DNA from: Pelagerythrobacter marinus
GTDB taxonomy: Bacteria > Pseudomonadota > Alphaproteobacteria > Sphingomonadales > Sphingomonadaceae
Reading direction: 5' to 3'
NCBI RefSeq assembly: GCF_009827515.1
Contig: NZ_WTYO01000001.1
Location: 415,501-479,500, forward strand
DNA length: 64,000 nt
Numbering within the stretch: the stretch's first letter is position 1; the number at the start of each line of letters is the position of its first letter. This document shows, piece after piece, positions 1-64,000 of this stretch. A program made the position numbers and the translations under genes. Under the pieces are notes generated by a model. The model made no database searches. It was given only the letters and a program-made list of their open reading frames with translations, and was not told the DNA's origin.

Positions 1-875
1 CAGTCGCCGTTGACCATGCGCGCGGCCAGGCGGAAGCCGGCCCGGCGACAGGCGCGGCGCACGGCATCTTCCTGTCCCTGCAGCAGGCCGGCCAGCAGCA
101 GGTTGCCCCCGGGCACCATGGCGCGCGCGAAATCGGGTGCGAGCGCGACCAGCGGCCCGGCCAGGATATTGGCGATCAGCAGGTCGTAGGGCGCCCGCGC
201 GCGCAGCAGGGCGCCGTCCATCCCGTCGGCCACCGTCATCGCCAGCGCGCCCGCACCGCCGCCGAGCGCGATGCCATTGGCCGCGGCATTATGCTCGACC
301 ACGCCGACGCAGGCCGGGTCGATGTCGCTCGCGGTGGCGAGCGCGCGGGGCCAGAGGGCGAGCGCGGCGAAGGCGAGCAGGCCGGTGCCGGTGCCGATGT
401 CGGCGCAGTTGCGCACGGCCGTCCCGCGCCGTTTCATCGCATCGAGCATGGCAAGGCAGCCGGCCGTCGTTTCGTGCTGGCCGGTGCCGAAGGCCTGGCT
501 GGCGGGGATCGCGAAGTTGACCACGCCCGGCGCGCGGCTGGGCGCATGGTCGGGGGTGTGGACATGGAACCGCCCCGCGCGGATCGGGTCCAGCCCGCGC
601 TGGCTTTCGGTCACCCAGTCGGTTTCGGGCAGCTTTTCCACCGTCATGCGCGGGGCCTTGCCGTTGAAAAGCGCCGCGATCGCCGCCCGGTCCGCCGCGT
701 CGGGTTCGCGCGGGAAATAGGCGTCGAGCCGCCAGTCGTCGGGCCGGTCGTCGGCCACTTCGAAGCCGGCAATCACGATCTCGTGGTCCCAGTCGGCGGC
801 CTCTTCCTGCGCGGCCAGCGCATCCCGGACCGCCGCCTTGCCGGCGAAAGCCGTCAGCTTCCAGCTATCGGACAT
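1..875 (-). CDS. prmA: Ribosomal protein L11 methyltransferase (partial, 3' end off window)
   Basis: SAM-dependent cytosolic enzyme that methylates lysines of ribosomal protein L11. On the minus strand 291 codons are visible from the ATG at 873-875; the frame runs off the left edge after ...VNGDW, so probably only a few C-terminal residues and the stop are missing. The catalytic domain shows FGTGQHETT (residues 129-137), the SAM motif DIGTGTGLLAF (159-169) and NILAGPL, which is characteristic of PrmA. The first ~100 residues would be the L11-recognition domain. The start lies inside the last 11 bases of the upstream SDR gene, which suggests co-transcription. Identification is firm; the true C-terminus is not visible. 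Confidence 0.93.
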   Translation of the reverse strand, partial: MSDSWKLTAFAGKAAVRDALAAQEEAADWDHEIVIAGFEVADDRPDDWRLDAYFPREPDAADRAAIAALFNGKAPRMTVEKLPETDWVTESQRGLDPIRAGRFHVHTPDHAPSRAPGVVNFAIPASQAFGTGQHETTAGCLAMLDAMKRRGTAVRNCADIGTGTGLLAFAALALWPRALATASDIDPACVGVVEHNAAANGIALGGGAGALAMTVADGMDGALLRARAPYDLLIANILAGPLVALAPDFARAMVPGGNLLLAGLLQGQEDAVRRACRRAGFRLAARMVNGD

Positions 876-1575
876 GGCTGGCCCCGTTGGCGTCGAGCGT
901 CGCGCCGGTCATGCTTTCGGGGGCGTCGAGCGCGCAGAAGACCGCGATCCGGGCGATCTCCTCCGGCTCCGCTACGCGGCCCAGCGGGATATCGGCAAGG
1001 AGGCCGGGCCCGCCCCGGCTTTCCAGGTAGTCGCCCGCCATCGAGGTGTCGGTGAAACCGGGCGCGATGCCGAAGCTGAGGATGCCGCGGCCGGCATAGG
1101 CGCGCGCGATCGTCTTATGCAGCGCCAGCATCCCGCCCTTGGCTGCGGCATAGTGCCAGTGCGCCGGCGAATCGCCGCGATGGCCGGCGCGGCTGGCGAC
1201 GTGGACGATCCGCCCCGGCACGCCGCGTTCCAGCCAGTGGCGGACCGCGAAACGCGCCAGCTGCGCGGCCGCGGTCAGGTTGATCCGCAAGGTGTCTTCC
1301 CACGCGTCGAGCCACTCGATATCCGATCCGTCGATCGGGTTGGCGGCGAACAACCCGGCGTTGTTGATCAGCACGTCGATTTCGCCGCCCGCGCGCGACA
1401 GCGCCTCTTCCCACAGCATCTGCGGCGCGGAGGGCTGAGAGAGATCGGCACCAATGGTCTGTTCGTCATGATTGGCACTGCCGTGGCCGATCACACGGAC
1501 GTTGCGCGTTTCGAGGAGTTCGCGGATTGCGGCGCCGATGCCGCGGCTGGAGCCGGTGACGAGGATATTGGGCAT
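865..1575 (-). CDS. SDR family NAD(P)-dependent oxidoreductase
   Basis: Cytosolic short-chain dehydrogenase/reductase; the substrate cannot be predicted. Seen in sequence: cofactor loop TGSSRGIG at the N-terminus, structural NNAG, the active-site serine in HVASRAG, the Tyr-x3-Lys pair in HYAAAKGG, and the PG turn in GIAPGFTDT. At 236 residues it is a single SDR domain without extensions. I chose the ATG at 1573-1575 because it places the first beta strand directly at the N-terminus; in-frame ATGs at 1599 and 1641 would only add a polar tail. No start has a convincing ribosome binding site. It overlaps prmA by 11 bases and diverges from sdhC. Confidence 0.85.
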   Translation of the reverse strand: MPNILVTGSSRGIGAAIRELLETRNVRVIGHGSANHDEQTIGADLSQPSAPQMLWEEALSRAGGEIDVLINNAGLFAANPIDGSDIEWLDAWEDTLRINLTAAAQLARFAVRHWLERGVPGRIVHVASRAGHRGDSPAHWHYAAAKGGMLALHKTIARAYAGRGILSFGIAPGFTDTSMAGDYLESRGGPGLLADIPLGRVAEPEEIARIAVFCALDAPESMTGATLDANGASHVR

Positions 1576-1747
1576 CCGTGTCCCGTAGATTATCGCCATC
1601 GATCCGTCATCCCCGCGCCGCGCGCCGGCGCTTTGCGCCATGCCCGAATATTGGGCGGGACGAACAAAAGAGATAGCCGCCCGCCTTGTCTCGCATCGTC
1701 ATTGCGCTAAGGGAGGACGCAATTCCAAGGACAACCGGACAAACGCC

Positions 1748-2128
1748 ATGGCCGACAGACCGCTTTCCCCCCACCTGAGCATCTGGAAGTGGGGCCCGCA
1801 CATGCTGACCTCGATCCTCCATCGCGTCACCGGCGACGGGATGGCCCTGGTCGGCCTCGGCGTCCTGCTGTGGTGGCTGGGGGCGCTGGCGAGCGGGCCG
1901 GCGGCCTATGCGACTTTCACCGCCGTTGCCACCTCGTGGTTCGGCTACGTCGTGCTGGTCGGCCTGTCGTGGGCCTTCTTCAACCACATGACCTCGGGCC
2001 TGCGCCACTTCGTGCTCGACATCGGCGCGGGATACGAAATCGACACCAACAAGGCCTGGTCCACTGCCTCGCCGATCATCGGCATCGTGCTGACGGCGGC
2101 GTTCTGGGCCGCACTTCTGCTTCTCTGA
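1748..2128 (+). CDS. sdhC: Succinate dehydrogenase, cytochrome b556 subunit
   Basis: Large membrane-anchor subunit of respiratory complex II, which helps bind heme b and ubiquinone in the inner membrane. The 126-residue protein has the family opening RPLSPHLSIW, then HRVTGDGM before the first membrane segment, and HMTSGLRHFVLD, matching the conserved H-x3-G-x-RH-x3-D pattern that supplies the heme-ligating histidine. Three hydrophobic segments are visible. The chosen ATG gives the canonical MADRPLSPHL start; an earlier in-frame ATG at 1640 would add a non-conserved leader. It heads the sdhC-sdhD-sdhA cluster, 11 bases before sdhD, and diverges from the SDR gene. Confidence 0.95.
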   Translation: MADRPLSPHLSIWKWGPHMLTSILHRVTGDGMALVGLGVLLWWLGALASGPAAYATFTAVATSWFGYVVLVGLSWAFFNHMTSGLRHFVLDIGAGYEIDTNKAWSTASPIIGIVLTAAFWAALLLL

Positions 2129-2139
2129 GGAATTGAACG

Positions 2140-2526
2140 ATGGGTAACGGAACCTCGATCGGGCGCGTGCGCGGGCTCGGCTCCGCGCACGAGGGGGTGC
2201 ATCACTGGCTGCTGCAGCGCTTCACCGCGATCGGCAACCTCGTGCTGGTGCTGTGGCTGGCGGGCTCGATCCTGCTGCTCCCCGACCTGACCCACGCCAC
2301 GGTCAGCAGCTATCTCGCCGCGCCGGTGCCGGCAACCGCGATGGCGCTGCTGATCGTCAGCACGTTCTGGCACGCGCGGCTGGGCCTGCAGGTGATGATC
2401 GAGGATTACGTCCACACCCCGGGCAACAAGTTCGCGGCGATCGCCGCGCTCAACCTCGCGGCCGTGGCCGGGGCCGGCTTCGGCCTGTTCTGCGTCGCCC
2501 GCCTCGCGCTGGGAGGGACCGCCTGA
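2140..2526 (+). CDS. sdhD: Succinate dehydrogenase, hydrophobic membrane anchor subunit
   Basis: Small membrane-anchor subunit of complex II. The 128-residue protein begins [16 protein letters not shown] and continues [13 protein letters not shown], typical of the alphaproteobacterial SdhD family, and has three hydrophobic segments (about residues 30-50, 65-85 and 100-122). [15 protein letters not shown] lies after the second segment, where the family keeps a conserved H and the D-Y-V-H stretch near the heme and quinone site. Its TGA shares one base with the sdhA ATG (TGATG), so translation is probably coupled. AAC/GAGG-type ribosome binding sequence (TGAGGAATTG) precedes its ATG. Confidence 0.93.
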
Positions 2527-4400
2527 TGGCCAATCCCGCCCCCCAGACCGCCAGCAACGGCAAGACCGGCCCGGCCTACGCGATCGTCGACCATACTTAC
2601 GACGTGGTCGTCGTGGGCGCGGGTGGATCGGGCCTGCGCGCCACGATGGGCGCGGCCGAAGCGGGCCTGAAGACGGCCTGCATCACCAAGGTCTTCCCCA
2701 CCCGCAGCCACACCGTCGCCGCGCAAGGCGGGATCGCCGCCAGCCTGGGCAACAACACGCCCGATCACTGGTCGTGGCACATGTACGATACCGTCAAGGG
2801 GTCCGACTGGCTCGGCGACCAGGACGCGATCGAGTACATGGTGCGCGAGGCGCCGCAGGCGGTTTACGAGCTCGAACATGCCGGCGTTCCCTTCAGCCGG
2901 AACGAGAACGGCACGATCTACCAGCGCCCGTTCGGCGGCCACATGCAGAACATGGGCGAAGGCCCGCCGGTCCAGCGCACCTGCGCGGCCGCCGACCGCA
3001 CCGGCCACGCGATGCTACACGCGCTCTACCAGCAGAGCCTGAAGTACGACGCGGACTTCTTCATCGAGTATTTCGCGCTCGACCTGATCATGGAAAACGA
3101 TTCCAGCGGCGTGCCGCAGTGCCGCGGCGTGATCGCGATGTGCCTCGACGACGGGACGATCCACCGCTTCCGCGCCAAGGCGGTCGTGCTGGCGACCGGC
3201 GGCTATGGCCGGTGCTATTACACCGCGACCAGCGCGCATACCTGCACCGGCGACGGCGGCGGCATGGTCCTGCGCGCGGGGCTGCCGCTGCAGGACATGG
3301 AATTCGTCCAGTTCCACCCCACCGGCATCTACGGTGCGGGCGTACTCATTACCGAAGGCGCGCGGGGCGAGGGCGGCTACCTGACGAACTCGGAAGGCGA
3401 GCGTTTCATGGAACGCTACGCCCCGAGTGCGAAGGACCTTGCCAGCCGCGACGTCGTGTCGCGCTCGATGGCGCTGGAAATGCGCGAAGGGCGCGGCGTC
3501 GGGCCGGAGAAGGACCATATCTTCCTCCACCTCGACCACATCGATCCCAAGGTCCTGGCGGAGCGGCTGCCCGGCATTACCGAAAGCGGCAAGATCTTCG
3601 CCGGGGTCGACCTGACGCGCCAGCCGCTGCCGGTCACGCCGACCGTGCATTACAACATGGGCGGCATTCCGTGTAACTATCACGGCGAAGTCGTGACCAT
3701 CGGGCCGGACGGCGATCCGGAAACCGTGGTCCCGGGCCTGTTCGCGGTGGGCGAGGCGGCCTGCGTCTCGGTCCACGGGGCGAACCGCCTCGGCTCGAAC
3801 TCGCTGATCGACCTCGTGGTCTTCGGCCGCGCGACCGGGCACCGGCTGAAAGAACTGATCAAGCCGGGCACCAGCCACGACGAGCTGCCGGCCGACAGCG
3901 CGGACCTCGCGCTCACCCGGCTCGACCATTTCCGCCACGCCGGCGGCGGCTCGCCGACCGCGCAGATCCGGTCGGAAATGCAGAAGAACATGCAGAAGCA
4001 CGCGGCCGTCTTCCGCGACAGCAAGCTGCTGTCCGAAGGGGTCGAGCTGCTTAAGCAGGTGAACCGGCGGATGGAGGATATCCACGTTTCCGACCGTTCG
4101 CTGATCTGGAACAGCGACCTCGTCGAAACGCTCGAGCTCGACAACCTGATGGCCCAGGCCAATGTCACCATCGCCTCGGCCGAAAATCGCAAGGAAAGCC
4201 GCGGCGCCCACGCGCACGAGGATTTCCCCGATCGCAACGACGCCGAGTGGATGAAGCACACGGTCGCCTGGTTCGACGGCTGGGGCGGCGGGGCCCGCGG
4301 GTCGGGCAGCGGCGAGGTCAGGATCGACTATCGCCCGGTGCACGAATACACGCTGACCGACGATGTCGCTTACATCAAGCCGAAGAAGCGGGTCTACTAG
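2526..4400 (+). CDS. sdhA: Succinate dehydrogenase flavoprotein subunit
   Basis: Catalytic FAD subunit of complex II; oxidises succinate to fumarate on the cytoplasmic face of the inner membrane. 624 residues, close to the family's usual ~600. The dinucleotide fold [13 protein letters not shown] sits at residues 27-39. SHTVAAQGG contains the histidine (H62) to which FAD is covalently attached in this family. [21 protein letters not shown]-like substrate-site sequence (from HPTGI at about 267) and [11 protein letters not shown] near 420 are intact, and the C-terminus ends in the usual basic Lys-Lys-Arg-Val-Tyr. Start chosen at the ATG overlapping the sdhD stop. The iron-sulphur subunit gene sdhB does not follow. 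Confidence 0.97.
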
Positions 4401-4425
4401 GATGGCCCACGGCGGCGGGGCGACG

Positions 4426-5277
4426 ATGTCGAAATGGCTTCTCCCCGCCGCGATCGCGCTCTCGCTCGGCGCCGCGCCGGCCCTCGCGCGCGAGGACGTG
4501 TTCGACGTCCACGTCCACCTGCACGACGGGGCATCCTCGCTGGCCGAATACCGCGCGCAGAACGCGCGGGACGGGGTCGAGGCCGCCGGCTTCGGGGCGA
4601 TGTGGTTCGGCGGGCCGAACCAGGCGCGCGCCGGCGATATCGAGGGCGCGCGCACGGCGCACGACGCGCTGGCGCGCCTCGCCGCGGCCAATCCGCGCAT
4701 GGTGCCGATCGCGACCGTCCACCCCCATGACGGCGAGGCCGCGCTGGCCGAGCTCGACCGCGTGGCAGCCCTCGGCTTCAAGATCCTGAAAATCCACCCC
4801 CATACCCAAGGTTTCGACCTTGCCGATCCGCGCGTCGGGGCGCTCGTCGAACGCGCGGGCGCGCGCGGGCTGGTGGTCCTGGTCGACAACGCCGGGATCG
4901 TGCCGAACGACACGGTGCACCTGTTCAACCTCGCGCTCGCCCATCCGGGCACGCGCTTCGTCTTCGCGCACATGGGCGGGCTCGACTTCCGGGCCTGGAA
5001 CATCCTCGCCCTCGCGCGGACGGCGGACGGGCTGTTCGCCGACAACATCTATTTCGACATCTCGGCCACGGTCCTGCTGGCAGCCGATTCCCCGCTGGAG
5101 GAGGAATTCGTCTGGACCATGCGCAATGTCGGGATCGACCGTCTCCTGCTCGGGTCCGATTTTCCGCAGTTCTCGCTCGGCCGCACGCTGGCGGCGCTCG
5201 GTGCGCTCGACCTGGCGGAGGAGGACGCCGCGAAGATCCGGTACGGCAACGCGCGGCGCCTGTTCGGGCTGGACTAG
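4426..5277 (+). CDS. Exported amidohydrolase (metal-dependent TIM-barrel hydrolase)
   Basis: Likely periplasmic hydrolase of the amidohydrolase-2 family; substrate unknown. A signal peptide is visible at the N-terminus (MSKWLLPAAIALSLGAAPALA, cleavage before RED). Then come candidate metal ligands in sequence order: DVHVHLHD, a KILKIHPHTQG strand, the FAHMGG histidine and the GSDFPQ aspartate, the usual order for this barrel. The mature length of ~260 residues fits. I chose ATG 4426 because it begins the signal peptide directly; ATG 4402 would add eight residues and is only 2 bases from the sdhA stop. Found where sdhB might be expected, so it may be co-transcribed with sdhCDA, but nothing links its chemistry to complex II. 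Confidence 0.8.
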   Translation: MSKWLLPAAIALSLGAAPALAREDVFDVHVHLHDGASSLAEYRAQNARDGVEAAGFGAMWFGGPNQARAGDIEGARTAHDALARLAAANPRMVPIATVHPHDGEAALAELDRVAALGFKILKIHPHTQGFDLADPRVGALVERAGARGLVVLVDNAGIVPNDTVHLFNLALAHPGTRFVFAHMGGLDFRAWNILALARTADGLFADNIYFDISATVLLAADSPLEEEFVWTMRNVGIDRLLLGSDFPQFSLGRTLAALGALDLAEEDAAKIRYGNARRLFGLD

Positions 5278-5289
5278 GGGCCGGCCGGG

Positions 5290-6171
5290 ATGACGCGGCC
5301 TTTCCTCGCCCGGGCGGGTGCCTGCGCGCTGGCGGCGTCGCTGCTCGCCGCATGTGCGGGCGGGGAGGCGGGGCCGCCCGCGCACCTCGGGCTCGATCCG
5401 TTCTATGCCCGCTACGTCGATGCGGGCGGGATCGCGATCGTCGCTTCGCGCAAGGTCGCGCCCGCGACGCTGGAACGGGCCGCGCGGATCGTCGAGGACA
5501 TGCTCGCCCATCGCCCCGACTTGCACGCCGTGCTGGCGCGGGAAGGCTATCGCCTCGCGATCCTGGCCCGGGAGGAGGCGATCACCGACCTGCCGGAAAA
5601 CGCCCACTGGACCCGCCCCTCGCGCGACGACCCGCGCCTGACCCGGTGCGAGCGCAAGCATTACGAGGCGCGCATCGGGCGGTTGAGCGACCGCGCCTAC
5701 TGGAACGCGCGGGTGCGCGGGATCGGCGGGCGGCACGCGGTCGCCGCGGAAGAGGATATCCTCGGCCGGCAGACCAGCCGGTACTACGGCGAGACGATCC
5801 TGGTCCACGAATTCGCCCACAACGTGCTCGATGCCGTGCGTATCGCCGACCCCGCGCTCTACCGCGAGGTGGAGAGCGCCTATGCCGCGGCCCTGCGCGA
5901 GGGGTTGTGGAAGGACGAATATGCCAGCACGACGGTGCAGGAATACTGGGCCGAAGGGACGCAGTTCTGGTTCGATTCCAACCGCCTGGCGGTGTTCGAC
6001 GGGCGCCGCATCCTGAACCACGGCGACCTGGAGGCCTACGATCCGCGGCTGGCGGCGGTGCTGCGGCGGGCCTATGGCGATCGCCACCGCCTGGCCGGGG
6101 ACCCGTTCCACCGCCACCCGGCGCGCGTGCCCCCCGGGCCGATCCCCCGCAACACCGCCGAAGTCTGCTGA
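5290..6171 (+). CDS. Putative zinc metallopeptidase-like lipoprotein
   Basis: Unrecognised family with clear motifs. The N-terminus is a lipoprotein signal with lipobox LLAAC (Cys about residue 21), so the protein should be anchored in the envelope. Near residues 175-182 is HEFAHNVLD, an HExxH zinc-binding helix, and about 45 residues later comes EYWAEG, placed like the third ligand glutamate of gluzincin peptidases. A second aromatic block, FWFDSN, follows. These features suggest a zinc peptidase or a related hydrolase; the substrate is unknown. It lies 12 bases after the amidohydrolase gene and probably shares its transcript. A short 100-base gap with no promoter-like sequence I trust separates it from the diguanylate cyclase gene. 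Confidence 0.65.
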   Translation: MTRPFLARAGACALAASLLAACAGGEAGPPAHLGLDPFYARYVDAGGIAIVASRKVAPATLERAARIVEDMLAHRPDLHAVLAREGYRLAILAREEAITDLPENAHWTRPSRDDPRLTRCERKHYEARIGRLSDRAYWNARVRGIGGRHAVAAEEDILGRQTSRYYGETILVHEFAHNVLDAVRIADPALYREVESAYAAALREGLWKDEYASTTVQEYWAEGTQFWFDSNRLAVFDGRRILNHGDLEAYDPRLAAVLRRAYGDRHRLAGDPFHRHPARVPPGPIPRNTAEVC

Positions 6172-6275
6172 TGGCCCGCAAGCGCGCGGTTGGGCATTTC
6201 TTAGGATTATCGCGCTAGCTGGCCGAACCATGCAGGGGACGGGGGGCGTGCGCCGCGGGGGCGCGTGAAGGTCGG

Positions 6276-7484
6276 TTGGACGTAAACACGCTATTCTGGG
6301 TCAACGCGATCGTCATGCTGGTCATGGCGTTCGGCTTCCTCGCCGCCTGGGCGCGGCGCCGGGGGGAGGCATGCTGGCCGGCGTGGATCGCCGCCAACCT
6401 CGTGCTCGCGTCCGCGCTGGTGCTCTATATCTTCGTCCCGCGGATCGCGCCCGACTGGGCGGTCCTGCCCAATGCCCTGCTGGTCCTGGGCTTCGGCCTG
6501 CGCTGGCGCGCCGCGCGCCTGTTCAGCGCCAGCCCGACGACCTGGATCGCGGTCTGGGCGCCGGCCTCCTTCGCGGCGCTGCTGTTCGCGCCCCCGCTGT
6601 CGCTCGGCGCGGGGACGGTCTTCGCCGCGATCAACCTGATCCTCGCCACCCAGGCCGGGGTCATCGCCGGGCAGTTCTGGCGCGCGCGCGAGCCGGGCTC
6701 GCTCTCCAGCTACGGCCTTGCCGCCGCCTATGCGATCATGGCCGCCTCGTTCGTGTCGCGCGTGATCGAGGGGCTCGCCTTCCTCGACAGCTTCACGACC
6801 TACCTTCCGCTCGACGGGACCTTGCCCTCGCACCTCGTGGTCGCGGTGATTCACACGTCCGCCAGCGGGGTCTTCGCGCTCTCGATCGCTTACGAGCGCA
6901 CGACCGTGCAGATGCGCGACGAGCGCGACAGCGCGCAGAAACGGGCGCAGAACTACAGCCGCCTGGCCCAGCGCGACGACCTGACCGGGCTGATGAACAG
7001 GCGCGCGATCGAATCGCGCTTCAGCGAGCTGGTGGCCGACGGCTTCTGCGCGATGGCGGTGCTCGACCTCGATCACTTCAAGCGGGTGAACGACCGCCAC
7101 GGCCACGCGCTGGGCGATGCCGCGCTCTGCGCCACGGCGCGCGCGCTCGCCCCCGACGACGATTGCCTCGCGGTGCGAATGGGGGGCGAGGAATTCGTCC
7201 TGCTGCTGCGCGGCGCCCATGCCCGCGAGCGGGCGGAATCGCGGCGTCAGGCGATCCCGCGGCGGATCGCGGCCGACGTGCCGGGCCTGCACGGCATCGT
7301 CACCGCCAGCATGGGCCTGATGGAGCTGCCCCGCGGGCTGACGGGGATCGCCTTTTCCGATCTCTATTCGGCGACCGACCGCCTGCTCTACGAGGCGAAG
7401 AACGGTGGCCGGAACCGGCTGGTGAGCGAAAAGCTGAGCCTGTTCCACGAACCGCCGCGGCGCGCCGGCACCGTCGCTGCCTGA
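6276..7484 (+). CDS. Membrane diguanylate cyclase (GGDEF domain)
   Basis: Predicted inner-membrane enzyme making cyclic di-GMP from two GTP. The first ~215 residues hold about six hydrophobic segments (a sensor of MASE type, ligand unknown), followed by a short charged linker rich in Arg, Asp and Gln and then the GGDEF domain. That domain has RDDLTGLMNRRA, LDLDHFKRVND, HGHALGD and the active-site loop MGGEEF, the permitted GGEEF variant. The RxxD inhibitory site normally nine residues before the loop is absent (Asp and Cys occupy those positions), so product inhibition may be lost. The start is a TTG at 6276-6278 preceded by GAAGG; the next option, ATG 6315, would cut the first membrane segment. 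Confidence 0.85.
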   Translation: MDVNTLFWVNAIVMLVMAFGFLAAWARRRGEACWPAWIAANLVLASALVLYIFVPRIAPDWAVLPNALLVLGFGLRWRAARLFSASPTTWIAVWAPASFAALLFAPPLSLGAGTVFAAINLILATQAGVIAGQFWRAREPGSLSSYGLAAAYAIMAASFVSRVIEGLAFLDSFTTYLPLDGTLPSHLVVAVIHTSASGVFALSIAYERTTVQMRDERDSAQKRAQNYSRLAQRDDLTGLMNRRAIESRFSELVADGFCAMAVLDLDHFKRVNDRHGHALGDAALCATARALAPDDDCLAVRMGGEEFVLLLRGAHARERAESRRQAIPRRIAADVPGLHGIVTASMGLMELPRGLTGIAFSDLYSATDRLLYEAKNGGRNRLVSEKLSLFHEPPRRAGTVAA

Positions 7485-7497
7485 CGGCGCGGGCGCG

Positions 7498-7935
7498 CTA
7501 GCCGGCGGCGTCCGGCCCGGTGCCGCCCATCAGCACGTTCATCACCGCCGTCGCCACCGGGCGCGTGCGATCGTCCTGCCAGGCCTCGACCTCGATATTC
7601 GCGTTGCGCCGCCCCAGCCGCAGCACGCGGCCGCGGGCATAGGTCGGCTTGCTCTTCGCGGCGCTGAGGAACTGGACGGTGACGTTGATCGGTTTCAGCC
7701 GGTGTTCGCGCCCCGCGCGGGCCAGCTCGGCGCGCAAGGCGGCATAGCCGGCGTTTTCCAGCAGGCCGCTGGTCGCCCCGCCGTGGAACACGGTCGGCCG
7801 CCCCTCCACGATCTCGCCGAACGGGATTGCCAGCACCGGGCTGCCGTCTTCCATCGCCGCGATCACGATGCCCAGCGACCGGGCATAGGCGGGCAGGTCG
7901 CGCTCCAGCGCGGTGATGTCGGGGTCGCGGCTCAC
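7498..7935 (-). CDS. PaaI-type hotdog thioesterase (second of a pair)
   Basis: Small cytosolic hotdog-fold protein (145 residues) expected to hydrolyse acyl-CoA or aryl-CoA thioesters. The family signature is visible as TVFHGGATSGLLENAG, where HGG and the following helix form the active site, then the long strand INVTVQFLSAAKSKP and ANIEVEAWQDD. The start is a GTG at 7933-7935, supported by GGAGG five bases upstream and by a four-base GTGA overlap with the preceding thioesterase gene. Its partner is a distinct family member, so the two could form a mixed complex or handle different substrates; this is inference. Confidence 0.8.
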   Translation of the reverse strand: MSRDPDITALERDLPAYARSLGIVIAAMEDGSPVLAIPFGEIVEGRPTVFHGGATSGLLENAGYAALRAELARAGREHRLKPINVTVQFLSAAKSKPTYARGRVLRLGRRNANIEVEAWQDDRTRPVATAVMNVLMGGTGPDAAG

Positions 7936-8405
7936 CGTTTCCTCCACGGAATGGACATGAACACGCCGGCCACGTGCGCCACCGGGTCGCCCGCGTCGCC
8001 ATCGTGCGCGACGCCGCGCACGAACGCGGCGGAGCGGGTCACGCGGTAGCATTCGGCGCGCCCGTTGACCGCCGCGCCCTCGCGCGCGGGGCGCATGTAG
8101 TCGACACGCAGGTCGAGCGTGGCGATCGCGCGGAATTCCCCCGTAGCGGTCCAGATCGCCATGCCCGAGGCCATGTCCATCAGGCTGACGATCGGCCCGG
8201 TGGCGAGCACGCCACTGCCGGTTTCCCCCAGCAGGTCCTCGCGCCAGGGCAGGGCCAGCTCGACCCAGTCCGCGCCGTGGGCGACATAGCGCAGGCCCAG
8301 CCAGCCGGGATGGCCGCGCCCGAGCATGAACGGGGCCGCGGTGGCGGGATCGAACGGTGGCAGGTCGTCGGCCATGCCCCACGCTCTAGGGCGCTGCCCG
8401 AACAT
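7932..8405 (-). CDS. PaaI-type hotdog thioesterase (first of a pair)
   Basis: 157-residue hotdog-fold thioesterase. Diagnostic stretches are GLRYVAHGADWVELALP at the first strand, GPIVSLMDMASGMAIW for the central helix that carries the active-site acidic residue, and LDLRVDYMRPA for the following strand. The HGG motif of the second gene is not present here (it reads TGPIV), so substrate or mechanism may differ. ATG 8403-8405 is chosen because GAGGAG stands six bases before it; an in-frame ATG at 8375 lacks such a site. The pair is transcribed away from the peptide cassette that starts at 8549, and the 143 bases between hold both promoters. Confidence 0.8.
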   Translation of the reverse strand: MFGQRPRAWGMADDLPPFDPATAAPFMLGRGHPGWLGLRYVAHGADWVELALPWREDLLGETGSGVLATGPIVSLMDMASGMAIWTATGEFRAIATLDLRVDYMRPAREGAAVNGRAECYRVTRSAAFVRGVAHDGDAGDPVAHVAGVFMSIPWRKR

Positions 8406-8548
8406 TGCAATCTCCTCACGCTTCGAATCGCCGGCCTTCGCTAGGCGGGGCAGGCGGGCCGGACGGGGCGCGCCGACGGCAGCATGAAAACGGCCCGACG
8501 CGACGAAAGGACGCCGCGAAAACAGGAACGAGGGGGACTCGCGAGACA

Positions 8549-8716
8549 ATGGACTTTCCGAAAATCGACCTGGAATCGCTCCCGGTGCTCGACACCGCGG
8601 CCGGCATGTTCGGCAGCCTGTCCGACGCGGCGAACGCGGCGACGGACGACCGCGCGGTCATCATCATGATCTACCTCTACGAAACGACCCGGAACCTGCC
8701 CGACGTTCTCGTCTGA
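8549..8716 (+). CDS. 55-residue peptide, unknown function
   Basis: Short protein with no family I recognise. The N-terminal half is acidic and polar (MDFPKIDLESLPVLDTAAG), the middle is small-residue rich, and the last 18 residues are strongly hydrophobic then polar (VIIMIYLYETTRNLPDVLV-like). The upstream GAGGGGG is twelve bases from the ATG, which is loose, and longer in-frame extension upstream has non-coding character. It lies 11 bases before a 328-residue protein that is followed, with overlap, by a probable cupin protein; all three read the same way and look like one operon. A small peptide heading two uncharacterised proteins resembles the layout of peptide-modification loci, but nothing in the sequence proves that. 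Confidence 0.6.
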   Translation: MDFPKIDLESLPVLDTAAGMFGSLSDAANAATDDRAVIIMIYLYETTRNLPDVLV

Positions 8717-8727
8717 CCGGCGCGGAC

Positions 8728-9714
8728 ATGCGGATCGATCCGGCGATCGCGGCCCTGCGCGGCGATCCGGCGGCCGGGCAGCCGGCGCAGGCGGCGATCG
8801 AGCGGGCCCTTGCCGCGTGGCGGCGCGAGCCGGCAGTCGCGGCGGCCTGCGCCGAGCTGGCAGCCTATGGCGAAGGCGGGGCACTCGCGCGCTATCCGGC
8901 GCTCGCCGCCCTGGTCGAGGCGCGCGAGGCGGCGAATGCATTCGTCGATCCGCTGCTCGCGCGGGTGGCGGGTGTGCTGCGTCGCCACCCGCTGGCGCAG
9001 CTTCCGTTCCGGCACCAGGCAGGCGAGGGGGTGGCCCTGCTCCAGCTGGCGCGCGCCGGCCGGGCCACGCTGTCGCTGATCGGTTACGATCCCGCCGCGA
9101 CCCGGCTCGCCCCGCGCAGCGTGTGCTTCACCGATTCGCAGCGGCACGAGATATGCCTTGCCGGACGCGGCCGGGCGCAGCGGGTGACGCTCGCCGCGCC
9201 CACGCGGGGCGGGGCCGGGCTGGCGCTTGCCGACGTCGCGCTCGCGCCCGGGACGCGGATGGATTTCGCGGGCGCGCGGGCGACCAAGATCGTGCGCCGG
9301 GTGCAGCGCAGCGTGGTCCTGCTGCGGCTAACGCGGGTGGCGCGCGTGCCCGGCGAAAGCCGCGAATATCGCCTGTCCGACGGGGCCCTGCTCCACCGGG
9401 CGGCAGGCACGGCGCGCGAGAGCCGGCGCGAGCTGGCGCTGGCCCTGCTGGGCAGGATGGGGCGCGCGGACGCGCTGCCGCTGATGCTCGATGCCGCGCG
9501 CAGCGGCAGCGACAGCGCGCGCTGGCAGGCGCTGCGCGAATGCCTGGCGCTCGACAGCGGCGCCGGGTTCGCCGCGCTCGCCCGGACCGCCCGCGACCCG
9601 GCCGACCCGCTGGCCGGCCCGGCGGCGGCGCTGCGCGACGACCTGCTTGCCCGCCACCCGGCCCTGGCCGCGGCGGAGGGCGAGGGGGGAGGGGATCGGT
9701 GCCCCGCGCGCTGA
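8728..9714 (+). CDS. Unknown protein, cupin-like core plus helical repeats (lacks metal His)
   Basis: 328 residues, no family recognised. I read three parts: an Ala/Leu/Arg-rich helical region (1-~95), a beta-rich middle (~95-225) and a helical, HEAT-like tail (~228-315). The middle can be laid against the next protein: LPFRHQ against LPHDHN, LIGYDPAAT against YEYDHAAL, and LAPGTRMDF...VVLLRLTRV against LSPGRLLHY...LSVSLNVV. This suggests a diverged paralogue that has lost most candidate metal-binding histidines. It starts 11 bases after the 55-residue peptide and overlaps the next gene by 16 bases. A role as partner or scaffold for the second protein is inference. Confidence 0.7.
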   Translation: MRIDPAIAALRGDPAAGQPAQAAIERALAAWRREPAVAAACAELAAYGEGGALARYPALAALVEAREAANAFVDPLLARVAGVLRRHPLAQLPFRHQAGEGVALLQLARAGRATLSLIGYDPAATRLAPRSVCFTDSQRHEICLAGRGRAQRVTLAAPTRGGAGLALADVALAPGTRMDFAGARATKIVRRVQRSVVLLRLTRVARVPGESREYRLSDGALLHRAAGTARESRRELALALLGRMGRADALPLMLDAARSGSDSARWQALRECLALDSGAGFAALARTARDPADPLAGPAAALRDDLLARHPALAAAEGEGGGDRCPAR

Positions 9715-10601
9715 CCGCCCCGGCCGGCGCGCCCTGTTCGCTGGAGGAAGCGCGCGACGCGCTGTGCGCGCGCGGTTTCGACCCGCGCGACGAAGCCAGC
9801 CTGCACCACGCGGCCGGGTGGCTCGCGCGGCTCGGCTGCAACCGCGATTTCCTCGGCGACCTGCTGGTGGAACGGCTTTCGACGCGCGGCGACGAGGACG
9901 CGGGGGCGGCCGGCTACGGCCCCCAGGCGATCATGCTGTCCGGCACGCAGGCGGGGCATTTCCTGCGCGCCAACATCTGGCCCGCGGCCGGCGACCATGC
10001 CTGCCGCACCAGCGGCCGGCACAGCTTCGTCTACGACCTGCCGCACGATCACAATTTCGATTTTCTCACGGTCGGCTATTTCGGCCCCGGCTATCGCAGC
10101 GACTACTACGAATACGATCATGCCGCGCTCGCCGGCTGGCGCGGGGAACGGGCCGGGCTGCGGTTCGTCGAACGCAGCGCGCTGTCGCCCGGCCGGCTGC
10201 TCCACTACCGCGCGCACCGCGACGTCCACCGCCAGTTGCCGCCGGCGAGCCTGTCGGTCTCGCTCAACGTGGTTGCCGCCGATCCCGCCGCGGCCTGGTT
10301 CGACCAGTACGCCTTCGACCTGGAGGAGGACCGGATCGGCCGCGTGCTGAACCCGGGCGCGAGCGAGGCCTTCCTGCACCTCGCGGTCGGGCTGGGCAGC
10401 GGGGAGGCGGTCGAGCTGGCCCGGTGGATCGGGCACGGCCACCCGAGCGATCGCCTGCGGCTGGCCAGTTTCGCGGCGCGCGCCGCATCGGCCGGATCGG
10501 CCGAGGGGGCCGAGCGCGTCTGGCGCGAGGCGGAAGGCGCGGGCAGCCGGCTGGTGCGGGCGGAGGCGGCGCGCCGGCGCGCGGCCGTTGCGGCAGGCTA
10601 G
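9699..10601 (+). CDS. Cupin-like protein of unknown function
   Basis: 300 residues from a GTG start at 9699-9701, which is preceded by a GGGGGGAGGGG run acting as ribosome binding site. The centre resembles a cupin barrel: LPHDHNFDFLTVGYFGPG (residues 114-131) resembles the first metal-binding motif with its H-x-H, and LSPGRLLHYRAHRDVHRQ (162-179) resembles the second, P-G-x3-H and a closing histidine. A helical tail follows. A metal-dependent oxygenase, isomerase or non-catalytic binder would all fit; the sequence does not decide. It shares architecture with the preceding 328-residue protein. Its TAG and the ruvX stop on the other strand share the palindrome CTAG at 10598-10601. Confidence 0.72.
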   Translation: MPRALTAPAGAPCSLEEARDALCARGFDPRDEASLHHAAGWLARLGCNRDFLGDLLVERLSTRGDEDAGAAGYGPQAIMLSGTQAGHFLRANIWPAAGDHACRTSGRHSFVYDLPHDHNFDFLTVGYFGPGYRSDYYEYDHAALAGWRGERAGLRFVERSALSPGRLLHYRAHRDVHRQLPPASLSVSLNVVAADPAAAWFDQYAFDLEEDRIGRVLNPGASEAFLHLAVGLGSGEAVELARWIGHGHPSDRLRLASFAARAASAGSAEGAERVWREAEGAGSRLVRAEAARRRAAVAAG

Positions 10602-11083
10602 AACGCGCCGCCCGTCAGCGCGTCGATCGCCCCTTGCAGGATGATCGCGGCGGCGTGGCTGTCGATGCGTTCGGCGCGCTTGCGGCGGCTCATGTCCTGG
10701 CCGATCATGTCGCGCTCCGCGCTCGCGGTGGACCAGCGTTCGTCCCACAGCAGCACGGGCAGGCGCAGCCCTTCGGCCAGGTTGCGGGCATAGGCGCGGC
10801 TCGACTGGGCGCGCGGCCCTTCGGTCCCGTCCATGTTGCGCGGCAGGCCGATCACGACGCCCCGGATCGCGCGCTCGCGGGCGAGCACGGCCAGGGCCTG
10901 GAGGTCGCGCCCGAACTTGCCGCGCGGCAACGTCTTGCCCGCGGTCGCGAACTGCCACCCGGCGTCGCAGGTGGCCGTGCCGATCGTCTTGGTGCCCAGG
11001 TCCAGCGCCATCAGCGGCCCGCCCGCCGGCAGGGCGGCCGCGAAGGCGTGGCTGCTTTCGGTGATCAGGGCCGGCTCGACCAT
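10598..11083 (-). CDS. ruvX: Putative Holliday junction resolvase / pre-16S rRNA nuclease RuvX (YqgF)
   Basis: RNase H-fold nuclease of the YqgF family, assigned to Holliday junction resolution or to 16S rRNA 5' processing. 161 residues. Visible motifs: MALDLGTKTIGTAT (first acidic residue of the RNase H site), GVVIGLPRNMDGTEG, LWDERWSTASAE with its catalytic-position Glu, and near the end RIDSHAAAIILQGAID, which carries the last conserved Asp. About 24 residues precede the usual MALDLG core, starting at ATG 11081-11083; an internal ATG at the core is possible. The gene overlaps the upstream hydrolase by 19 bases and is last in a long minus-strand run. Confidence 0.9.
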   Translation of the reverse strand: MVEPALITESSHAFAAALPAGGPLMALDLGTKTIGTATCDAGWQFATAGKTLPRGKFGRDLQALAVLARERAIRGVVIGLPRNMDGTEGPRAQSSRAYARNLAEGLRLPVLLWDERWSTASAERDMIGQDMSRRKRAERIDSHAAAIILQGAIDALTGGAF

Positions 11084-12204
11084 GCCGCGACGCGCCGGCT
11101 GACGTCCTGCTTCACGTTTTCCCAGAACAGCGGGATGTCGTAGACGTGGTAGTTGTTGCCCGGCAGGACCGCGCTGCCCACTTCGGGCGGATCGCCGATC
11201 AGCAGCAGGCCCCGTTCGCCGCAGCGCGCCGGGACCGCGCCGGGCACCAGCATCCCGCTGGAATAGTCGGCTTCCGGGATCAGCGTGCCCAGGTTCGCTT
11301 CCGCCGGCGCGTCGCCGCCGATCCCGCCGGTCAGCGGGTTGGTGCACAGGATCTCGCTGTCGCCGCGCGGGGTGCCGTCGAACCCGGGGGACTGGCTATA
11401 GGCCTCGATCACGCGGCTCGGGTCGGCCGGCTCGGCGAAGGAAGACCAGCTCATCAGGCACCCGGCCTGCGCGGGCGTGGCGCAGGCGGGGAAACCGAGC
11501 GCGGGCAGGTCGTGTTCGACCGAGATCGGCCAGCCGACCGCGTAGATTGCGGCGACGCGCCCCTTCACCGGGCTGTCGGCCAGTTCCTCGCGCAGCAGGC
11601 GCAGCAGGTGGAGCGTGCCCTGGCTGTGCCCGGCGAGAACGATCGGCGTGTCCGCGTCGACGCTGGCGAGGAAGAACGCGAACGCCTGCTTCACGTCGGC
11701 ATAGGCGGCGTCGAGCGCCTGGCGCGCCTCTTCCGAATCGGTCAGGAAAGCGCCGAAGGTCGCCTGGCGATAGCGCGGGGCCCAGATCTCGCTCGCGCGG
11801 TTGAACGGGCTGGCCATGCCGCGCACGTAGATGCGGGCGATCCGCTGCGATTCCGCGTCGTCGAGCGGCGCGTTCCAGCGCGACCGGTCGAGATAGCTGG
11901 TCGGGTGGACGAAGAAGACCGCGAAATCGCCCGGCGCCTCGTCCCCCCCGGCGGGCAGCTGCCGGCCTTCGCCCTGCTTGGCCGGCTGCCAGCGGGCGGC
12001 GTCGTCCAGCCCGATGCCCGGGCGCGAGAGCCACATGGCCGGGTCCTGGTAGGCGTTGGTTTCCAGCGGGGCCTGTTCGACGAACGCGGTGCTGGGGACA
12101 TAGGCGACCTCGGCCAGGTCGTCCCAGAAGAACCGCAGCGCGAACATCGCCGCGATCGCCAGAACGATCAGTATGGCGATGAAATAGAGGAACTTGCGGG
12201 CCAT
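11065..12204 (-). CDS. DUF3089-family alpha/beta hydrolase
   Basis: Predicted membrane-tethered or exported lipase/esterase-like protein, 379 residues. An N-terminal hydrophobic helix (residues ~4-26) follows a basic start and can act as signal anchor. The hydrolase part begins with DFAVFFVHPTSYLDRSRWNAP, has the nucleophile elbow VLAGHSQGTLHLLRLL, and ends with NNYHVYDIPLFWENVK, where His is placed for the catalytic triad. Two cysteine pairs (FPACATPAQAGC and near CGERG) are consistent with an extracytoplasmic location. The ATG overlaps the stop of the upstream permease gene by one base (TGATG). Substrate unknown. Confidence 0.85.
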   Translation of the reverse strand: MARKFLYFIAILIVLAIAAMFALRFFWDDLAEVAYVPSTAFVEQAPLETNAYQDPAMWLSRPGIGLDDAARWQPAKQGEGRQLPAGGDEAPGDFAVFFVHPTSYLDRSRWNAPLDDAESQRIARIYVRGMASPFNRASEIWAPRYRQATFGAFLTDSEEARQALDAAYADVKQAFAFFLASVDADTPIVLAGHSQGTLHLLRLLREELADSPVKGRVAAIYAVGWPISVEHDLPALGFPACATPAQAGCLMSWSSFAEPADPSRVIEAYSQSPGFDGTPRGDSEILCTNPLTGGIGGDAPAEANLGTLIPEADYSSGMLVPGAVPARCGERGLLLIGDPPEVGSAVLPGNNYHVYDIPLFWENVKQDVSRRVAAWSSRP

Positions 12205-13313
12205 CAGTCCTCCGCCTCGGCAGATGTTTCGTTGTCCAGGCGCGCCGCGCGGCGTTCGAGCCCGACCTTGATCATGGCCAGCAGCGGGTCCGCCAGCGCA
12301 AGGCCGAGAATGCCGAACATGACGCCGAAGATCAGCTGCGCGCCCAGGACCAGCGCGGGCGCGAGATCGACGGTCTTCTTGGCGATCATCGGAATCAGCA
12401 CGTAGCCGTCGAAGTTCTGCACCAGCAGGTAGACGAAGATCGTGTAGAGCCCCATGTCGGTGCCGCCGGAAAAGCCGACCAGCACCATCAGCGCCCCGGA
12501 AATCAGCGCGCCGATGTTGGGGATGAAGGCCAGCAGGCCGGTCAGCAGCCCCAGCAGCGCGGCCATCGGCACCGGCCCGATCCCGATGATCTGCCCGCCA
12601 TAGGCGAGCAGGGCCCAGGTGAAGATCCCTTCCGCGAACATGCCCACCAGGCGCCCGGCGAGCAGGCGGCGCAGGGTGAAGGACATCGTCTCCAGCGTTT
12701 CGTGGAAGACCTTGCGCTGGTGTGCCGGGACCATCCAGGCGACCCCGCGTTCGTAGAGGTTGGGGTCGATCGCGATGTAGATGCCGATGATCAGGATCAG
12801 CAGGATCGTCGCGAAGCCGCCGAAGATGCCGCCGATCGCGCGGGTCACCGTGCCGACCCCGCTGACGAGGCTGGCGGCGACATCCTGCACGTCGTCCTGC
12901 TGGATCGCGAACCCCTGTTCGCGCAGCAGGCCGAGCAGGCGGCCGATCTGTTCGCCGACAATGGCCGGGAATTCCGCCGCCTGCTGCGAGATCTGCGAGC
13001 CGGCGAAATAGCCGAGCCACACGAAGAAGGCGATCATCGCCACGATCACGATCGCCACGCGCCAGCCCCGCGCGATCGCGAGATAGCGGCCGAGCAGCCG
13101 CGTGCCGCCGTCGATCATGGTCGCGAAGACCATCGCGCCGAAGATCACCAGCAGCGATTGCGAGATATAGACGGCGAGGACGAACAGCCCCGCCACCGCG
13201 GCCCAGACGAGCGCGCGCATCGCCTCGAACCGCAATTCGGGGTTTCTGATGTGAGCCGGGCTCCTGCCCATTCGTTCCGGCGGCGCGCCGTGCGCTTCGT
13301 CAGTTTCGCTCAC
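12204..13313 (-). CDS. AI-2E family transporter (PerM-like permease)
   Basis: Polytopic inner-membrane protein of the AI-2E/PerM family (COG0628), 369 residues with about eight hydrophobic segments and a hydrophilic region after the third one, matching the family. Recognisable stretches are FFVWLGYFAGSQI, IGIYIAIDPNLYERGV, LLTGLLAFIPNIGALISG and GYVLIPMIAKKTVDL, the last two near the pore signature. Transport substrate is not known for most members, so the AI-2 name should not be taken literally. The start is taken as the GTG at 13311-13313, inside the last codons of lepB; an ATG at 13271 is an alternative. Both ends overlap neighbours, arguing for one transcript. Confidence 0.87.
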   Translation of the reverse strand: MSETDEAHGAPPERMGRSPAHIRNPELRFEAMRALVWAAVAGLFVLAVYISQSLLVIFGAMVFATMIDGGTRLLGRYLAIARGWRVAIVIVAMIAFFVWLGYFAGSQISQQAAEFPAIVGEQIGRLLGLLREQGFAIQQDDVQDVAASLVSGVGTVTRAIGGIFGGFATILLILIIGIYIAIDPNLYERGVAWMVPAHQRKVFHETLETMSFTLRRLLAGRLVGMFAEGIFTWALLAYGGQIIGIGPVPMAALLGLLTGLLAFIPNIGALISGALMVLVGFSGGTDMGLYTIFVYLLVQNFDGYVLIPMIAKKTVDLAPALVLGAQLIFGVMFGILGLALADPLLAMIKVGLERRAARLDNETSAEAED

Positions 13314-14196
13314 TCTCGGGGCCCCTGTCGGCGATTGCGGGACGCAGTGTGCTCCAGGCGCGGTCGCCGCGCAAGGACGTGAACCAGGAAAGCGGGTTGA
13401 AGCCGGTCGTGCCGTCGAGCGAGAAGGTGATGAATTCCGCCCGGCCGCCGATGTTTTCCAGCGGCACCGGACCCATCAGGCCGCTCGGGTCGTAGGCCCG
13501 GCTGTCGGAGGAATGGTCGCGGTTGTCGCCCATCACCATGACGTGCCCGTCGGGGATCACGATCGGCCCGAAATCGTCGAGTTCCTGGCGCTTGTGGTCG
13601 ATCACCAGGTAGGTCGCGCCGTTGGGCATCGTCTCGCGCAGGGTCGGCGGTTCGCACACTCGCGTCCCGTCGGCCAGCACGGCGGTGTAGTCGAGCGGCA
13701 GCCCGGTGCGCGGATCGGTCCCGAAATCGCACTGCATGTTGGCGTCGAGCGGGATTCGCAGCGGCGGCTCCACTTCCTGCGGAACCGGGGTGCCGTCGAG
13801 CACGATCTGCCCGCCGCGCACCTCGAACGTGTCGCCCGGCAGGCCGACCACGCGCTTGATGTAATCCTCGTCGCGGACCGGGTGCACGGGGATCACGATG
13901 TCGCCGTATTCGGGCGTCCCGGGCCAGATCCGCCAGTCGCCGCGCGGCATCAGGTGGAACGAGATCGAGGCCCAGCTCCAGCCGTAGGGATACTTGCTGA
14001 CCACCAGCCGGTCGCCCACCAGCAGGTTGGGCAGCATCGATTCGCTGGGGATGTAGAACGGCTTGGCGATGAAGCTGTGAAAGCCCAGCACCGCCAGCAG
14101 CATCAGCGCCAGCCCCCGGATTTCCGAAAGCCAGTCGATCCCGTCCTTCTTCGGTTTCTCGCTCGTCTCGGTCACGGTGGATGATGCGCTGTTCAT
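13300..14196 (-). CDS. lepB: Signal peptidase I
   Basis: Inner-membrane serine protease that removes signal peptides from exported proteins. 298 residues with one hydrophobic anchor (about 27-45). The catalytic serine is S53 in PSESMLP and the general-base lysine is K114 in [24 protein letters not shown] near residue 230 is the conserved box E-type sequence. An insertion between the Lys motif and this box contains two cysteines. The chosen ATG at 14194-14196 overlaps the acpS stop as ATGA. The acpS-lepB order is common in alphaproteobacteria. Confidence 0.95.
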
Positions 14197-14594
14197 AGCG
14201 GGCGAGCCTCGATGATGACGAAGGCCTGGGCCCATGGGTGGTCGTCGGTTAGGGTAAGATGAATGAACGCCTCATGGCCGGGTGGCGTCATTTCCGCAAG
14301 CCGCGCGGCAGCGCCGCCGGTCAGCGCCAGGGTCGGCGCGCCCGAGGGGGCGTTCACGACGCCGATGTCCTTGTGGAACACGCCGCGGCTGAACCCGGTG
14401 CCGACCGCCTTGGCGAAAGCTTCCTTCGCCGCCCACCGCTTCGCGAACGTGCCGGTGCGGGCATAGGGGCGCCGGGCCGCCTTGGCCCGTTCGACATCGG
14501 TGAAACAGCGCCGCTCGAACTTCTCGCCCCACCGCTCCAGCGAGGCGGCGATCCGATCCATGTTCGTCAGGTCCGATCCCATGCCGATGATCAT
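14193..14594 (-). CDS. acpS: Holo-[acyl-carrier-protein] synthase
   Basis: Transfers 4'-phosphopantetheine from CoA to the serine of acyl carrier proteins. 133 residues, normal for the bacterial AcpS trimer. Magnesium ligands are visible at D8 in [13 protein letters not shown] and E58 in [14 protein letters not shown]; the [15 protein letters not shown] stretch follows as expected. The ribosome binding sequence GGAAGAGGG that precedes the ATG at 14592-14594 belongs to the arm of the inverted repeat at 14600-14755. It could also serve the acyl carrier protein of the XrtA locus at 50134, which is inference. Confidence 0.94.
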
Positions 14595-14599
14595 CTTGC

Positions 14600-14755
14600 C
14601 CTCTTCCCTTCAGGGGAGAGGGGGGAGCGGCGAAGCCGCGGAGGGAGAGGGGCGAACAAGACTGGCAAGAAGGCTCTGGTGCCTTGGTGCATGACAACAG
14701 AACATCCCCCTCTCCCCGACCCTCTCCCCTGAAGGGGAAAGGGAGGGCGCATCGC
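14600..14755. repeat. Inverted repeat element between pdxJ and acpS
   Basis: The whole gap between pdxJ and acpS is bounded by two related arms. The left arm (14600-14626) contains CCCTTCAGGGGAGAGGGG and the right arm (14706-14752) contains CTCTCCCCTGAAGGGGAAAGG, its near reverse complement. Each arm is itself a small palindrome. Between them lie a second short dyad (GCGGCGAAGCCGCGG, 14627-14641) and unique sequence. It looks like a REP-type or miniature dispersed element and, in the pdxJ-acpS transcript, would fold into strong hairpins. Copies elsewhere in the genome cannot be checked from this window. Confidence 0.6.
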
Positions 14756-14763
14756 ACCCGCCA

Positions 14764-15492
14764 TCATCGCGCCGCGTCCATCAGCTCGCGCATCGTGCGC
14801 ACGGCCTGTTCCAGCCCGACGAAGACCGCTTCGCCCACCAGGTAATGGCCGATGTTCAGCTCCGCCAGCTGGGGGATCGCGGCGATCGGCTGGACATTGT
14901 CGTATGTCAGCCCGTGGCCGGCATGGGGCTCGATCCCGTTCTTCGCCGCCAGCGCCGCCATGTCGGCGATCCGCCTCAGCTCGCGCGCGCGGTCCTCGCC
15001 GGTGGCGTGGGCATATTCGCCGGTGTGGAATTCCACCACCGGCGCGCCGAGGCGCAGCGCGGCGTCGAGCTGGCGTTCGTTCGCCTCGATGAACAGGCTC
15101 ACGCGGATGCCGGCGTCGGCCAGCCGCGCGACCACCGGGGCAAGCTGGTTGTGCAGGCCCGCGGCGTCGAGCCCGCCCTCGGTCGTGCGCTCCTCGCGTT
15201 TCTCGGGGACGATGCAGGCCGCGTGCGGGCGGTGGCGCAGCGCGATTTCCAGCATTTCCTCGGTCGCGGCCATTTCCAGGTTCAGCGGCAACTCGGTCGC
15301 GGCCTGGATCCGGGCCAGGTCCTCGTCGCGGATATGGCGGCGATCCTCGCGCAAGTGGGCAGTGATGCCGTCGCCGCCCACCCGGGCGACGATTTCCGCC
15401 GCGCGCACGGGATCGGGATGGTCGCCCCCGCGCGCGTTGCGGATCGTGGCGACGTGGTCGATATTGACCCCCAGGCGCAGCGGCGCGGCCAT
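14764..15492 (-). CDS. pdxJ: Pyridoxine 5'-phosphate synthase
   Basis: Final ring-closing enzyme of the DXP-dependent vitamin B6 pathway: condenses 1-deoxyxylulose 5-phosphate with 3-amino-2-oxopropyl phosphate. TIM barrel, 242 residues, usual length. Family stretches are intact: [17 protein letters not shown] at the N-terminus, [45 protein letters not shown] and [11 protein letters not shown], with [12 protein letters not shown] near the C-terminus. One base separates its ATG from the pyrE stop, so it is translated from the pyrE transcript. Downstream lies the inverted repeat before acpS. Confidence 0.96.
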
Positions 15493-15493
15493 C

Positions 15494-16072
15494 CTACTTG
15501 CGGCTGCCCGGCTTGGTCACCGGCACGGCCGCCAGCTCGGGCGGGATCTCGTCTTCGGCATAAGTGGGGAAGGTAATGTCCAGCAGCGCGTGATAGGGCA
15601 CGTCGAAGGCGACGTCGCCCGCGCGGCGATCGACCAGCGAGACGAGGGCGATGACGTCGGCGCCGGCCGCCGCGACGGCCTTCATCGCCTCGCGCGAGGA
15701 AAGGCCGGTGGTCACGACGTCTTCCACCACCAGCACTTTCTCCCCCGGCTCGAGGCGGAAGCCGCGGCGCAGTTCGAAGGTTCCTTCGGGCCGTTCGAGG
15801 AAGATCGCCTCCTTGCCCAGCGCGCGGCCCATCTCGTGCCCGATGATGATCCCGCCCATCGCGGGGGAGACGACCTTGTCCACCGCGGCGCGCAAGTCGC
15901 GCGGCATCTTCGCCGCCAGCGCGGCGGCGAGGCGGCTCGCGCGCATCGGGTCGGCCAGGACGCGCGCGCACTGGAGGTAATAGGCGCTGTGCCGGCCGGA
16001 GGAGAGCTTGAAATGCCCTTCGAGCAGGGCCTCGCTCGCGCGGAATTCGTGGAGCACTTCGTCTTCGGTCAT
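15494..16072 (-). CDS. pyrE: Orotate phosphoribosyltransferase
   Basis: Converts orotate and PRPP to orotidine 5'-phosphate in pyrimidine synthesis. 192 residues. The PRPP-binding motif [14 protein letters not shown] is at about residues 113-126, preceded by the [18 protein letters not shown] substrate region and followed by a C-terminal extension ending PGSRK. ATG at 16070-16072 is chosen; upstream in-frame sequence has no coding character. The 197-base divergent gap to coxB holds a short leader hairpin at 16103-16119 and the cox promoter. It is the first gene of the minus-strand run reaching ruvX. Confidence 0.95.
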
Positions 16073-16102
16073 CTCGGCTTGCTGTCCCGTCCGTGGCAGA
16101 TT

Positions 16103-16119
16103 CCGGCCGTTCTGGCCGG
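16103..16119 (-). other. Short GC hairpin in the pyrE leader
   Basis: CCGGCC and GGCCGG (six pairs, five-base loop) lie 31 bases upstream of the pyrE start. In the pyrE transcript this would be a leader hairpin; on the plus strand it is followed by TTGGGGATTTTTC, which is a weak terminator resemblance. Function unproven. Confidence 0.3.
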
Positions 16120-16144
16120 TTGGGGATTTTTCTCCTAGAAGCGC

Positions 16145-16173
16145 TTGAGACGGGGGGCAAGCGCGCGTATAGG
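16145..16173 (+). promoter_or_regulatory. Probable sigma-70-type promoter for the cox operon
   Basis: TTGAGA at 16145-16150, a 17-base spacer and TATAGG at 16168-16173, giving a predicted start near 16180 and a leader of about 90 bases before coxB. It is the best promoter-like match I see in the divergent pyrE-coxB gap. Inferred by eye only. Confidence 0.5.
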
Positions 16174-16269
16174 CCCGCGCAGACCTGTCCCCCGACGGGG
16201 TTTTCGCGGCTGCGCATGTGGTCTTCAGCGATAAGAACGGCAACGACAAGAACGGAAAGCGTCGGACAG

Positions 16270-17334
16270 ATGAAATTCGGTGATTGGCCCACGCGGGCAG
16301 CGCGGTTCGCAACCATCCTCTGGGCAGCTATCCTGCTGGCCCTCGCGCCCCAGGCGGCCCATGCACAGGCCGCGACCGAAGCGCCGGTGGCGGCCGAAAC
16401 GGTGGACGCTGGCGCGGCGGCGGACGTCACGGCCGACGCGGCCGGCGAAACGGACGCGGCGGATGCCGCCGGCGGCTACGAGCCGCTCGGCCCCGAGTGG
16501 ATCAAGGGGCAGCCGACGCCCGGCGCGCTCGACGTGCAGGAACAGTATTCGCCGATCGGCAAGACGGCCACCGGCCTCCACGTCGGCCTGCTGTGGGTCA
16601 TGGGCGTGATCAGCTTAATCGTCCTCGCGCTGCTGATCTGGGTCATCGTGCGCTATCGCCGCGGTGCCAACCCCAGCCCTTCGAAGACGACGCACAACAC
16701 CACGATCGAGGTCGTGTGGACGCTCGTCCCGGTCCTGATCCTGGTCGCCATCGCGATCCCGTCGATCTCGCTGCTGACCAAGCAGTACGAATCGCCGCCG
16801 GAAGACGCGGTGACGATCAAGGTCATCGGTTACCAGTGGTACTGGGGCTACGCCTATCCCGACAACGGCGGGTTCGAGGTGATTTCCAACATGATGCCCG
16901 AGGACGAGGCGCGGGCGAAGGGCTTCCCGGCCCAGCTCGAGGTCGATAACCGCATGGTCGTGCCGGTCGATACGCCGCTGCGCATCCAGACCACGGCCGC
17001 CGACGTCATCCACGCCTTCGCCGTGCCTTCGCTGTGGTTCAAGATCGACGCCGTTCCGGGCCGCCTGAACGAGCGCCTGCTGACGATCGAGGAGCCGGGC
17101 ATCTATTACGGCCAGTGCTCCGAGCTGTGCGGTGCGCGGCACGGTTACATGCCGATCGCGATCGAGGCGCTCCCGCGCGACCAGTGGGAAGCCTGGGTCC
17201 GCACCCAGCCGGGCGGCACGGTCGGCGGCGACGAGCCCGATGCGGCCGCCGCGGCCGGCGATGCGGCAGCGACTTTAGAGGCGGGTGAAGCCGCCGACGC
17301 CGAGGCTGCCGATCCGGCCGCCGCGACCAACTGA
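16270..17334 (+). CDS. coxB: Cytochrome c oxidase subunit II
   Basis: CuA-bearing subunit of aa3-type terminal oxidase; accepts electrons from cytochrome c at the periplasmic face. 354 residues. A signal peptide ends near AAHAQ (about residue 33). Two membrane segments follow (about 100-125 and 150-170), then the cupredoxin domain with GYQWYWGYAYPD and the CuA loop QCSELCGARHGYMP, with C283 and C287. Ala/Glu/Asp-rich low-complexity sequence lies just after the signal peptide (residues ~35-75) and at the C-terminus (~318-354); these tails are longer than usual but do not touch the copper site. Start at ATG 16270 gives the signal peptide; upstream ATGs do not. Confidence 0.95.
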   Translation: MKFGDWPTRAARFATILWAAILLALAPQAAHAQAATEAPVAAETVDAGAAADVTADAAGETDAADAAGGYEPLGPEWIKGQPTPGALDVQEQYSPIGKTATGLHVGLLWVMGVISLIVLALLIWVIVRYRRGANPSPSKTTHNTTIEVVWTLVPVLILVAIAIPSISLLTKQYESPPEDAVTIKVIGYQWYWGYAYPDNGGFEVISNMMPEDEARAKGFPAQLEVDNRMVVPVDTPLRIQTTAADVIHAFAVPSLWFKIDAVPGRLNERLLTIEEPGIYYGQCSELCGARHGYMPIAIEALPRDQWEAWVRTQPGGTVGGDEPDAAAAAGDAAATLEAGEAADAEAADPAAATN

Positions 17335-19065
<1,731 letters not shown>

Positions 19066-19072
19066 CGCGGCG

Positions 19073-19097
19073 GCCCCTCCCACCGGGTGGGAGGGGC
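19073..19097 (+). terminator. Perfect GC-rich hairpin after ctaD
   Basis: GCCCCTCCCAC and GTGGGAGGGGC pair perfectly (11 base pairs) around the three-base loop CGG, eight bases after the ctaD stop. No T-run follows, so it may be a partial terminator, an mRNA-stabilising end or an attenuator that lowers expression of the assembly gene ctaB relative to ctaD. Confidence 0.55.
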
Positions 19098-19183
19098 ACG
19101 CGACCGGCAGGGTGCAAGGCGGGGCCGGCGACGATGCGCTGCACCGCGTTCGCCCTCCGCTCCGCCGGGGGCGGGAGAAAGAG

Positions 19184-20101
19184 ATGACCGCGACCACGAC
19201 CCGAATGCCGGCGGCCGACTGGCGCGATTTCTTCGCGCTGACCAAGCCGCGCGTGATGAGCCTGGTGATCTTCACCGGGCTCTGCGGCCTGCTGGCGGCG
19301 CCGGGCGCGGTCCACCCCGTGATCGGCTTCGTCGCGGTCCTGTGCATCGCGCTCGGCGCGGGCGGGGCGGCGACGCTGAACCAGTGGTGGGAGGCGGATC
19401 TCGACGCCGGGATGAAGCGCACCGCGCGCCGCCCGATCCCCGCCGGGCGCCTGCGCCGCACCGACGCGCGCGATTTCGGCGTCGCGCTGTCGGTCGGCTC
19501 GGTCCTGCTGATGGGGCTGGCGGTGAACTGGCTCTCGGCCGCGATCCTCGCGCTTTCGATCGTCTACTACGCGCTCGTCTATACCGTCTGGCTGAAACCG
19601 CGCACGCCGCAGAACATCGTGATCGGCGGCGGGGCGGGGGCCTTTCCGCCGATGATCGGCTGGGTCGCGGTGACCGGCGAGGTCACGGCCATGCCGATCC
19701 TGCTGTTCGCGATCATCTTCATGTGGACGCCCCCGCATTTCTGGGCGCTGGCGCTGTTCGTGCAGTCCGATTACGCCAAGGTCGGCATCCCGATGATGCC
19801 GGTGGTCAGGGGCGAGCGTTCGACCCGGCGCCAGATCCTCGCCTATTCGCTGCTGCTGGTGCCGCTGGCGATGGCGCCGTGGTTGATCGGCGGCACGGGC
19901 GTGATCTATGGCGGCGCGGCGGCGGCGCTGACCGCGTTGTTCGTGCTGTTCTCGCTGCCGGTGGCCCTGCGCGAATCGGGCGAGGGCGACCCGATGCGGC
20001 CGGAAAAGCGCCTGTTCGGATACAGCGTGCTGTACCTGTTCGTGCTGTTCGCCGCGCTGGTGGCCGACCGCGTGGCGCAAAACCAAGGATGGATCGCATG
20101 A
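19184..20101 (+). CDS. ctaB: Protoheme IX farnesyltransferase (heme O synthase)
   Basis: Inner-membrane UbiA-type prenyltransferase that converts protoheme IX to heme O, precursor of heme A for the aa3 oxidase. 305 residues with about nine hydrophobic segments. [18 protein letters not shown] opens the protein; the polyprenyl-diphosphate site is [19 protein letters not shown], with the two acidic clusters and the R-x-x-[15 protein letters not shown] and the following [14 protein letters not shown] are also typical. ATG at 19184 is preferred because GGGAGAAAG precedes it; ATG 19112 would add non-conserved residues. The stop overlaps the next start (ATGA). Confidence 0.95.
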
Positions 20102-20223
20102 CACCCGAAGAGCAGGAAGAGTTCAAGCGGCGGCGCAAGGGCCGCAACCTGGCGCTCGCCGTGGTGCTCGGTTTCTTCGTCGTGCTGTTCTACGTCCTCA
20201 CCTTCGTCAAGATGGGGGACTGA
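20098..20223 (+). CDS. Small one-helix membrane protein between ctaB and ctaG (CoxF-like)
   Basis: 41 residues: a charged cytosolic start ([16 protein letters not shown]), one hydrophobic helix (about residues 17-36) and a short tail. Start ATG 20098 overlaps the ctaB stop, and the stop lies three bases before ctaG. Small helix proteins in this exact position of alphaproteobacterial cox operons are usually called CoxF or a cytochrome oxidase assembly protein; the position and shape support that but residue identity is too short to be sure. Its likely role is in aa3-oxidase assembly. Confidence 0.75.
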
Positions 20224-20226
20224 CCG

Positions 20227-20811
20227 ATGACGAGCGCCACTCTCCAGCGCAGGAACATGCGGGTGGGGATGCTGAGCTTCCTCGCCGCCGCGGGTATGGT
20301 CGGCCTCGGCTATGCCGCGGTCCCGCTCTACCAGCTTTTCTGCCAGGTCACCGGTTTCGGCGGCACGACCCAGCGCGCGACCGAGGCGGAGGCGGACCTC
20401 GCCGCGCGCATGGCGCAGAGCGCCGGCGCGCGCACGATCTCGGTCCGGTTCGACGCGACCACATCGCACTCGATGCCCTGGACCTTCGCGCCCGAGAAAG
20501 TGACCGAGACGGTCCAGATCGGGGAGCGCGACATGGCCTTCTTCGTCGCGCGCAACGACAGCGCCGAACCGATCACCGGCACCGCCACCTTCAACGTCGA
20601 GCCCGAGCAGACGGGCAAGTATTTCAACAAGATCCAGTGCTTCTGCTTCACCGAGCAGACGCTGCAGCCGGGGGAGGAAGTGCGCATGCCGGTGCTGTTC
20701 TTCGTCGATCCGGCGATCATGGACGATCCCAACGCGCAAGGCGTGGAACAGATCACGCTGAGCTATACCTTCCACCGCAAATCCGAACCCGCCTCGGCGG
20801 ACACACCCTAG
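20227..20811 (+). CDS. ctaG: Cytochrome c oxidase assembly protein CtaG/Cox11
   Basis: Copper chaperone that delivers copper to the CuB centre of subunit I. 194 residues: one N-terminal membrane helix (about 13-33, ending GYAAVPLYQLFCQVTGFGGT, a hallmark of Cox11) and a periplasmic immunoglobulin-like domain. The copper-binding pair is in KIQCFCFTEQTL; MPVLFFVDPAI and TLSYTFH close the domain. Situated between the small CoxF-like gene and coxC in the usual alphaproteobacterial order. A 64-base gap to coxC follows, with AGGACC as ribosome binding site for coxC. Confidence 0.95.
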   Translation: MTSATLQRRNMRVGMLSFLAAAGMVGLGYAAVPLYQLFCQVTGFGGTTQRATEAEADLAARMAQSAGARTISVRFDATTSHSMPWTFAPEKVTETVQIGERDMAFFVARNDSAEPITGTATFNVEPEQTGKYFNKIQCFCFTEQTLQPGEEVRMPVLFFVDPAIMDDPNAQGVEQITLSYTFHRKSEPASADTP

Positions 20812-20875
20812 GACTGGACCAAAGCCGCGCCGCCGATTAAGGGCCGCGCAACCGTTTAGACAGGACCTGCGATCA

Positions 20876-21697
20876 ATGGCCGGAACCAAGAACCACGATT
20901 ACCACATTCTTCCCCCCGACATCTGGCCGCTGATCGGCTCGCTGTCGGCGCTGGTCTTCACCAGCGGGATGGTGCTCTACATGCACGAAATGGCGAACTG
21001 GCAGGTCGTCGTCGGCCTCGGCATTGCCGGCCTGATCGCCACGTTCTTCAGCTGGTTCGGCAATATCGTGAAAGAGGCGCAGGCCGGCGATCACACGCCG
21101 GTGGTGCAGCTTCACATGCGCTACGGCATGATCCTGTTCATCGCGTCGGAAGTGATGTTCTTCGTCGGCTGGTTCTGGAGCTGGTTCGATTTCGCCCTGT
21201 TCCCGAGCGAGATTTCCGAAGTCGTCGGCGGCCAGTTCCCGCCGGTCGCGATCGAGGCGGTGATGAACCCGTTCGACCTGCCGCTGCTCAACACGCTGAT
21301 CCTGCTGTGTTCGGGCACCACGGTCACCTGGGCGCACCACTCGCTGATCCACGGCGACCGCGAAGGGCTGAAGAAGGGCCTGTGGCTGACGATCCTGCTG
21401 GGCGTGCTGTTCAGCTGCATCCAGGCCTACGAATACATGCACGCCCCGTTCGCCTTCGGCGGCAACACCTACAGCTCGGCCTTCTACATGGCGACCGGCT
21501 TCCACGGGTTCCACGTCCTGGTCGGCACGATCTTCCTGATCGTCTGCCTCGTGCGCACCTACAAGGGGCACTTCACCCCGCGCCAGCACTTCGGTTTCGA
21601 AGCGGCCGCGTGGTACTGGCACTTCGTCGACGTCGTGTGGCTGTTCCTGTTCGTCACCGTCTATATCTGGGGCAGCTGGGGCGCACCGGTCCATTGA
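20876..21697 (+). CDS. coxC: Cytochrome c oxidase subunit III
   Basis: Non-catalytic core subunit of the aa3 oxidase; stabilises subunit I during turnover. 273 residues, seven hydrophobic segments. Recognisable family sequence: KNHDYHILPPDIWPL at the start, YGMILFIASEVMFFVGWFW with the lipid-associated acidic residue, CSGTTVTWAHHSL, GTIFLIVCLVR and, at the C-terminus, WYWHFVDVVWLFLFVTVYIWG. Its stop shares one base with the next ATG, and a terminator-like hairpin begins 25 bases later, inside that next gene. Confidence 0.97.
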   Translation: MAGTKNHDYHILPPDIWPLIGSLSALVFTSGMVLYMHEMANWQVVVGLGIAGLIATFFSWFGNIVKEAQAGDHTPVVQLHMRYGMILFIASEVMFFVGWFWSWFDFALFPSEISEVVGGQFPPVAIEAVMNPFDLPLLNTLILLCSGTTVTWAHHSLIHGDREGLKKGLWLTILLGVLFSCIQAYEYMHAPFAFGGNTYSSAFYMATGFHGFHVLVGTIFLIVCLVRTYKGHFTPRQHFGFEAAAWYWHFVDVVWLFLFVTVYIWGSWGAPVH

Positions 21698-22086
21698 TGG
21701 ACGGGCGCGATCCAGGCACGAAAAAGGGGCAGCCCGGCACCGCCGCGGCTGCCCTTTTCGGTCTGTGCCCGCGTTGCGCGGGCAAGACGCTGTTCGCGCG
21801 CGGCATCCGGTTCGACCGGCGGTGCCGCGCCTGCGGCCTCGATTACGAGCGGTTCAACGTGGGCGACGGGCCGGCGGCCTTCCTGACGCTGGCGATCGGC
21901 GCGCTGATCACCGGGCTGGCGATCTGGCTGGAACTGGCGGTGCAGCCGCCGTTCTGGGTCCATGTCCTGCTGTGGGTGCCGATCACCGCGCTGGCGGTGG
22001 TCTTCGGCCTGCGCGTCGCGAAAGCCTGGCTGATCGGGGCAGAGTATCGCAATGCCGCGCGCGAGGCGGGCGGGCGCGCGCCATGA
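21697..22086 (+). CDS. DUF983 zinc-ribbon membrane protein
   Basis: 129-residue protein of the DUF983 family, often found with cytochrome oxidase assembly genes; role unproven, perhaps in oxidase biogenesis. A four-cysteine zinc-ribbon is visible (LCPRC and CRACGLDY), followed by FNVGDGPAAFLTLAIG and two hydrophobic helices (about 65-85 and 92-110). The start ATG overlaps the coxC stop (TGATG). The first 20 codons also encode a terminator-like hairpin (21722-21758). The 3' end overlaps the SURF1 start by four bases. Confidence 0.87.
   Translation: MDGRDPGTKKGQPGTAAAALFGLCPRCAGKTLFARGIRFDRRCRACGLDYERFNVGDGPAAFLTLAIGALITGLAIWLELAVQPPFWVHVLLWVPITALAVVFGLRVAKAWLIGAEYRNAAREAGGRAP
21722..21758 (+). 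terminator. Terminator-like hairpin inside the start of the DUF983 gene
   Basis: AAAAGGGGCAGCC at 21722-21734 pairs with GGCTGCCCTTTT at 21747-21758 with one unpaired G, around a 12-base loop, and ends in a T-run. It is the most intrinsic-terminator-like structure in the oxidase operon and lies just after coxC, within the next coding region. It may stop most transcripts after coxC and let a fraction read into the assembly genes. Confidence 0.55.
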
Positions 22087-22682
22087 CCCGCAAGATCCCG
22101 GTCCTGCCGACGATCCTGGTGCTGGCGGCGGTCGCGACGATGGTCGCGCTCGGGTTCTGGCAGCTCGACCGGATGCGGCAGAAAGAGGCGCTGCTCGCAC
22201 GCTACGAGGGCGCGCGCACGATGTCCGCCGCCGTGCCCTGGCCGCGCACCGAGGGGGAGGCCGAACGCAACCTGTTCCGCAATGCGCAGCTCGATTGCAA
22301 ACGGGTGCTGTCGATTTCCAGCCGCGCGGGCACGGCGGCCGACGGGCGCAAGGGCTGGGCGCACATCGCCCACTGCGCAATCGGCGAGGGGGAAGAGGCG
22401 GACATTGCGATCGGCTGGTCCGAACGGCCGCAGGCCCCCCAATGGCAGGGCGGCACGGTCGAAGGGGTGATCGCATCCGGGCCGCGGCTCGTTGCCGGGC
22501 GCCCGATGGCCGGGCTGGCCCCGCTGGCCCCGCCCGATCCGGCGAACGTGCCCAACAATCACCTCGCCTATGCCGGACAGTGGTTCTTCTTCGCGCTCAC
22601 CGCGCTGGCGATCTACTGGCTCGCGCTGCGCCGCAGGTGGCGCGGGCCGGAGGACGGGGCCCGGGGCGTCACGCGCAGTTGA
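22083..22682 (+). CDS. SURF1 family cytochrome oxidase biogenesis protein
   Basis: Inner-membrane assembly factor, linked in other bacteria to heme a insertion into subunit I. 199 residues with the two-helix SURF1 layout: an N-terminal helix (about 5-24) ending ALGFWQLDRMRQKEALL, the family hallmark, and a C-terminal helix preceded by NNHLAYAGQWFFFALTALAIYW. The intervening periplasmic part is shorter than in many SURF1 proteins. It overlaps DUF983 by four bases and its last 14 bases overlap the 3' end of the convergent VOC gene. Confidence 0.9.
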   Translation: MTRKIPVLPTILVLAAVATMVALGFWQLDRMRQKEALLARYEGARTMSAAVPWPRTEGEAERNLFRNAQLDCKRVLSISSRAGTAADGRKGWAHIAHCAIGEGEEADIAIGWSERPQAPQWQGGTVEGVIASGPRLVAGRPMAGLAPLAPPDPANVPNNHLAYAGQWFFFALTALAIYWLALRRRWRGPEDGARGVTRS

Positions 22683-23064
22683 GCTGCCACGAAACGCCGA
22701 AGCGGTCGCTGACCCAGGCGAAGAGCCGGCTGAAGCCGTAGTTTCCGACCGGCATCATCGTCGCCCCGTCCTGCGCCAGGGCTTCGGCGAGGGTGCGGAC
22801 TTCGTCCTCGTCCGCGCATTCGACGTGGAACGAGAACGACGGGGTGAACGTGAAATCGTGGACCGGCGGGCTGTCGAGCACCATGATCTCCTGCCCGGCC
22901 AGCGTCAGGCGCGCGCTCTTGAACCGGCCGGCGGGCACCTGTTCGCCTTCGCCGTAGCGCTCCACCCGATCCACTTCGGCGCCGGGGATCGTGGCGCGGT
23001 AGAATTCCAGCGCCGCCTCGGCGTCGCCCTGGAACATCAGGAAAGGCAGGACGGACCTGGGCAT
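22669..23064 (-). CDS. VOC family protein (PhnB-like)
   Basis: Vicinal-oxygen-chelate fold protein of the PhnB/3-demethylubiquinone-methyltransferase-like group (131 residues); biochemical role unknown. The usual pattern is seen: LPFLMFQGDAEAALEFY near the start, SARLTLAGQEIMVLDS, FSFHVECADEDEVRTLAEAL, and a C-terminal WVSDRFGVSWQL. It lies 20 bases after the AHSA1-type gene in the same direction. VOC plus AHSA1 plus ArsR is a frequently seen small cassette. Confidence 0.85.
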   Translation of the reverse strand: MPRSVLPFLMFQGDAEAALEFYRATIPGAEVDRVERYGEGEQVPAGRFKSARLTLAGQEIMVLDSPPVHDFTFTPSFSFHVECADEDEVRTLAEALAQDGATMMPVGNYGFSRLFAWVSDRFGVSWQLNCA

Positions 23065-23084
23065 CGGCAATCTCCCTCGTAAAG

Positions 23085-23564
23085 CTACTTGTAGAAACCT
23101 TCGCGCAAGTTGATCCCGTGTTCCAGCCAGGCCTTCATCGCGGCCAGCATCCCGGTCCACCCTTCGCAATTGTTGTACGAACTGCGCCATCCGCCGGGCG
23201 TGTCGCGCCAGCCTTCCTCGGCGATCTCGACCAGCGTGCGCCCGTCGCCGGTCGGCTTGAACAGCATGGTCACCGTGGTCCGGTAATCGGCATCGTGCAG
23301 CCTGGCGCCGATCTCGCCGCTCTCGGCTTCCTGCGCGGCCCATTCCAGGACGATCTTCTCGTTCGGCACAACCTCGATCACCTCGACCGGGAAGGCGCCG
23401 GGAACATCGGCGAATTCCCACATCACGGTGGCCCCGGTTTCCAGCCGGCCCTGCGCCCCGCCGGTGGTGAAGAAACGCGACAGCTGGCCGGGATCGGCGA
23501 CCGCTTCGAACACTTCGTCCACCGGCTTCGCGATCCGGCCCGAGATCCTGAAATTCACCTGCAT
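23085..23564 (-). CDS. SRPBCC (AHSA1-like) domain protein
   Basis: 159-residue START/Bet v1-fold protein of the activator-of-Hsp90-ATPase-1-like family; binds an unknown hydrophobic ligand or acts in stress response. Family stretches: ISGRIAKPVDEVFEAVADP, LSRFFTTGG, KIVLEW and LVEIAEEGWRDT, with a helix at the C-terminus (TGMLAAMKAWLEHG). ATG 23562-23564 is supported by GAGGAG eight bases before it. It diverges from an ArsR regulator gene, whose product very probably controls it through the dyad at 23596-23615. Confidence 0.87.
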   Translation of the reverse strand: MQVNFRISGRIAKPVDEVFEAVADPGQLSRFFTTGGAQGRLETGATVMWEFADVPGAFPVEVIEVVPNEKIVLEWAAQEAESGEIGARLHDADYRTTVTMLFKPTGDGRTLVEIAEEGWRDTPGGWRSSYNNCEGWTGMLAAMKAWLEHGINLREGFYK

Positions 23565-23595
23565 GATCGACGCTCCTCTTGAGTCGCGGCCAATT

Positions 23596-23615
23596 ATGTT
23601 ATAAAAACCTAACAT
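23596..23615. promoter_or_regulatory. Candidate ArsR operator and promoter
   Basis: ATGTTA (23596-23601) and TAACAT (23610-23615) are inverted around eight AT-rich bases, the only AT-rich patch nearby. The dyad covers the start codon of the ArsR gene, and TATAAA inside it sits where a -10 element of a leaderless arsR transcript would be. Self-repression is inferred. Confidence 0.5.
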
Positions 23616-24000
23616 GTCAAACGAAGACGAGCTCGACCGTGTTTTCAAGGCCCTGGCCAACCGCGTGCGGCGCGAGATCTGCGACGCGCTGAAGCTGCGG
23701 CCGCTGACCACCAAGCAACTGTGCGCCGCCTTTCCCGCGATCGACCGGACCACGGTGATGATGCACCTGCGCGTGCTCGAACGGGCCGGGCTGGTGGTCG
23801 CGGTGCGCAAGGGGCGCGAGCGGTTCAATCACCTCGACGCCATGCCGATCCAGGCGATCCACGAACGCTGGATCGGGCCCCACGCGGCCGCCGCCGCCGC
23901 CGGGCTCGGCCGCCTGAAGCGCGGGCTGGACGGGGCCGGGGAAGCGCGCGCCGATACCTCGGCGGCGGGCGGAAAGAAGCAAACCCACGGCGCGGCCTAG
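23614..24000 (+). CDS. ArsR-type winged-helix regulator
   Basis: 128-residue transcription repressor. The winged helix is visible as FKALANRVRREICDALK, LTTKQLCAAFPAIDRTTVMMHLRVLERAGLV, VRKGRERFNHL, which is the AHSA1-partner subgroup lacking the metal-binding Cys of classical ArsR. The last 35 residues are Ala/Gly-rich and probably disordered. No ribosome binding site precedes the ATG, and a -10-like element lies about eight bases upstream, so the mRNA may be leaderless. Likely targets are itself and the divergent AHSA1-VOC pair. Confidence 0.87.
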   Translation: MSNEDELDRVFKALANRVRREICDALKLRPLTTKQLCAAFPAIDRTTVMMHLRVLERAGLVVAVRKGRERFNHLDAMPIQAIHERWIGPHAAAAAAGLGRLKRGLDGAGEARADTSAAGGKKQTHGAA

Positions 24001-24049
24001 GCTCTGTTGCTTGCGGGGCGTGCGGGGCGCGGCTAGTCGCTTCGCCCTG

Positions 24050-25450
24050 ATGGAATATGTCTCTACCCGCGGCAGCGCCCCGGCGCTCGATTTCGAAGGG
24101 GTCACCCTGGCCGGCCTCGCCGGCGACGGCGGGCTCTACCTCCCGCGCGAATGGCCGCGGCTCTCGCGCGCGGAGATCGCGGCGCTTGCCGGGCTGCCTT
24201 ACCCGGTGCTGGCGGCGCGGATCATGCAGCCTTTCGTCGGCGGCAGCCTGTCCGCCGACCGGCTGCTGGCGCTGTGCGAGGAAGCCTATGGCCGCTTCGC
24301 GCACGATGCGGTGACGCCGCTGGTCCAGCTCGACCAGCGCCACTGGCTGCTCGAACTGTTCCACGGGCCGACGCTGGCGTTCAAGGACGTCGCGCTGCAA
24401 TTGCTGGGCCTGCTGTTCGAGGAATTCCTCGGCCGCAAGGGCGGGCGCCTGACGATCGTCGGCGCGACCAGCGGCGATACCGGGTCGGCCGCGATCGACG
24501 CGGTCGCGGGGCGCGAGGGGGTGGAGATCTTCATGCTCCATCCGAAAGGGCGCGTCAGCGACGTCCAGCGCCGGCAGATGACGACGGTGCTGGCGCCCAA
24601 CGTCCACAATATCGCGATCGAAGGCAGCTTCGACGATGCCCAGGCGATGGTGAAGCGCATGTTCGCCGACCCGGCGCTGTCCGGCCGGTTCGCGCTGGGG
24701 GCGGTCAATTCGATCAACTGGGCGCGCCTGATGGCGCAAGTGGTCTATTACTTCGCCGCCGCGCTGCAGTTCGGCGCCCCGGGGCGCAAGGTCGCCTTCT
24801 CCGTCCCGACGGGCAATTTCGGCGATGTCTTCGCCGGCTACGTCGCCGCGCGCATGGGCTTGCCGATCGAACGGCTGGTGGTGGCGACCAACGTGAACGA
24901 CATCCTCCACCGCGCGCTGGCCGACGGCGACTATTCGGCGGGCGAGGTGACGCCCACCGCGGCGCCTTCGATGGATATCCAGGTCAGTTCGAACTTCGAA
25001 CGCCTGCTGTTCGATGCCGGCGGGCGCGACGGGGCGGCGCTGGCCGAACAGATGAAGGGGTTCGAGGCGACCCGGTCGATGCGGCTCACCAATGCCCAGC
25101 GCCAGGGTGCGGCGGCGCTGTTCGCCAGCGCGCGGGCCGATGCCGACGACATGGCTCAGGCGATCCGCTGGGCCTGGGACCGCGGCGGCCAGACGATCGA
25201 TCCGCACACCGCGATCGGCCTCCACGCCGCGCAGCGGCAGCAGGACCTGCCGGCCGATGTGCCGATCGTCACCCTTGCCACCGCGCACCCGGCCAAGTTC
25301 CGCGACGCGGTCGAGCGCGCGACCGGTTTCCGCCCGGCCTTGCCCGCGCGGGTGGGCGAACTGTTCGAGCGCGAGGAGCGGATGGTCGAGCTGCCCGGCG
25401 AATACGATGCGGTCGCAGGCCATGTCGCCGCCCACGCGACGCCGCGCTGA
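24050..25450 (+). CDS. thrC: Threonine synthase
   Basis: PLP enzyme converting O-phosphohomoserine to threonine. 466 residues, matching the longer ThrC class. The cofactor lysine is K112 in TLAFKDVALQ. The N-terminal EYVSTRGSAPALDFEGVTLAGLAGDGGLYLPREWP block is typical (starts near residue 2), as are GATSGDTGSAAIDA and FSVPTGNFGDVFAGY for phosphate and cofactor binding. Start ATG 24050 gives the expected MEYVSTRG. The stop shares one base with the next ATG. Location after the cox operon is common in alphaproteobacteria. Confidence 0.95.
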   Translation: MEYVSTRGSAPALDFEGVTLAGLAGDGGLYLPREWPRLSRAEIAALAGLPYPVLAARIMQPFVGGSLSADRLLALCEEAYGRFAHDAVTPLVQLDQRHWLLELFHGPTLAFKDVALQLLGLLFEEFLGRKGGRLTIVGATSGDTGSAAIDAVAGREGVEIFMLHPKGRVSDVQRRQMTTVLAPNVHNIAIEGSFDDAQAMVKRMFADPALSGRFALGAVNSINWARLMAQVVYYFAAALQFGAPGRKVAFSVPTGNFGDVFAGYVAARMGLPIERLVVATNVNDILHRALADGDYSAGEVTPTAAPSMDIQVSSNFERLLFDAGGRDGAALAEQMKGFEATRSMRLTNAQRQGAAALFASARADADDMAQAIRWAWDRGGQTIDPHTAIGLHAAQRQQDLPADVPIVTLATAHPAKFRDAVERATGFRPALPARVGELFEREERMVELPGEYDAVAGHVAAHATPR

Positions 25451-26340
25451 TGGCGCAGCTGGTCGAACAGCCGCTGGTCATGGCGGGGGAAGGCTGGGCC
25501 GACTACGGCCTCGTCGATAGCGGCCACGGGCGCAAGCTCGAACGTTACGGCCCCTGGCGCTTCGTGCGCCCCGAACCCCAGGCGATGTGGGCCCCGCGCG
25601 ATGCCGGCTGGCAGGCGCACGGCGAATTCGTGCCCGGCTCGGACGAGGATGGCGGCGGGCGCTGGCAGTTCGCGCAGGACGTGCCGCGCGAAGGCTGGCC
25701 GCTGGCGTGGGAGGGCGTGCGTTTCACCGCGCAGTGCACGCCGTTCCGCCACCTCGGCTTCTTTCCCGACATGGCGCCGGTCTGGCGCTGGATGGGCGAC
25801 CAGCTCGATGGGCGGGACGATGCCGAGCTGCTCAACCTGTTCGGCTATACCGGGGTCGGCACGCTGGCGCTCAGCCGGTTCGGGCGGGTTGCCCATGTCG
25901 ATGCGTCGAAGAAATCGGTCGCCCAGGCGCGGGCCAACGCGGCGCTTTCGGGGCTGGAGGACCGGCCGGTGCGCTGGCTGGTGGACGACGCGGCGAAGTT
26001 CGCCGCGCGCGAGGTGCGGCGCGGGCGGCGCTACGACGGGATCATCCTCGATCCGCCCAAGTTCGGGCGCGGGCCGGGCGGCGAAGTCTGGCGGCTGGAG
26101 GAAGGCCTGCCGGGGCTCGTCGCCGACTGCCGCCGCCTGCTCGACGATCGCAGCCGGTTCCTGTTCCTGACCGTCTATGCCGTGCGGATGAGCAGCCTGG
26201 CGCTGGGCGGACTGCTTGCCTCGGCGCTGAAGGACCTGCCGGGGCAGATCCAACACGGCGACCTTTCGCTGCGCGAAGAAGGCAAAGATCCCCGCCTCCT
26301 CCCCACCGCGATCTTCGCACGCTGGTCGAATAAGGGCTAA
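25450..26340 (+). CDS. Class I SAM-dependent rRNA methyltransferase-like protein (RlmI/RlmK type)
   Basis: 296-residue cytosolic methyltransferase. The Rossmann part shows LLNLFGYTGVGTLA (SAM motif I), VAHVDASKKSVAQARANA, WLVDDAAKFAARE and the RNA-cytosine-type catalytic neighbourhood IILDPPKFGRG. The family acts mainly on 23S rRNA, but this protein lacks the N-terminal PUA domain of RlmI and RlmK, so target nucleotide and even RNA type are unsure. Its ATG overlaps the thrC stop, as in several sphingomonad genomes as far as I recall. Confidence 0.85.
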   Translation: MAQLVEQPLVMAGEGWADYGLVDSGHGRKLERYGPWRFVRPEPQAMWAPRDAGWQAHGEFVPGSDEDGGGRWQFAQDVPREGWPLAWEGVRFTAQCTPFRHLGFFPDMAPVWRWMGDQLDGRDDAELLNLFGYTGVGTLALSRFGRVAHVDASKKSVAQARANAALSGLEDRPVRWLVDDAAKFAAREVRRGRRYDGIILDPPKFGRGPGGEVWRLEEGLPGLVADCRRLLDDRSRFLFLTVYAVRMSSLALGGLLASALKDLPGQIQHGDLSLREEGKDPRLLPTAIFARWSNKG

Positions 26341-26349
26341 GCGCTGGAA

Positions 26350-26724
26350 ATGGCCGATTCGCTGATCCTCGAAGTCGCCGATCTCGAACACGATGTCCTG
26401 ACAGGGATCTACTCGGAAGAGACGGGCAAGCCGCAGCCGCTGCGAATCACGATCCAGGCCCGGCTGAAGTGCGCGCCGCACTACGCCCCCGACACCCCGC
26501 TCGATGCGAGCAAGAACTACATGGACCTCAAGTTCGCCGCCACCGAGGCTCTGCCTCCCGGCGTCCATTTCAAGCTGATCGAAGCGGTCGCGGACCACAT
26601 CTGCGAAACGCTGTTCCTCCAGGACGACCGGGTCGAGACGGTGACGGTCAAGATCGTCAAGCTCGCCATCGCCGAAGCGGGCGAGCGGATCGGCATTACC
26701 CTGACGCGCGAGCGGCGCGGATGA
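26350..26724 (+). CDS. folB: Dihydroneopterin aldolase family protein
   Basis: 124-residue protein of the FolB/FolX family (tunnel fold). FolB cleaves dihydroneopterin in folate synthesis. Visible are DLEHDVLTGIYSEETGKPQPL at the N-terminus, where the fold and substrate Glu lie, YMDLKFAATEAL, HFKLIEAVADHICETLF and VTVKIVKLAIAEAGERIGI. The usual Lys-Pro in the last strand is Lys-Leu here, so substrate specificity (aldolase or epimerase, FolX) is uncertain. No other folate genes are adjacent. The stop overlaps the next start by four bases. Confidence 0.75.
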   Translation: MADSLILEVADLEHDVLTGIYSEETGKPQPLRITIQARLKCAPHYAPDTPLDASKNYMDLKFAATEALPPGVHFKLIEAVADHICETLFLQDDRVETVTVKIVKLAIAEAGERIGITLTRERRG

Positions 26725-27086
26725 AGGTGATCGCGGTCGACGACCTGCCCGGCGATCCCCTGGCGGCGGCGGCCGTGTTCCACCAGCACTGGCTGCCCTT
26801 TGCCGAAGAGATCCTGGCCTCGGGCGAGGACCTGCTGCTGGCGTTCGCCCCGGCCGATCACGCGCATGGCGGCTGGCGCCGCGCCGCGGTGGCCGCGCTG
26901 GCGCGAAAGCACGCGCCGCGCCGGGTCAACGCCGTCGCGTCCCCCGGCTCCGCCAGCCTCGCCGCCGCGCAGCGCTATCTTGCCGAGGCGCCGGGGGTGA
27001 CGGGACAGTACCTGCCGCTGGCGCCCCCCGGAGAAGCCGGCGGAGGCGACGGCGGTGGCCAGCGCGCACCGGATGGGGCAGGGTAG
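26721..27086 (+). CDS. Rossmann-like domain protein, unknown function
   Basis: 121-residue protein that I recall as a small uncharacterised Rossmann-fold family of sphingomonads; no function known. Visible are a first strand [20 protein letters not shown], the [26 protein letters not shown] middle, [17 protein letters not shown] and [11 protein letters not shown], a Tyr-containing end that resembles the last strand of short-chain dehydrogenases. The final ~20 residues ([12 protein letters not shown]...) are low-complexity and unlike a fold, and run up to moaA. ATG overlaps the folB stop (ATGA). Confidence 0.65.
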
Positions 27087-27090
27087 CGCG

Positions 27091-28095
27091 ATGGACGTGC
27101 AGGCGCCCCTGGTCGACGGTCACTGCCGCAGGATCGATTACCTGCGCCTGTCGGTGACCGACCGCTGCGACTTGCGGTGCACCTATTGCATGCCCGAACG
27201 GATGCAGTTCCTCCCGCGCCGGGACATCTTGACGCTGGAGGAGCTTCACCGGCTCGCGCTTGGCTTCATCGCGCGCGGCGTGCGCCGCATCCGGCTGACC
27301 GGCGGCGAGCCGCTGGTGCGGCGCGACGTCATGGACCTCGTCCGTGCCCTGGGCCGGCAACTGGGGCAGGGGCTGGAGGAGCTGACGCTCACGACCAACG
27401 GGCTGCAACTGGCGCGCCATGCCGATGGGCTGGCCGCCGCCGGCGTTCGCCGGATCAACGTGTCGCTCGACACGCTGGAGCCGGAAACCTTCGCCCGGCT
27501 CGCGCGGCGCGACCGGCTGGCCGACGTCCTGGCCGGGATAGAGGCCGCGCGGGCCGCGGGCCTCTCGGTCAAGATCAACACCGTCGCCTTGCGCGGCGTG
27601 AACGATCACGCGATCCCCGATCTCGTCGCCTGGGCGCATGGCCAGGGGCATGCGATCACCCTGATCGAGGTCATGCCGCTGGGCGAGGTGGAGGAGGATC
27701 GCTTCGATCGCTACCTGCCGCTGGATACCGTCCGGGCCGCGCTTGAAGCACGCTGGACCCTGACGCCCTCCGCCCACCGGACCGGCGGACCGGCCCGCTA
27801 TGCCGATATTGCCGAAACCGGGGGACGGGTCGGCTTCATCACGCCCTTGAGCGCCAATTTCTGCGACGGCTGCAACCGCGTCCGCGTCACCGCGACCGGG
27901 CAGCTCTATCCCTGCCTCGGCGGGGCGGAGCGCGTCGACCTGCGCGCGGCGCTGCGTTCGGGCGAGGACGACGAGCCGCTCGATCGCGCGCTGGACGAGG
28001 CCATGCGGATCAAGCCCGCGCGTCATCACTTCCGCATCGATGCCCCCGCCGCCGCCCCGGCGCAGCCGCGGCACATGTCGGTGACGGGCGGATGA
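27091..28095 (+). CDS. moaA: GTP 3',8-cyclase
   Basis: Radical-SAM enzyme that starts molybdenum cofactor synthesis by converting GTP to the 3',8-cyclo intermediate with MoaC. 334 residues. The radical-SAM cluster is C26, C30 and C33 in [10 protein letters not shown]; the second [4Fe-4S] cluster is C258, C261 and C275 (FCDGCNRVR and LYPC). [12 protein letters not shown] and [15 protein letters not shown] are also typical. The C-terminus lacks the conserved Gly-Gly end; it reads MSVTGG after QPRH, so Gly-Gly is present at the last two residues. GGGCAGG lies upstream of the ATG. Overlaps moaD by four bases. Confidence 0.96.
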
Positions 28096-28346
28096 AAATG
28101 GTCTTCCTCGGCAAGCTGGCGGATCTCGCCGGCACCGGCGAGCACGTGATCGCCACCAGCGAGCGGTGCGACTGGCCGGCCCTGGAGGGCCATCTCGCCC
28201 GCGTCGGCGGCGACGCCCTGGTCGAGGCGGTCCGCGCGCCCGGCGTCAAGCTGGCGATCAACGGCACACTGCTGGCCGACAAGCGGGATCTGTCCGCCGG
28301 GGAGGGGGACGAGGTCGCGTTCCTCCCGCCGGTAAGCGGGGGCTGA
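28092..28346 (+). CDS. moaD: Molybdopterin synthase sulfur carrier subunit
   Basis: Small ubiquitin-like subunit of molybdopterin synthase; its C-terminal Gly-Gly is adenylated and sulfurated, then donates sulfur to the pterin. 84 residues, ending in VSGG as required. [13 protein letters not shown] begins the fold and [31 protein letters not shown] closes it (the last 13 residues are the diagnostic part). Start overlaps moaA; moaE begins three bases after the stop. A MoaC gene is not in the window. Confidence 0.93.
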
Positions 28347-28349
28347 GCG

Positions 28350-28799
28350 ATGCGCGACGTGCGCCTGCTCTCCGCGCCGTTCGATCCCGGCGCGCCGGGC
28401 GAGGAACTGGCGGCGCGATGCCCCGGGGCGGGGGCGATCGCCACGTTCGTGGGCCGCGTGCGCGCCGGCGGCGGGGTCGAGGCGCTGGAACTGCAGCACT
28501 ACGCGCCGCTGACCCTGCCGGGCATGGAGGCGCTGGCGGATAGCGCGTTGGCCCGTTTCGGGCTGATGGGACTGGTCCTCCTCCACCGGGTCGGGCGGCT
28601 GGCGCCGGGCGAGCCGATCGTCTGCGTCGCGGCCGCGGCCCGGCATCGCCGCGCGGCGATCGAGGCGGTCGATTACTGCATGGACCACCTCAAGTCCGCC
28701 GCCTGGTTCTGGAAGCGCGAGAAGCGCGGCGACGGCTGGCACTGGATCGAGCCGCGGGCCGAGGATCGACGCGACCTGCGCCGCTGGGCGACGGGCTAG
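28350..28799 (+). CDS. moaE: Molybdopterin synthase catalytic subunit
   Basis: Large subunit of molybdopterin synthase, which with MoaD converts cyclic pyranopterin monophosphate to molybdopterin. 149 residues. Substrate-binding and catalytic signature is visible: GAIATFVGRVRAGG, LHRVGRLAPGEPIVCVAAA, HRRAAIEAVDYCMDHLKSAAWFWKREK (with the active-site lysines) and GDGWHWIEP. The stop codon shares the palindrome CTAG at 28796-28799 with the convergent lipoprotein gene. Confidence 0.94.
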   Translation: MRDVRLLSAPFDPGAPGEELAARCPGAGAIATFVGRVRAGGGVEALELQHYAPLTLPGMEALADSALARFGLMGLVLLHRVGRLAPGEPIVCVAAAARHRRAAIEAVDYCMDHLKSAAWFWKREKRGDGWHWIEPRAEDRRDLRRWATG

Positions 28800-29335
28800 A
28801 GCGCCGCGCGAAGCCGGGCCAGGATTGCGTCCTGCTCGCCCACCAGGGCGGTCACCGCGTCCCGGGCCGCGGCGATCGGCGCGCGTGCTTCGAACGTCAG
28901 CGTGGCCTGGGCATAGAGGGCGTCGAGATCGCCCAGGGCAATGGCCGTGCGGCTGCGATGCGAATCGAGGTCGGCCAGCGCGACTTGCGCCGCGGCATAG
29001 CGGTCGGTTTCTACCGGAGCGCCGCCGGCGGCCCGGACCGCGCGCCGCGCCGTCGGCAAGGCCTCGCGGAACGCCGAATGCGCGCTCTCGCCTTCCGCGC
29101 GCAGCTGCGCCACGCGGGCGAGCAGTTCGGCGCTGGGCGGTGCGGGGGCCGGCGGCGGATCGGCCGGTTCCGGCGCCTCCAGGCTGCCGCCGACACGTTC
29201 GGCATCGCGAATGGCGAGCGAGGGATAGTCGCCGCCGCCGGCGGCGCAGGCGGCCAGCGGCGCGGCCAGCAGAAGCGCCGCGATGTGGCGGGGCGCGCGG
29301 GCTGTCGGGGCGGGGCGAATGGCGGCGGGCCTCAT
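28796..29335 (-). CDS. Hypothetical lipoprotein
   Basis: 179 residues, unrecognised. A signal peptide with lipobox PLAAC (Cys around residue 30) is visible after a long basic N-region starting at ATG 29333-29335; upstream ATG 29371 is less likely. After the cysteine comes a Pro/Glu-rich linker (EAPEPADPPPAPAPP) and then an Ala-rich, probably all-helical domain of about 110 residues. A periplasmic coiled-coil-like protein is likely. It converges with moaE and diverges from rplU; no operon partner. Confidence 0.7.
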   Translation of the reverse strand: MRPAAIRPAPTARAPRHIAALLLAAPLAACAAGGGDYPSLAIRDAERVGGSLEAPEPADPPPAPAPPSAELLARVAQLRAEGESAHSAFREALPTARRAVRAAGGAPVETDRYAAAQVALADLDSHRSRTAIALGDLDALYAQATLTFEARAPIAAARDAVTALVGEQDAILARLRAAL

Positions 29336-29469
29336 GCTTCGTGCTCTAGCACGCTCGCCGCCCAGTTCCACCGGTGACTTGCCGGCGACGGCTTGCCGGC
29401 GTGCGGCCGGCCTGCGATGAGCTGCCGAGATAACCGGGAAGACGAAGGCGCTTCGTGCCGATTCCGCCG

Positions 29470-29498
29470 TTGACTTGTCCGACCGCTTCCCTTAACGG
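29470..29498 (+). promoter_or_regulatory. Probable promoter for rplU-rpmA
   Basis: TTGACT at 29470-29475 (TTGACTTG, the common alphaproteobacterial -35 form), 17 bases, then TAACGG at 29493-29498, leaving about 90 bases of leader before rplU. The -10 match is moderate. The 257-base gap from 29336 to 29592 otherwise holds no coding sequence or RNA gene I can see. Confidence 0.45.
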
Positions 29499-29592
29499 CA
29501 CCCATCTTTCCGGGAGCCGCCATGCGCGGCGCATCGGACGCGCCCCTTCCACGAAGGCGGGGGCACAAGCAACGAGATTGGAAGTAAGCACC

Positions 29593-30099
29593 ATGTTCGC
29601 AGTAGTGCGCACGGGCGGCAAGCAATATCGGGTTGCCGCCGGAGACAAGATCGCGGTCGAAAAGCTCGCCGGGGAAGCCGGCGACACGGTGACGCTGGGC
29701 GATGTCCTGCTCGCGGGTGAAGGCGACAAGATCGCCGACGCGTCGAAGGTTGCCGTTTCGGCCGAGATCATTGCCCAGGCGAAGGGCGAGAAGGTGGTGG
29801 TGTTCAAGAAGCGCCGCCGCCACAACTATCGTCGCAAGGCCGGGCACCGTCAGCAGCTGACGCTGCTGCGCATTACCGCGGTCGGCGATTCCAAGGCCGC
29901 GCCGAAGAAGGACGCTACCGAAGCCGCGCCGAAGAAGGCTGCGCCGGCCAAGAAGGCCGAAGCCGCCGAGAAGAAGCCGGCCGAAAAAAAGGCCGCTCCG
30001 AAGAAGGCCGCTCCGAAGAAGGCCGCTCCGAAGAAGGAAGGCGCCGCCGAGAAGGCGCCGGCCAAGAAGGCTGCGGCCAAGTCCGAAGCCAAGAAGTAA
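29593..30099 (+). CDS. rplU: 50S ribosomal protein L21 with long Ala/Lys/Pro-rich tail
   Basis: Large-subunit ribosomal protein. The L21 core is the first ~100 residues: [47 protein letters not shown] with the rRNA-binding basic patch. It is followed by a ~68-residue extension of repeated KAAPKK and [10 protein letters not shown] units, which nearly doubles the usual ~103-residue length; such histone-like tails occur in alphaproteobacterial L21. A 15-base tandem repeat and an in-frame A-AAA-AAG heptamer (29985-29991) lie in the tail. SD-like AAG spacing is weak; ATG 29593 is fixed by the core. Confidence 0.95.
29986..30030 (+). repeat. Three tandem 15-base repeats within rplU
   Basis: The unit AAGAAGGCCGCTCCG occurs three times in a row (first copy with one mismatch) and encodes KKAAP repeats in the L21 tail. 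In-frame period of five codons, so copy-number change would not shift the frame. Confidence 0.85.
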
Positions 30100-30111
30100 G
30101 GATCACGAACG

Positions 30112-30381
30112 ATGGCACATAAGAAAGCAGGCGGTTCGTCGCGTAACGGTCGCGATTCGGCTGGCCGTCGCCTGGGCGTGAAGAAGTTCGGCAGCCAGGG
30201 CGTGATCCCGGGCAACATTATCGTGCGTCAGCGCGGGACCAAGTTCTATCCGGGCGCCAACGTCGGGATGGGCAAGGACCACACGCTGTTTGCGCTCGCC
30301 GAAGGCGTGGTGCGATTCCACTCGGGCAAGCTCGGCCGCAAATACGTATCGGTCGACATGCTGGCGCAAGCCGCGGAATAA
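30112..30381 (+). CDS. rpmA: 50S ribosomal protein L27
   Basis: Large-subunit ribosomal protein whose N-terminus reaches the peptidyl-transferase centre. 89 residues, normal. Starts [22 protein letters not shown], with [21 protein letters not shown] and [11 protein letters not shown] conserved. It starts directly with the mature A-H-K-K-A form, so the N-terminal cleavage peptide found in some Firmicutes is absent. 12 bases after rplU, the usual pair. Confidence 0.97.
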
Positions 30382-30383
30382 CC

Positions 30384-30408
30384 GGACGATCCGATAAGGG
30401 GATCGTCC
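30384..30408 (+). terminator. Hairpin directly after rpmA
   Basis: GGACGATCC and GGATCGTCC (9 pairs, 7-base loop) start three bases after the rpmA stop. No T-run follows; it may protect the mRNA 3' end or act with the hairpin at 30450. Confidence 0.5.
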
Positions 30409-30449
30409 AAACGGGACGGTCCCAGCCGGCGCCACGTGCCGGCAGACGA

Positions 30450-30484
30450 AGAGGGAGATGGGGCCGACCCGTCTCCCTCTTGTC
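30450..30484 (+). terminator. Probable intrinsic terminator of rplU-rpmA
   Basis: AGAGGGAGA (30450-30458) pairs with TCTCCCTCT (30472-30480); with a G-U and three inner G-C pairs the stem is 13 pairs around GCCGA, followed by TTGTCGT. The weak T-run is typical of GC-rich genomes. The remaining 100 bases to 30583 hold the start region of the GNAT gene. Confidence 0.6.
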
Positions 30485-30583
30485 GTATCTCCCTCTCGTA
30501 TCGGCGAATATTTCGCCGCCGCCATGCCACTGTCATCGACCCGCACTACCGGGCGGGGCGGGGGCGAAGAGGAGAGAACGCAG

Positions 30584-31117
30584 ATGTTCCATCGCAGCCA
30601 GAGACTGCTCCTGAGACCGCCATGGCCCGAGGACTGGTGCGAGATCCTGGGCGGCATTGCTGACGAGGGTGTCGTGCGCAACCTCGCCCGTGCGCCGTGG
30701 CCCTATCGCCCGCAACATGCCCGCGAGTTCGTGTCGCGGCCGGCGACGCCGCATTACCCGCGCTTCGTTGTCGCGCGGGCGGACGATGCCGCACTGATCG
30801 GCTGTGTCGGGATCGACCCGGCCGATGGCGCCGCCGAGCTGGGGTACTGGATCGCCCGTCCCCACTGGGGCCGCGGCTACGCGACCGAAGCGGGCCGGGC
30901 CGCGCTGGAGATCGCGCGGATGCTCGGCCATTCGCGGGTCGTGGCGAGCCATTTCCTCGACAATCCCGCGTCCGGCAGGGTGCTTCGCAAGCTCGGCTTC
31001 GCACCGACCGGCGCCGTGCGGCCGCGTCACAGCTGCGGGCGCGGGGCGGACGCGCTGGCGGCCGAATATGCGCTCGACCTCGAGGGCGAGAGCGAACCGG
31101 GCATGCGCGCGGCCTAG
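30584..31117 (+). CDS. GNAT family N-acetyltransferase (RimJ/RimL type)
   Basis: 177-residue acetyl-CoA-dependent acyltransferase; substrate unknown (the RimJ/RimL type often acts on protein N-termini or small amines). Seen: SQRLLLRPPWPEDW at the N-terminus, the splayed strand IGCVGIDP, ELGYWIARPHWGRGYATEAGRA with the Q/RxxGxG/A-type CoA site (HWGRGYATEA), and ASHFLDNPASGRVLRKLGFAPTG. ATG 30584 is supported by GAGGAGAG eight bases upstream; the earlier in-frame start at 30458 lies over the terminator. Confidence 0.88.
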   Translation: MFHRSQRLLLRPPWPEDWCEILGGIADEGVVRNLARAPWPYRPQHAREFVSRPATPHYPRFVVARADDAALIGCVGIDPADGAAELGYWIARPHWGRGYATEAGRAALEIARMLGHSRVVASHFLDNPASGRVLRKLGFAPTGAVRPRHSCGRGADALAAEYALDLEGESEPGMRAA

Positions 31118-31181
31118 CAAGGCGCAACAGCCGCGCGCATGCCCGGGTGCGCCGCTTTGACGGGCGGGAGCCTGCGGGCGA

Positions 31182-32057
31182 TTACTCGGCGGGCAGCAGG
31201 GCGTCGGCGAACTCGCCTTCGTAGCGGCCGATCAAGGCGCGATCGTCGTGGTCCCACGGGTGGAAGCCGGGCCGGAAATAGGCGAGCCAGGCGGGGAATA
31301 TCCGCCGCACGATGCCCGGGCTCACGGCCAGGTACCGCAGCAGCCCCCAGCGGGCTTTCCACCCGGTGATCCCGTCCTGCGCCAGGAGGTTCAGCGAATC
31401 CTCCCACCGGTTCTTGAAGAACCGGCCGGTCACGACCAGCATCATCAGGTTGCGGACTTTCCAACGCCGCCATTTCGACCAGTCGCGCGTGGCGTGGTTC
31501 CAGGTGTCGAAGGCCACGCCCTTGTGCTCGATCTCCTCGACCGCGTGCCAGCGCCACATGTCGCGCACTTCGGCATCGGCCGATTCGAAGTGGCGCGGGT
31601 TGGCGAGAAACTCGTGCGCCATCATCGCGGTATAATGCTCCAGCGCCATGGTCGCAGCGAGATTGAGGATCTCCGGGCGGCCCTTGGTCAGCGCGAGCAG
31701 TTCGCCGACGCGCCTGTCGATCGCCTTGATGTCGTAGCCTGCATCCTCGGCCAGCTTGTTGAAGGCGATGTGTTCGCGGGTGTGATTGATTTCCTGCTTC
31801 ACGAAGGCGCGGATCTCGGCCTCGAGCTTCGGGCCGGCGCCGTCGCGATGGGCCTTCACCGCCTCGATGAAGAACGCCTCGCCGCGCGGGAACGTGGCGG
31901 ACAGGGCATTGTGCCAGGCCGTGCCGAAGGGATCGCCGGCCCACCAGCGGCGGGGCTTGGTTTCGCGATTGAACCGTTCGTCGCGAATCGTGATCGACAG
32001 GTCGGCGGGCGTGGGAGCGGCGGCACGGTCCAGCGGGATGGAGGCGGGGGCGTTCAT
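31182..32057 (-). CDS. Metal-dependent hydrolase / ferritin-like diiron protein (COG3687 type)
   Basis: 291-residue protein of the family annotated as predicted metal-dependent hydrolase (PF10118). The residues that would bind metal are E89, H92, E95 and H96 (QEINHTREH), E140 and H141 (ALEHYT), and H171, E174, E175 and H178 (WHAVEEIEHK). This helical spacing looks like a ferritin-type diiron site rather than a hydrolase, which is inference. The paralogue at 32196 is next to it. Two palindromic operators lie upstream (32080-32125); a divergent TetR gene is near. Substrate unknown; no signal peptide. Confidence 0.82.
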   Translation of the reverse strand: MNAPASIPLDRAAAPTPADLSITIRDERFNRETKPRRWWAGDPFGTAWHNALSATFPRGEAFFIEAVKAHRDGAGPKLEAEIRAFVKQEINHTREHIAFNKLAEDAGYDIKAIDRRVGELLALTKGRPEILNLAATMALEHYTAMMAHEFLANPRHFESADAEVRDMWRWHAVEEIEHKGVAFDTWNHATRDWSKWRRWKVRNLMMLVVTGRFFKNRWEDSLNLLAQDGITGWKARWGLLRYLAVSPGIVRRIFPAWLAYFRPGFHPWDHDDRALIGRYEGEFADALLPAE

Positions 32058-32079
32058 GGCAAAGGGTGACTCGGAATGA

Positions 32080-32125
32080 TTACTGACAACAATGTCAGTA
32101 ACGATACTGACAGGTGTGTCAATAG
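32080..32125. promoter_or_regulatory. Two tandem palindromic operators (TetR candidate)
   Basis: Site 1 is a perfect 22-base palindrome, TTACTGACA-ACAA-TGTCAGTAA (32080-32101). Site 2, 24 bases on, is ATACTGACA-GGTG-TGTCAATAG (32104-32125) with 7 of 9 outer bases paired. The minus-strand TTGACA in site 2 could be a -35 element of the hydrolase gene at 32057. The TetR gene at 33135 is the natural candidate binder. The rest of the 32058-32195 gap shows nothing else. Confidence 0.65.
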
Positions 32126-32195
32126 CCTGCGCGCAGCTACACCTGCCCGCGCGCGGACCGGTGCATCGGAGCCGGCAAGAAACGTAGGGAGCGGC

Positions 32196-33104
32196 CTATT
32201 CGGCCGGCATCACCGCGTCGGCATAGGGGCTGTCGAACTTGCGGATCAGCGGCCGGTCGTCCTGCTTCCAGGGATGGAAGCCGGGAAGAAGTATCTTGGC
32301 CCAGTCGAAGAACATGCGCCGCATCATCCCCGGTGCGATCCACAGGTGCCGGAACAGCCGCCAGCGGGCGCGCAGGCCGGTGATCCCGTCCTGCCGCAGC
32401 AGGCCGAGCGCATCGCGCACCCGGTTGTTGTAGTAACGGCGCGTGATCAGCAGCGCGATCAGCGCGCGGACCCGGTACCGCTTCCAGGCGGACCAGTCGC
32501 GCGTCGCGTGCAGCCAGACGTCGTAGGTAATGCCCTTGTGCTCGATCTCCTCGATCGAGTGCCAGCGCCACATTTCGGCGATCTCTTCGTCCACGCCGTC
32601 GAGATAGCGCGGATCGGTCAGCAGGCAGTGGCTGATCGAGGCGGCGAAATGCTCCAGCGCGATGGTGATCGCGAGGTTGAATTCGACCGGGCGCCCTTCG
32701 GTCAGGGCGAGCATTTCCTCGATCCCCTTGTCGATGCTCTCGATGTCGTAGCCGTGGCTCTGCGCCAGGTTGTTGAAGGCCACGTGTTCGCGCGCGTGGT
32801 TCGATTCCTGCCGGGTGAAGGCGCGCAGCTCGGCCGCCATGCGCGGCGGGACCTTGTCGTCGTAGTACTTCATCACCTGGATGAAGAACTTCTCCCCGCG
32901 GGGCAGGCTCGCCGAAACCGAGTTGTACCAGGCGGTTGCAACCGGATCGCCGGAGTGCCACCACCGCGCCGGGCGGCCTTCGCGGCAGAACTTCAGATCG
33001 CGGATGTTCAGCGCGTGATCGCCGGGCGTCGCGCTTCCGCCGGTGCGGGGCGACTTGTCGTCGCCGCCCGGCCGCTCTAGGCCGCTGGCTTGGTCCCCGT
33101 TCAT
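32196..33104 (-). CDS. Second metal-dependent hydrolase / ferritin-like paralogue
   Basis: 302 residues, about half identical by eye to the preceding gene product. It keeps QESNHAREH (E100, H103, E106, H107), ALEHF and WHSIEEIEHKG; one His-Glu of the first protein (MAHEFL) is His-Cys here (ISHCLL), so the two may differ in metal or activity. It is transcribed from the side of the divergent TetR gene only 30 bases away, which leaves little promoter space. Both copies probably respond to the same signal. Substrate unknown. Confidence 0.82.
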   Translation of the reverse strand: MNGDQASGLERPGGDDKSPRTGGSATPGDHALNIRDLKFCREGRPARWWHSGDPVATAWYNSVSASLPRGEKFFIQVMKYYDDKVPPRMAAELRAFTRQESNHAREHVAFNNLAQSHGYDIESIDKGIEEMLALTEGRPVEFNLAITIALEHFAASISHCLLTDPRYLDGVDEEIAEMWRWHSIEEIEHKGITYDVWLHATRDWSAWKRYRVRALIALLITRRYYNNRVRDALGLLRQDGITGLRARWRLFRHLWIAPGMMRRMFFDWAKILLPGFHPWKQDDRPLIRKFDSPYADAVMPAE

Positions 33105-33134
33105 GGGCCACCGTTTTATTGTTCAAGGAATCGC

Positions 33135-33734
33135 ATGGCAAGCCGCAAGCGCCTCACCCCCGAAGAAAGTCGCCGGTCGGCGCTGGAGGCTGCCCGGGCG
33201 CTCCTGATCGAGACGGGCCCGCAATCGGTGACGCTGAAAGCCGTCGCCGGTCGCATCGGGCGCACCCATGCCAATCTCCTCCACCACTTCGGCTCCGCCG
33301 CCGGGCTGCAAAAGGAACTCGCCCGCCACCTGGCGGAAACGGTGTGCGAAAGCATCAAGGACGCGGTTCGTGCCAGTCGCGCCGGCCTCGGCTCTCCGCG
33401 CGAGGTCGTGGACCTCGCCTTCGACGCGTTCGACAAGGAAGGCGCCGGTGCCCTGGCGAGCTGGATGATCCTGACCGGGAACGAGGATGCGCTGGCCCCG
33501 GTGGTCGAGACGATCCATCTCCTCGTGGACGAGATCGCGCCGGAAGAGGCCGGCCCGCACGAGAACGTCGCCCGCGTGCACGAGGACACCCTGGCCCTGG
33601 TGCTGATGGCCATGGGCGACGCGCTGATCGGGTCGGCGCTCACCCGCTCGCTCAAGCTCCCCGAAACCGCCGCGCGCGACCGGGCGGAGCGCATGTTGCT
33701 GAGCTCGATCGAGGCGGTCAGTCAGCCCGATTAA
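33135..33734 (+). CDS. TetR family transcriptional regulator
   Basis: 199-residue ligand-responsive repressor. HTH: RRSALEAARALLIETGPQSVTLKAVAGRIGRTHANLLHHFGSAAGLQKEL, of which the recognition helix is THANLLHHFGS. The rest is the all-helical ligand domain. ATG 33135 has AAGGA five bases upstream. It diverges from the second hydrolase gene; the operators at 32080-32125 look like its targets, but this is inference as the intergenic 33105-33134 contains no matching dyad. Its last 17 bases overlap the convergent ygfZ gene. Confidence 0.85.
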   Translation: MASRKRLTPEESRRSALEAARALLIETGPQSVTLKAVAGRIGRTHANLLHHFGSAAGLQKELARHLAETVCESIKDAVRASRAGLGSPREVVDLAFDAFDKEGAGALASWMILTGNEDALAPVVETIHLLVDEIAPEEAGPHENVARVHEDTLALVLMAMGDALIGSALTRSLKLPETAARDRAERMLLSSIEAVSQPD

Positions 33735-34458
33735 GGCTCGCCGAGAGCCAGGCCGGCACCAGGTCGGGGGCGATCGCATCGGTCCGCAGGTGGTCCACCG
33801 CCAGCCCCAGTTCGGGATAGGCGGCGCGGCGGCGCTTTTCTTCCGAGCGCTCCAGCGGCACGACCACGAGCCGCCGGTTGACCTTCTGGCGCCAGTTCAT
33901 CCGCGCGGTGTTCTCCTGCCCGACGTAGCAGCCCTTGTCGAAGCTCACGCCGTTCAGTTCGATCGCGTTGGTTTCCAGCCACAGGATATCGCCCAGTTCG
34001 CGGTGCCCCTCGGCCACGCCGAGCGACAGGCGATGGGCGCGCCATTCGTCGTCCGCCGGCGCGTCGTCGTCGGCCACCGGCGCGATCCATCTCTGGCCGA
34101 GATCGGCGAGGCGCGGATCGTCGGCGGCCCCGTCGCCGACCTGCTTGCGCCAGTGAACGACGATGTTCTCGTCCACCGCGATGTCGATCCTGCGCCGCAG
34201 GCGATAGAGCGACAGGCGCCGGACCAGTTCCTCCGCCCGGTCGGCCTCGCAATCGAGCAGGATCTCGCGCTCGCCGCCGGGCCAGACGATCAGGTCGAAC
34301 AGGGCCTTGCCCTGGGCGCTCAACAGCCCGGCATAGGCGGGCAGGGGGCCGCTGACGTCATTGGTGAGAAGGCCCTGGAGGAAGGCGGCGGCGTCTTCCG
34401 CGTCGTCCTGCGGGGCCAGGCGCACGACGGCGCGTTCGAACAGGCGGGTTCCGGTCAT
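33718..34458 (-). CDS. ygfZ: YgfZ/GcvT-like folate-binding protein
   Basis: Tetrahydrofolate-binding protein that supports iron-sulphur cluster synthesis and repair (as shown for E. coli YgfZ). 246 residues. The signature KGCYVGQENTARMNWR with the essential cysteine is present near residue 170. LLTNDVSGPL, AYAGLLSAQGKALFDLIVW, and a C-terminal LVVVPLE strand fit the family. Start ATG 34456-34458. It lies 40 bases from pyrC, which is divergent. Confidence 0.92.
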   Translation of the reverse strand: MTGTRLFERAVVRLAPQDDAEDAAAFLQGLLTNDVSGPLPAYAGLLSAQGKALFDLIVWPGGEREILLDCEADRAEELVRRLSLYRLRRRIDIAVDENIVVHWRKQVGDGAADDPRLADLGQRWIAPVADDDAPADDEWRAHRLSLGVAEGHRELGDILWLETNAIELNGVSFDKGCYVGQENTARMNWRQKVNRRLVVVPLERSEEKRRRAAYPELGLAVDHLRTDAIAPDLVPAWLSASLNRAD

Positions 34459-34497
34459 GGGTGACAGATAGGGCCCGGCGAGCCTAAGGGAACCCCC

Positions 34498-35544
34498 ATG
34501 AGCGAAACCCCCGAATCCCTGACCATCCGCCGGCCCGACGACTGGCACGTCCACTTGCGCGACGGGGCGGTCCTGCAGGCCGTCACCGCCCATACGGCCC
34601 GCCAGTTCGCGCGCGCCATCGTCATGCCCAACCTGGCGCCCCCGGTGACCACGGTGGAAAGCGCGGCCGCGTACCGCGAACGGATCATGGCGGCGGTGCC
34701 CGCCGGCATCCGGTTCACGCCGTTGATGACCTGTTATCTCACCGACGACACCGACCCGGAAGAACTGGCCCGGGGATTCGAGCAGGGCGTTTTCACCGCG
34801 GCCAAGCTCTACCCGGCCAATGCCACGACCAATTCGGCCCACGGGGTGACCGACGTGGCCAATATCCGCGGCGCGCTCGAACGGATGGCGTCGATCGGGA
34901 TGCCGCTGTGCATCCACGGCGAAGTCACCGATGCCGAGATCGACGTGTTCGACCGGGAAAAGGTCTTCATCGACCGGGTGCTCGAACCGCTGCTGCTCGC
35001 GCTTCCGGGGCTCAAGGTGATCTTCGAACACATCACCACGGCCGACGCGGTCCAGTTCGTTGCCTCGGCGGGGGACAACGTGGCGGCGACGATCACCCCG
35101 CAGCACCTGCACATCAACCGCAATGCAATGCTCGTGGGCGGTATCCGGCCCCATGCCTACTGCCTGCCGGTGGCCAAGCGCGAACAGCATCGCCTGGCGC
35201 TGCGACAGGCGGCGACATCGGGCTCGCCCCGGTATTTCCTCGGCACCGACAGCGCGCCGCACCCGCGCCACGCGAAGGAAAGCGCCTGTGGCTGCGCCGG
35301 CATCTTCAACGCGCCTTTCGCGCTGGAAAGCTATCTCGAGGTGTTCGAGGACGAGGGAGCGCTCGATCGCTTCGAGGGTTTCGCCAGCGAACACGGGCCG
35401 CGTTTCTATGGCCTGCCGCTGAACGAGGAGCGCGTTACCTTGCGACGGACGCCGGTCGAGGTGCCGGCCGAAATCGATGCCGGCGGCACGCCGATCGTCC
35501 CCTTCCACGCGGGGGAGCGCCTGCGCTGGACCCTGGCGGGCTGA
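34498..35544 (+). CDS. pyrC: Dihydroorotase (class II)
   Basis: Zinc amidohydrolase that closes the dihydroorotate ring in pyrimidine synthesis. 348 residues, as in E. coli PyrC. H17 and H19 in [10 protein letters not shown], carbamylated K103 in [15 protein letters not shown], then [13 protein letters not shown] and the catalytic Asp in FLGTDSAPH are visible. [11 protein letters not shown] matches the flexible substrate loop region. ATG 34498 follows AAGGGAACCCCC. Convergent with the rarD-like gene (three bases apart). Confidence 0.95.
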
Positions 35545-35547
35545 GGC

Positions 35548-36456
35548 TCAGGCCTGCAGGACCTTGTCGGCCTTGCGCCGGACGAGGATGTCCCAGACGA
35601 AGACCGCGATCGCGGTCCAGATCAGCACGAAACAGGCGACCTGGACCGGGCGAAGCGGCTGGTCGAACACGGTCAGGCCAAGGATGAAGACGATCGTTGG
35701 GGCGAGGAACTGGAGGAAGCCCAGGGTGGAATAGTCCATCCGCCGCGCCGCGATTGCGAACAGCAGCAGGGGCACCGCGGTGACCACGCCGCCGAGCACG
35801 ATCGCCAGGCTGAGTTCGACCGACTGGAAGAAGGCCGAACCCGCGGCAGAGGCGGCGTACCACCAGGCGATCGCGACCGCGGGCACGAGCAGGAGCGCGG
35901 ATTCGATCGTCAGGCCCGGCAGGGCCCCGACGTCCACCCGCTTCCGCAGGAGGCCGTAAGTCCCGAAGCTGAGCCCCAGGGTCAGGCTGATCCACAGCGT
36001 GGTGATCGCGCCGCCCAGCAGCAGGGCCACGCCCGCGGCGGCGATGGCCACTGCCGCCCATTGCCGGCCGGTCAGCCGTTCGCCCAGCACGAATGTGCCG
36101 AGCAGGACGTTGATCAGCGGGTTGATGTAATATCCCAGACTGGCGGCGTAGACCTGGCCGTTCTGGATCGCCCAGACGTAGACCAGCCAGTTGACACCGA
36201 TGAGCGTGGAACTGGCCAGCAGCGTGACCAGCGTGCGCCGCTGGCGCAACGCGCGCATGATCTCCGGCCCCTGGCGGCGCACGGCGACGATCACGAGGCA
36301 GATGGGCAGGGTCCAGATGATGCGCCATCCGACGAATTCGAACGGCGGCACCTCGCGCACGAGGATCAGGTAAAGCGGCAGGAAGCCCCAGATGAAATAG
36401 GCGGAAAGGCCGGCAACGAAGCCCGACTGGCGGGGAGGGGGGCTCGCGCTGTCCAT
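35548..36456 (-). CDS. rarD: RarD-type EamA permease
   Basis: Inner-membrane drug/metabolite transporter of the RarD family, 302 residues with ten hydrophobic segments. Typical are AYFIWGFLPLYLILVREVPPFEFVGWRIIW at the start, LIGVNWLVYVWAIQNGQVYAASLGYYINPLINVLLG, and TAVPLLLFAIAARRMDYSTLGFLQFLAPTIVF. RarD-like proteins were first linked to chloramphenicol tolerance; the physiological substrate here is unknown. No partner gene in the same direction. Confidence 0.88.
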   Translation of the reverse strand: MDSASPPPRQSGFVAGLSAYFIWGFLPLYLILVREVPPFEFVGWRIIWTLPICLVIVAVRRQGPEIMRALRQRRTLVTLLASSTLIGVNWLVYVWAIQNGQVYAASLGYYINPLINVLLGTFVLGERLTGRQWAAVAIAAAGVALLLGGAITTLWISLTLGLSFGTYGLLRKRVDVGALPGLTIESALLLVPAVAIAWWYAASAAGSAFFQSVELSLAIVLGGVVTAVPLLLFAIAARRMDYSTLGFLQFLAPTIVFILGLTVFDQPLRPVQVACFVLIWTAIAVFVWDILVRRKADKVLQA

Positions 36457-36647
36457 CGTCGGTGCGATTTAGGACGCGCCCGGCGGCCGTGCAACGGCAC
36501 GGCGCACGGCCATGGTCGCTCGATTCATCGCAAATCGATCTTTCTGCACCGGGCGTTGCATGGCGTTCAGAAAACGGGGCTTAAAGCTTAACAGATCACG
36601 CGGCTGGCCACTCCGGGCCTTCAGCGAGACGATGAAAGGATGAAGCG

Positions 36648-37127
36648 ATGATCAAGTCCCCCGTGAAGATCGCTGCCCTCGCCATTGCGGCGCCCGGCCT
36701 GGCCCTGGCCGCGCCCGCGCAGGCAGCCGAACCGGCCCATGCCTTCCAGGCGGAGCGCGCTGCCCTGTACGAGAGCGATGGCAATGCCCAGTGGCGCGAG
36801 CGCTATCGCGATCGCGACTATCGCGATTACCGTCGTTACGAGCGCGGTCGCTACGATCGGGACCGCTACGACCGCGATCACCGTTACGACCGCGACCGTT
36901 ACGAGCGGGTGAGCCGCGATACGCGCGTCTGGCGCGGGCGCGACGGCCGTTACTACTGCCGCCGCGACGACGGCACGACCGGGCTGCTGATCGGCGGCGC
37001 GGTCGGCGGCCTGATCGGGCACGAGATCGCCGGGCGGGGGGATCGCACGCTCGGCGCGATTCTCGGCGCGGCAGGCGGCGCGCTGCTCGGCCGCGAGATC
37101 GACCGGGGCAGCACCCGCTGTCGCTGA
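36648..37127 (+). CDS. Exported Arg/Asp/Tyr-repeat protein with glycine-zipper domain
   Basis: 159 residues. A signal peptide (ending QAA) is followed by a low-complexity segment (about residues 45-86) of RDYRDYRRYERGRYDRDRY-type repeats, then a cysteine-containing linker and a glycine-zipper (GLLIGGAVGGLIGHEIAG...LGAILGAAGGALLG, ~110-150), as in the rickettsial 17-kDa surface-antigen-like 2TM family. Likely an outer-membrane or periplasmic protein; function unknown. AAGGA precedes the ATG by eight bases. A terminator follows at 37199-37229. Confidence 0.8.
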   Translation: MIKSPVKIAALAIAAPGLALAAPAQAAEPAHAFQAERAALYESDGNAQWRERYRDRDYRDYRRYERGRYDRDRYDRDHRYDRDRYERVSRDTRVWRGRDGRYYCRRDDGTTGLLIGGAVGGLIGHEIAGRGDRTLGAILGAAGGALLGREIDRGSTRCR

Positions 37128-37198
37128 TCGCCACCGGCATACCCCTTCGGCCGCGCCCACCTGCGGCCGTGGCGCGGCCCCGCGCGGGCCGCGGAAGA

Positions 37199-37229
37199 CG
37201 CCCCGTTGCCATCGGCAGCGGGGCGTTTT
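37199..37229 (+). terminator. Intrinsic terminator after the glycine-zipper gene
   Basis: CGCCCCGTTGCC (37199-37210) pairs with GGCAGCGGGGCG (37214-37225) apart from one T-G pair, three-base loop ATC, followed by TTTT. A clear rho-independent terminator by eye. The adjacent 37230-37296 sequence repeats GGGGCG but shows nothing else. Confidence 0.8.
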
Positions 37230-37296
37230 CGACGGGGCGTTTTCAATTTTGCGGAACGATCCGGCGGCGCTCGCCGGCGCACCTTGCCGCGCCGCT

Positions 37297-37836
37297 TCAG
37301 CTCTCGCGCAGGCGCGGCATGAGCTCGACGAAGTTGCAGGGCCGGTTGCGGCTGTCGAGCTGCTCGGCGAGGATGCCGTCCCACCCATCCTTCACCGCGC
37401 CGTTGGAACCGGGCAGGGCGAAGATGTAAGTGCCCCCGGCCACGACGGCGCAGGCGCGGCTCTGTACCGTGCTCGTCCCGATCGACGCATAGCTGAGCCA
37501 GCGGAACAGCTCTCCGAAGCCGGGGATGTCGCGCCCGTGGTGCGAAGCCCTGACCTGTTCCAGCGCCTCGGGCGTCACGTCGCGCCCGGTCAGACCGGTC
37601 CCGCCGGTGCAGACGATCGCGTCGATCCCGCTGTCTTCGATCCAGCTTTCCAGCTGGCGCGCGATCAGCGCCGCGTCGTCGCGAACGATCGTGCGCGCGG
37701 CAAGGCGATGGCCCGCGCCTTCGATCCGGTCGCAGAGGATATCGCCCGATGTATCGTCGGCCGCCGTGCGCGTATCGGACACCGTGACGACCGCGATCGC
37801 GATCGGGATGAAGCGGCGCTGCGTGTCGATCGCCAT
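37297..37836 (-). CDS. moaB: Molybdenum cofactor biosynthesis protein MoaB
   Basis: 179-residue MogA/MoaB-fold protein that binds molybdopterin; in the pathway it adenylates molybdopterin or acts as MogA-like adenylyltransferase. Family stretches are IPIAIAVVTVSDTRTAADDTSG, DAIVCTGGTGLTGRDVTPEAL and ALPGSNGAVKDGWDGIL, with the Thr/Gly/Asp cluster of the substrate site intact. The ATG shares a base with the stop of the upstream transglycosylase gene, so it is co-transcribed with it although moaADE lies at 27091-28799. Confidence 0.92.
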   Translation of the reverse strand: MAIDTQRRFIPIAIAVVTVSDTRTAADDTSGDILCDRIEGAGHRLAARTIVRDDAALIARQLESWIEDSGIDAIVCTGGTGLTGRDVTPEALEQVRASHHGRDIPGFGELFRWLSYASIGTSTVQSRACAVVAGGTYIFALPGSNGAVKDGWDGILAEQLDSRNRPCNFVELMPRLRES

Positions 37837-39614
37837 CAATCGCGCGCGGTCAGCCGTACACCGCCGCCGCCCGAAAGCTCGGGAAACGTCGGCCACATGC
37901 CCTGCGCCAGCGCGATCCGGCTTTCCGAGGCGCCGCCGGCCTGCCGCTCGTACATCCAGTAATTGCGCATCACGATCGCGACATAGCCGCGCGTTTCCCA
38001 GTAGGGGATGCTTTCCATGTACAGCAGCGGGTCGCCCTGGTCGCGGATCTCGCTGTTCCAGCGCGTGACCGGCGAAAGGCCGGCGTTGTATGCCGCCATG
38101 ACTTTCGGCAGCAGCCCGCCCGTGGCGCTGGAATCGCGCAGCATACGCAAGTGTTCCTGCCCGAAGGCGAGGTTCACTTCCGGCCGCGAAAGGTCGTGGG
38201 CATCCCCCGCCACCCCCAACTTGCCGCGATGGTCCTGCGCGGCGGCGGGCATGATCTGCATCAGGCCCCGCGCGCCCGCCGGGCTGACGGCATCGGCGCG
38301 GAACACCGATTCCTGCAAGGTATGGGCATAGGCCAGCGCCGGATCGACCTTCCACCCGTTGACCGGTTGCCACTTAGGCGCGGGATAGCGCAGCGCGGGT
38401 TCGGCGCGCGCGCCGCGCGGCGCGTTGTGCGCCATCCACAGCTGGGTGGATGGCATGCCCAGTTCGCGCGCGAGGCGCGAGAGTTCGTCGTAGTTGTCCG
38501 GGTCGCCGATCCGCGCCTCGTGTCGCAGGACCTCGTCGGCCAGGCGGTCGCGCCCGATTTCCGCCAGAGCGACCGCGATGCGGACGTTCTCGACCTCGCG
38601 CAAGGCGTGCCAGTCTTCCATCGCGAAGTCGGCCCCGGCGTGGTTCTGCGGCAGGGCCTGGCCCAGCTGTTCGCGGGCGAGCATCCCGTAAAGCGTTTCG
38701 TCCAGCCTCGCCGCCCCGCGCAGCTGCTCGGCCGCCTTTTCGGGCTGGCGGCAGCGGACCAGGGCCCGGCTCGACCAGTAGAAGGCGGCCGCGGTCAGTT
38801 CGTGATTGGTCGATCCGCGCGCTGCGCGCTCGAAGTTGTCGGCCGCCGTTTCGCAGTCGCCCAGGCGCCATGCGGCCAGCCCGGCGACCCAGTCTCCCTC
38901 GGCGACCCAGGCGCCCGAGCCTTCGCGCACCGTCTGCGCCATGGCCAGCGCCGCCGGATCGTCGTTCTCGATATAATAGCTGAAGGCCACGCGCTGGTGC
39001 CATTCGGCGCGCGCCGGGGGGCTCAGCATGGCATCGACGCCGTCGAGCAGCTGGCGGGCCCCGTCGGGATCGTCGTTGCTGATCCGGTCGAGGATCGCCC
39101 GGCGGATCTCGCCCGGCATCGTGCCGTCGTCCACCGTCGAGGGGCGCGTCCGCTTGGAGGCGTAGGGCTGCCGGACGAAGCTCTGTTCGCGCGGCAGATA
39201 GGGCGCCGACATCATGCCGCGCGTCAGGCCCAGGCGGCCCATCTGTTCCGCGTGGGGCAGGCGGCTGCCCCGGGCCAGCCAGGCCTGGATCGCCGGCAGC
39301 TCCACCCGGGGGCTGGTCGCCGCGAGATAGTACTCCGCCCGGGCGACGTGGTGCAGCGGGCCGTCGTCGCGCTCGGCCAGCATGGCGTCGACCCGCGACC
39401 AGTCCTGCCGGTCGATCGCCTGGAACAGGTCGGCGTAATAGGCCTTGTCCGAACGGCTGAGCAGTTCGGGCACGGTGCGGTTCATCGCGCGGGAGCGGAA
39501 ATAATCGGCCGCGCTGCTGCTGGCGGCCGCGGGGGGCGCGATCATCGTCGCGGCCAGGCCGGCGGCCACCGCGGTCGCAAGCCTCAGGCACTTGGTCAGG
39601 TCAGGTATCGCCAT
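37836..39614 (-). CDS. Lytic murein transglycosylase (SLT type)
   Basis: 592-residue periplasmic soluble transglycosylase, cleaving peptidoglycan between MurNAc and GlcNAc. A signal peptide ends near AAAS (residue ~32). The first ~400 residues form a superhelical, TPR-like domain as in Slt70. The catalytic domain begins with WKVDPALAYAHTLQESVFRADAV, where the glutamate before S is the acid, and includes SPAGARGLMQIMPAAAQ and AYNAGLSPVTRW. Both ends are coupled to neighbours. The length matches the Slt70-like class. Confidence 0.93.
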   Translation of the reverse strand: MAIPDLTKCLRLATAVAAGLAATMIAPPAAASSSAADYFRSRAMNRTVPELLSRSDKAYYADLFQAIDRQDWSRVDAMLAERDDGPLHHVARAEYYLAATSPRVELPAIQAWLARGSRLPHAEQMGRLGLTRGMMSAPYLPREQSFVRQPYASKRTRPSTVDDGTMPGEIRRAILDRISNDDPDGARQLLDGVDAMLSPPARAEWHQRVAFSYYIENDDPAALAMAQTVREGSGAWVAEGDWVAGLAAWRLGDCETAADNFERAARGSTNHELTAAAFYWSSRALVRCRQPEKAAEQLRGAARLDETLYGMLAREQLGQALPQNHAGADFAMEDWHALREVENVRIAVALAEIGRDRLADEVLRHEARIGDPDNYDELSRLARELGMPSTQLWMAHNAPRGARAEPALRYPAPKWQPVNGWKVDPALAYAHTLQESVFRADAVSPAGARGLMQIMPAAAQDHRGKLGVAGDAHDLSRPEVNLAFGQEHLRMLRDSSATGGLLPKVMAAYNAGLSPVTRWNSEIRDQGDPLLYMESIPYWETRGYVAIVMRNYWMYERQAGGASESRIALAQGMWPTFPELSGGGGVRLTARD

Positions 39615-40374
39615 AAGTCCAATCGAGCCAGCATCGCCAGAACCGCTCGCGCCGCCGTGCCGATCGGCGCATGTCCGCGAGCCCTCCGGCCGTCATCGCG
39701 GGGATGCTTGCCCCTTCATGGTTGAAATCGGGTAAAATTGCAGGCCCTTGCGCCATATCGTGCCCGAGCAGCGGCGGAATGTTGCGGCCGAGGACAAGTA
39801 TCCTTTCCGGCGCGACGAGGCCGACATGGTGCTTCAGCAGTTCGCCCAGACCGGCGGACCGGATCGTGTCCCAGTCGGGCGCGACATCGTGGCGCGGCAG
39901 CAGCGAGGCGAGGTAGGTCGCCTCCTCCGGCACCCCCGCCGCGCGCAGGAAGCCTTGCAGCAAACCCCCTTCGGGCCCGGAAAGGAGCTGGTCGCGGTCC
40001 CCCTCTTCCGGCTGGTTGACCACGATCATCAGCCGGGCGCCGGCCTCGCCGCGCGGCGCGACCCGCGGATAGGCCCCCCCCTGGTCGAGCGTGTCGCTGG
40101 CCAGCCACCACTTGCGAAACGCGGCAAGGTCCCCGGGCCAGGCGGCCTTGTCCACATCGACGCGCGGCGGCGGTTTTACGGCCGGCGCCAGTTCGCGCGG
40201 CGGCTCTGCCTCCCGCTTCGCGGCGACCGGGGGCGCCGGGCCGGCCGGTTCTTCCGGCGGAGCCAGCCAATCCGTAGCGTCTTCGGCGAAATCGCAATCG
40301 ACGCCGGCTTCGCGCCACCAATCGATCGCGGCGGCGAACTCTGCGGAAAGCGGGCGGGGCGGGCGATCGGCCAT
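39601..40374 (-). CDS. Uracil-DNA glycosylase-like family protein (degenerate site)
   Basis: 257 residues. A Pro/Ala-rich N-terminal third (about 1-95) is followed by a domain with the arrangement of family 4/5 uracil-DNA glycosylases: LLSGPEGGLLQGFLRAAGV, ATYLASLLPRHDVAPDW, ERILVLGRNIPPLLG. The first catalytic motif (GEAPG) reads MIVVNQPEEGDRD here, and the closing HPSxL motif reads FNHEGASIPAM, so activity is doubtful. It overlaps the transglycosylase start by 14 bases. An interaction or regulatory role is possible. ATG 40372-40374 is chosen; 88 bases separate it from the divergent ETF-QO gene. Confidence 0.7.
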   Translation of the reverse strand: MADRPPRPLSAEFAAAIDWWREAGVDCDFAEDATDWLAPPEEPAGPAPPVAAKREAEPPRELAPAVKPPPRVDVDKAAWPGDLAAFRKWWLASDTLDQGGAYPRVAPRGEAGARLMIVVNQPEEGDRDQLLSGPEGGLLQGFLRAAGVPEEATYLASLLPRHDVAPDWDTIRSAGLGELLKHHVGLVAPERILVLGRNIPPLLGHDMAQGPAILPDFNHEGASIPAMTAGGLADMRRSARRRERFWRCWLDWTYGDT

Positions 40375-40462
40375 CTCGGCTGCGGTCTTGACCTGCCCTG
40401 CCACAGCAATCAAGGCATGATGCAAGTCTTGGGGCAGCAAAGCAACGAAGGACCATTTTGGG

Positions 40463-42109
40463 ATGAGCGAACGCGAATCGATGCCGTGCGACGTGGTGAT
40501 CGTGGGCGGCGGGCCGGCAGGCCTGGCCGCGGCGATCCGCCTCAAGCAGATCGACGATGCACTCGAGGTCGTCGTCCTGGAGAAAGGCTCCGAGATCGGC
40601 GCGCACATTCTGTCCGGCGCCGTGGTCGATCCGAAGGCGCTGGACGAACTGCTGCCCGACTGGCGCGAGCAGGGGTGCCCGATGGCGGAAGTGCCGGTGA
40701 CCGACAACTGGCACTGGGTCCTGTCGAAAGGCGGCAAGACCGCGATCCCCCACCTGCTGATGCCCCCCTTCCTCTCCAACGACGGCTGCTACACCGGTTC
40801 GCTCGGCAACATGACCCGCTGGCTCGGCGAACAGGCGGAAGCGCTGGGCGTGATGGTCTTCCCGGGCTTCCCCGCCGCCGACGTGCTGTTCGACGATAGC
40901 GGCGCGGTCGCCGGCGTCGTGACGCAGGACATGGGCGTCGCCGCCGATGGCAGTCACAAGCCCGATTATCAGCCGGGCATGGAAATCCATGCGAAGTACA
41001 CGCTGTTCGCCGAGGGTGCGCGCGGCAACCTGACCAAACGGATGAAGGCGCGCTTCGACCTGGAGGCCGATTGCCAGCCGCAGGTCTATGGCCTGGGCAT
41101 CAAGGAACTGTGGGACATCGATCCCGACAAGCACGTGCCGGGCCGGGTGATCCACACCCAGGGCTGGCCCCTTTCGGAAAGCGATACCTGGGGCGGGGGC
41201 TTTCTCTATCACCAGGCAAACGGGCAGGTCGCGCTCGGCTTCGTCACCGCGCTCGATTACGAGAACCCCTATGTCTCGCCGTTCCAGGAATTCCAGCGCT
41301 GGAAACAGCATCCGGCGATCCGCGAGTACCTGGAAGGCGGCAAGCGCGTCGCCTACGGCGCGCGCGCGATCAACGAGGGCGGCTGGCAGTCGGTGCCGAA
41401 GCTGGCGTTCCCCGGCGGCGCGCTGATCGGCTGCGCCGCGGGCTTCGTCAACGTGCCGCGGATCAAGGGCAGCCATACCGCGATGAAGAGCGGGATGCTG
41501 GCGGCGGAGGCGGTCGCGGCCGCGATCGGCGGCGGCGCGGAGAAGACCGAACTGGGCGATTACGACGCGGCCGTGCGGTCGAGTTGGATCGCCGACGAGC
41601 TGAAGAAAGTGAAGAACGCCCAGCCCGCCGTGGCGAAGTTCGGCGGCGATATCGGTACCGTGGTGGCCGGGATCGACATGTGGATGCGCACGCTGGGCAT
41701 CGGCCTGCCGGTGACGATGAAGCACACGCCCGACTACACGCATACCCACCGGGCGGACCTGCATCGGCCGATCGACTATCCCAAGCCCGATGGCGAGATC
41801 ACGTTCGATCGCCTGACCTCGGTGTCCTATTCCTATACCAACCATGCAGAGGACCAGCCCTGTCACCTGAAGGTGAAGGACATGGCCTTGCAGGAGGCGA
41901 GCGAACTGGGCGTCTATGGCGGCCCCTCCGCACGCTATTGCCCGGCCGGGGTCTACGAATGGGTCGATGTCGAGGAAGGCGATCCCAAGTTCGTGATCAA
42001 CTCGCAGAACTGCGTCCATTGCAAGACCTGCGATATCAAGGACCCGAACCAGAACATCGAATGGGTCACGCCCGAAGGCGGCGGCGGCCCGAACTACCCG
42101 AACATGTGA
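40463..42109 (+). CDS. Electron transfer flavoprotein-ubiquinone oxidoreductase
   Basis: Inner-membrane-associated flavo-iron-sulphur enzyme passing electrons from ETF (fatty acid and amino acid oxidation) to ubiquinone. 548 residues, family length. FAD fold VVIVGGGPAGLAAAIRL at residues 10-26, GAHILSGAVVDPKAL, PRIKGSHTAMKSGMLAAE and, at the C-terminus, the [4Fe-4S] cysteines in ARYCPAGVYE and NCVHCKTCDIKDP. ATG 40463 has AAGGACC ten bases upstream. The gene is monocistronic here; ispE begins 67 bases downstream. Confidence 0.95.
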   Translation: MSERESMPCDVVIVGGGPAGLAAAIRLKQIDDALEVVVLEKGSEIGAHILSGAVVDPKALDELLPDWREQGCPMAEVPVTDNWHWVLSKGGKTAIPHLLMPPFLSNDGCYTGSLGNMTRWLGEQAEALGVMVFPGFPAADVLFDDSGAVAGVVTQDMGVAADGSHKPDYQPGMEIHAKYTLFAEGARGNLTKRMKARFDLEADCQPQVYGLGIKELWDIDPDKHVPGRVIHTQGWPLSESDTWGGGFLYHQANGQVALGFVTALDYENPYVSPFQEFQRWKQHPAIREYLEGGKRVAYGARAINEGGWQSVPKLAFPGGALIGCAAGFVNVPRIKGSHTAMKSGMLAAEAVAAAIGGGAEKTELGDYDAAVRSSWIADELKKVKNAQPAVAKFGGDIGTVVAGIDMWMRTLGIGLPVTMKHTPDYTHTHRADLHRPIDYPKPDGEITFDRLTSVSYSYTNHAEDQPCHLKVKDMALQEASELGVYGGPSARYCPAGVYEWVDVEEGDPKFVINSQNCVHCKTCDIKDPNQNIEWVTPEGGGGPNYPNM

Positions 42110-42176
42110 TGGCCGGCCTGCCGCTGGCCGCGCCGCCGCACGGCGGGCGGGCCGGGCGGTGCCCGCGGAGCTCGTG

Positions 42177-42989
42177 ATGCGCGAAACCGCCTATGCCAAG
42201 ATCAACCTCGCGCTCCACGTGAGACGGCGGCGCGCGGACGGTTATCACGAGCTGGAAACGCTGTTCGCCTTCGTCGACGCGGGCGACGAACTGGTCGCGC
42301 GCACGGCGGATCGCGACAGTCTGGCGGTAACCGGCGAGTTCGCGCCCGCGCTGGGCGATCCGTTCGGCAATATCGCCGCGAAGGCGCTGGCCGTGTTGCC
42401 GCGCAGCGAAGGTCTGGCACTGGCGCTGGAGAAGAACCTGCCTGTCGCCGCCGGGCTGGGCGGCGGTTCCGCCGATGCGGGGGCCGTGTTCCGCATCGTG
42501 CGCGAGCGATACGGCCTGCCGGACGACTGGGAGCAGCGGGCCGCGCGCCTGGGCGCCGACGTGCCGGCCTGCGTGGACAGCGCGGCCTGCATCGGGCGCG
42601 GCACCGGGACCGAGCTGGAACCGGTCGAGAACGACCTTGCCGGCACGCCCGTCCTCCTCCTCAACCCGCGCGTTCCGGTTCCTACCGGCCCGGTCTTTGC
42701 CGCCTGGGACGGCGTGGATCCGGGCCCCCTTTCGGGCAGGACGGCGCGCGAGATCGCGGAAAGCAACGGCAACGACCTGGAGCGGATCGTTTTCGAACGG
42801 CTGTGCGTGGAAGAGGCGCTGTTCGCCTGGAACGCCCTGGCCGATAGCGGCGGCTTCCTCACCCGCATGTCCGGCTCCGGCGCGACCTCGTTCGCCCTCT
42901 ACGACACGGCCGGGGCGCGTGACGAGGCCGCCGCGCGGATTGCCGCGGCCCATCCCGGCTGGTGGCAGATGAAAGGTGCGCTGCGATGA
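42177..42989 (+). CDS. ispE: 4-(cytidine 5'-diphospho)-2-C-methyl-D-erythritol kinase
   Basis: GHMP kinase of the MEP isoprenoid pathway; phosphorylates CDP-methylerythritol. 270 residues. RETAYAKINLALHVRRRRADGYHELETLF opens the fold, PVAAGLGGGSADAGA is the ATP loop, LGADVPACVDSAACIGRGTG follows with the catalytic Asp, and RMSGSGATSFALYD is the third GHMP motif. Start ATG 42177 is chosen with GGAG six bases upstream; GTG 42159 is a less likely alternative. Overlaps the next gene by four bases. Confidence 0.94.
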   Translation: MRETAYAKINLALHVRRRRADGYHELETLFAFVDAGDELVARTADRDSLAVTGEFAPALGDPFGNIAAKALAVLPRSEGLALALEKNLPVAAGLGGGSADAGAVFRIVRERYGLPDDWEQRAARLGADVPACVDSAACIGRGTGTELEPVENDLAGTPVLLLNPRVPVPTGPVFAAWDGVDPGPLSGRTAREIAESNGNDLERIVFERLCVEEALFAWNALADSGGFLTRMSGSGATSFALYDTAGARDEAAARIAAAHPGWWQMKGALR

Positions 42990-43714
42990 CCGACGATAGC
43001 CCGTTCCGCCAGGTAGGCCAGCCGGTTCGTGGCGGTATCGTCTGCGTCGTCGATCACGCGTCCAGCCACGTCCCGGCCGACATCGACCTGGGGATCGCGC
43101 CGGAGCTGCTGGACAAGCATATCGCCGTCGATATCGGCGTCGAAGGCGTCGCCGAGCGCATGGCGCGGCGGCACGCGATCCCGGCGCACATCGCCCGCGT
43201 CTCGCGCCTCGTGTGCGACCTGCACCGCGAGGAAGACGCGCCCGGGGTCGTGCCGGAGACGAGCGACGGCCACCTCATCCCCGGCAATATCGGTGCCGAT
43301 GTCGAGCGGCGGCTGGCACGGTTCCACCGCCCCTATCACGCCGCGCTGGGCGAATGGCTCGATGCCGCGCGGCCGGGCCTCGTCATCGCGCTGCACAGCT
43401 TTACCCCGGCGCTCGAGAGCGGGGGCGCGGCGCGGCCGTGGGAAGTGGCGCTGCTTTACAACCGGGACGACCGCGCCGCGCGCCATGCGATCCGCCTGTT
43501 CGCGGACCTCGGGCTGACGGTCGGCGACAACCAGCCCTATTCCGGCAAGCAGCTCAACGCGACGATGGACCGCCATGCAGAGGCCCGTGGCCGGCCCTAC
43601 CTGACGATCGAGATCCGGCAGGACATGATCCCGCACGAGGCGGACCAGGCCCGCTGGGCCGACATCGTCGCCGATGTCGCCCATCGCACCGCGCTGGCCC
43701 TCGATCAGGACTAG
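42986..43714 (+). CDS. N-formylglutamate amidohydrolase family protein
   Basis: 242-residue zinc amidohydrolase-fold protein of the HutG-like N-formylglutamate amidohydrolase family. Substrate may be a formylated or acylated amino acid; there is no histidine-degradation gene nearby. The family pattern VCVVDHASSHVPADID, DIGVEGVAERMARRHAIPAHIARVSRLVCDLHREED, HLIPGNIG, LVIALHSFTPAL and PYLTIEIRQDMI is visible. ATG overlaps ispE (ATGA). A 122-base gap to ilvD follows, without clear hairpin. Confidence 0.87.
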   Translation: MTDDSPFRQVGQPVRGGIVCVVDHASSHVPADIDLGIAPELLDKHIAVDIGVEGVAERMARRHAIPAHIARVSRLVCDLHREEDAPGVVPETSDGHLIPGNIGADVERRLARFHRPYHAALGEWLDAARPGLVIALHSFTPALESGGAARPWEVALLYNRDDRAARHAIRLFADLGLTVGDNQPYSGKQLNATMDRHAEARGRPYLTIEIRQDMIPHEADQARWADIVADVAHRTALALDQD

Positions 43715-43836
43715 CGCCAACCCGGGGGAGGCCGCCCGCGCTGTTGCCGGCAAAAGAATTTCCCCTTCGACCGGTGCGCCCGATGCTTTAGTCTTGCCGG
43801 CTGCACTCAACGCGCAACAATTGGAAGCCATCTCCC

Positions 43837-45693
43837 ATGCCCGTCTATCGTTCCCGCACATCCACCCATGGCCGCAACATGGCCGGCGCGCGCGGGTTGT
43901 GGCGCGCGACGGGCATGAAAGACGGCGATTTCGGCAAGCCGATCGTCGCCGTGGTCAATTCCTTCACCCAGTTCGTGCCCGGTCACGTGCACCTGAAGGA
44001 CCTGGGCCAGATGGTCGCGCGCGAGATCGAGGCCGCGGGCGGCGTCGCGAAGGAATTCAACACGATCGCCGTCGATGACGGGATCGCGATGGGCCACGAC
44101 GGGATGCTCTATTCGCTGCCCAGCCGCGACCTGATCGCAGACAGCGTCGAGTACATGGTCAACGCCCATTGCGCCGACGCCATGGTCTGCATCTCCAACT
44201 GCGACAAGATCACGCCCGGGATGCTGATGGCGGCGATGCGGATCAATATCCCGGTCGTCTTCGTTTCCGGCGGCCCGATGGAAGCCGGCAAGGTCGTTCT
44301 CAAGGGCAAGGAAGTGGCGCTCGATCTCGTCGATGCCATGGTTGCGGCGGCGGACGAACACTATTCGGACGAGGAAGTGACCGCGATCGAGCAGAATGCC
44401 TGCCCGACCTGCGGCTCGTGCAGCGGCATGTTCACCGCCAATTCGATGAACTGCCTGACCGAGGCGCTCGGCCTGTCGCTGCCCGGCAATGGATCGACCC
44501 TGGCCACCCACGCCGACCGCAAGGCGCTGTTCCTGCGTGCCGGCCGCCTGGTCGTCGAACTGTGCCGCCGCTGGTACGAGGAAGACGACGCCAGCGTCCT
44601 GCCGCGCACGATCGCCGGGCGGCCCGCGTTCGAGAACGCGATGAGCCTCGACATCGCGATGGGCGGATCGACCAATACGGTCCTGCACCTGCTGGCCGCC
44701 GCGCACGAGGCGGGGCTCGATTTCACGATGGCCGACATCGACCGGCTCAGCCGCCATGTCCCGTGCCTGTCGAAAGTCGCGCCGGCCAAGGCCGATGTCC
44801 ACATGGAAGACGTCCACCGTGCCGGCGGGATCATGGCGATCCTGGGCGAGCTCGACCGTGCCGGCCTGCTCAACACCGCCGTGCCCACGGTCCACAGCCC
44901 GACCCTGGCCGATGCGCTCGATTCCTGGGACATTGCCCGCACCAACAGCCCGGCGGTGCAGAATTTCTTCCGCGCCGCGCCGGGAGGTGTGCCGACGCAG
45001 ACGGCGTTCAGCCAGGATCGCCGGTGGGAGGAGCTCGACCTCGACCGGCGCGAAGGGGTCATCCGCTCGGCCGAACATGCCTTCAGCCAGGATGGCGGGC
45101 TGGCCGTTCTCTACGGCAACCTGGCCGAGGACGGGTGCATCGTGAAGACCGCCGGGGTGGACGAGAGCATCCTGAAGTTCTCCGGCCCGGCCAAGGTTTA
45201 CGAGAGCCAGGATGCTGCCGTGACCGCGATCCTGACCGACCAGGTGCGCGAAGGCGACGTGGTCGTGATCCGGTACGAAGGGCCGAAAGGCGGGCCCGGC
45301 ATGCAGGAAATGCTCTATCCGACGAGCTACCTGAAATCGAAGGGGCTGGGGAAGGCCTGCGCCCTGGTGACCGATGGCCGCTTCTCGGGCGGGACCTCGG
45401 GCCTGTCGATCGGCCATGCCTCGCCCGAAGCGGCGGAAGGGGGCACGATCGGCCTCGTCCGGGACGGGGACACGATCGTGATCGACATTCCCGGCCGAAC
45501 CATCCATCTCGACGTGCCGGAAGCCGAACTGGCCGCGAGGCGTTCGGAGATGGACGCGAAGGGGGAAGGGGCATGGAAACCCGTCGAGAAGCGAAAGCGC
45601 CGCGTTTCCACCGCGTTGCAAGCCTATGCCGCGATGACGACCAGCGCCGCGCGCGGCGCTGTTCGCGACGTGACGCAACTGGTTCGCAAGTGA
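43837..45693 (+). CDS. ilvD: Dihydroxy-acid dehydratase
   Basis: Fe-S dehydratase of branched-chain amino acid synthesis: 2,3-dihydroxy-3-methyl acids to 2-oxo acids. 618 residues, as in E. coli IlvD. Iron-sulphur cysteines are seen at C122 (SNCDKITPG) and C195 ([10 protein letters not shown]189/C192/C195). [34 protein letters not shown] and [20 protein letters not shown] are also diagnostic. ATG 43837 gives the usual [21 protein letters not shown]. The stop overlaps the next GTG start. Confidence 0.97.
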
Positions 45694-46067
45694 GGCCACG
45701 GGTTTTCCTCGCAGCTGCCGGGCTGGCGCTGGCGGCCGCCTGCTCGTCGGCCGAGGCCCCGGTCCAGGCCCAGGCCGAAGAAGGCGCGGAGCGGATCGAG
45801 TGCGCGATCGGCCCGGGGGCCGGGTTCGGGCCCGACTGCCTGGTGGAACGGGCGGAGATCGGCGGGGCGACGGTGCTTACCGTGCGCCACGCCGATGGCG
45901 GTTTCCGCCGCTTCGAACAATTGCCCGACGGTCGCGGACTGGTACCCTACGACGGCGCCGACCCGGCCGATCAGGAACTGCGCGAGGGCAAGCTGGAAGT
46001 CGCGGTTGGCGGTGATCGCTATCGCTTCGCCGTCCAGCCCGTGGACGGGCCGGATGCCGGCGACTGA
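45690..46067 (+). CDS. Small hypothetical lipoprotein
   Basis: 125 residues from a GTG (45690-45692) that overlaps the ilvD stop by four bases. Signal peptide [20 protein letters not shown] with lipobox LAAAC (Cys about residue 18). The mature part holds [18 protein letters not shown] (two cysteines that could pair), then three beta strands ([16 protein letters not shown] and [17 protein letters not shown]). Envelope location is likely; function unknown. Its end overlaps nnr by 14 bases. Confidence 0.75.
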
Positions 46068-47454
46068 GCCGATCCTGACGGTCGCCGGGATGCGGGCGGC
46101 GGAACAGGCGCTGGTCGATGCCGGCCGGGACGTGGACAGCCTGATGCAGGTGGCCGGGCGCGGCGCGGCGGAATGGGTCTGGCGCCTGGCCGCCGGGCGC
46201 CCGGTGACATTGCTGTGCGGCCCGGGAAACAATGGCGGCGACGGCTATGTCATCGCGCGGACCCTGCACGAAAGGGGGCTCGACGTCGCGGTGGTCGCGC
46301 CGCTGCCGCCTGCCACCGGGGCCGCGGGCAGGGCGAGGGCCGCCTTCGCCGGCCGGGTGGACGGCGCGGATAGCGGCCGGCGCGGCACCGTGCTGGTGGA
46401 TTGCCTGTTCGGCAGCGGGCTCACCCGTCCGTTCTCGCCCGACCTCACCTGCCTCCTGGACCAGATGGCGCGCCGGCACGACCTGCTGGTCGCGGTGGAC
46501 GTGCCCAGCGGCGTCGACAGCGACCGCGGCGTCCCGCTCAACGCCGGCCTGCCCGCGTTCGATCTGACCATCGCGCTCGGCGCGTGGAAGTTCGCGCACT
46601 GGACGATGCCCGCCGCCGCCATGATGGGCGCGCGGCGGCTGGTCGATATCGGGATCGATCCGGGCATCGATGCCGGCCAGGCGTCGGCGCGGCTTTCCTC
46701 GCGCCCGCGGTTGCGCGCGCCTGCCGCCGATGCCCACAAGTACCGGCGCGGCCTGCTGGCCGTGGCGGGCGGGGCCATGCCCGGCGCGGCCTTGCTCGCC
46801 GCCGTGGCGGCGCAGCACGGCGGGGCGGGATATGTGAAGCTTCTTTCCCCCCACTCGCATCCGGCGGCCCCGCCCTCGCTCGTGGTGGACGAGCGCCCGC
46901 TCGAAGAGGCGCTGGCCGATGCGCGCTTCACCGCGCTGCTCACCGGGCCGGGGCTGGGGCGCGACGAGACGGCGAAAGCGCGCCTGGCCTGCGCGCTCGC
47001 AAGGGGCCTGCCGCTGGTTCTCGACGCCGATGCGCTCGCGCTGCTCGAACGCCATGTCTTCGGGCAGGAGACGCTGCTGACCCCGCACGAGGGCGAGCTC
47101 GATGGCCTGTGCCGGGCCTTCGGGGTGGAAGGGACGAGCAAGCGCGAGAAGGCATGCGCGCTCGCCCGGGCGAGCCAGGCCGTGGTCCTTGCCAAGGGCC
47201 CCGACACCTGCCTCTGCGCGCCCGACGGCACGCTGCGGCTGTTCCCGCCCGGTCCGAGCTGGCTGGCCACGGCCGGGACGGGCGACGTCCTCGCGGGAAT
47301 CGCCGCGAGCCGCATGGCCAGCGGCGAGAGCGCATTCGCCGCGGCGGAACAGGCCGTGTGGCTGCATCACGAGGCCGCGCTGATCGCCGGGCAGGCCTTT
47401 ACCGCCGACCAACTGGCGCAAGCGGTAAAAGGCGCCTACGCGCGCTTCCTGTGA
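46054..47454 (+). CDS. nnr: Bifunctional NAD(P)H-hydrate epimerase / ADP-dependent dehydratase
   Basis: NAD(P)HX repair enzyme: N-terminal YjeF_N epimerase (residues ~1-205) and C-terminal carbohydrate-kinase-like dehydratase (~215-466). Seen in the first: TVAGMRAAEQALVDAG, LLCGPGNNGGDGYVIARTL, VDCLFGSGLTRPF, AVDVPSGVDSDRGV. Seen in the second: HKYRRGLLAVAGGAMPGAALLAA, LLTGPGLGRDETA, LVLDADALALL, LLTPHEGELDGLCR, LATAGTGDVLAGIAA. Both domains look intact. Start ATG 46054 overlaps the lipoprotein; the end overlaps the next gene by GTGA. Confidence 0.94.
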   Translation: MPATEPILTVAGMRAAEQALVDAGRDVDSLMQVAGRGAAEWVWRLAAGRPVTLLCGPGNNGGDGYVIARTLHERGLDVAVVAPLPPATGAAGRARAAFAGRVDGADSGRRGTVLVDCLFGSGLTRPFSPDLTCLLDQMARRHDLLVAVDVPSGVDSDRGVPLNAGLPAFDLTIALGAWKFAHWTMPAAAMMGARRLVDIGIDPGIDAGQASARLSSRPRLRAPAADAHKYRRGLLAVAGGAMPGAALLAAVAAQHGGAGYVKLLSPHSHPAAPPSLVVDERPLEEALADARFTALLTGPGLGRDETAKARLACALARGLPLVLDADALALLERHVFGQETLLTPHEGELDGLCRAFGVEGTSKREKACALARASQAVVLAKGPDTCLCAPDGTLRLFPPGPSWLATAGTGDVLAGIAASRMASGESAFAAAEQAVWLHHEAALIAGQAFTADQLAQAVKGAYARFL

Positions 47455-48656
47455 ACGAGACAGACGAAATTCTGCGCATCGCCGCGAAGGGCGACGGCGT
47501 GACGGCCGATGGACGCCACGTGCCCCTGGCGGCGCCGGGCGACCGGGTCGGGCCGGACGGCGCAATCGCCCGCGGACCCCATCACGCCGAGCCGCCCTGC
47601 CGCCATTTCGGCACCTGCGGCGGATGCCAGTTGCAGCACTGCGACGCCGAATCGATCGCGCGCTACCTCGGCGAGCGGGTGACTTACGCGGCGCAAGGGC
47701 AGGGCGTGGCCGTGGGCCGCCTGCTTGCCCCCCATCTCTCGCCCCCGGCCAGCCGCAGGCGCTGTGCGCTCCATGCCGAGACGCGCCGCGGGCCGCCGGC
47801 CGTGGGCTTCCGCGAGGCCGGATCGCACCGCGTCGTGGACATGCGCGAATGCCATATCCTGCGGCCGGAGCTGTTCGCCCTGGTGCCTGCCGTGCGCGAG
47901 CTGGTGGCGCGGCGAAAGGGGCGGCAGGCGGCGAAAGCGGAACTGGCCCTGGTGGACCAGGGCGTGGACTGCGCGATCTCCGGCCTCGCTATGGAAGGCC
48001 TGGAGCAAACCGAGGCCATGCTCGCTTTCGCGCGCGACAACGGCCTGGCGCGCCTGACGATCGACCAGGGTTACGGCCCCGAGCCGGTGTGGGAGCCGGA
48101 GCCGCTGACCGTCACGCTTTCCGGCGTGCCGGTCGATTATCCCAGCGGCGCCTTCCTGCAGGCCACCGCCGATGGCGAGGCGGCGCTGACCCGCATTGCC
48201 GCCGAATGGCTGGCGGGATCGCGCTTCGTGGCAGATCTTTTCGCCGGGCTGGGCACGTTCGCCTTCGCGCTTTCGCCTGCTTCCAAGGTGCTCGCGGTGG
48301 AGGCGGCGCGCGATGCGCACCTGGCCTGCAAGGCGGCCGCGGGGCGGGCCGGGCGGCCGGTCCACGCGATGCACCGGGACCTGTTTCGCAACCCCTTCCA
48401 GCCCGACGAACTCGACCGGTTCGATGCCGTCCTGCTCGATCCCCCTCGCGCCGGTGCCCGCGAACAGGTCGCGCGCCTGGCGGACAGCTCCGTTCCGCGG
48501 ATCGTCTATGTCAGCTGCAATCCGGCGAGCTGGGCGCGCGATGCCGCGCGGCTGGTCGCCGCCGGCTATCGCATGGAAGCGGCCAGGCCCGTCGGCCAGT
48601 TCGTCTGGTCCACCCATGTCGAACTGGCGAGCCTGTTCGTGCGCGAGCCGGCCTGA
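47451..48656 (+). CDS. RlmD/TrmA-type class I SAM RNA methyltransferase
   Basis: 401 residues from GTG 47451. Iron-sulphur-containing RNA uracil-C5 methyltransferase; likely acts on 23S rRNA U1939 (RlmD-type) or tRNA U54, not decidable here. Cluster cysteines C50, C56, C59 and C64 in PPCRHFGTCGGCQLQHC. Then FLQATADGEAALTRI, VADLFAGLGTFAFAL (SAM site), VLLDPPRAGAREQV and the catalytic Cys in YVSCNPASWARD. The N-terminal TRAM domain is reduced. Start overlaps nnr; converges with the hydrolase-1 gene. Confidence 0.9.
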   Translation: MNETDEILRIAAKGDGVTADGRHVPLAAPGDRVGPDGAIARGPHHAEPPCRHFGTCGGCQLQHCDAESIARYLGERVTYAAQGQGVAVGRLLAPHLSPPASRRRCALHAETRRGPPAVGFREAGSHRVVDMRECHILRPELFALVPAVRELVARRKGRQAAKAELALVDQGVDCAISGLAMEGLEQTEAMLAFARDNGLARLTIDQGYGPEPVWEPEPLTVTLSGVPVDYPSGAFLQATADGEAALTRIAAEWLAGSRFVADLFAGLGTFAFALSPASKVLAVEAARDAHLACKAAAGRAGRPVHAMHRDLFRNPFQPDELDRFDAVLLDPPRAGAREQVARLADSSVPRIVYVSCNPASWARDAARLVAAGYRMEAARPVGQFVWSTHVELASLFVREPA

Positions 48657-48678
48657 GACCGCCGGGAGCGATCAGGCC
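48650..48678. terminator. Convergent-stop hairpin
   Basis: GGCCTGA (48650-48656) and TCAGGCC (48672-48678) pair perfectly with a 15-base loop and contain the stop codons of the two converging genes. No T-run. It may be a bidirectional terminator or simply a shared end. Confidence 0.35.
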
Positions 48679-49448
48679 CGGAGCGCGCGCAGCAGCTGTT
48701 CGTGGAGCCAGTCGCGGGCGTGCGGCTCGACAAAGGCGTGGCTTGCCCCCTTGCAATAGGCGATGCGCGCGTCGCCAGCGTCCCACTGTTCCGCGAAAGC
48801 CTGGGCCGTCCGGTCGGTTTCGGCCAGCAGGATGCGGACCGGCCCCTCGAACCGCGCCAGTCCGGCCGACATGTCCTGCGCCAGCGAACTCGGCGCCTGG
48901 CGCGGCATGACCGCGCGCGCGAGCCCGCGGGCGAGCTTGCGGAAATCCACCTTGCCGGTGACGAGGCGAGCCAGTTCGCGCGGGTCGGCGAGCTTTTCGG
49001 CATAGCGCGAGCGGACCGCGCCGGCCGGCGGCAGGTCGTCTTGCGTGTCCTCGATCGTCCACGGGTTCGACAGGACCAGCGAATCGCAACCGGCCCCGCC
49101 GGCGAGCATCAGGGCGCTGGCCGCGTCGCAGTTGCCGAACGCGACCACCCGGTTCATCTGCGGCGCCATCGCGCGAAAGGCGTCGATCGCGGCGGCAATG
49201 TCCTTGCCGCTCGAACGGAAGCCGCGGTTTGCCCCCTCGCTGTCGCCGACGCCGCGGCGGTCGAAGCGGAAGACCGGGAAACCCGCCCGCGCAATGCGCG
49301 CGGCGAGCTGCGCCTGCCCGGAGAAGGCACCGGCGCGCACCTCGTTTCCGCCGCTGACGATCAGCAGGCCGACCGAGGCCGGCGCCGTGTCGATCGTGCC
49401 GGCCAGCGTCGCGTCTTCGCAGGCGAAGGTGAGCGGGAGCCTGTTCAT
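48672..49448 (-). CDS. Exosortase A system-associated hydrolase 1
   Basis: 258-residue alpha/beta hydrolase of the group I know as hydrolase 1 of XrtA systems. Role unknown, presumed in EPS or cargo processing. Nucleophile elbow reads AFGNCDAASALML: a Cys at the usual serine position with CDAAS (this group typically has CDGAS/CDAAS). RFDRRGVGDSEGANRGF, VLSNPWTIEDTQ and the closing KGASHAFVEPHARDW are present. The 3' half of the minus-strand arm: GNAT-ACP-hydrolase 2-hydrolase 1, all overlapping or tightly spaced. Confidence 0.88.
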   Translation of the reverse strand: MNRLPLTFACEDATLAGTIDTAPASVGLLIVSGGNEVRAGAFSGQAQLAARIARAGFPVFRFDRRGVGDSEGANRGFRSSGKDIAAAIDAFRAMAPQMNRVVAFGNCDAASALMLAGGAGCDSLVLSNPWTIEDTQDDLPPAGAVRSRYAEKLADPRELARLVTGKVDFRKLARGLARAVMPRQAPSSLAQDMSAGLARFEGPVRILLAETDRTAQAFAEQWDAGDARIAYCKGASHAFVEPHARDWLHEQLLRALRA

Positions 49449-50137
49449 GCCGCCCCCAGCGCGCCCGCGACCGCGGCGGCGATGCCATCGGCCTGTGCGG
49501 CCGATTCGCCCGGTTCGGCCCGCAGCCACAGGCCGCCGCCTTCCAGCGCGTCTTGCGCGATCTTCGCCTGGGCGGTTTCGGCCGCGGGGGCGGCCTCTTC
49601 CAGCGCGCGGAACATCGCGGCGCCCAGCGTCCAGCCGGCCAGTTCGATCCCTTCGCTGCGCCCCTGTTCCTCCAGCGTGCCGATCGTTTCCTCGATCCCC
49701 GCCTCGCGCGCGGCGATCGTGCGGGCGCGCAGCATCGAGCGCAGGACCTGCCGGCCGCCGACCGGGGCATAGTTCCACCCGGCCATCTCCGGCGGCGCGA
49801 CGAGCGCGCCCGCGCGCACGGTCAGGACATGGCTGGCCTCGAAATGGTCCGCCGCGGCCCGGGCCGCCTGTCGCCAGTGGTCGAGCGTCTGCGCCTGCAG
49901 CGGCTGGCGGCTCTCGTTGCAGCCGGGCAGGTCGGGCAGAACGGTGGCGATCCCGGCGTCGGCCAGGCGGCGCATGACCTCGACCGTCAGGCGGCGCAGC
50001 TTGTTCGCCTCGTCGAAGAACGCCGGCAGGACGAGCACGCGCGCCGTGTCGCCACCGCGAAATGCCAGCGCGATCTCGTCATGCGTGCCGCCGCCCGCGG
50101 TGGGGCAGGGCCAGGTCTTGACGACGGGTTTGGTCAG
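49445..50137 (-). CDS. Exosortase A system-associated hydrolase 2 (probable CTG start)
   Basis: Alpha/beta hydrolase-like protein of the XrtA-associated hydrolase 2 group; function unknown. The fold core starts VLVLPAFFDEANKLRRLTVEV and continues TVLPDLPGCNESRQPLQ. The first standard start is GTG 50036-50038, but this would begin in the middle of the first strand. The frame stays open to CTG 50135-50137, giving LTKPVVKTWPCPTAGGG..., a plausible N-terminus, and this codon overlaps the acyl-carrier-protein stop (CTGA) just as the other junctions do with ATGA or GTGA. I annotate 230 residues; with the GTG it would be 197. Coupled to hydrolase 1 by ATGA. Confidence 0.75.
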   Translation of the reverse strand: MTKPVVKTWPCPTAGGGTHDEIALAFRGGDTARVLVLPAFFDEANKLRRLTVEVMRRLADAGIATVLPDLPGCNESRQPLQAQTLDHWRQAARAAADHFEASHVLTVRAGALVAPPEMAGWNYAPVGGRQVLRSMLRARTIAAREAGIEETIGTLEEQGRSEGIELAGWTLGAAMFRALEEAAPAAETAQAKIAQDALEGGGLWLRAEPGESAAQADGIAAAVAGALGAA

Positions 50138-50415
50138 GACTCGACGACTTTCGCCTCGGCAAAGGCGAGCAGCCCGCCGTAGGTCTCCAGCATTTCGCCA
50201 TCGACTTCATCGTCTTCGATGATGATGCCGAGACGATCCTCGATCTCGGTCAGGAGGCCGGCGACCGCCATCGAATCGAGTTCGGGCAGGTGGCCGAACA
50301 GGCCGGTGTCGGCATCGAAGCTTTCGACTTGCGTGGCGTCGAGGCCAAGCACGTCGCACAGGATGGCGCGCAGCTTGGTGTCGATTTCACTGCGGCTAGG
50401 CGCGAGACTGCTCAT
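50134..50415 (-). CDS. Acyl carrier protein of the XrtA locus
   Basis: 93-residue four-helix carrier. The attachment serine S48 lies in HLPELDSMAVAGLL, the DSM variant of DSL. The N-terminus SSLAPSRSEIDTKLRAILCDVLGLD and the acidic IEDDEVDGEMLETYG end fit. Presumably loaded by the acyl-CoA ligase encoded across the divergent promoter at 51466 and phosphopantetheinylated by AcpS. ATG 50413-50415 is chosen; the earlier frame start at 50475 is less likely because the GNAT gene ends at 50450. Substrate unknown. Confidence 0.88.
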   Translation of the reverse strand: MSSLAPSRSEIDTKLRAILCDVLGLDATQVESFDADTGLFGHLPELDSMAVAGLLTEIEDRLGIIIEDDEVDGEMLETYGGLLAFAEAKVVES

Positions 50416-50449
50416 GCCGGCGTGGTTCCCCTGCAATTCGGCCGGCGCC

Positions 50450-51439
50450 TTAGCCCCGGCGGACAGACGACGCAAGGCGGCGGGCCCGGCGCCGGGCGAG
50501 CGCCGGCCAGGCGCGCGGCTGGCGCGGGTCGAGACAGTCGATGCGAAACCGCGGGCGGACGATCTCCATCCAGTCCGCTTTGTACCGGTCGTTGCCGGTG
50601 CCGAAATCGACCCAGCCGACCTTGTCCCGGTCGATCACGTGTTCGAACAGCGCGGCCGTCAGCGTCGTACCGGCCGACAGCGCCTTGTGTTCCTCGAGAT
50701 GGGCGAGCTTGTGGATATAGGCCGTGCCGCCTTCCACGGTCCAGAACTGCGCCGCGACGGGCACATCACCATGGCGGGCGATGGCCAGGCGGATCCGGCC
50801 CGCCGCGCCTTCCTGGCGGGCGAAACGTCGCAGGAGGTCGGGCGATCCTTCCTCCGGCTTCCAGCTGCGGGCATAGATCGCCTCGTAAGCGGCCCAGTCG
50901 TCCTCGTCGAAGCGCTGGCGGATCGAGACATCGACCTTCCTGCCCTTGCGTTTCAGCGTGGTCCGCATCCGGCCGGGCCGGTCGGCCCAGTACTCGGCGA
51001 AACTGCGGCCGCGCACCTCGAACACGTGGTTATGGTCGCACTGTTCGCGCAGCACGTGCCACCCGGCCGCGCGGAAAGCGCGTTCGAGCAGGCTGGCCGA
51101 CCCGTCCTCGTCCGGCACGGGCCAGGCGGTGACGCGGTGCGTCCGGCCCCGCAGGTCGGCCGCAAGCGCCGCCAGCAGGCGTTCGGTATCGTCTGCCCCG
51201 CCATCGGCCAGCGGCCTCCAGGTGAAGCTGTACCAGTTGCGCAGCGCCTCCAGCCGGCCATTGGCCCGGGTCAGCGGCAGGGCGGCCCGGGCGGCACCGT
51301 CGCCCGCCACGGCGATTGTTGGCACGAGCCCGCTTTCGGCGAGCAGCGCGAACCACTCGGGCCGGTCGAACGGGCATGTCGCGTCCGCGATCGTCCCTTG
51401 CAAGACGTTAACCCTGTCGTGATAGCTGGCGGCGATCAC
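50450..51439 (-). CDS. GNAT-type acyltransferase of the XrtA locus
   Basis: 329 residues from GTG 51437-51439 (GAGGAG nine bases upstream). Domain pattern is that of acetyltransferases fused-fold type 6 (FemAB-like GNAT): RPEWFALLAESGLVPTIAVAG at the start, SFAEYWADRPGRMRTTLKRKGRKV, YARSWKPEEGSPDLLRRFARQEG, VAAQFWTVEGGTAYIHKLAHLEEHKALSAGTTL and VDFGTGNDRYKADWM. It may transfer an acyl or aminoacyl group from the neighbouring acyl carrier protein to a sugar or peptide; this is inference. Divergent from the ligase gene by 26 bases. Confidence 0.83.
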   Translation of the reverse strand: MIAASYHDRVNVLQGTIADATCPFDRPEWFALLAESGLVPTIAVAGDGAARAALPLTRANGRLEALRNWYSFTWRPLADGGADDTERLLAALAADLRGRTHRVTAWPVPDEDGSASLLERAFRAAGWHVLREQCDHNHVFEVRGRSFAEYWADRPGRMRTTLKRKGRKVDVSIRQRFDEDDWAAYEAIYARSWKPEEGSPDLLRRFARQEGAAGRIRLAIARHGDVPVAAQFWTVEGGTAYIHKLAHLEEHKALSAGTTLTAALFEHVIDRDKVGWVDFGTGNDRYKADWMEIVRPRFRIDCLDPRQPRAWPALARRRARRLASSVRRG

Positions 51440-51465
51440 CCCCGACGTACTCCTCGAAAGAACCC

Positions 51466-52992
51466 ATGTCCGACGCACCCGATCCGACCCCGAGGCCGCT
51501 CGACCATCTCGCCGAACGCGGCGCGGCCGATGCGCCGGCGCTCGTCCTGCGCGAGGGGACGCTTAGCTACCAGGACTTAAGAACCCGTGTCGCCCGCATG
51601 GCGGCATGGCTGCAGGCCCAGGTGCCGACTCCGGGCGCGCGGGTCGCGAGCTGGGCGGCGAAGGGGGAGCTGACCTGCCTGCTGCCGCTGGCCTGCGCGC
51701 GGGCCGGGCTGGTCCACGTTCCGGTCAACCCGCTGCTCAAGCGCGCGCAGGTGGCGCACATTCTTGCAGATAGCGGGGCCGAGCTGCTCCTCGGCACGGC
51801 GGCGCGGCTGGGCACGCTGGAGGACGGCGATGTGCCCGCCGCCTGCGCGACCATGACCGAAGGGGATGCCCTGGCCGCGGTCTCCGCCGTAACGCAGGCC
51901 CTTCAGCCGTCGTCCGCCGACCCCGGCGATCTCGCCGCGATCCTCTATACCAGCGGTTCGACCGGCCGGCCCAAGGGGGTTATGCTGAGCCACGCGAACA
52001 TGTGGCTGGGCGCGGTCAGCGTGGCGCACTACCTCGGGATGGCAAGCGACGACGTGACGCTGGCCGTCCTGCCGCTGGCCTTCGACTATGGCCAGAACCA
52101 GCTGCTCTGCACCTGGTATGCCGGGGGCTCGGCGGTTCCGCTCGACTATCTCTTCCCGCGCGACGTGGCGAAGGCCTGCGCGCGCCATGGCATCACGACG
52201 CTGGCCGCCGTGCCGCCGCTGTGGGTGCAGCTTGCAGAGATCGACTGGCCGCCCGAAGCCGTGGCGTCGATGCGGCGCCTGACCAATTCGGGCGGCGCGC
52301 TGACCGTCGACCTGGTGGGCGATTTGCGCCGTATCTTCCCGCAGGCAATGCTTTTTCCGATGTACGGGCTGACCGAGGCCTTCCGTTCGACCTATCTCGA
52401 TCCGGCGCTGGTGGAAAGCCACCCGACCTCGATGGGCACCGCGATCCCTTTCGCCGAGATCATCGTGATCGACGACGCTGGCGAGGTCGCGCAGCCGGGC
52501 GAGGAGGGCGAGCTTGTACACTGCGGCCCGCTGGTCGCGCAGGGATACTGGCAGGACCCGGAACGCAGCGCGGAGCGGTTTCGCGCGGCGCCCGCGTCCT
52601 CCCGCTACGGCGGCACCGCGGTCTGGTCGGGCGACAGGGTCCGGCGCGACGCCGACGGCCTGCTCTATTTCGTCGGCCGGCGCGATGCCATGATCAAGAG
52701 CGCGGGCAACCGCATCAGCCCGCAGGAAGTGGAAGACGCGGCGATCGCGACCGGCCTCGTGGCCGAGGCGGTGGCCCTCGGCGTGCCGGACGACCGCCTG
52801 GGGCAGGCGGTCCACCTGGTCGCGCGCGCCGCGCCCGACGCGCAGGATGCCGAAGCGCGCCTGCCGGCCGCGCTCGCGAAACAGCTGCCCACTTTCATGC
52901 AGCCGCAGGCGATCCACTGGCGCGAGCGGCTGCCGGTCAATCCCAACGGCAAGCTTGACCGCGCGGCCATCGCGCGGGAGGTGGCGGCATGA
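51466..52992 (+). CDS. Exosortase A-associated acyl-CoA ligase (AMP-forming)
   Basis: 508-residue ANL-superfamily ligase, the XrtA-associated type. Activates a carboxylic or amino acid as adenylate and probably loads it on the acyl carrier protein at 50134. AMP-binding: LAAILYTSGSTGRPKGVMLSH; then LPLAFDYGQNQLLCTWY, FPMYGLTEAFRSTYL, and GDRVRRDADGLLYFVGRRDAMIKSAGNRISPQEVE with the C-terminal Lys in PVNPNGKLDR. Acid specificity unknown. Ends overlapping the decarboxylase gene (ATGA), so the two act together. Confidence 0.9.
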   Translation: MSDAPDPTPRPLDHLAERGAADAPALVLREGTLSYQDLRTRVARMAAWLQAQVPTPGARVASWAAKGELTCLLPLACARAGLVHVPVNPLLKRAQVAHILADSGAELLLGTAARLGTLEDGDVPAACATMTEGDALAAVSAVTQALQPSSADPGDLAAILYTSGSTGRPKGVMLSHANMWLGAVSVAHYLGMASDDVTLAVLPLAFDYGQNQLLCTWYAGGSAVPLDYLFPRDVAKACARHGITTLAAVPPLWVQLAEIDWPPEAVASMRRLTNSGGALTVDLVGDLRRIFPQAMLFPMYGLTEAFRSTYLDPALVESHPTSMGTAIPFAEIIVIDDAGEVAQPGEEGELVHCGPLVAQGYWQDPERSAERFRAAPASSRYGGTAVWSGDRVRRDADGLLYFVGRRDAMIKSAGNRISPQEVEDAAIATGLVAEAVALGVPDDRLGQAVHLVARAAPDAQDAEARLPAALAKQLPTFMQPQAIHWRERLPVNPNGKLDRAAIAREVAA

Positions 52993-54215
52993 AACCGCTC
53001 GGCCCCATTCCCGCAGTCTTCGAATCGATCGACGGCGAACTGGCGATCGGCGGCCGCAAGGCCGGCGAGATCGTGGCCGAGGCCGGCGACACGCCGCTGT
53101 TCGTCTATTCGCGCGACCGCCTGTCCCGGCGCGTGGAGACACTGCGCGCCGCCATGCCGCCGCGCCTGCGGCTGCACTACGCGATCAAGGCCAACCCGTT
53201 CGCGCCGCTGCTGGGCTTCATGGCCGGGCTGGTCGACGGGTTCGATGTCGCCTCGGGCGGGGAACTGGCCCGCTTGCAGGAAGCCGGGGTCGCGGCCGAC
53301 CGGGTCAGTTTCGCCGGGCCGGGCAAGCGCGATCGCGAACTCGAACAGGCGATCGCCGCCGGCTGCACGATCAACCTCGAATCCGAGGGGGAGGCCCGCC
53401 GCGCGCTCGACATTGCCGCGCGCCTGGGGGTCGCGCCGAAGCTGGCGATCCGCGTGAACCCTTCGTTCGAGCTGCGCGGCTCGGGGATGAAGATGGGCGG
53501 CGGGGCCAAGCCGTTCGGCATAGACGAGGACCGCGTGGCCGCGCTCGGGCGCGAGCTGATCGCGGAAGGCGCGCAATGGTGCGGCCTGCATATCTTCACC
53601 GGCAGCCAGGCGCTCGATGCCGAGGCGATCATAGAGACCCAGGCCAATGTCCTGCAATTGGCCGCCCGGCTCGCCGCGGACATCGGGGCGGACCTGCCCA
53701 AGCTCAACATGGGGGGCGGCTTCGGCATTCCCTATTTCCACGGCGACACCCCGCTGGACATCGAGGCGATCGGCGCCGCGCTCGAACAGCGTCTGGCGGA
53801 CCTGCCCCCCGGCCTCGCGCAGACCGAGCTGTGCATCGAGCTGGGGCGATACCTGGTCGGCGAAGCGGGCGTCTACCTGGCGCGGATCGTGGACCGGAAG
53901 GTGAGCCACGGGCAGGTCTTCCTCGTCACCGATGGCGGCTTGCACCACCAGCTTGCCGCGTCGGGCAATTTCGGCACCGTCGTGCGCCGCAATTACCCGC
54001 TGGCGATCGCCACCCGCTTCGATGCCGCGCCGGAGGAGGAGGCGAGCGTCGTCGGGTGCCTGTGCACCCCGCTCGACCGCCTGGCCGACGCGGCGCACCT
54101 GCCGCGGGCCGAAGTGGGCGACCTCGTGGCCGTGTTCTGCGCCGGTGCCTACGGCGCGACGGCTTCCCCGGCGCAGTTCCTGGGGCAGGGCCCGGCGCGC
54201 GAGGTCATGGTCTAG
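52989..54215 (+). CDS. Exosortase A-associated PLP-dependent decarboxylase
   Basis: 408-residue fold-III decarboxylase (diaminopimelate/ornithine type), XrtA-associated group. Cofactor lysine K67 in RLHYAIKANPFAPLL. GFDVASGGELARL, FAGPGKRDREL, FELRGSGMKMGGGAKPFG, HIFTGSQ, GGGFGIPYFHGDTP, ELGRYLVGEAGVYLARI, and GCLCTPLDRLADA with the cysteine of the active site, and GAYGATASPAQFLG are all visible. Probably decarboxylates an amino acid, possibly while bound to the acyl carrier protein; that is inference. Ends 190 bases before the export gene. Confidence 0.9.
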   Translation: MKPLGPIPAVFESIDGELAIGGRKAGEIVAEAGDTPLFVYSRDRLSRRVETLRAAMPPRLRLHYAIKANPFAPLLGFMAGLVDGFDVASGGELARLQEAGVAADRVSFAGPGKRDRELEQAIAAGCTINLESEGEARRALDIAARLGVAPKLAIRVNPSFELRGSGMKMGGGAKPFGIDEDRVAALGRELIAEGAQWCGLHIFTGSQALDAEAIIETQANVLQLAARLAADIGADLPKLNMGGGFGIPYFHGDTPLDIEAIGAALEQRLADLPPGLAQTELCIELGRYLVGEAGVYLARIVDRKVSHGQVFLVTDGGLHHQLAASGNFGTVVRRNYPLAIATRFDAAPEEEASVVGCLCTPLDRLADAAHLPRAEVGDLVAVFCAGAYGATASPAQFLGQGPAREVMV

Positions 54216-54355
54216 CGCACCGGTTTTAACCTTTGCGCAACGACCGTCCCGTTCCGGGACCGCCCGCAAGCCGGGCGACAAAGGCTAACGTAATGTTCAC
54301 CCTTTTTCGCGAGGAAGCGAGCCTGTGAACCGCGGGTGCGGCAGGCGAGGTCGCT

Positions 54356-54394
54356 CCTTGCCTGTCGATCGCAATACCCGCCCGACAGGCAAGG
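54356..54394 (+). promoter_or_regulatory. 12-bp inverted repeat over the RBS of the export-protein gene
   Basis: CCTTGCCTGTCG (54356-54367) and CGACAGGCAAGG (54383-54394) are perfect inverted repeats, loop 15. The ribosome binding sequence AAGGA (54391-54395) of the next gene lies in the second arm, so in mRNA the hairpin would hide it. A DNA-binding operator is the alternative. The rest of 54216-54404 has no coding sequence and no confident promoter. Confidence 0.6.
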
Positions 54395-54404
54395 ACGTGC
54401 ATCG

Positions 54405-55049
54405 ATGCCCATCGACCGACTATCCCTTCGTCTCGCCGGCAGCGCGCTGGCGGCTGTCTCGCTGGCCGGCTGCGCCGGTGGCGGCGGCACCGAGCTGCCC
54501 CCCGCGTCGTTCGTCGCCATGCAGGAAGGGCCGGGCGAGGAATATGTCATCGGGCCGCTGGACGAACTGACGATCCACGTCTGGCGCAACCCCGAATTGG
54601 GGGCCGAGAAGATCCAGGTCCGCCCCGACGGGCGGATCACCACCCCGCTGGTCGCCGACATGCCGGCGGTGGGCAAGACGCCGGCGATGCTGGCAGAAGA
54701 CATCCGCCTGCAGCTTTCGCAATATATCGAGGAACCGCTGGTCTCGGTCATCGTGACCAATTTCGCCGGCACGTTCAGCCAGCAGATCCGCGTCATCGGC
54801 GCGACCGAGCAGCCGGCCTCGATCCCCTACCGCGCGAACATGACGGTGCTCGACGCGATGATCGCGGTCGGCGGCCTCAGCGAATTCGCCGCGGGCAACC
54901 GCGCCAAGCTGATCCGGTTCGACAAGCAGGCCGGGCGCCAGCGCGAATATGCGCTGCGGCTGGGCGACCTGCTGAAGGACGGCGACAGCCGGGCCAACGT
55001 CATGCTGCGGCCGGGCGACGTGATCATCATCCCCGAAAGCATGTTCTGA
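54405..55049 (+). CDS. XrtA-system polysaccharide export lipoprotein
   Basis: 214-residue outer-membrane export protein (Wza family). Signal peptide with lipobox SLAGC at about residue 23. Polysaccharide-export domain: YVIGPLDELTIHVWRNPEL, VRPDGRITTPLVADMPAVGKTP, and the SLBB-type domain IRVIGATEQPASIPYRANMTVLDAMIAVGG. It ends with a short RPGDVIIIPESMF instead of the long amphipathic helix of Wza. ATG 54405 with AAGGA nine bases upstream; an earlier ATG at 54336 is not preferred. Confidence 0.92.
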   Translation: MPIDRLSLRLAGSALAAVSLAGCAGGGGTELPPASFVAMQEGPGEEYVIGPLDELTIHVWRNPELGAEKIQVRPDGRITTPLVADMPAVGKTPAMLAEDIRLQLSQYIEEPLVSVIVTNFAGTFSQQIRVIGATEQPASIPYRANMTVLDAMIAVGGLSEFAAGNRAKLIRFDKQAGRQREYALRLGDLLKDGDSRANVMLRPGDVIIIPESMF

Positions 55050-55065
55050 GGAAGGCCCCGCGCAG

Positions 55066-56586
55066 ATGAACGAGGTTTTCGAAGAGCTGCAGGCCGCGCT
55101 CCATTCGGCATGGCACCGGCGCTGGCTCGTCCTCGGCGTGGCCTGGGGCGTGTGCCTGCTGGGCTGGCTGGCGGTCGCGATGATTCCGAACACCTACGAA
55201 TCGAAAGCGCGGGTCTTCGTGCAGCTCGACGACGTGCTGTCCGAACAGATCGGCATCGCCAACGCCGGCCAGGACGAGATCGAACGCGTGCGCAAGACGC
55301 TGGCGAGTTCGGTCAACTTGGAAAAGGTCGTCCGGTCCACCCGCCTCGGCGCCGATGTGACCTCCCCCGCCCAGATGGAACGCACGGTCGCCGGCCTGGC
55401 GGAGAAGGTCAAGGTCGTCAGCACCGAGGACAACCTGTTCGAGATCACCGCCCAGATCGGCGAATCGAGCCTGTCGGACGCGCAGAACGCCGCCCTGGCG
55501 CAGGATGTCGTGCAGAAGATGATCGACATCTTCCGCGAGGAGAACATCGCCGGCAGCCGGGGCGAAGTCGCCGACACGATCGTCTTCCTCGACCAGCAGC
55601 TGGAAGATCGCAAGCGCGAGCTGGAGGCGGCCGAACAGCGGCGCCTGGCGTTCGAGGCCGAGCATCCCGAACTGATCGGCGGCACCGCGACGCTTTCGAC
55701 CCGGCTCCAGCAGTTGCGGGCGGAAATGCGCGGCGTCGATGCCGATCTCGCCGCGGCGCAGAGCGCGCTGGCAGCCGTCAACGGCCAGATTGCGGGCACC
55801 CCGCGGACCATCGTGACCGCCGGCGAAGGCGGCGGTGCGCGCGGCGCGCTGATCCAGGCCCGCTCGCAGCTCGCCGCCCTGCAGGCGCGCGGCCTGACCG
55901 CCAACCATCCCGACGTGGCCGCGCTGCAGCGGCAGATCGACCTGCTCGAACGCCAGGCGGCGAACGAGGGGCCCGGTGCCGGCGGCACGGTCAACCCTGC
56001 CTACAGCTCGCTCGTCGCGATCCGGGCGGAGCGCGATGCGAACGTCCAGGCGCTGATGGCGCGCAAGGCCGCGCTCCAGGCAGACCTCAGCGCGATGATG
56101 GCGAGCCAGGCCGACGAGCCCGCGGTCGCGGCCGAGGCCAACCGGATCAGCCGCGATTACGAGGTTCTCAAGCGCAAGTACGACGAGCTTCTCCAGGACC
56201 GCGAGGAAATGCGCCTGCGCGGACAGGTGGAAAGCGAGCGCAGTTCATTCAGCTTCGAGGTGATCGATCCGCCGTCCACGCCGCGCGCGCCGGCCGCGCC
56301 CAACCGGCCGATCCTGCTGATCGGCGTGCTAATCGTCGGCGTCGGTGCCGGCGTGGGGGCGGCCTTCGCGTTCAGCCAGATCCGTTCCACGTTCGCCACC
56401 GGGGCGAAGCTCGAGCGGTCGCTGGGCCTGCCGGTGATCGGCACGATCTCGCACACGCTGACCGACGCCGGGCGCGCGCTCGCGCGCAAGCGGATGCGGA
56501 TGTTCGCTGCCGGTTGCGCTTCGCTGGCGGGCGTCTGCGTCCTCCTGCTGGTGGTCGAGTTCGTCCAGCGCGGCATGGTGGGATGA
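55066..56586 (+). CDS. XrtA-system polysaccharide chain-length determinant (Wzz-like)
   Basis: 506-residue inner-membrane protein that sets polymer length with the export protein and kinase. Membrane helix 1 (~20-40), a large periplasmic coiled-coil region (~170-375, rich in Glu, Arg, Gln, Leu), helix 2 (~420-440) and a last helix (~485-503). The pre-helix PPSTPRAPAAPNRP proline stretch is diagnostic of Wzz. ESKARVFVQLDDVLSEQIG follows helix 1. The cytosolic tail is short, so the kinase is separate. 16 bases after the export gene. Confidence 0.9.
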   Translation: MNEVFEELQAALHSAWHRRWLVLGVAWGVCLLGWLAVAMIPNTYESKARVFVQLDDVLSEQIGIANAGQDEIERVRKTLASSVNLEKVVRSTRLGADVTSPAQMERTVAGLAEKVKVVSTEDNLFEITAQIGESSLSDAQNAALAQDVVQKMIDIFREENIAGSRGEVADTIVFLDQQLEDRKRELEAAEQRRLAFEAEHPELIGGTATLSTRLQQLRAEMRGVDADLAAAQSALAAVNGQIAGTPRTIVTAGEGGGARGALIQARSQLAALQARGLTANHPDVAALQRQIDLLERQAANEGPGAGGTVNPAYSSLVAIRAERDANVQALMARKAALQADLSAMMASQADEPAVAAEANRISRDYEVLKRKYDELLQDREEMRLRGQVESERSSFSFEVIDPPSTPRAPAAPNRPILLIGVLIVGVGAGVGAAFAFSQIRSTFATGAKLERSLGLPVIGTISHTLTDAGRALARKRMRMFAAGCASLAGVCVLLLVVEFVQRGMVG

Positions 56587-56596
56587 GGAGAGGACA

Positions 56597-57676
56597 ATGA
56601 CCGAACACAAGAAGATCCCCTCTCCCGACGACGAGGCGAAGGAAAGCTCGCTGCTCGAACGCGCCAGCGGTGCGTTCGGCTTCGATCCGTTCATGCCCGC
56701 GCCGGTTCCCCATCGCCTGGCCGAAGACAAGATGAAGCGGGCGAAGGTCCGCCGGCGCGCGGAGGAAAAGACCGAGGCGCCCGCACCCCCGGCCGACGAG
56801 GCCGGGTCAGCGCCGCAGGCGTCGGCCGTACCCGCGCCGGCCGATCCCGGGCCAGTCGAATCCGGGGGCGAGGCCCGTCAGGCCGGCGTGCCGGCGACGC
56901 TGCCCCCGTCGCAGCTGACGATCGAGCGCCAGGTCGGCGCCGTCGCCCTGCAGGGCAAGCGGTTCGCGGTCGATCGCGAGCTGCTGCGCGATCAGGGGCT
57001 GATCGTGCCGGATGGCGCGGTGAACGCGCTGGTGGAGGAATTCCGCATCGTCAAGCGGCGCCTGCTGGAAAGCGCCAGCCAGGCCGGCACGGCCCGGTCG
57101 CGCCGCGTGCTGATCTGCTCGCCGCATCCGGGCGAAGGCAAGACCTTCTGCGCGAGCAATCTCGCGATTGCCCTGGCGGCCGAGCGCGACAGCGAGGTGC
57201 TGCTGATCGATGCCGACTTTGCCAAGCCGTCGATCCTGTCGACGTTCGGCCTGCCCAAGGGGCCGGGCTTCATGGATTGCCTGGCGAACGACGGGATCGC
57301 GCCGGAAGACCTGGTGATCGGGACCGATATTCCCGGCCTCTGGGTCCTGCCGGCCGGGAACCAGACCAATTCGGACAGCGAATACCTTGCCAGCCGCCGG
57401 ACGGCCGAAGTGCTCGACCGGCTGAGCATGGGCGCGCCGCATCGCATCCTGATCTTCGATTCCCCGCCCGCCCTGGCCGCATCGCCCGCGGCGGAGCTGG
57501 CCAAGCACGTCGGCCAGGCGGTCCTTGTCGCGCGCGCCGATTCGACCGCGCAGAGCGCGCTGGAAGACGCGGTCGAGCTGCTTTCCGCCTGCCCCGACGT
57601 CAAGCTCATGCTCAACGACGCGCATTTCAGCCCGAGCGGCCGGAAGTTCGGAACCTACTATGGGTACGGGGAGTAA
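56597..57676 (+). CDS. XrtA-system BY-type tyrosine autokinase
   Basis: 359-residue bacterial tyrosine kinase. First ~125 residues are Pro/Ala/Glu-rich and disordered. The catalytic part has Walker A in ICSPHPGEGKTFCASNLA (K182), Walker A' VLLIDADFAKPSIL and Walker B ILIFDSPPALAASP. The C-terminus is Tyr-rich (GTYYGYGE), the usual autophosphorylation cluster. Acts with the Wzz-like protein to control polymerisation. 10 bases after the Wzz gene; ends 4 bases before the outer-membrane protein gene. Confidence 0.9.
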   Translation: MTEHKKIPSPDDEAKESSLLERASGAFGFDPFMPAPVPHRLAEDKMKRAKVRRRAEEKTEAPAPPADEAGSAPQASAVPAPADPGPVESGGEARQAGVPATLPPSQLTIERQVGAVALQGKRFAVDRELLRDQGLIVPDGAVNALVEEFRIVKRRLLESASQAGTARSRRVLICSPHPGEGKTFCASNLAIALAAERDSEVLLIDADFAKPSILSTFGLPKGPGFMDCLANDGIAPEDLVIGTDIPGLWVLPAGNQTNSDSEYLASRRTAEVLDRLSMGAPHRILIFDSPPALAASPAAELAKHVGQAVLVARADSTAQSALEDAVELLSACPDVKLMLNDAHFSPSGRKFGTYYGYGE

Positions 57677-57680
57677 CCCG

Positions 57681-59327
57681 ATGAAACGCAGCCATTTCCT
57701 TTCGGCCAGCGCTTTGGCGGCGATCGCCTGCGCGACGCCGGCAATGGCCCAGCAGACGGCCAGCGAGGACGCTGCCGAGGGGCGCGGCGATCGCCGCGCC
57801 ACGATCGCGCCCTATATCGAGGCGTCGCAGGTCCTCGTGGCCGAGATCTCGCCCGGCGACGACGTCGTGACCTACAGCCAGGTCGCCGCGGGGATCGATG
57901 CCAGCGTGACGGGGCGCAACAACGGCGGCTCCATCTCGCTGCGCTACGAACGCAATTTCGGCTACGGCGACGATGCGCTCGATTCCGACACGGTCAGCGG
58001 GGTCGCGCGCGGCTATGCCACCGTGGTTCCGCGGGCGCTGACGGTCGAGGGCGGGGCGATGGCGGCGCGCACCCGGGTGGACGGCAACGGCGGCACGACG
58101 ATCAACCCGCGCGTGGGCGACGACAGCGAGAGCCGGATCTATTCGGCCTATGCCGGGCCGAACCTGCACACCCGCGCCGGCGACGTCGAAGTGAACGCGA
58201 ACTATCGCATCGGTTACACCCGGGTGGAAGCGCCCGACGCGATCGCGCTCGAACCCGGGCAGGACCCGGTCGACGTGTTCGACGACAGCCTGGTGCAGAG
58301 CGCCGGTTTCCATCTCGGCACCAAGCCCGGCGAGCCCCTGCCGGTCGGCCTCGGCGTCGGCGGCGGCTGGGTGCAGGAAGACGTGTCGAACCTCGACCAG
58401 CGCGTTCGCGACCGCTTCGTGCGCGGCGACGTGCAGGTGCCGGTGGGCCGCAACCTCGCCCTCGTCGGCGGGGTCGGTTACGAGGATGTCGAGGTTTCCA
58501 GCCGCGATGCGGTGCGCGATGCCGACGGCAACCCGGTGATCGGCGACGACGGGCGCCTGGTTACCGACAAGAGCGCGCCGCGGCAGATCGCCTACGACGT
58601 GTCCGGCCTGATCTGGGATGTCGGCGTGATGTGGCGCCCCAGCACGCGCACCGCGCTGGAGGCGCACGTCGGCCGGCGTTACGATTCGACCACTTACTAC
58701 GGCACGTTCGCCTGGGCGCCCGATGCGCGCAGCAACGTGAACGTCGCCGTCTACGACACGGTTTCGGGCTTCGGCGGGCTGCTGAACAATGCCCTGGCCA
58801 ACCTGCCGACCGAGTTCAGCGCCGCGCGCAACGCGCTGAGCGGCGATTTCACCGGCTGCGTCGGCAGCGACGAAGGCGCCAATTGCCTCGGCGGCATTCT
58901 CGGCTCGGTCCGCTCGTCGGTGTTCCGTTCGCGCGGGGTCGCCGCCAGCTATGGCGTGCAGATGGGCCGGATCGGCACCGGGGTCGGCGCCGGGTACCAG
59001 CGGCGCAAGTTCATTGCCGCGCCGGGCACGGTCCTGGCCGATGCCGACGGCGTCGTCGACGAGGCATACTGGGTGAATTACTATCTCGACGCCCAGCTCG
59101 GCCGCAACGCCAGCTTCGCCGGCAACGTCTATGCCAACTGGATCAAGAGCGGCTTTTCCGCCGAGGGCGACGTCTTTGCGCTGGGCGCTTCGGCCGCCTA
59201 TCGCCGCTCCATCACCGATCGCCTGTCGGCCCGCGCGGCCGTGGCGATCGACCACCTGGACAGCGAGGCGACGATCGAAAACTACACGTCCGCCTCCGCG
59301 CTGCTCGGCCTGCGTTACGATTTCTGA
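57681..59327 (+). CDS. XrtA-system outer-membrane beta-barrel protein
   Basis: 548-residue protein of the PEP-CTERM-associated outer-membrane family. Signal peptide ending ATPAMA (about residue 25), then alternating beta strands with Gly/Asn turns and a closing ALLGLRYDF, with terminal Phe, typical of barrels. Two cysteines (CVGSDEGANC, about residues 393-402) may pair in a loop. Role is probably polysaccharide export; exact function unknown. GGGGAG precedes the ATG by eight bases. Some databases mislabel this family as YajC. Confidence 0.85.
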   Translation: MKRSHFLSASALAAIACATPAMAQQTASEDAAEGRGDRRATIAPYIEASQVLVAEISPGDDVVTYSQVAAGIDASVTGRNNGGSISLRYERNFGYGDDALDSDTVSGVARGYATVVPRALTVEGGAMAARTRVDGNGGTTINPRVGDDSESRIYSAYAGPNLHTRAGDVEVNANYRIGYTRVEAPDAIALEPGQDPVDVFDDSLVQSAGFHLGTKPGEPLPVGLGVGGGWVQEDVSNLDQRVRDRFVRGDVQVPVGRNLALVGGVGYEDVEVSSRDAVRDADGNPVIGDDGRLVTDKSAPRQIAYDVSGLIWDVGVMWRPSTRTALEAHVGRRYDSTTYYGTFAWAPDARSNVNVAVYDTVSGFGGLLNNALANLPTEFSAARNALSGDFTGCVGSDEGANCLGGILGSVRSSVFRSRGVAASYGVQMGRIGTGVGAGYQRRKFIAAPGTVLADADGVVDEAYWVNYYLDAQLGRNASFAGNVYANWIKSGFSAEGDVFALGASAAYRRSITDRLSARAAVAIDHLDSEATIENYTSASALLGLRYDF

Positions 59328-59341
59328 GGGGTAAAATACCG

Positions 59342-60517
59342 ATGTTCGAAGATTTCTACGGCCTGACGGGGCGCCCCTTCCAGCTCACGCCCGATCCCAA
59401 TTTCTATTTCGAGAGCACGACCCATCGCAAGGCGCTCTCCTACCTGGGATATGGCATGGCGCAGGGCGAAGGCTTCATCGTCATCACCGGCGAGGTGGGG
59501 GCGGGCAAGTCCACCCTCGTCGCGCACCTGATGCAGAAGATCGACCCCAGCCAGATGACGGTCGGCCAGGTCGTGACCAGCAATCTCGACGGGGAGGAAC
59601 TGGTCCACGTCGTCGCGCAGAGCTTCGGCCTCGACATCGAGGGGCATGACAAGGCCAGCGCGCTCGGCGCGATCGAGGCCTTCCTCCACGAGGAGGCGCG
59701 CAGCGGCCGCCGCTGCATGCTGGTGGTCGACGAATCGCAGAACCTCAGCGTCGAAGCGCTCGAAGAGCTGCGGATGCTGTCGAACTTCCAGCTCGGCTCG
59801 CACCCCCTGCTCCAGACCCTGCTGCTGGGCCAGCCGGAATTCCGCCAGGTCCTGGCCGAACACCCGGATCTGGAGCAACTGCGCCAACGCGTGATCGCGA
59901 CCCACCACCTCGAACCGATGGGCGCGGACGAGATCGAGCCCTATCTCAAGCATCGCCTCCAGTGCGTCGGCTGGGACGGCAACCCCGAGTTCGACCAGCG
60001 CGTCTTTGCCGAGCTGCACCAGGCGGCGGGCGGCATTCCGCGCAAGGTCAACCAGGTGGCCACGCGCCTCCTGCTGCTGGGTGCGGTCGAGCAGCGTACG
60101 CGGATCGACAGCGCCATGCTGCGCGCCGTGCTGAACGAAATGCAGAGCGACAACGCCTTCCCCGAGGCCGCGCCGAGCCCGATGCCCAAGCTGGGGCCGG
60201 CCCCGGCAGCAGGCCCGGTCAAGCATGCCGCGCGGCCCGAGGCGGGGGACGAGCCCGCGGCCGAGCCGGCGACGCCGCCGGTGGACCTGGTCGCCATGCT
60301 GGCCGAACGCGACGCGCAGATCGCGGAGCTGCAACAGGCGGTGATCGAGCTGTCGCAATCGGTCGACAGCGGCCGCGACGAACGCGATGCCGAACTGGTC
60401 GAGCGGATCGAAGGCTTCGGCCGCCGGCTGGACGAGCAGGAACGATCGGTGCGCGAAGTGCTCGCGATGCTGATCGAGTGGATCGAGACCGGACAGCCGC
60501 CCCGCGTCGCGGCCTGA
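59342..60517 (+). CDS. XrtA-system AAA ATPase (ExeA-like)
   Basis: 391-residue ATPase of the XrtA-associated group with ExeA-like fold. N-terminus MFEDFYGLTGRPFQLTPDP, Walker A TGEVGAGKSTLVAHLM, Walker B CMLVVDESQNLS, sensor LLLGQPEF. The last ~120 residues are a Pro/Ala linker and a coiled coil (AMLAERDAQIAELQQAVIELS). In type II-like systems such ATPases bind peptidoglycan; here no peptidoglycan-binding domain is visible. It probably couples energy to export. The gene begins 14 bases after the barrel. Confidence 0.88.
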   Translation: MFEDFYGLTGRPFQLTPDPNFYFESTTHRKALSYLGYGMAQGEGFIVITGEVGAGKSTLVAHLMQKIDPSQMTVGQVVTSNLDGEELVHVVAQSFGLDIEGHDKASALGAIEAFLHEEARSGRRCMLVVDESQNLSVEALEELRMLSNFQLGSHPLLQTLLLGQPEFRQVLAEHPDLEQLRQRVIATHHLEPMGADEIEPYLKHRLQCVGWDGNPEFDQRVFAELHQAAGGIPRKVNQVATRLLLLGAVEQRTRIDSAMLRAVLNEMQSDNAFPEAAPSPMPKLGPAPAAGPVKHAARPEAGDEPAAEPATPPVDLVAMLAERDAQIAELQQAVIELSQSVDSGRDERDAELVERIEGFGRRLDEQERSVREVLAMLIEWIETGQPPRVAA

Positions 60518-60528
60518 GGAGGCGCCCC

Positions 60529-61401
60529 ATGGCCGGACAACCCATCGTCAACGGCCTTTCCGTCGATGTCGAGGACTGGTTCCAGGTCGGCGCGTTCGAG
60601 AACGTGATCGATCGCGGCGACTGGGACGGGCTCGCCCTGCGGGTGGAGGACAATGTCGCGCGCATCCTCGACCTGTTCGCGGAAGCTGGGGTCAAGGCGA
60701 CGTTCTTCACGCTCGGCTGGGTCGCGCAGCGCAACGGCGGCCTGATGCGGCGGATCGTCGAGGGCGGCCACGAACTGGCCAGCCACGGGTTCGACCACGC
60801 GCGCGTGTTCACTTTCGACCGGGGGCAGTTCGCCGAGGATATCGTGCGCGCGCGCAAGATCCTGGAGGATGCATCGGGACAGGCGGTGACCGGCTACCGC
60901 GCGCCGAGCTTCTCGATCGATGCCCGCACGCCATGGGCCCATGCCGAGCTGGCCGAACAGGGATATCGCTATTCCTCCAGCGTGGCGCCGGTGGCGCACG
61001 ACCACTACGGCTGGCGCGAGGCGCCTCGCTTCGCCTTCCGCCCCGTGGCCGGGGCCGACATGGTCGAGATCCCGGTGACCACCGCGATCCTGGGCGGCCG
61101 GCGGGTTGCGGCAGGCGGCGGCGGGTTCTTCCGCGTGCTGCCCTATGGCTTTTCGCGCTGGGCCATTCGCCAGGTGAACCGGCGCGAGGGACGACCGGCA
61201 GTGTTCTACTTCCACCCGTGGGAGATCGATCCTGAACAGCCGCGCGTGGCCGGGGCCCCGATCAAGTCGCGCCTGCGCCATTACACCAACCTGGCCCGCA
61301 TGGCCCCGAAGCTGCGCGAGCTGGTGCACGAGTTCGCCTGGGGGCGGATGGACGAGATCGCCAGCCGCGAGGCGCAGGCCGCGGTCCCGCTGGCGGCATG
61401 A
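60529..61401 (+). CDS. XrtA-system polysaccharide deacetylase
   Basis: 290-residue NodB-fold deacetylase, no signal peptide visible. Metal triad: D and H/H, with the catalytic Asp in NGLSVDVEDWFQV and metal histidines in HELASHGFDHARVFTF. The RAPSFSIDARTPWAHAELAEQGY motif and the closing VFYFHPWEIDP with the catalytic His are typical of the XrtA-associated group. It would deacetylate the polymer. GAGGAGGC precedes the ATG. Overlaps the FemAB-like gene by ATGA. Confidence 0.92.
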   Translation: MAGQPIVNGLSVDVEDWFQVGAFENVIDRGDWDGLALRVEDNVARILDLFAEAGVKATFFTLGWVAQRNGGLMRRIVEGGHELASHGFDHARVFTFDRGQFAEDIVRARKILEDASGQAVTGYRAPSFSIDARTPWAHAELAEQGYRYSSSVAPVAHDHYGWREAPRFAFRPVAGADMVEIPVTTAILGGRRVAAGGGGFFRVLPYGFSRWAIRQVNRREGRPAVFYFHPWEIDPEQPRVAGAPIKSRLRHYTNLARMAPKLRELVHEFAWGRMDEIASREAQAAVPLAA

Positions 61402-62456
61402 ACGCCCCCTTCGTCATGACCGGCGACGGCCTGGCCCTGGCCGATCCGCACGATCCGGCGCAGGCGGCGCGGATCGAGGGGTTCGCGGCCGAGCGGGGCG
61501 CAACGCCCTTCCACCGGCCGGCCTGGCTCTGCGCGGTGGAGCGCGGCACCGGGCAGCGCGCGCTGGGCATTGTCGCCCGCCGCCGGGGGCAGATCGCCGG
61601 ATGGCTGCCGCTGACCGAAGTGCATTCGCCGATCTTCGGCCGGGCGCTGGTTTCCAGCGGCTTCGGCGTCGGCGGGGGAATCCTGTCGGCAGACGGCGAG
61701 ACGGCGCAACGTCTCGCGGCCGCTGCATGCGAACTCGCGAGCCGCCGCTCTTGCCCGACGGTGGAGCTGCGGGGCGGACCGGTGCCCGCCGGGTGGGAAA
61801 GCCGCTCCGACCGCCACCTCGGCTTCGTGGCAGAGCTTGTCGCCGATGACGAGGCGCAGTTGCTCGCCATTCCGCGCAAGCAGCGCGCCGAAGTGCGCAA
61901 GAGCCTGGCCGGCGATCTCGCCGTTCGGGTGGGGCGGGGGGAGAGCGATCGCGCCGCGCACTACGCGGTCTACTGCCAAAGCGTCCATAACCTGGGCACG
62001 CCGGTTTTCCCGCGCAGCCTGTTCGATGCCGCGCTCGACGTGCTGGAGGGGGACATCCTGACCGTGTTCGACGGCGAAAGCCCGGTCGCCAGCGTGCTTT
62101 CGTTCTACCACGGCGGCACGGTCATGCCCTACTGGGGCGGCGGAACTTTCGCTGCGCGGCATCTGCGCGCGAACGAGCGGATGTATTACGAACTGATGCT
62201 CCACGCCCGGCGGCGCGGCTGTACGCGGTTCGATTTCGGCCGGTCGAAGACGGGCAGCGGGCCGGCAGCCTACAAGAAGAACTGGGGTTTCACGCCCGAG
62301 CCGCTGACATATGCCCACTGGTCGGCCCCCGGCAGCGCGCGGCGCGACATCGACCCGACGAACGACAGCTATTCGGCCAAGATCGCGCTGTGGAAACGGC
62401 TTCCGCTGTCGGTCGCCAACCGCCTCGGCCCGCCGATCGCGCGCGGACTCGGCTGA
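61398..62456 (+). CDS. XrtA-system FemAB-like protein
   Basis: 352-residue GNAT-fold FemAB-related protein, XrtA-associated group. In other systems the fold transfers aminoacyl groups to peptidoglycan or lipids; here the donor is unknown. RPAWLCAVERGTGQRALGIVAR, LTEVHSPIFGRALVSSGFGVGGG, KQRAEVRKSL, SVHNLGTPVFPRSLFDAALDV, YYELMLHARRRGCTRFDFGRSK and GSGPAAYKKNWGF are visible. It could attach an amino acid or similar to polysaccharide or to cargo. Overlaps both neighbours (ATGA and TGATG). Confidence 0.88.
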   Translation: MNAPFVMTGDGLALADPHDPAQAARIEGFAAERGATPFHRPAWLCAVERGTGQRALGIVARRRGQIAGWLPLTEVHSPIFGRALVSSGFGVGGGILSADGETAQRLAAAACELASRRSCPTVELRGGPVPAGWESRSDRHLGFVAELVADDEAQLLAIPRKQRAEVRKSLAGDLAVRVGRGESDRAAHYAVYCQSVHNLGTPVFPRSLFDAALDVLEGDILTVFDGESPVASVLSFYHGGTVMPYWGGGTFAARHLRANERMYYELMLHARRRGCTRFDFGRSKTGSGPAAYKKNWGFTPEPLTYAHWSAPGSARRDIDPTNDSYSAKIALWKRLPLSVANRLGPPIARGLG

Positions 62457-63694
62457 TGCAGGGAGAGATCCTCTTCCTCGCGCACCGGGTCCCGTTCCCC
62501 CCCGATCGCGGGGACAAGATCCGTTCGCACCACCTTCTTGCCGCGCTTGCGCGTATCGCCCCGGTGCATGTCGGCTGCCTCGGCGAGACGGAGCAGGACA
62601 TGGCACAGGGCGGCGCGCTGGCCGCGCTGGCCGCCAGCCATTGCCTCGTGCGGCGCAGGCGCAGCCTGGCGCTGGCGGGGGCGGAGGCGCTGGTGCGCGG
62701 CATCCCGGTCAGCCTCGCGGCCTTCGACGATCGCCGGTTGCGCCGCTGGGTCGCCCGCACGATCGCGGAACGGCCCGTATCGACGATCTTCGTGTTCTCC
62801 GGCCAGATGGGCCAATACGTCCCGGACGACTTCCGCGGGCGGGTGGTCACCGACTTGTGCGACGTCGATTCGGCCAAGTTCGAAGCATACGGCCGGCAGG
62901 GGCGCGGGCCGCGCGCCTGGATCGACCGGCGCGAGGCGCGGCTGCTGTCGCGCGAGGAGGCGCGCCTCGCCCGCCGGTCGGCCACCACGCTGCTCGTCAG
63001 CGAGGCGGAAGCGGCCCTCTTCCGCAGTCGGCTGGGCGATCGCGCGGCCGCCGATGTCCGCGCGCTGCGCAACGGAATCGATACCGCGGCCTTCGATCCG
63101 GCAGGCACCGGGCCGCATCCGGCGCTGGCGAACGCGGCCGGACCGCACGTCGTCTTCACCGGGCAGATGGATTACGCCCCCAATGTCGCCGCGGTCGAAC
63201 GCGCGGCGCAGCATATCCTGCCGGCGATCCGGCGGCACCATCCCGGCGCGACCTTCCACGTCGTCGGGCGTGCCCCCACGGCGGAGGTCCGCGCGCTCGA
63301 CCGGAATGCCGGCGTGCGCGTCTGGGGCGAGGTACCCGACGTGCGCCCCTTCCTTGCCGCGGCGGACCTGGTGCTCGTCCCCCTGGCGATCGCGCGCGGG
63401 ATCCAGAACAAGGTACTCGAAGCCATGGCCATGGCCCGCCCCGTAGTGCTGACGCCCGAGGCGGCGACCGGGATCGAGGCGGAGGACGGCGCGCATTTTG
63501 CCGTCGCAGGCGACGACGCGGCGCTCGCGCACCGGGCGCTGGCCCTGCTTGGCGACGCCTGCGCGGCGCGGGCGATGGGCGAGGCGGCGCGCGCTTTCGT
63601 CCAGGCGGAGCAGGGATGGGCGGCGATGCTCTCCCCGCTGCCGGCGATCCTGGGTGCCGGCGAACCGGCCGGAAGGCAGCGCGATGCCGCCTGA
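62456..63694 (+). CDS. XrtA-system glycosyltransferase (GT4-like)
   Basis: 412-residue glycosyltransferase of the XrtA-associated group. Retaining GT-B fold: ILFLAHRVPFPPDRGDKIRSHHLLAAL, VVTDLCDVDSAKFEAYG, VRALRNGIDTAAFDPA, HVVFTGQMDYAPNVAAVE, and the donor site VPLAIARGIQNKVLEAMAMARPVVLTPEAATGIEA, where the E-x7-E-type glutamate appears (KVLEAMAMA). Sugar unknown. ATG shares a base with the FemAB-like stop; its end overlaps the exosortase start by 11 bases. Confidence 0.9.
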   Translation: MQGEILFLAHRVPFPPDRGDKIRSHHLLAALARIAPVHVGCLGETEQDMAQGGALAALAASHCLVRRRRSLALAGAEALVRGIPVSLAAFDDRRLRRWVARTIAERPVSTIFVFSGQMGQYVPDDFRGRVVTDLCDVDSAKFEAYGRQGRGPRAWIDRREARLLSREEARLARRSATTLLVSEAEAALFRSRLGDRAAADVRALRNGIDTAAFDPAGTGPHPALANAAGPHVVFTGQMDYAPNVAAVERAAQHILPAIRRHHPGATFHVVGRAPTAEVRALDRNAGVRVWGEVPDVRPFLAAADLVLVPLAIARGIQNKVLEAMAMARPVVLTPEAATGIEAEDGAHFAVAGDDAALAHRALALLGDACAARAMGEAARAFVQAEQGWAAMLSPLPAILGAGEPAGRQRDAA

Positions 63695-64000
63695 TGCCGC
63701 GCTCTCCTGGCGCAGGGACGCTCTCGTCGAGGCGATCCCTGCCGGCTGGCGCAAGCCGCTGGCGCGGATCGCGCTCGCCTGGCTGGCGCTGGCGGTCGTC
63801 GCCGCCGCCGACTGGGCGACGATGGCGGGCAAGTGGTGGAACGTTTCCACGTATAACCACGTCCTGTTCGTGCCGCTGATCGTGGGCTGGCTGGCCTGGG
63901 TCCGCCGCCGGCAGGTCGGCGCTCTGGTGCCCCGCGCCTGGTGGCCGGGCCTTGCCGCGCTGGCGGGCGCACTGTTCCTGTGGCTGCTGGGCCGCCTGGC
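63684..64000 (+). CDS. xrtA: Exosortase A (partial, runs off the right edge)
   Basis: Membrane protease/transpeptidase that sorts PEP-CTERM proteins. 105 codons from ATG 63684 are visible before the window ends. The first membrane helix (~27-45) and WNVSTYNHVLFVPLIVGWLAWVRRRQ, the family's first conserved stretch, are seen; the catalytic Cys and Arg/His lie beyond the edge. A second helix (~90-105) is starting. ATG 63693 is in another frame and rejected. It is the last visible gene of the plus-strand operon and explains the surrounding XrtA-associated set. Confidence 0.85.
   Translation, partial: MPPDAALSWRRDALVEAIPAGWRKPLARIALAWLALAVVAAADWATMAGKWWNVSTYNHVLFVPLIVGWLAWVRRRQVGALVPRAWWPGLAALAGALFLWLLGRL

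Follow-up and report, generated by a model that had tools for sequence, protein, structure and literature searches.

The peptide, pA and pB genes and their surroundings

The locus lies in a 64,000-nucleotide stretch of Pelagerythrobacter marinus DNA (hereafter, the window), where a gene for a 55-residue peptide is followed, after a gap of 11 nt, by the genes for two larger proteins, here called pA and pB. Together they form a compact unit on the + strand, in which the pA and pB reading frames overlap by 16 nt in the window copy. The coordinates, lengths, strands, 11-base gap and pA/pB overlap agree with those of the first-pass annotation. The unit comprises the following features.

8549..8716, + strand: precursor-like peptide gene, 55 residues, ATG start, with a leader-like N-terminal part MDFPKIDLESLPVLDTAAGMFGS, a variable linker and a hydrophobic C-terminal segment
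8651..8686, + strand: peptide residues 35 to 46, RAVIIMIYLYET, a Val/Ile/Met/Tyr-rich hydrophobic segment, conserved by column counts, which may be the target or core
8728..9714, + strand: pA, 328 residues, pseudoenzyme paralogue, with a helical N-terminus (5-86), a cupin barrel (96-225) and HEAT-like helices (229-319), and no conserved set of metal histidines
9699..10601, + strand: pB, 300 residues, GTG start, putative three-histidine metal enzyme, with a thiol-dioxygenase fold (residues 11-219) and HEAT-like C-terminal helices (222-299)
10044..10052, + strand: codons of pB H116-D117-H118, containing the first two putative metal ligands (H116 and H118, each 141/141)
10227..10229, + strand: codon of pB H177, the third putative metal ligand (140/141), which aligns with the third CDO histidine

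The trio is bounded upstream by divergent thioesterase (4HBT) ORFs and downstream by a convergent RuvX/YqgF ORF, the end of which is at 10598, which bears out the earlier description of a unit set apart by divergent and convergent genes. Further out, GGDEF and amidohydrolase ORFs are found on one side, and ORFs for DUF3089, an AI-2E-family permease, a signal peptidase S26 and ACPS on the other. The claim that neither exporter nor protease stands beside the trio holds for the immediate neighbors, the AI-2E-family permease and the signal peptidase being located 1.6 kb and 2.7 kb downstream on the opposite strand, but it does not extend to some distant relatives, which do have exporters (see below). 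The thioesterase ORF at 7498-8382 and the YqgF ORF had tblastn matches at 62 and 73, respectively, of 100 fetched loci, and hence, within the lineage of the window, the trio tends to occupy the same chromosomal site.

Searches of Pfam, NCBIfam and PADLOC with the window trio gave nothing over the cut-off, leaving a sub-threshold HEAT_2 match on pA and one chance-level NCBIfam row on pB. No known RiPP family was matched in the Pfam and NCBIfam searches, and PDB sequence searches with the window proteins gave no convincing match. An anti-phage defense system was rejected as an identity on the basis of 0 PADLOC families for all three proteins. We found no description of the trio in the open-access literature searched.

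Predicted folds and the putative metal site

The AlphaFold model of pB was confident (pLDDT 91.6), and its residues 11-219 matched thiol dioxygenases, namely 4tlf_B (Z 13.5, rmsd 3.3, 161 aligned residues), human CDO (Z 12.8), PCO4 (Z 11.7) and ADO (Z 10.9). From the model, pB is predicted to be a CDO-type cupin barrel with a helical tail. In common with thiol dioxygenases (CDO, 3-mercaptopropionate dioxygenase, PCO and ADO; CDO_I), pB has a predicted helical N-terminus joined to a cupin barrel, and an HxH motif with a third histidine later in the sequence. Unlike the thiol dioxygenases, the trio adds a HEAT-like tail, a dead paralogue and a peptide partner that lacks Cys in 90/97 unique sequences. 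No match of pB to the CDO_I family was detected, and profile alignment with six natural CDO_I proteins was weak (P 0.047, 0.012 and 0.17), the value of 0.17 coming from a deeper pB alignment that gave no improvement on the other two. The link between pB and CDO therefore rests on predicted structure.

In the same weak profile alignments, the HDH motif and the later histidine of pB coincide with the CDO ligands. The first-pass annotation had placed these motifs correctly, at 116-118 and ending at H177. Among the 141 non-redundant pB sequences, H116 (141), H118 (141) and H177 (140) are accompanied by D175 (141), S186 (141), S188 (139) and N190 (140), and the near-invariant histidines, as seen in the alignment, point to a preserved metal site. 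An Arg residue and a Ser-His-Tyr set bind and process the thiol substrate of CDO. By the weak profile alignment, the Ser-His-Tyr residues correspond to S188-N190-V192 of pB and the substrate Arg to P75; position 192 is Met in 102/141 sequences, with Tyr absent from the residues listed there, and position 75 is Pro in 101/141. Because the aligned positions P75, N190 and 192 differ, the Arg, His and Tyr of CDO appear to have been lost, as far as the weak alignment allows. A free-cysteine dioxygenase is not favored as the identity of pB; a free thiol may yet be its substrate.

The AlphaFold model of pA was likewise confident (pLDDT 94.2), and residues ~30-225 matched ADO, PCO and CDO with a best Z of 10.4 (tied rows; rmsd 3.4 over 162 residues). 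The models thus place the same cupin barrel in pA and pB, as the first-pass annotation had expected, and both proteins are predicted to contain a thiol-dioxygenase-type barrel with a helical tail. No relation of pA to CDO was found by profile comparison. When deep alignments (139 pA and 141 pB sequences) were compared with hhalign, pA 165-307 was related to pB 155-298 at E 2.3e-7; with smaller alignments, the comparison was not significant (E 0.089). Judged by the deeper profile comparison, pA and pB are paralogues. HEAT_2 matched 31/54 pA members (best 6.9e-5) and 2/56 pB members; in the Alteromonas copy, the HEAT_2 match was over the cut-off for pA and under the cut-off for pB.

The best histidine column of pA is H96, which is His in 75/139 sequences, and pA has no set comparable to that of pB. 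The proposal of an active plus inactive pair is supported by the near-invariant histidines of the one protein and by the other having no conserved set. The proposal that FRH in pA takes the place of HDH in pB fared less well: FRH, at residues 94-96, precedes the first barrel strand, whereas HDH follows an earlier strand, and the differing strand order suggests that the two motifs probably do not correspond. The conclusion that the metal histidines are missing from pA stands all the same.

Conservation of the peptide beside pA and pB

Relatives of pB were detected in 23/98 related genomes and in 105/298 sampled genomes of the family of the window, and were sparse beyond the family, with 5/385 genomes of the class, 15/398 of the phylum, and 2/197 and 5/200 genomes of two further orders. 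A scan of a named genome collection gave 292 matching stretches, of which the best 80 of 292 were kept; the genome samples (relatives, family, class, phylum, orders and collection) overlap. The pB matches in G524, G569, G598, G632 and G669 each carry one internal stop codon and are either decaying copies or assembly errors.

The first-pass annotation had named the absence of the peptide next to the pair in relatives as a result that would count against its reading. A profile of the peptide detected a homologue upstream of pB in 106/108 pB loci, a count in which ~20 loci had also gone into the making of the profile and some genomes are present twice. The two loci lacking a match are L036, where the contig is truncated, and L108, with a candidate only; the match in L024 was weak (E 1e-3). 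The start of a full pA frame was found near the peptide in 102 loci, and no full pA frame was found in L042, L051, L068 and L073. The spacing of the trio is tight: the gap from the peptide stop to the pA start is 4-30 nt, and the pA/pB overlap is 1-16 nt, each in 94/102 loci. The peptide also tracks pB across genomes, given that in 59 relatives the profile matched 16 genomes, comprising 15 pB carriers and G023. Over 15 pairs drawn from six related loci, dN/dS, which was run on the peptide, pA and pB frames alone, was 0.13-0.35 for the peptide, 0.20-0.49 for pA and 0.14-0.36 for pB; the peptide values indicate, at the sequence level, that it is under purifying selection.

The exception, G023 (L202, G023:C22:10000-22000), carries a peptide remnant at ~6286-6393 on the minus strand, directly before a YqgF-like gene. 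No pA or pB match was found within the 12-kb region, in an assembly that is 85% complete. In this one case, DDRIVILMAYVYE is kept and the leader-like front is eroded and degenerate.

A further 56 copies were examined with the same profile, which was built in part from these loci, so that the E-values obtained there are optimistic. Five of the 56 (L139, L140, L141, L184 and L198) had no peptide match below E 1e-3; L184 is cut by a contig end, and L139 and L140 have candidate peptides found by eye. The full pA frame is missing in three (L176, L184 and L198). A mobile element as the carrier of the trio was considered and rejected, there being no phage match and 2 plasmid records. On a Vibrio plasmid (L204, NZ_CP080241.1, 6997-8417), a short pA/pB-like pair of ORFs is flanked by a recombinase gene on one side and restriction-modification genes on the other, with no recognizable peptide beside it.

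Among 97 unique peptide sequences, the near-constant columns are P12 (96), G22 (95), L14 (92), D34 (90), Y44 (88) and F21 (84), and the sequences additionally share a Val/Ile/Met stretch. The N-terminus of the window peptide is acidic, as had been noted, but only mildly, its first 25 residues including 4 D/E against 1 K/R/H. When the peptide is set against 45 background ORFs of similar length from the window, one of them scores as high or higher on each of the three composition measures; composition alone is therefore no proof, and it is conservation that carries the case for the peptide. Cys is absent from the window peptide and from 90/97 unique peptides, and present in 7/97. With most peptides lacking Cys, classical thiol oxygenation of the peptide is unlikely, and the residues that the sequences would commonly offer for modification are Val, Ile, Met and Tyr. 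The peptide of L145 carries two Cys residues, and the L145 pB is the sole one of the 141 in which Arg replaces the third histidine.

Across many distant loci, a conserved leader-like front is combined with a variable linker and end; within the Erythrobacteraceae, the core is conserved too. The front of many distant peptides retains an 'LPxL...G..GS'-like pattern, of which the L139, L140 and L142 peptides show little, and the end is a freer Val/Ile-rich run. In several distant peptides, an EVGG, EVAG or ETGG hinge, a candidate double-Gly-type site, is present, often before the Val/Ile-rich run. Very aliphatic candidate ends are GVFGVIVVAVVIFL (L142) and TLAVAIGVAVGVGVAVGLGVGIAV (L212; not matched by the peptide profile). 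Two candidate peptide genes precede the second pA/pB pair of L148, and also the pair in L203 (by eye) and in L212. The two candidate precursor genes of L212 (9049-9954, minus strand) are near-identical, carry a Gly/Val/Ala-rich repeat and a poly-Pro or poly-Gly tail, and look like a recent duplication. The peptide profile gave no match at E 0.01 to the candidate peptides of L212-L216, L139 and L140, which were picked by eye; the L214 and L215 candidates do not convince on visual inspection either.

Linked exporters and regulators, and what the trio may do

Four distant loci, L142, L148, L203 and L212, lie near HlyD, MacB/FtsX, ABC or C39-protease exporter genes. In L142, a Peptidase_C39-ABC exporter and HlyD are divergent from the peptide, which has a VSAGA site. 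In L148, two tandem trios are followed by HlyD, an ABC ATPase, FtsX, an FtsX-like ORF and an ABC exporter. L203, on a plasmid of Alteromonas stellipolaris (CP013927.1, 60122-76868), consists of HlyD, a MacB-type ATPase and permease, two small candidate peptide ORFs, pA, pB, an ABC ATPase and an ABC-2 permease; apart from the ABC ATPase, the cluster is annotated as hypothetical, and it is a good experimental target. In L212, MacB/FtsX permeases and an ABC-2 pair are located upstream of the candidate precursors on the same strand, with one opposite-strand ORF between. The C39-ABC and HlyD genes of L142, and the MacB/FtsX and ABC-2 genes of L203 and L212, resemble those of double-glycine (C39) bacteriocin and microcin-type export loci. 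In contrast to such loci, no HlyD-, MacB-, ABC- or C39-type exporter genes were found alongside the window copy, and the L142 and L148 exporters used as queries had no match in the 80 near loci (L025-L104), some of which are short, and divergent exporters could escape this search. Generic ABC ATPase matches occur some kb away in L166, L179 and L192.

No C39 protease match was found in the genome of the window. C39 proteases were matched in 16/40 trio genomes, 15 of them over the cut-off, and the matches were divided between 5/10 genomes with EVGG/EVAG/ETGG-hinge peptides and 11/30 others. With these proportions, C39 processing is not general, and we rejected it as a general route for the peptide.

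A second kind of neighbor is a winged-helix protein encoded immediately downstream of pB, at a gap of -14 to 72 nt, in 15/56 further copies (L146, L147, L149, L152, L153, L158, L166, L167, L168, L178, L181, L182, L186, L187 and L190). Ten of these proteins were scanned and all matched Trans_reg_C (Pfam), with no receiver-domain match at E 0.001. The count of 15/56 leaves out a response-regulator-like ORF that lies 194 nt away in L180. The exporter-linked and regulator-linked versions point to different roles of the product, and the window copy has neither adjoining it.

We consider it probable that the locus is of a minimal RiPP type, with pB as the enzyme that modifies the peptide and the pseudoenzyme pA as its helper. 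The metal, the oxygen chemistry, the peptide as substrate, the pairing, the leader role and the function, all of which we infer, would fit together as follows. The 55-residue peptide would be the precursor, its conserved front the leader, and its hydrophobic Val/Ile/Met/Tyr segment would be, or contain, the modified part. pB would be a non-heme iron(II) enzyme with the cysteine-dioxygenase fold and a three-histidine site; it would no longer be active on free thiols and would most likely add oxygen to, or desaturate, peptide side chains. pA would be its catalytically dead paralogue, pairing with pB and probably holding the leader or positioning the peptide. The product may be exported in some relatives, through HlyD/MacB or C39-ABC systems, where self-protection by the ABC-2 pair might be needed; in the Erythrobacteraceae, it may act inside the cell or exit by an unlinked route.

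The tracking of pB by the peptide, the tight spacing of the trio and the erosion of the leader-like front at G023, a site with no pA or pB match, argue for this RiPP reading. The likeness to ribosomal-peptide modification loci, already remarked upon in the first-pass annotation, is strengthened by distant loci in which candidate precursors occur in tandem, exporter genes are linked or a candidate double-Gly-type hinge is seen. On the other side, conservation of the C-terminal segment is strong among the Erythrobacteraceae, and the segment is in this respect less like the diversifying core of a natural product.

Two described systems offer comparisons. MNIO enzymes rely on partner proteins for substrate handling (PMC12257519), and MNIO (DUF692) RiPP loci, with their small precursor, iron enzyme and partner protein, resemble the trio as proposed here. 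The trio differs from MNIO loci in that its enzyme is a cupin rather than a TIM barrel and the partner role falls to an enzyme paralogue, pA, in place of an RRE protein; no Pfam match of the trio to the TIM-barrel DUF692 (MNIO) domain was found, and the models show cupins instead. The second system is PbsQ of the pbs RiPP cluster, a cupin-like hydroxylase of a RiPP residue, ornithine (PMC12257519). By that description, PbsQ is a cupin-fold protein acting on a ribosomal peptide, as we propose for pB, but its reaction is one tailoring step within a larger cluster.

One could envision three alternatives to the modification of a precursor by pB and pA. Plant cysteine oxidases and ADO act on protein N-termini, and one scenario is an oxygen- or metal-sensing circuit, in which the pB-modified peptide is only a signal, with gene expression under the control of the peptide, or of the pA/pB complex, via the linked winged-helix protein. 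The presence of PCO and ADO among the fold neighbors, the winged-helix gene right after pB in some of the further copies, and an Erythrobacteraceae version that is strongly conserved, in a conserved place and with no linked exporter found would all suit such a circuit. However, most of the 56 copies, and that of the window, are without a linked regulator, and the exporter and ABC-2 neighbors of the four distant loci better fit a secreted product; we regard the circuit as unlikely.

Another scenario is that pB is a metal-dependent isomerase or epimerase rather than an oxygenase, and would generate, for example, D-Val or D-allo-Ile in the aliphatic stretch. The Val/Ile-rich C-terminal segments recall, by analogy, those of epipeptides, and isomerases are common among cupins, but the closest folds to the pB model are oxygen-using thiol dioxygenases, which makes this scenario improbable. 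Equally hard to credit is an unmodified, bacteriocin-like or toxic hydrophobic peptide for which pA and pB form a binding or immunity complex with no catalysis: the hydrophobic peptide and the exporter and ABC-2 genes near some loci are in keeping with it, but not the three histidines that are near-invariant over 141 diverse pB sequences and suggest a preserved metal site, the leader-like front, or the strongly conserved, non-diversifying peptide of the Erythrobacteraceae.

Returning to the modification of the peptide by pB with the help of pA, we put forward, tentatively, the narrower proposal that the trio represents a new RiPP class, in which an enzyme-pseudoenzyme pair of the thiol-dioxygenase fold acts on a Cys-free peptide and oxidizes its aliphatic or aromatic residues. 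In the Erythrobacteraceae, it would have turned into a conserved, exporter-less chromosomal function, with an intracellular peptide cofactor or signal as product, whereas distant relatives would have retained a secreted product. We found no description of a modifying pair of this fold in a RiPP role in the open-access literature searched. If the proposal is true, thiol-dioxygenase-fold enzymes have been recruited, and paired with a dead partner, for the modification of gene-encoded peptides. RiPP chemistry would then gain an enzyme family, and two protein families to which we could assign no Pfam or NCBIfam entry would acquire a function. With 292 pB relatives in a single scan, there would also be hundreds of candidate precursor/enzyme pairs with which to probe a three-histidine iron site that works without a thiol substrate.
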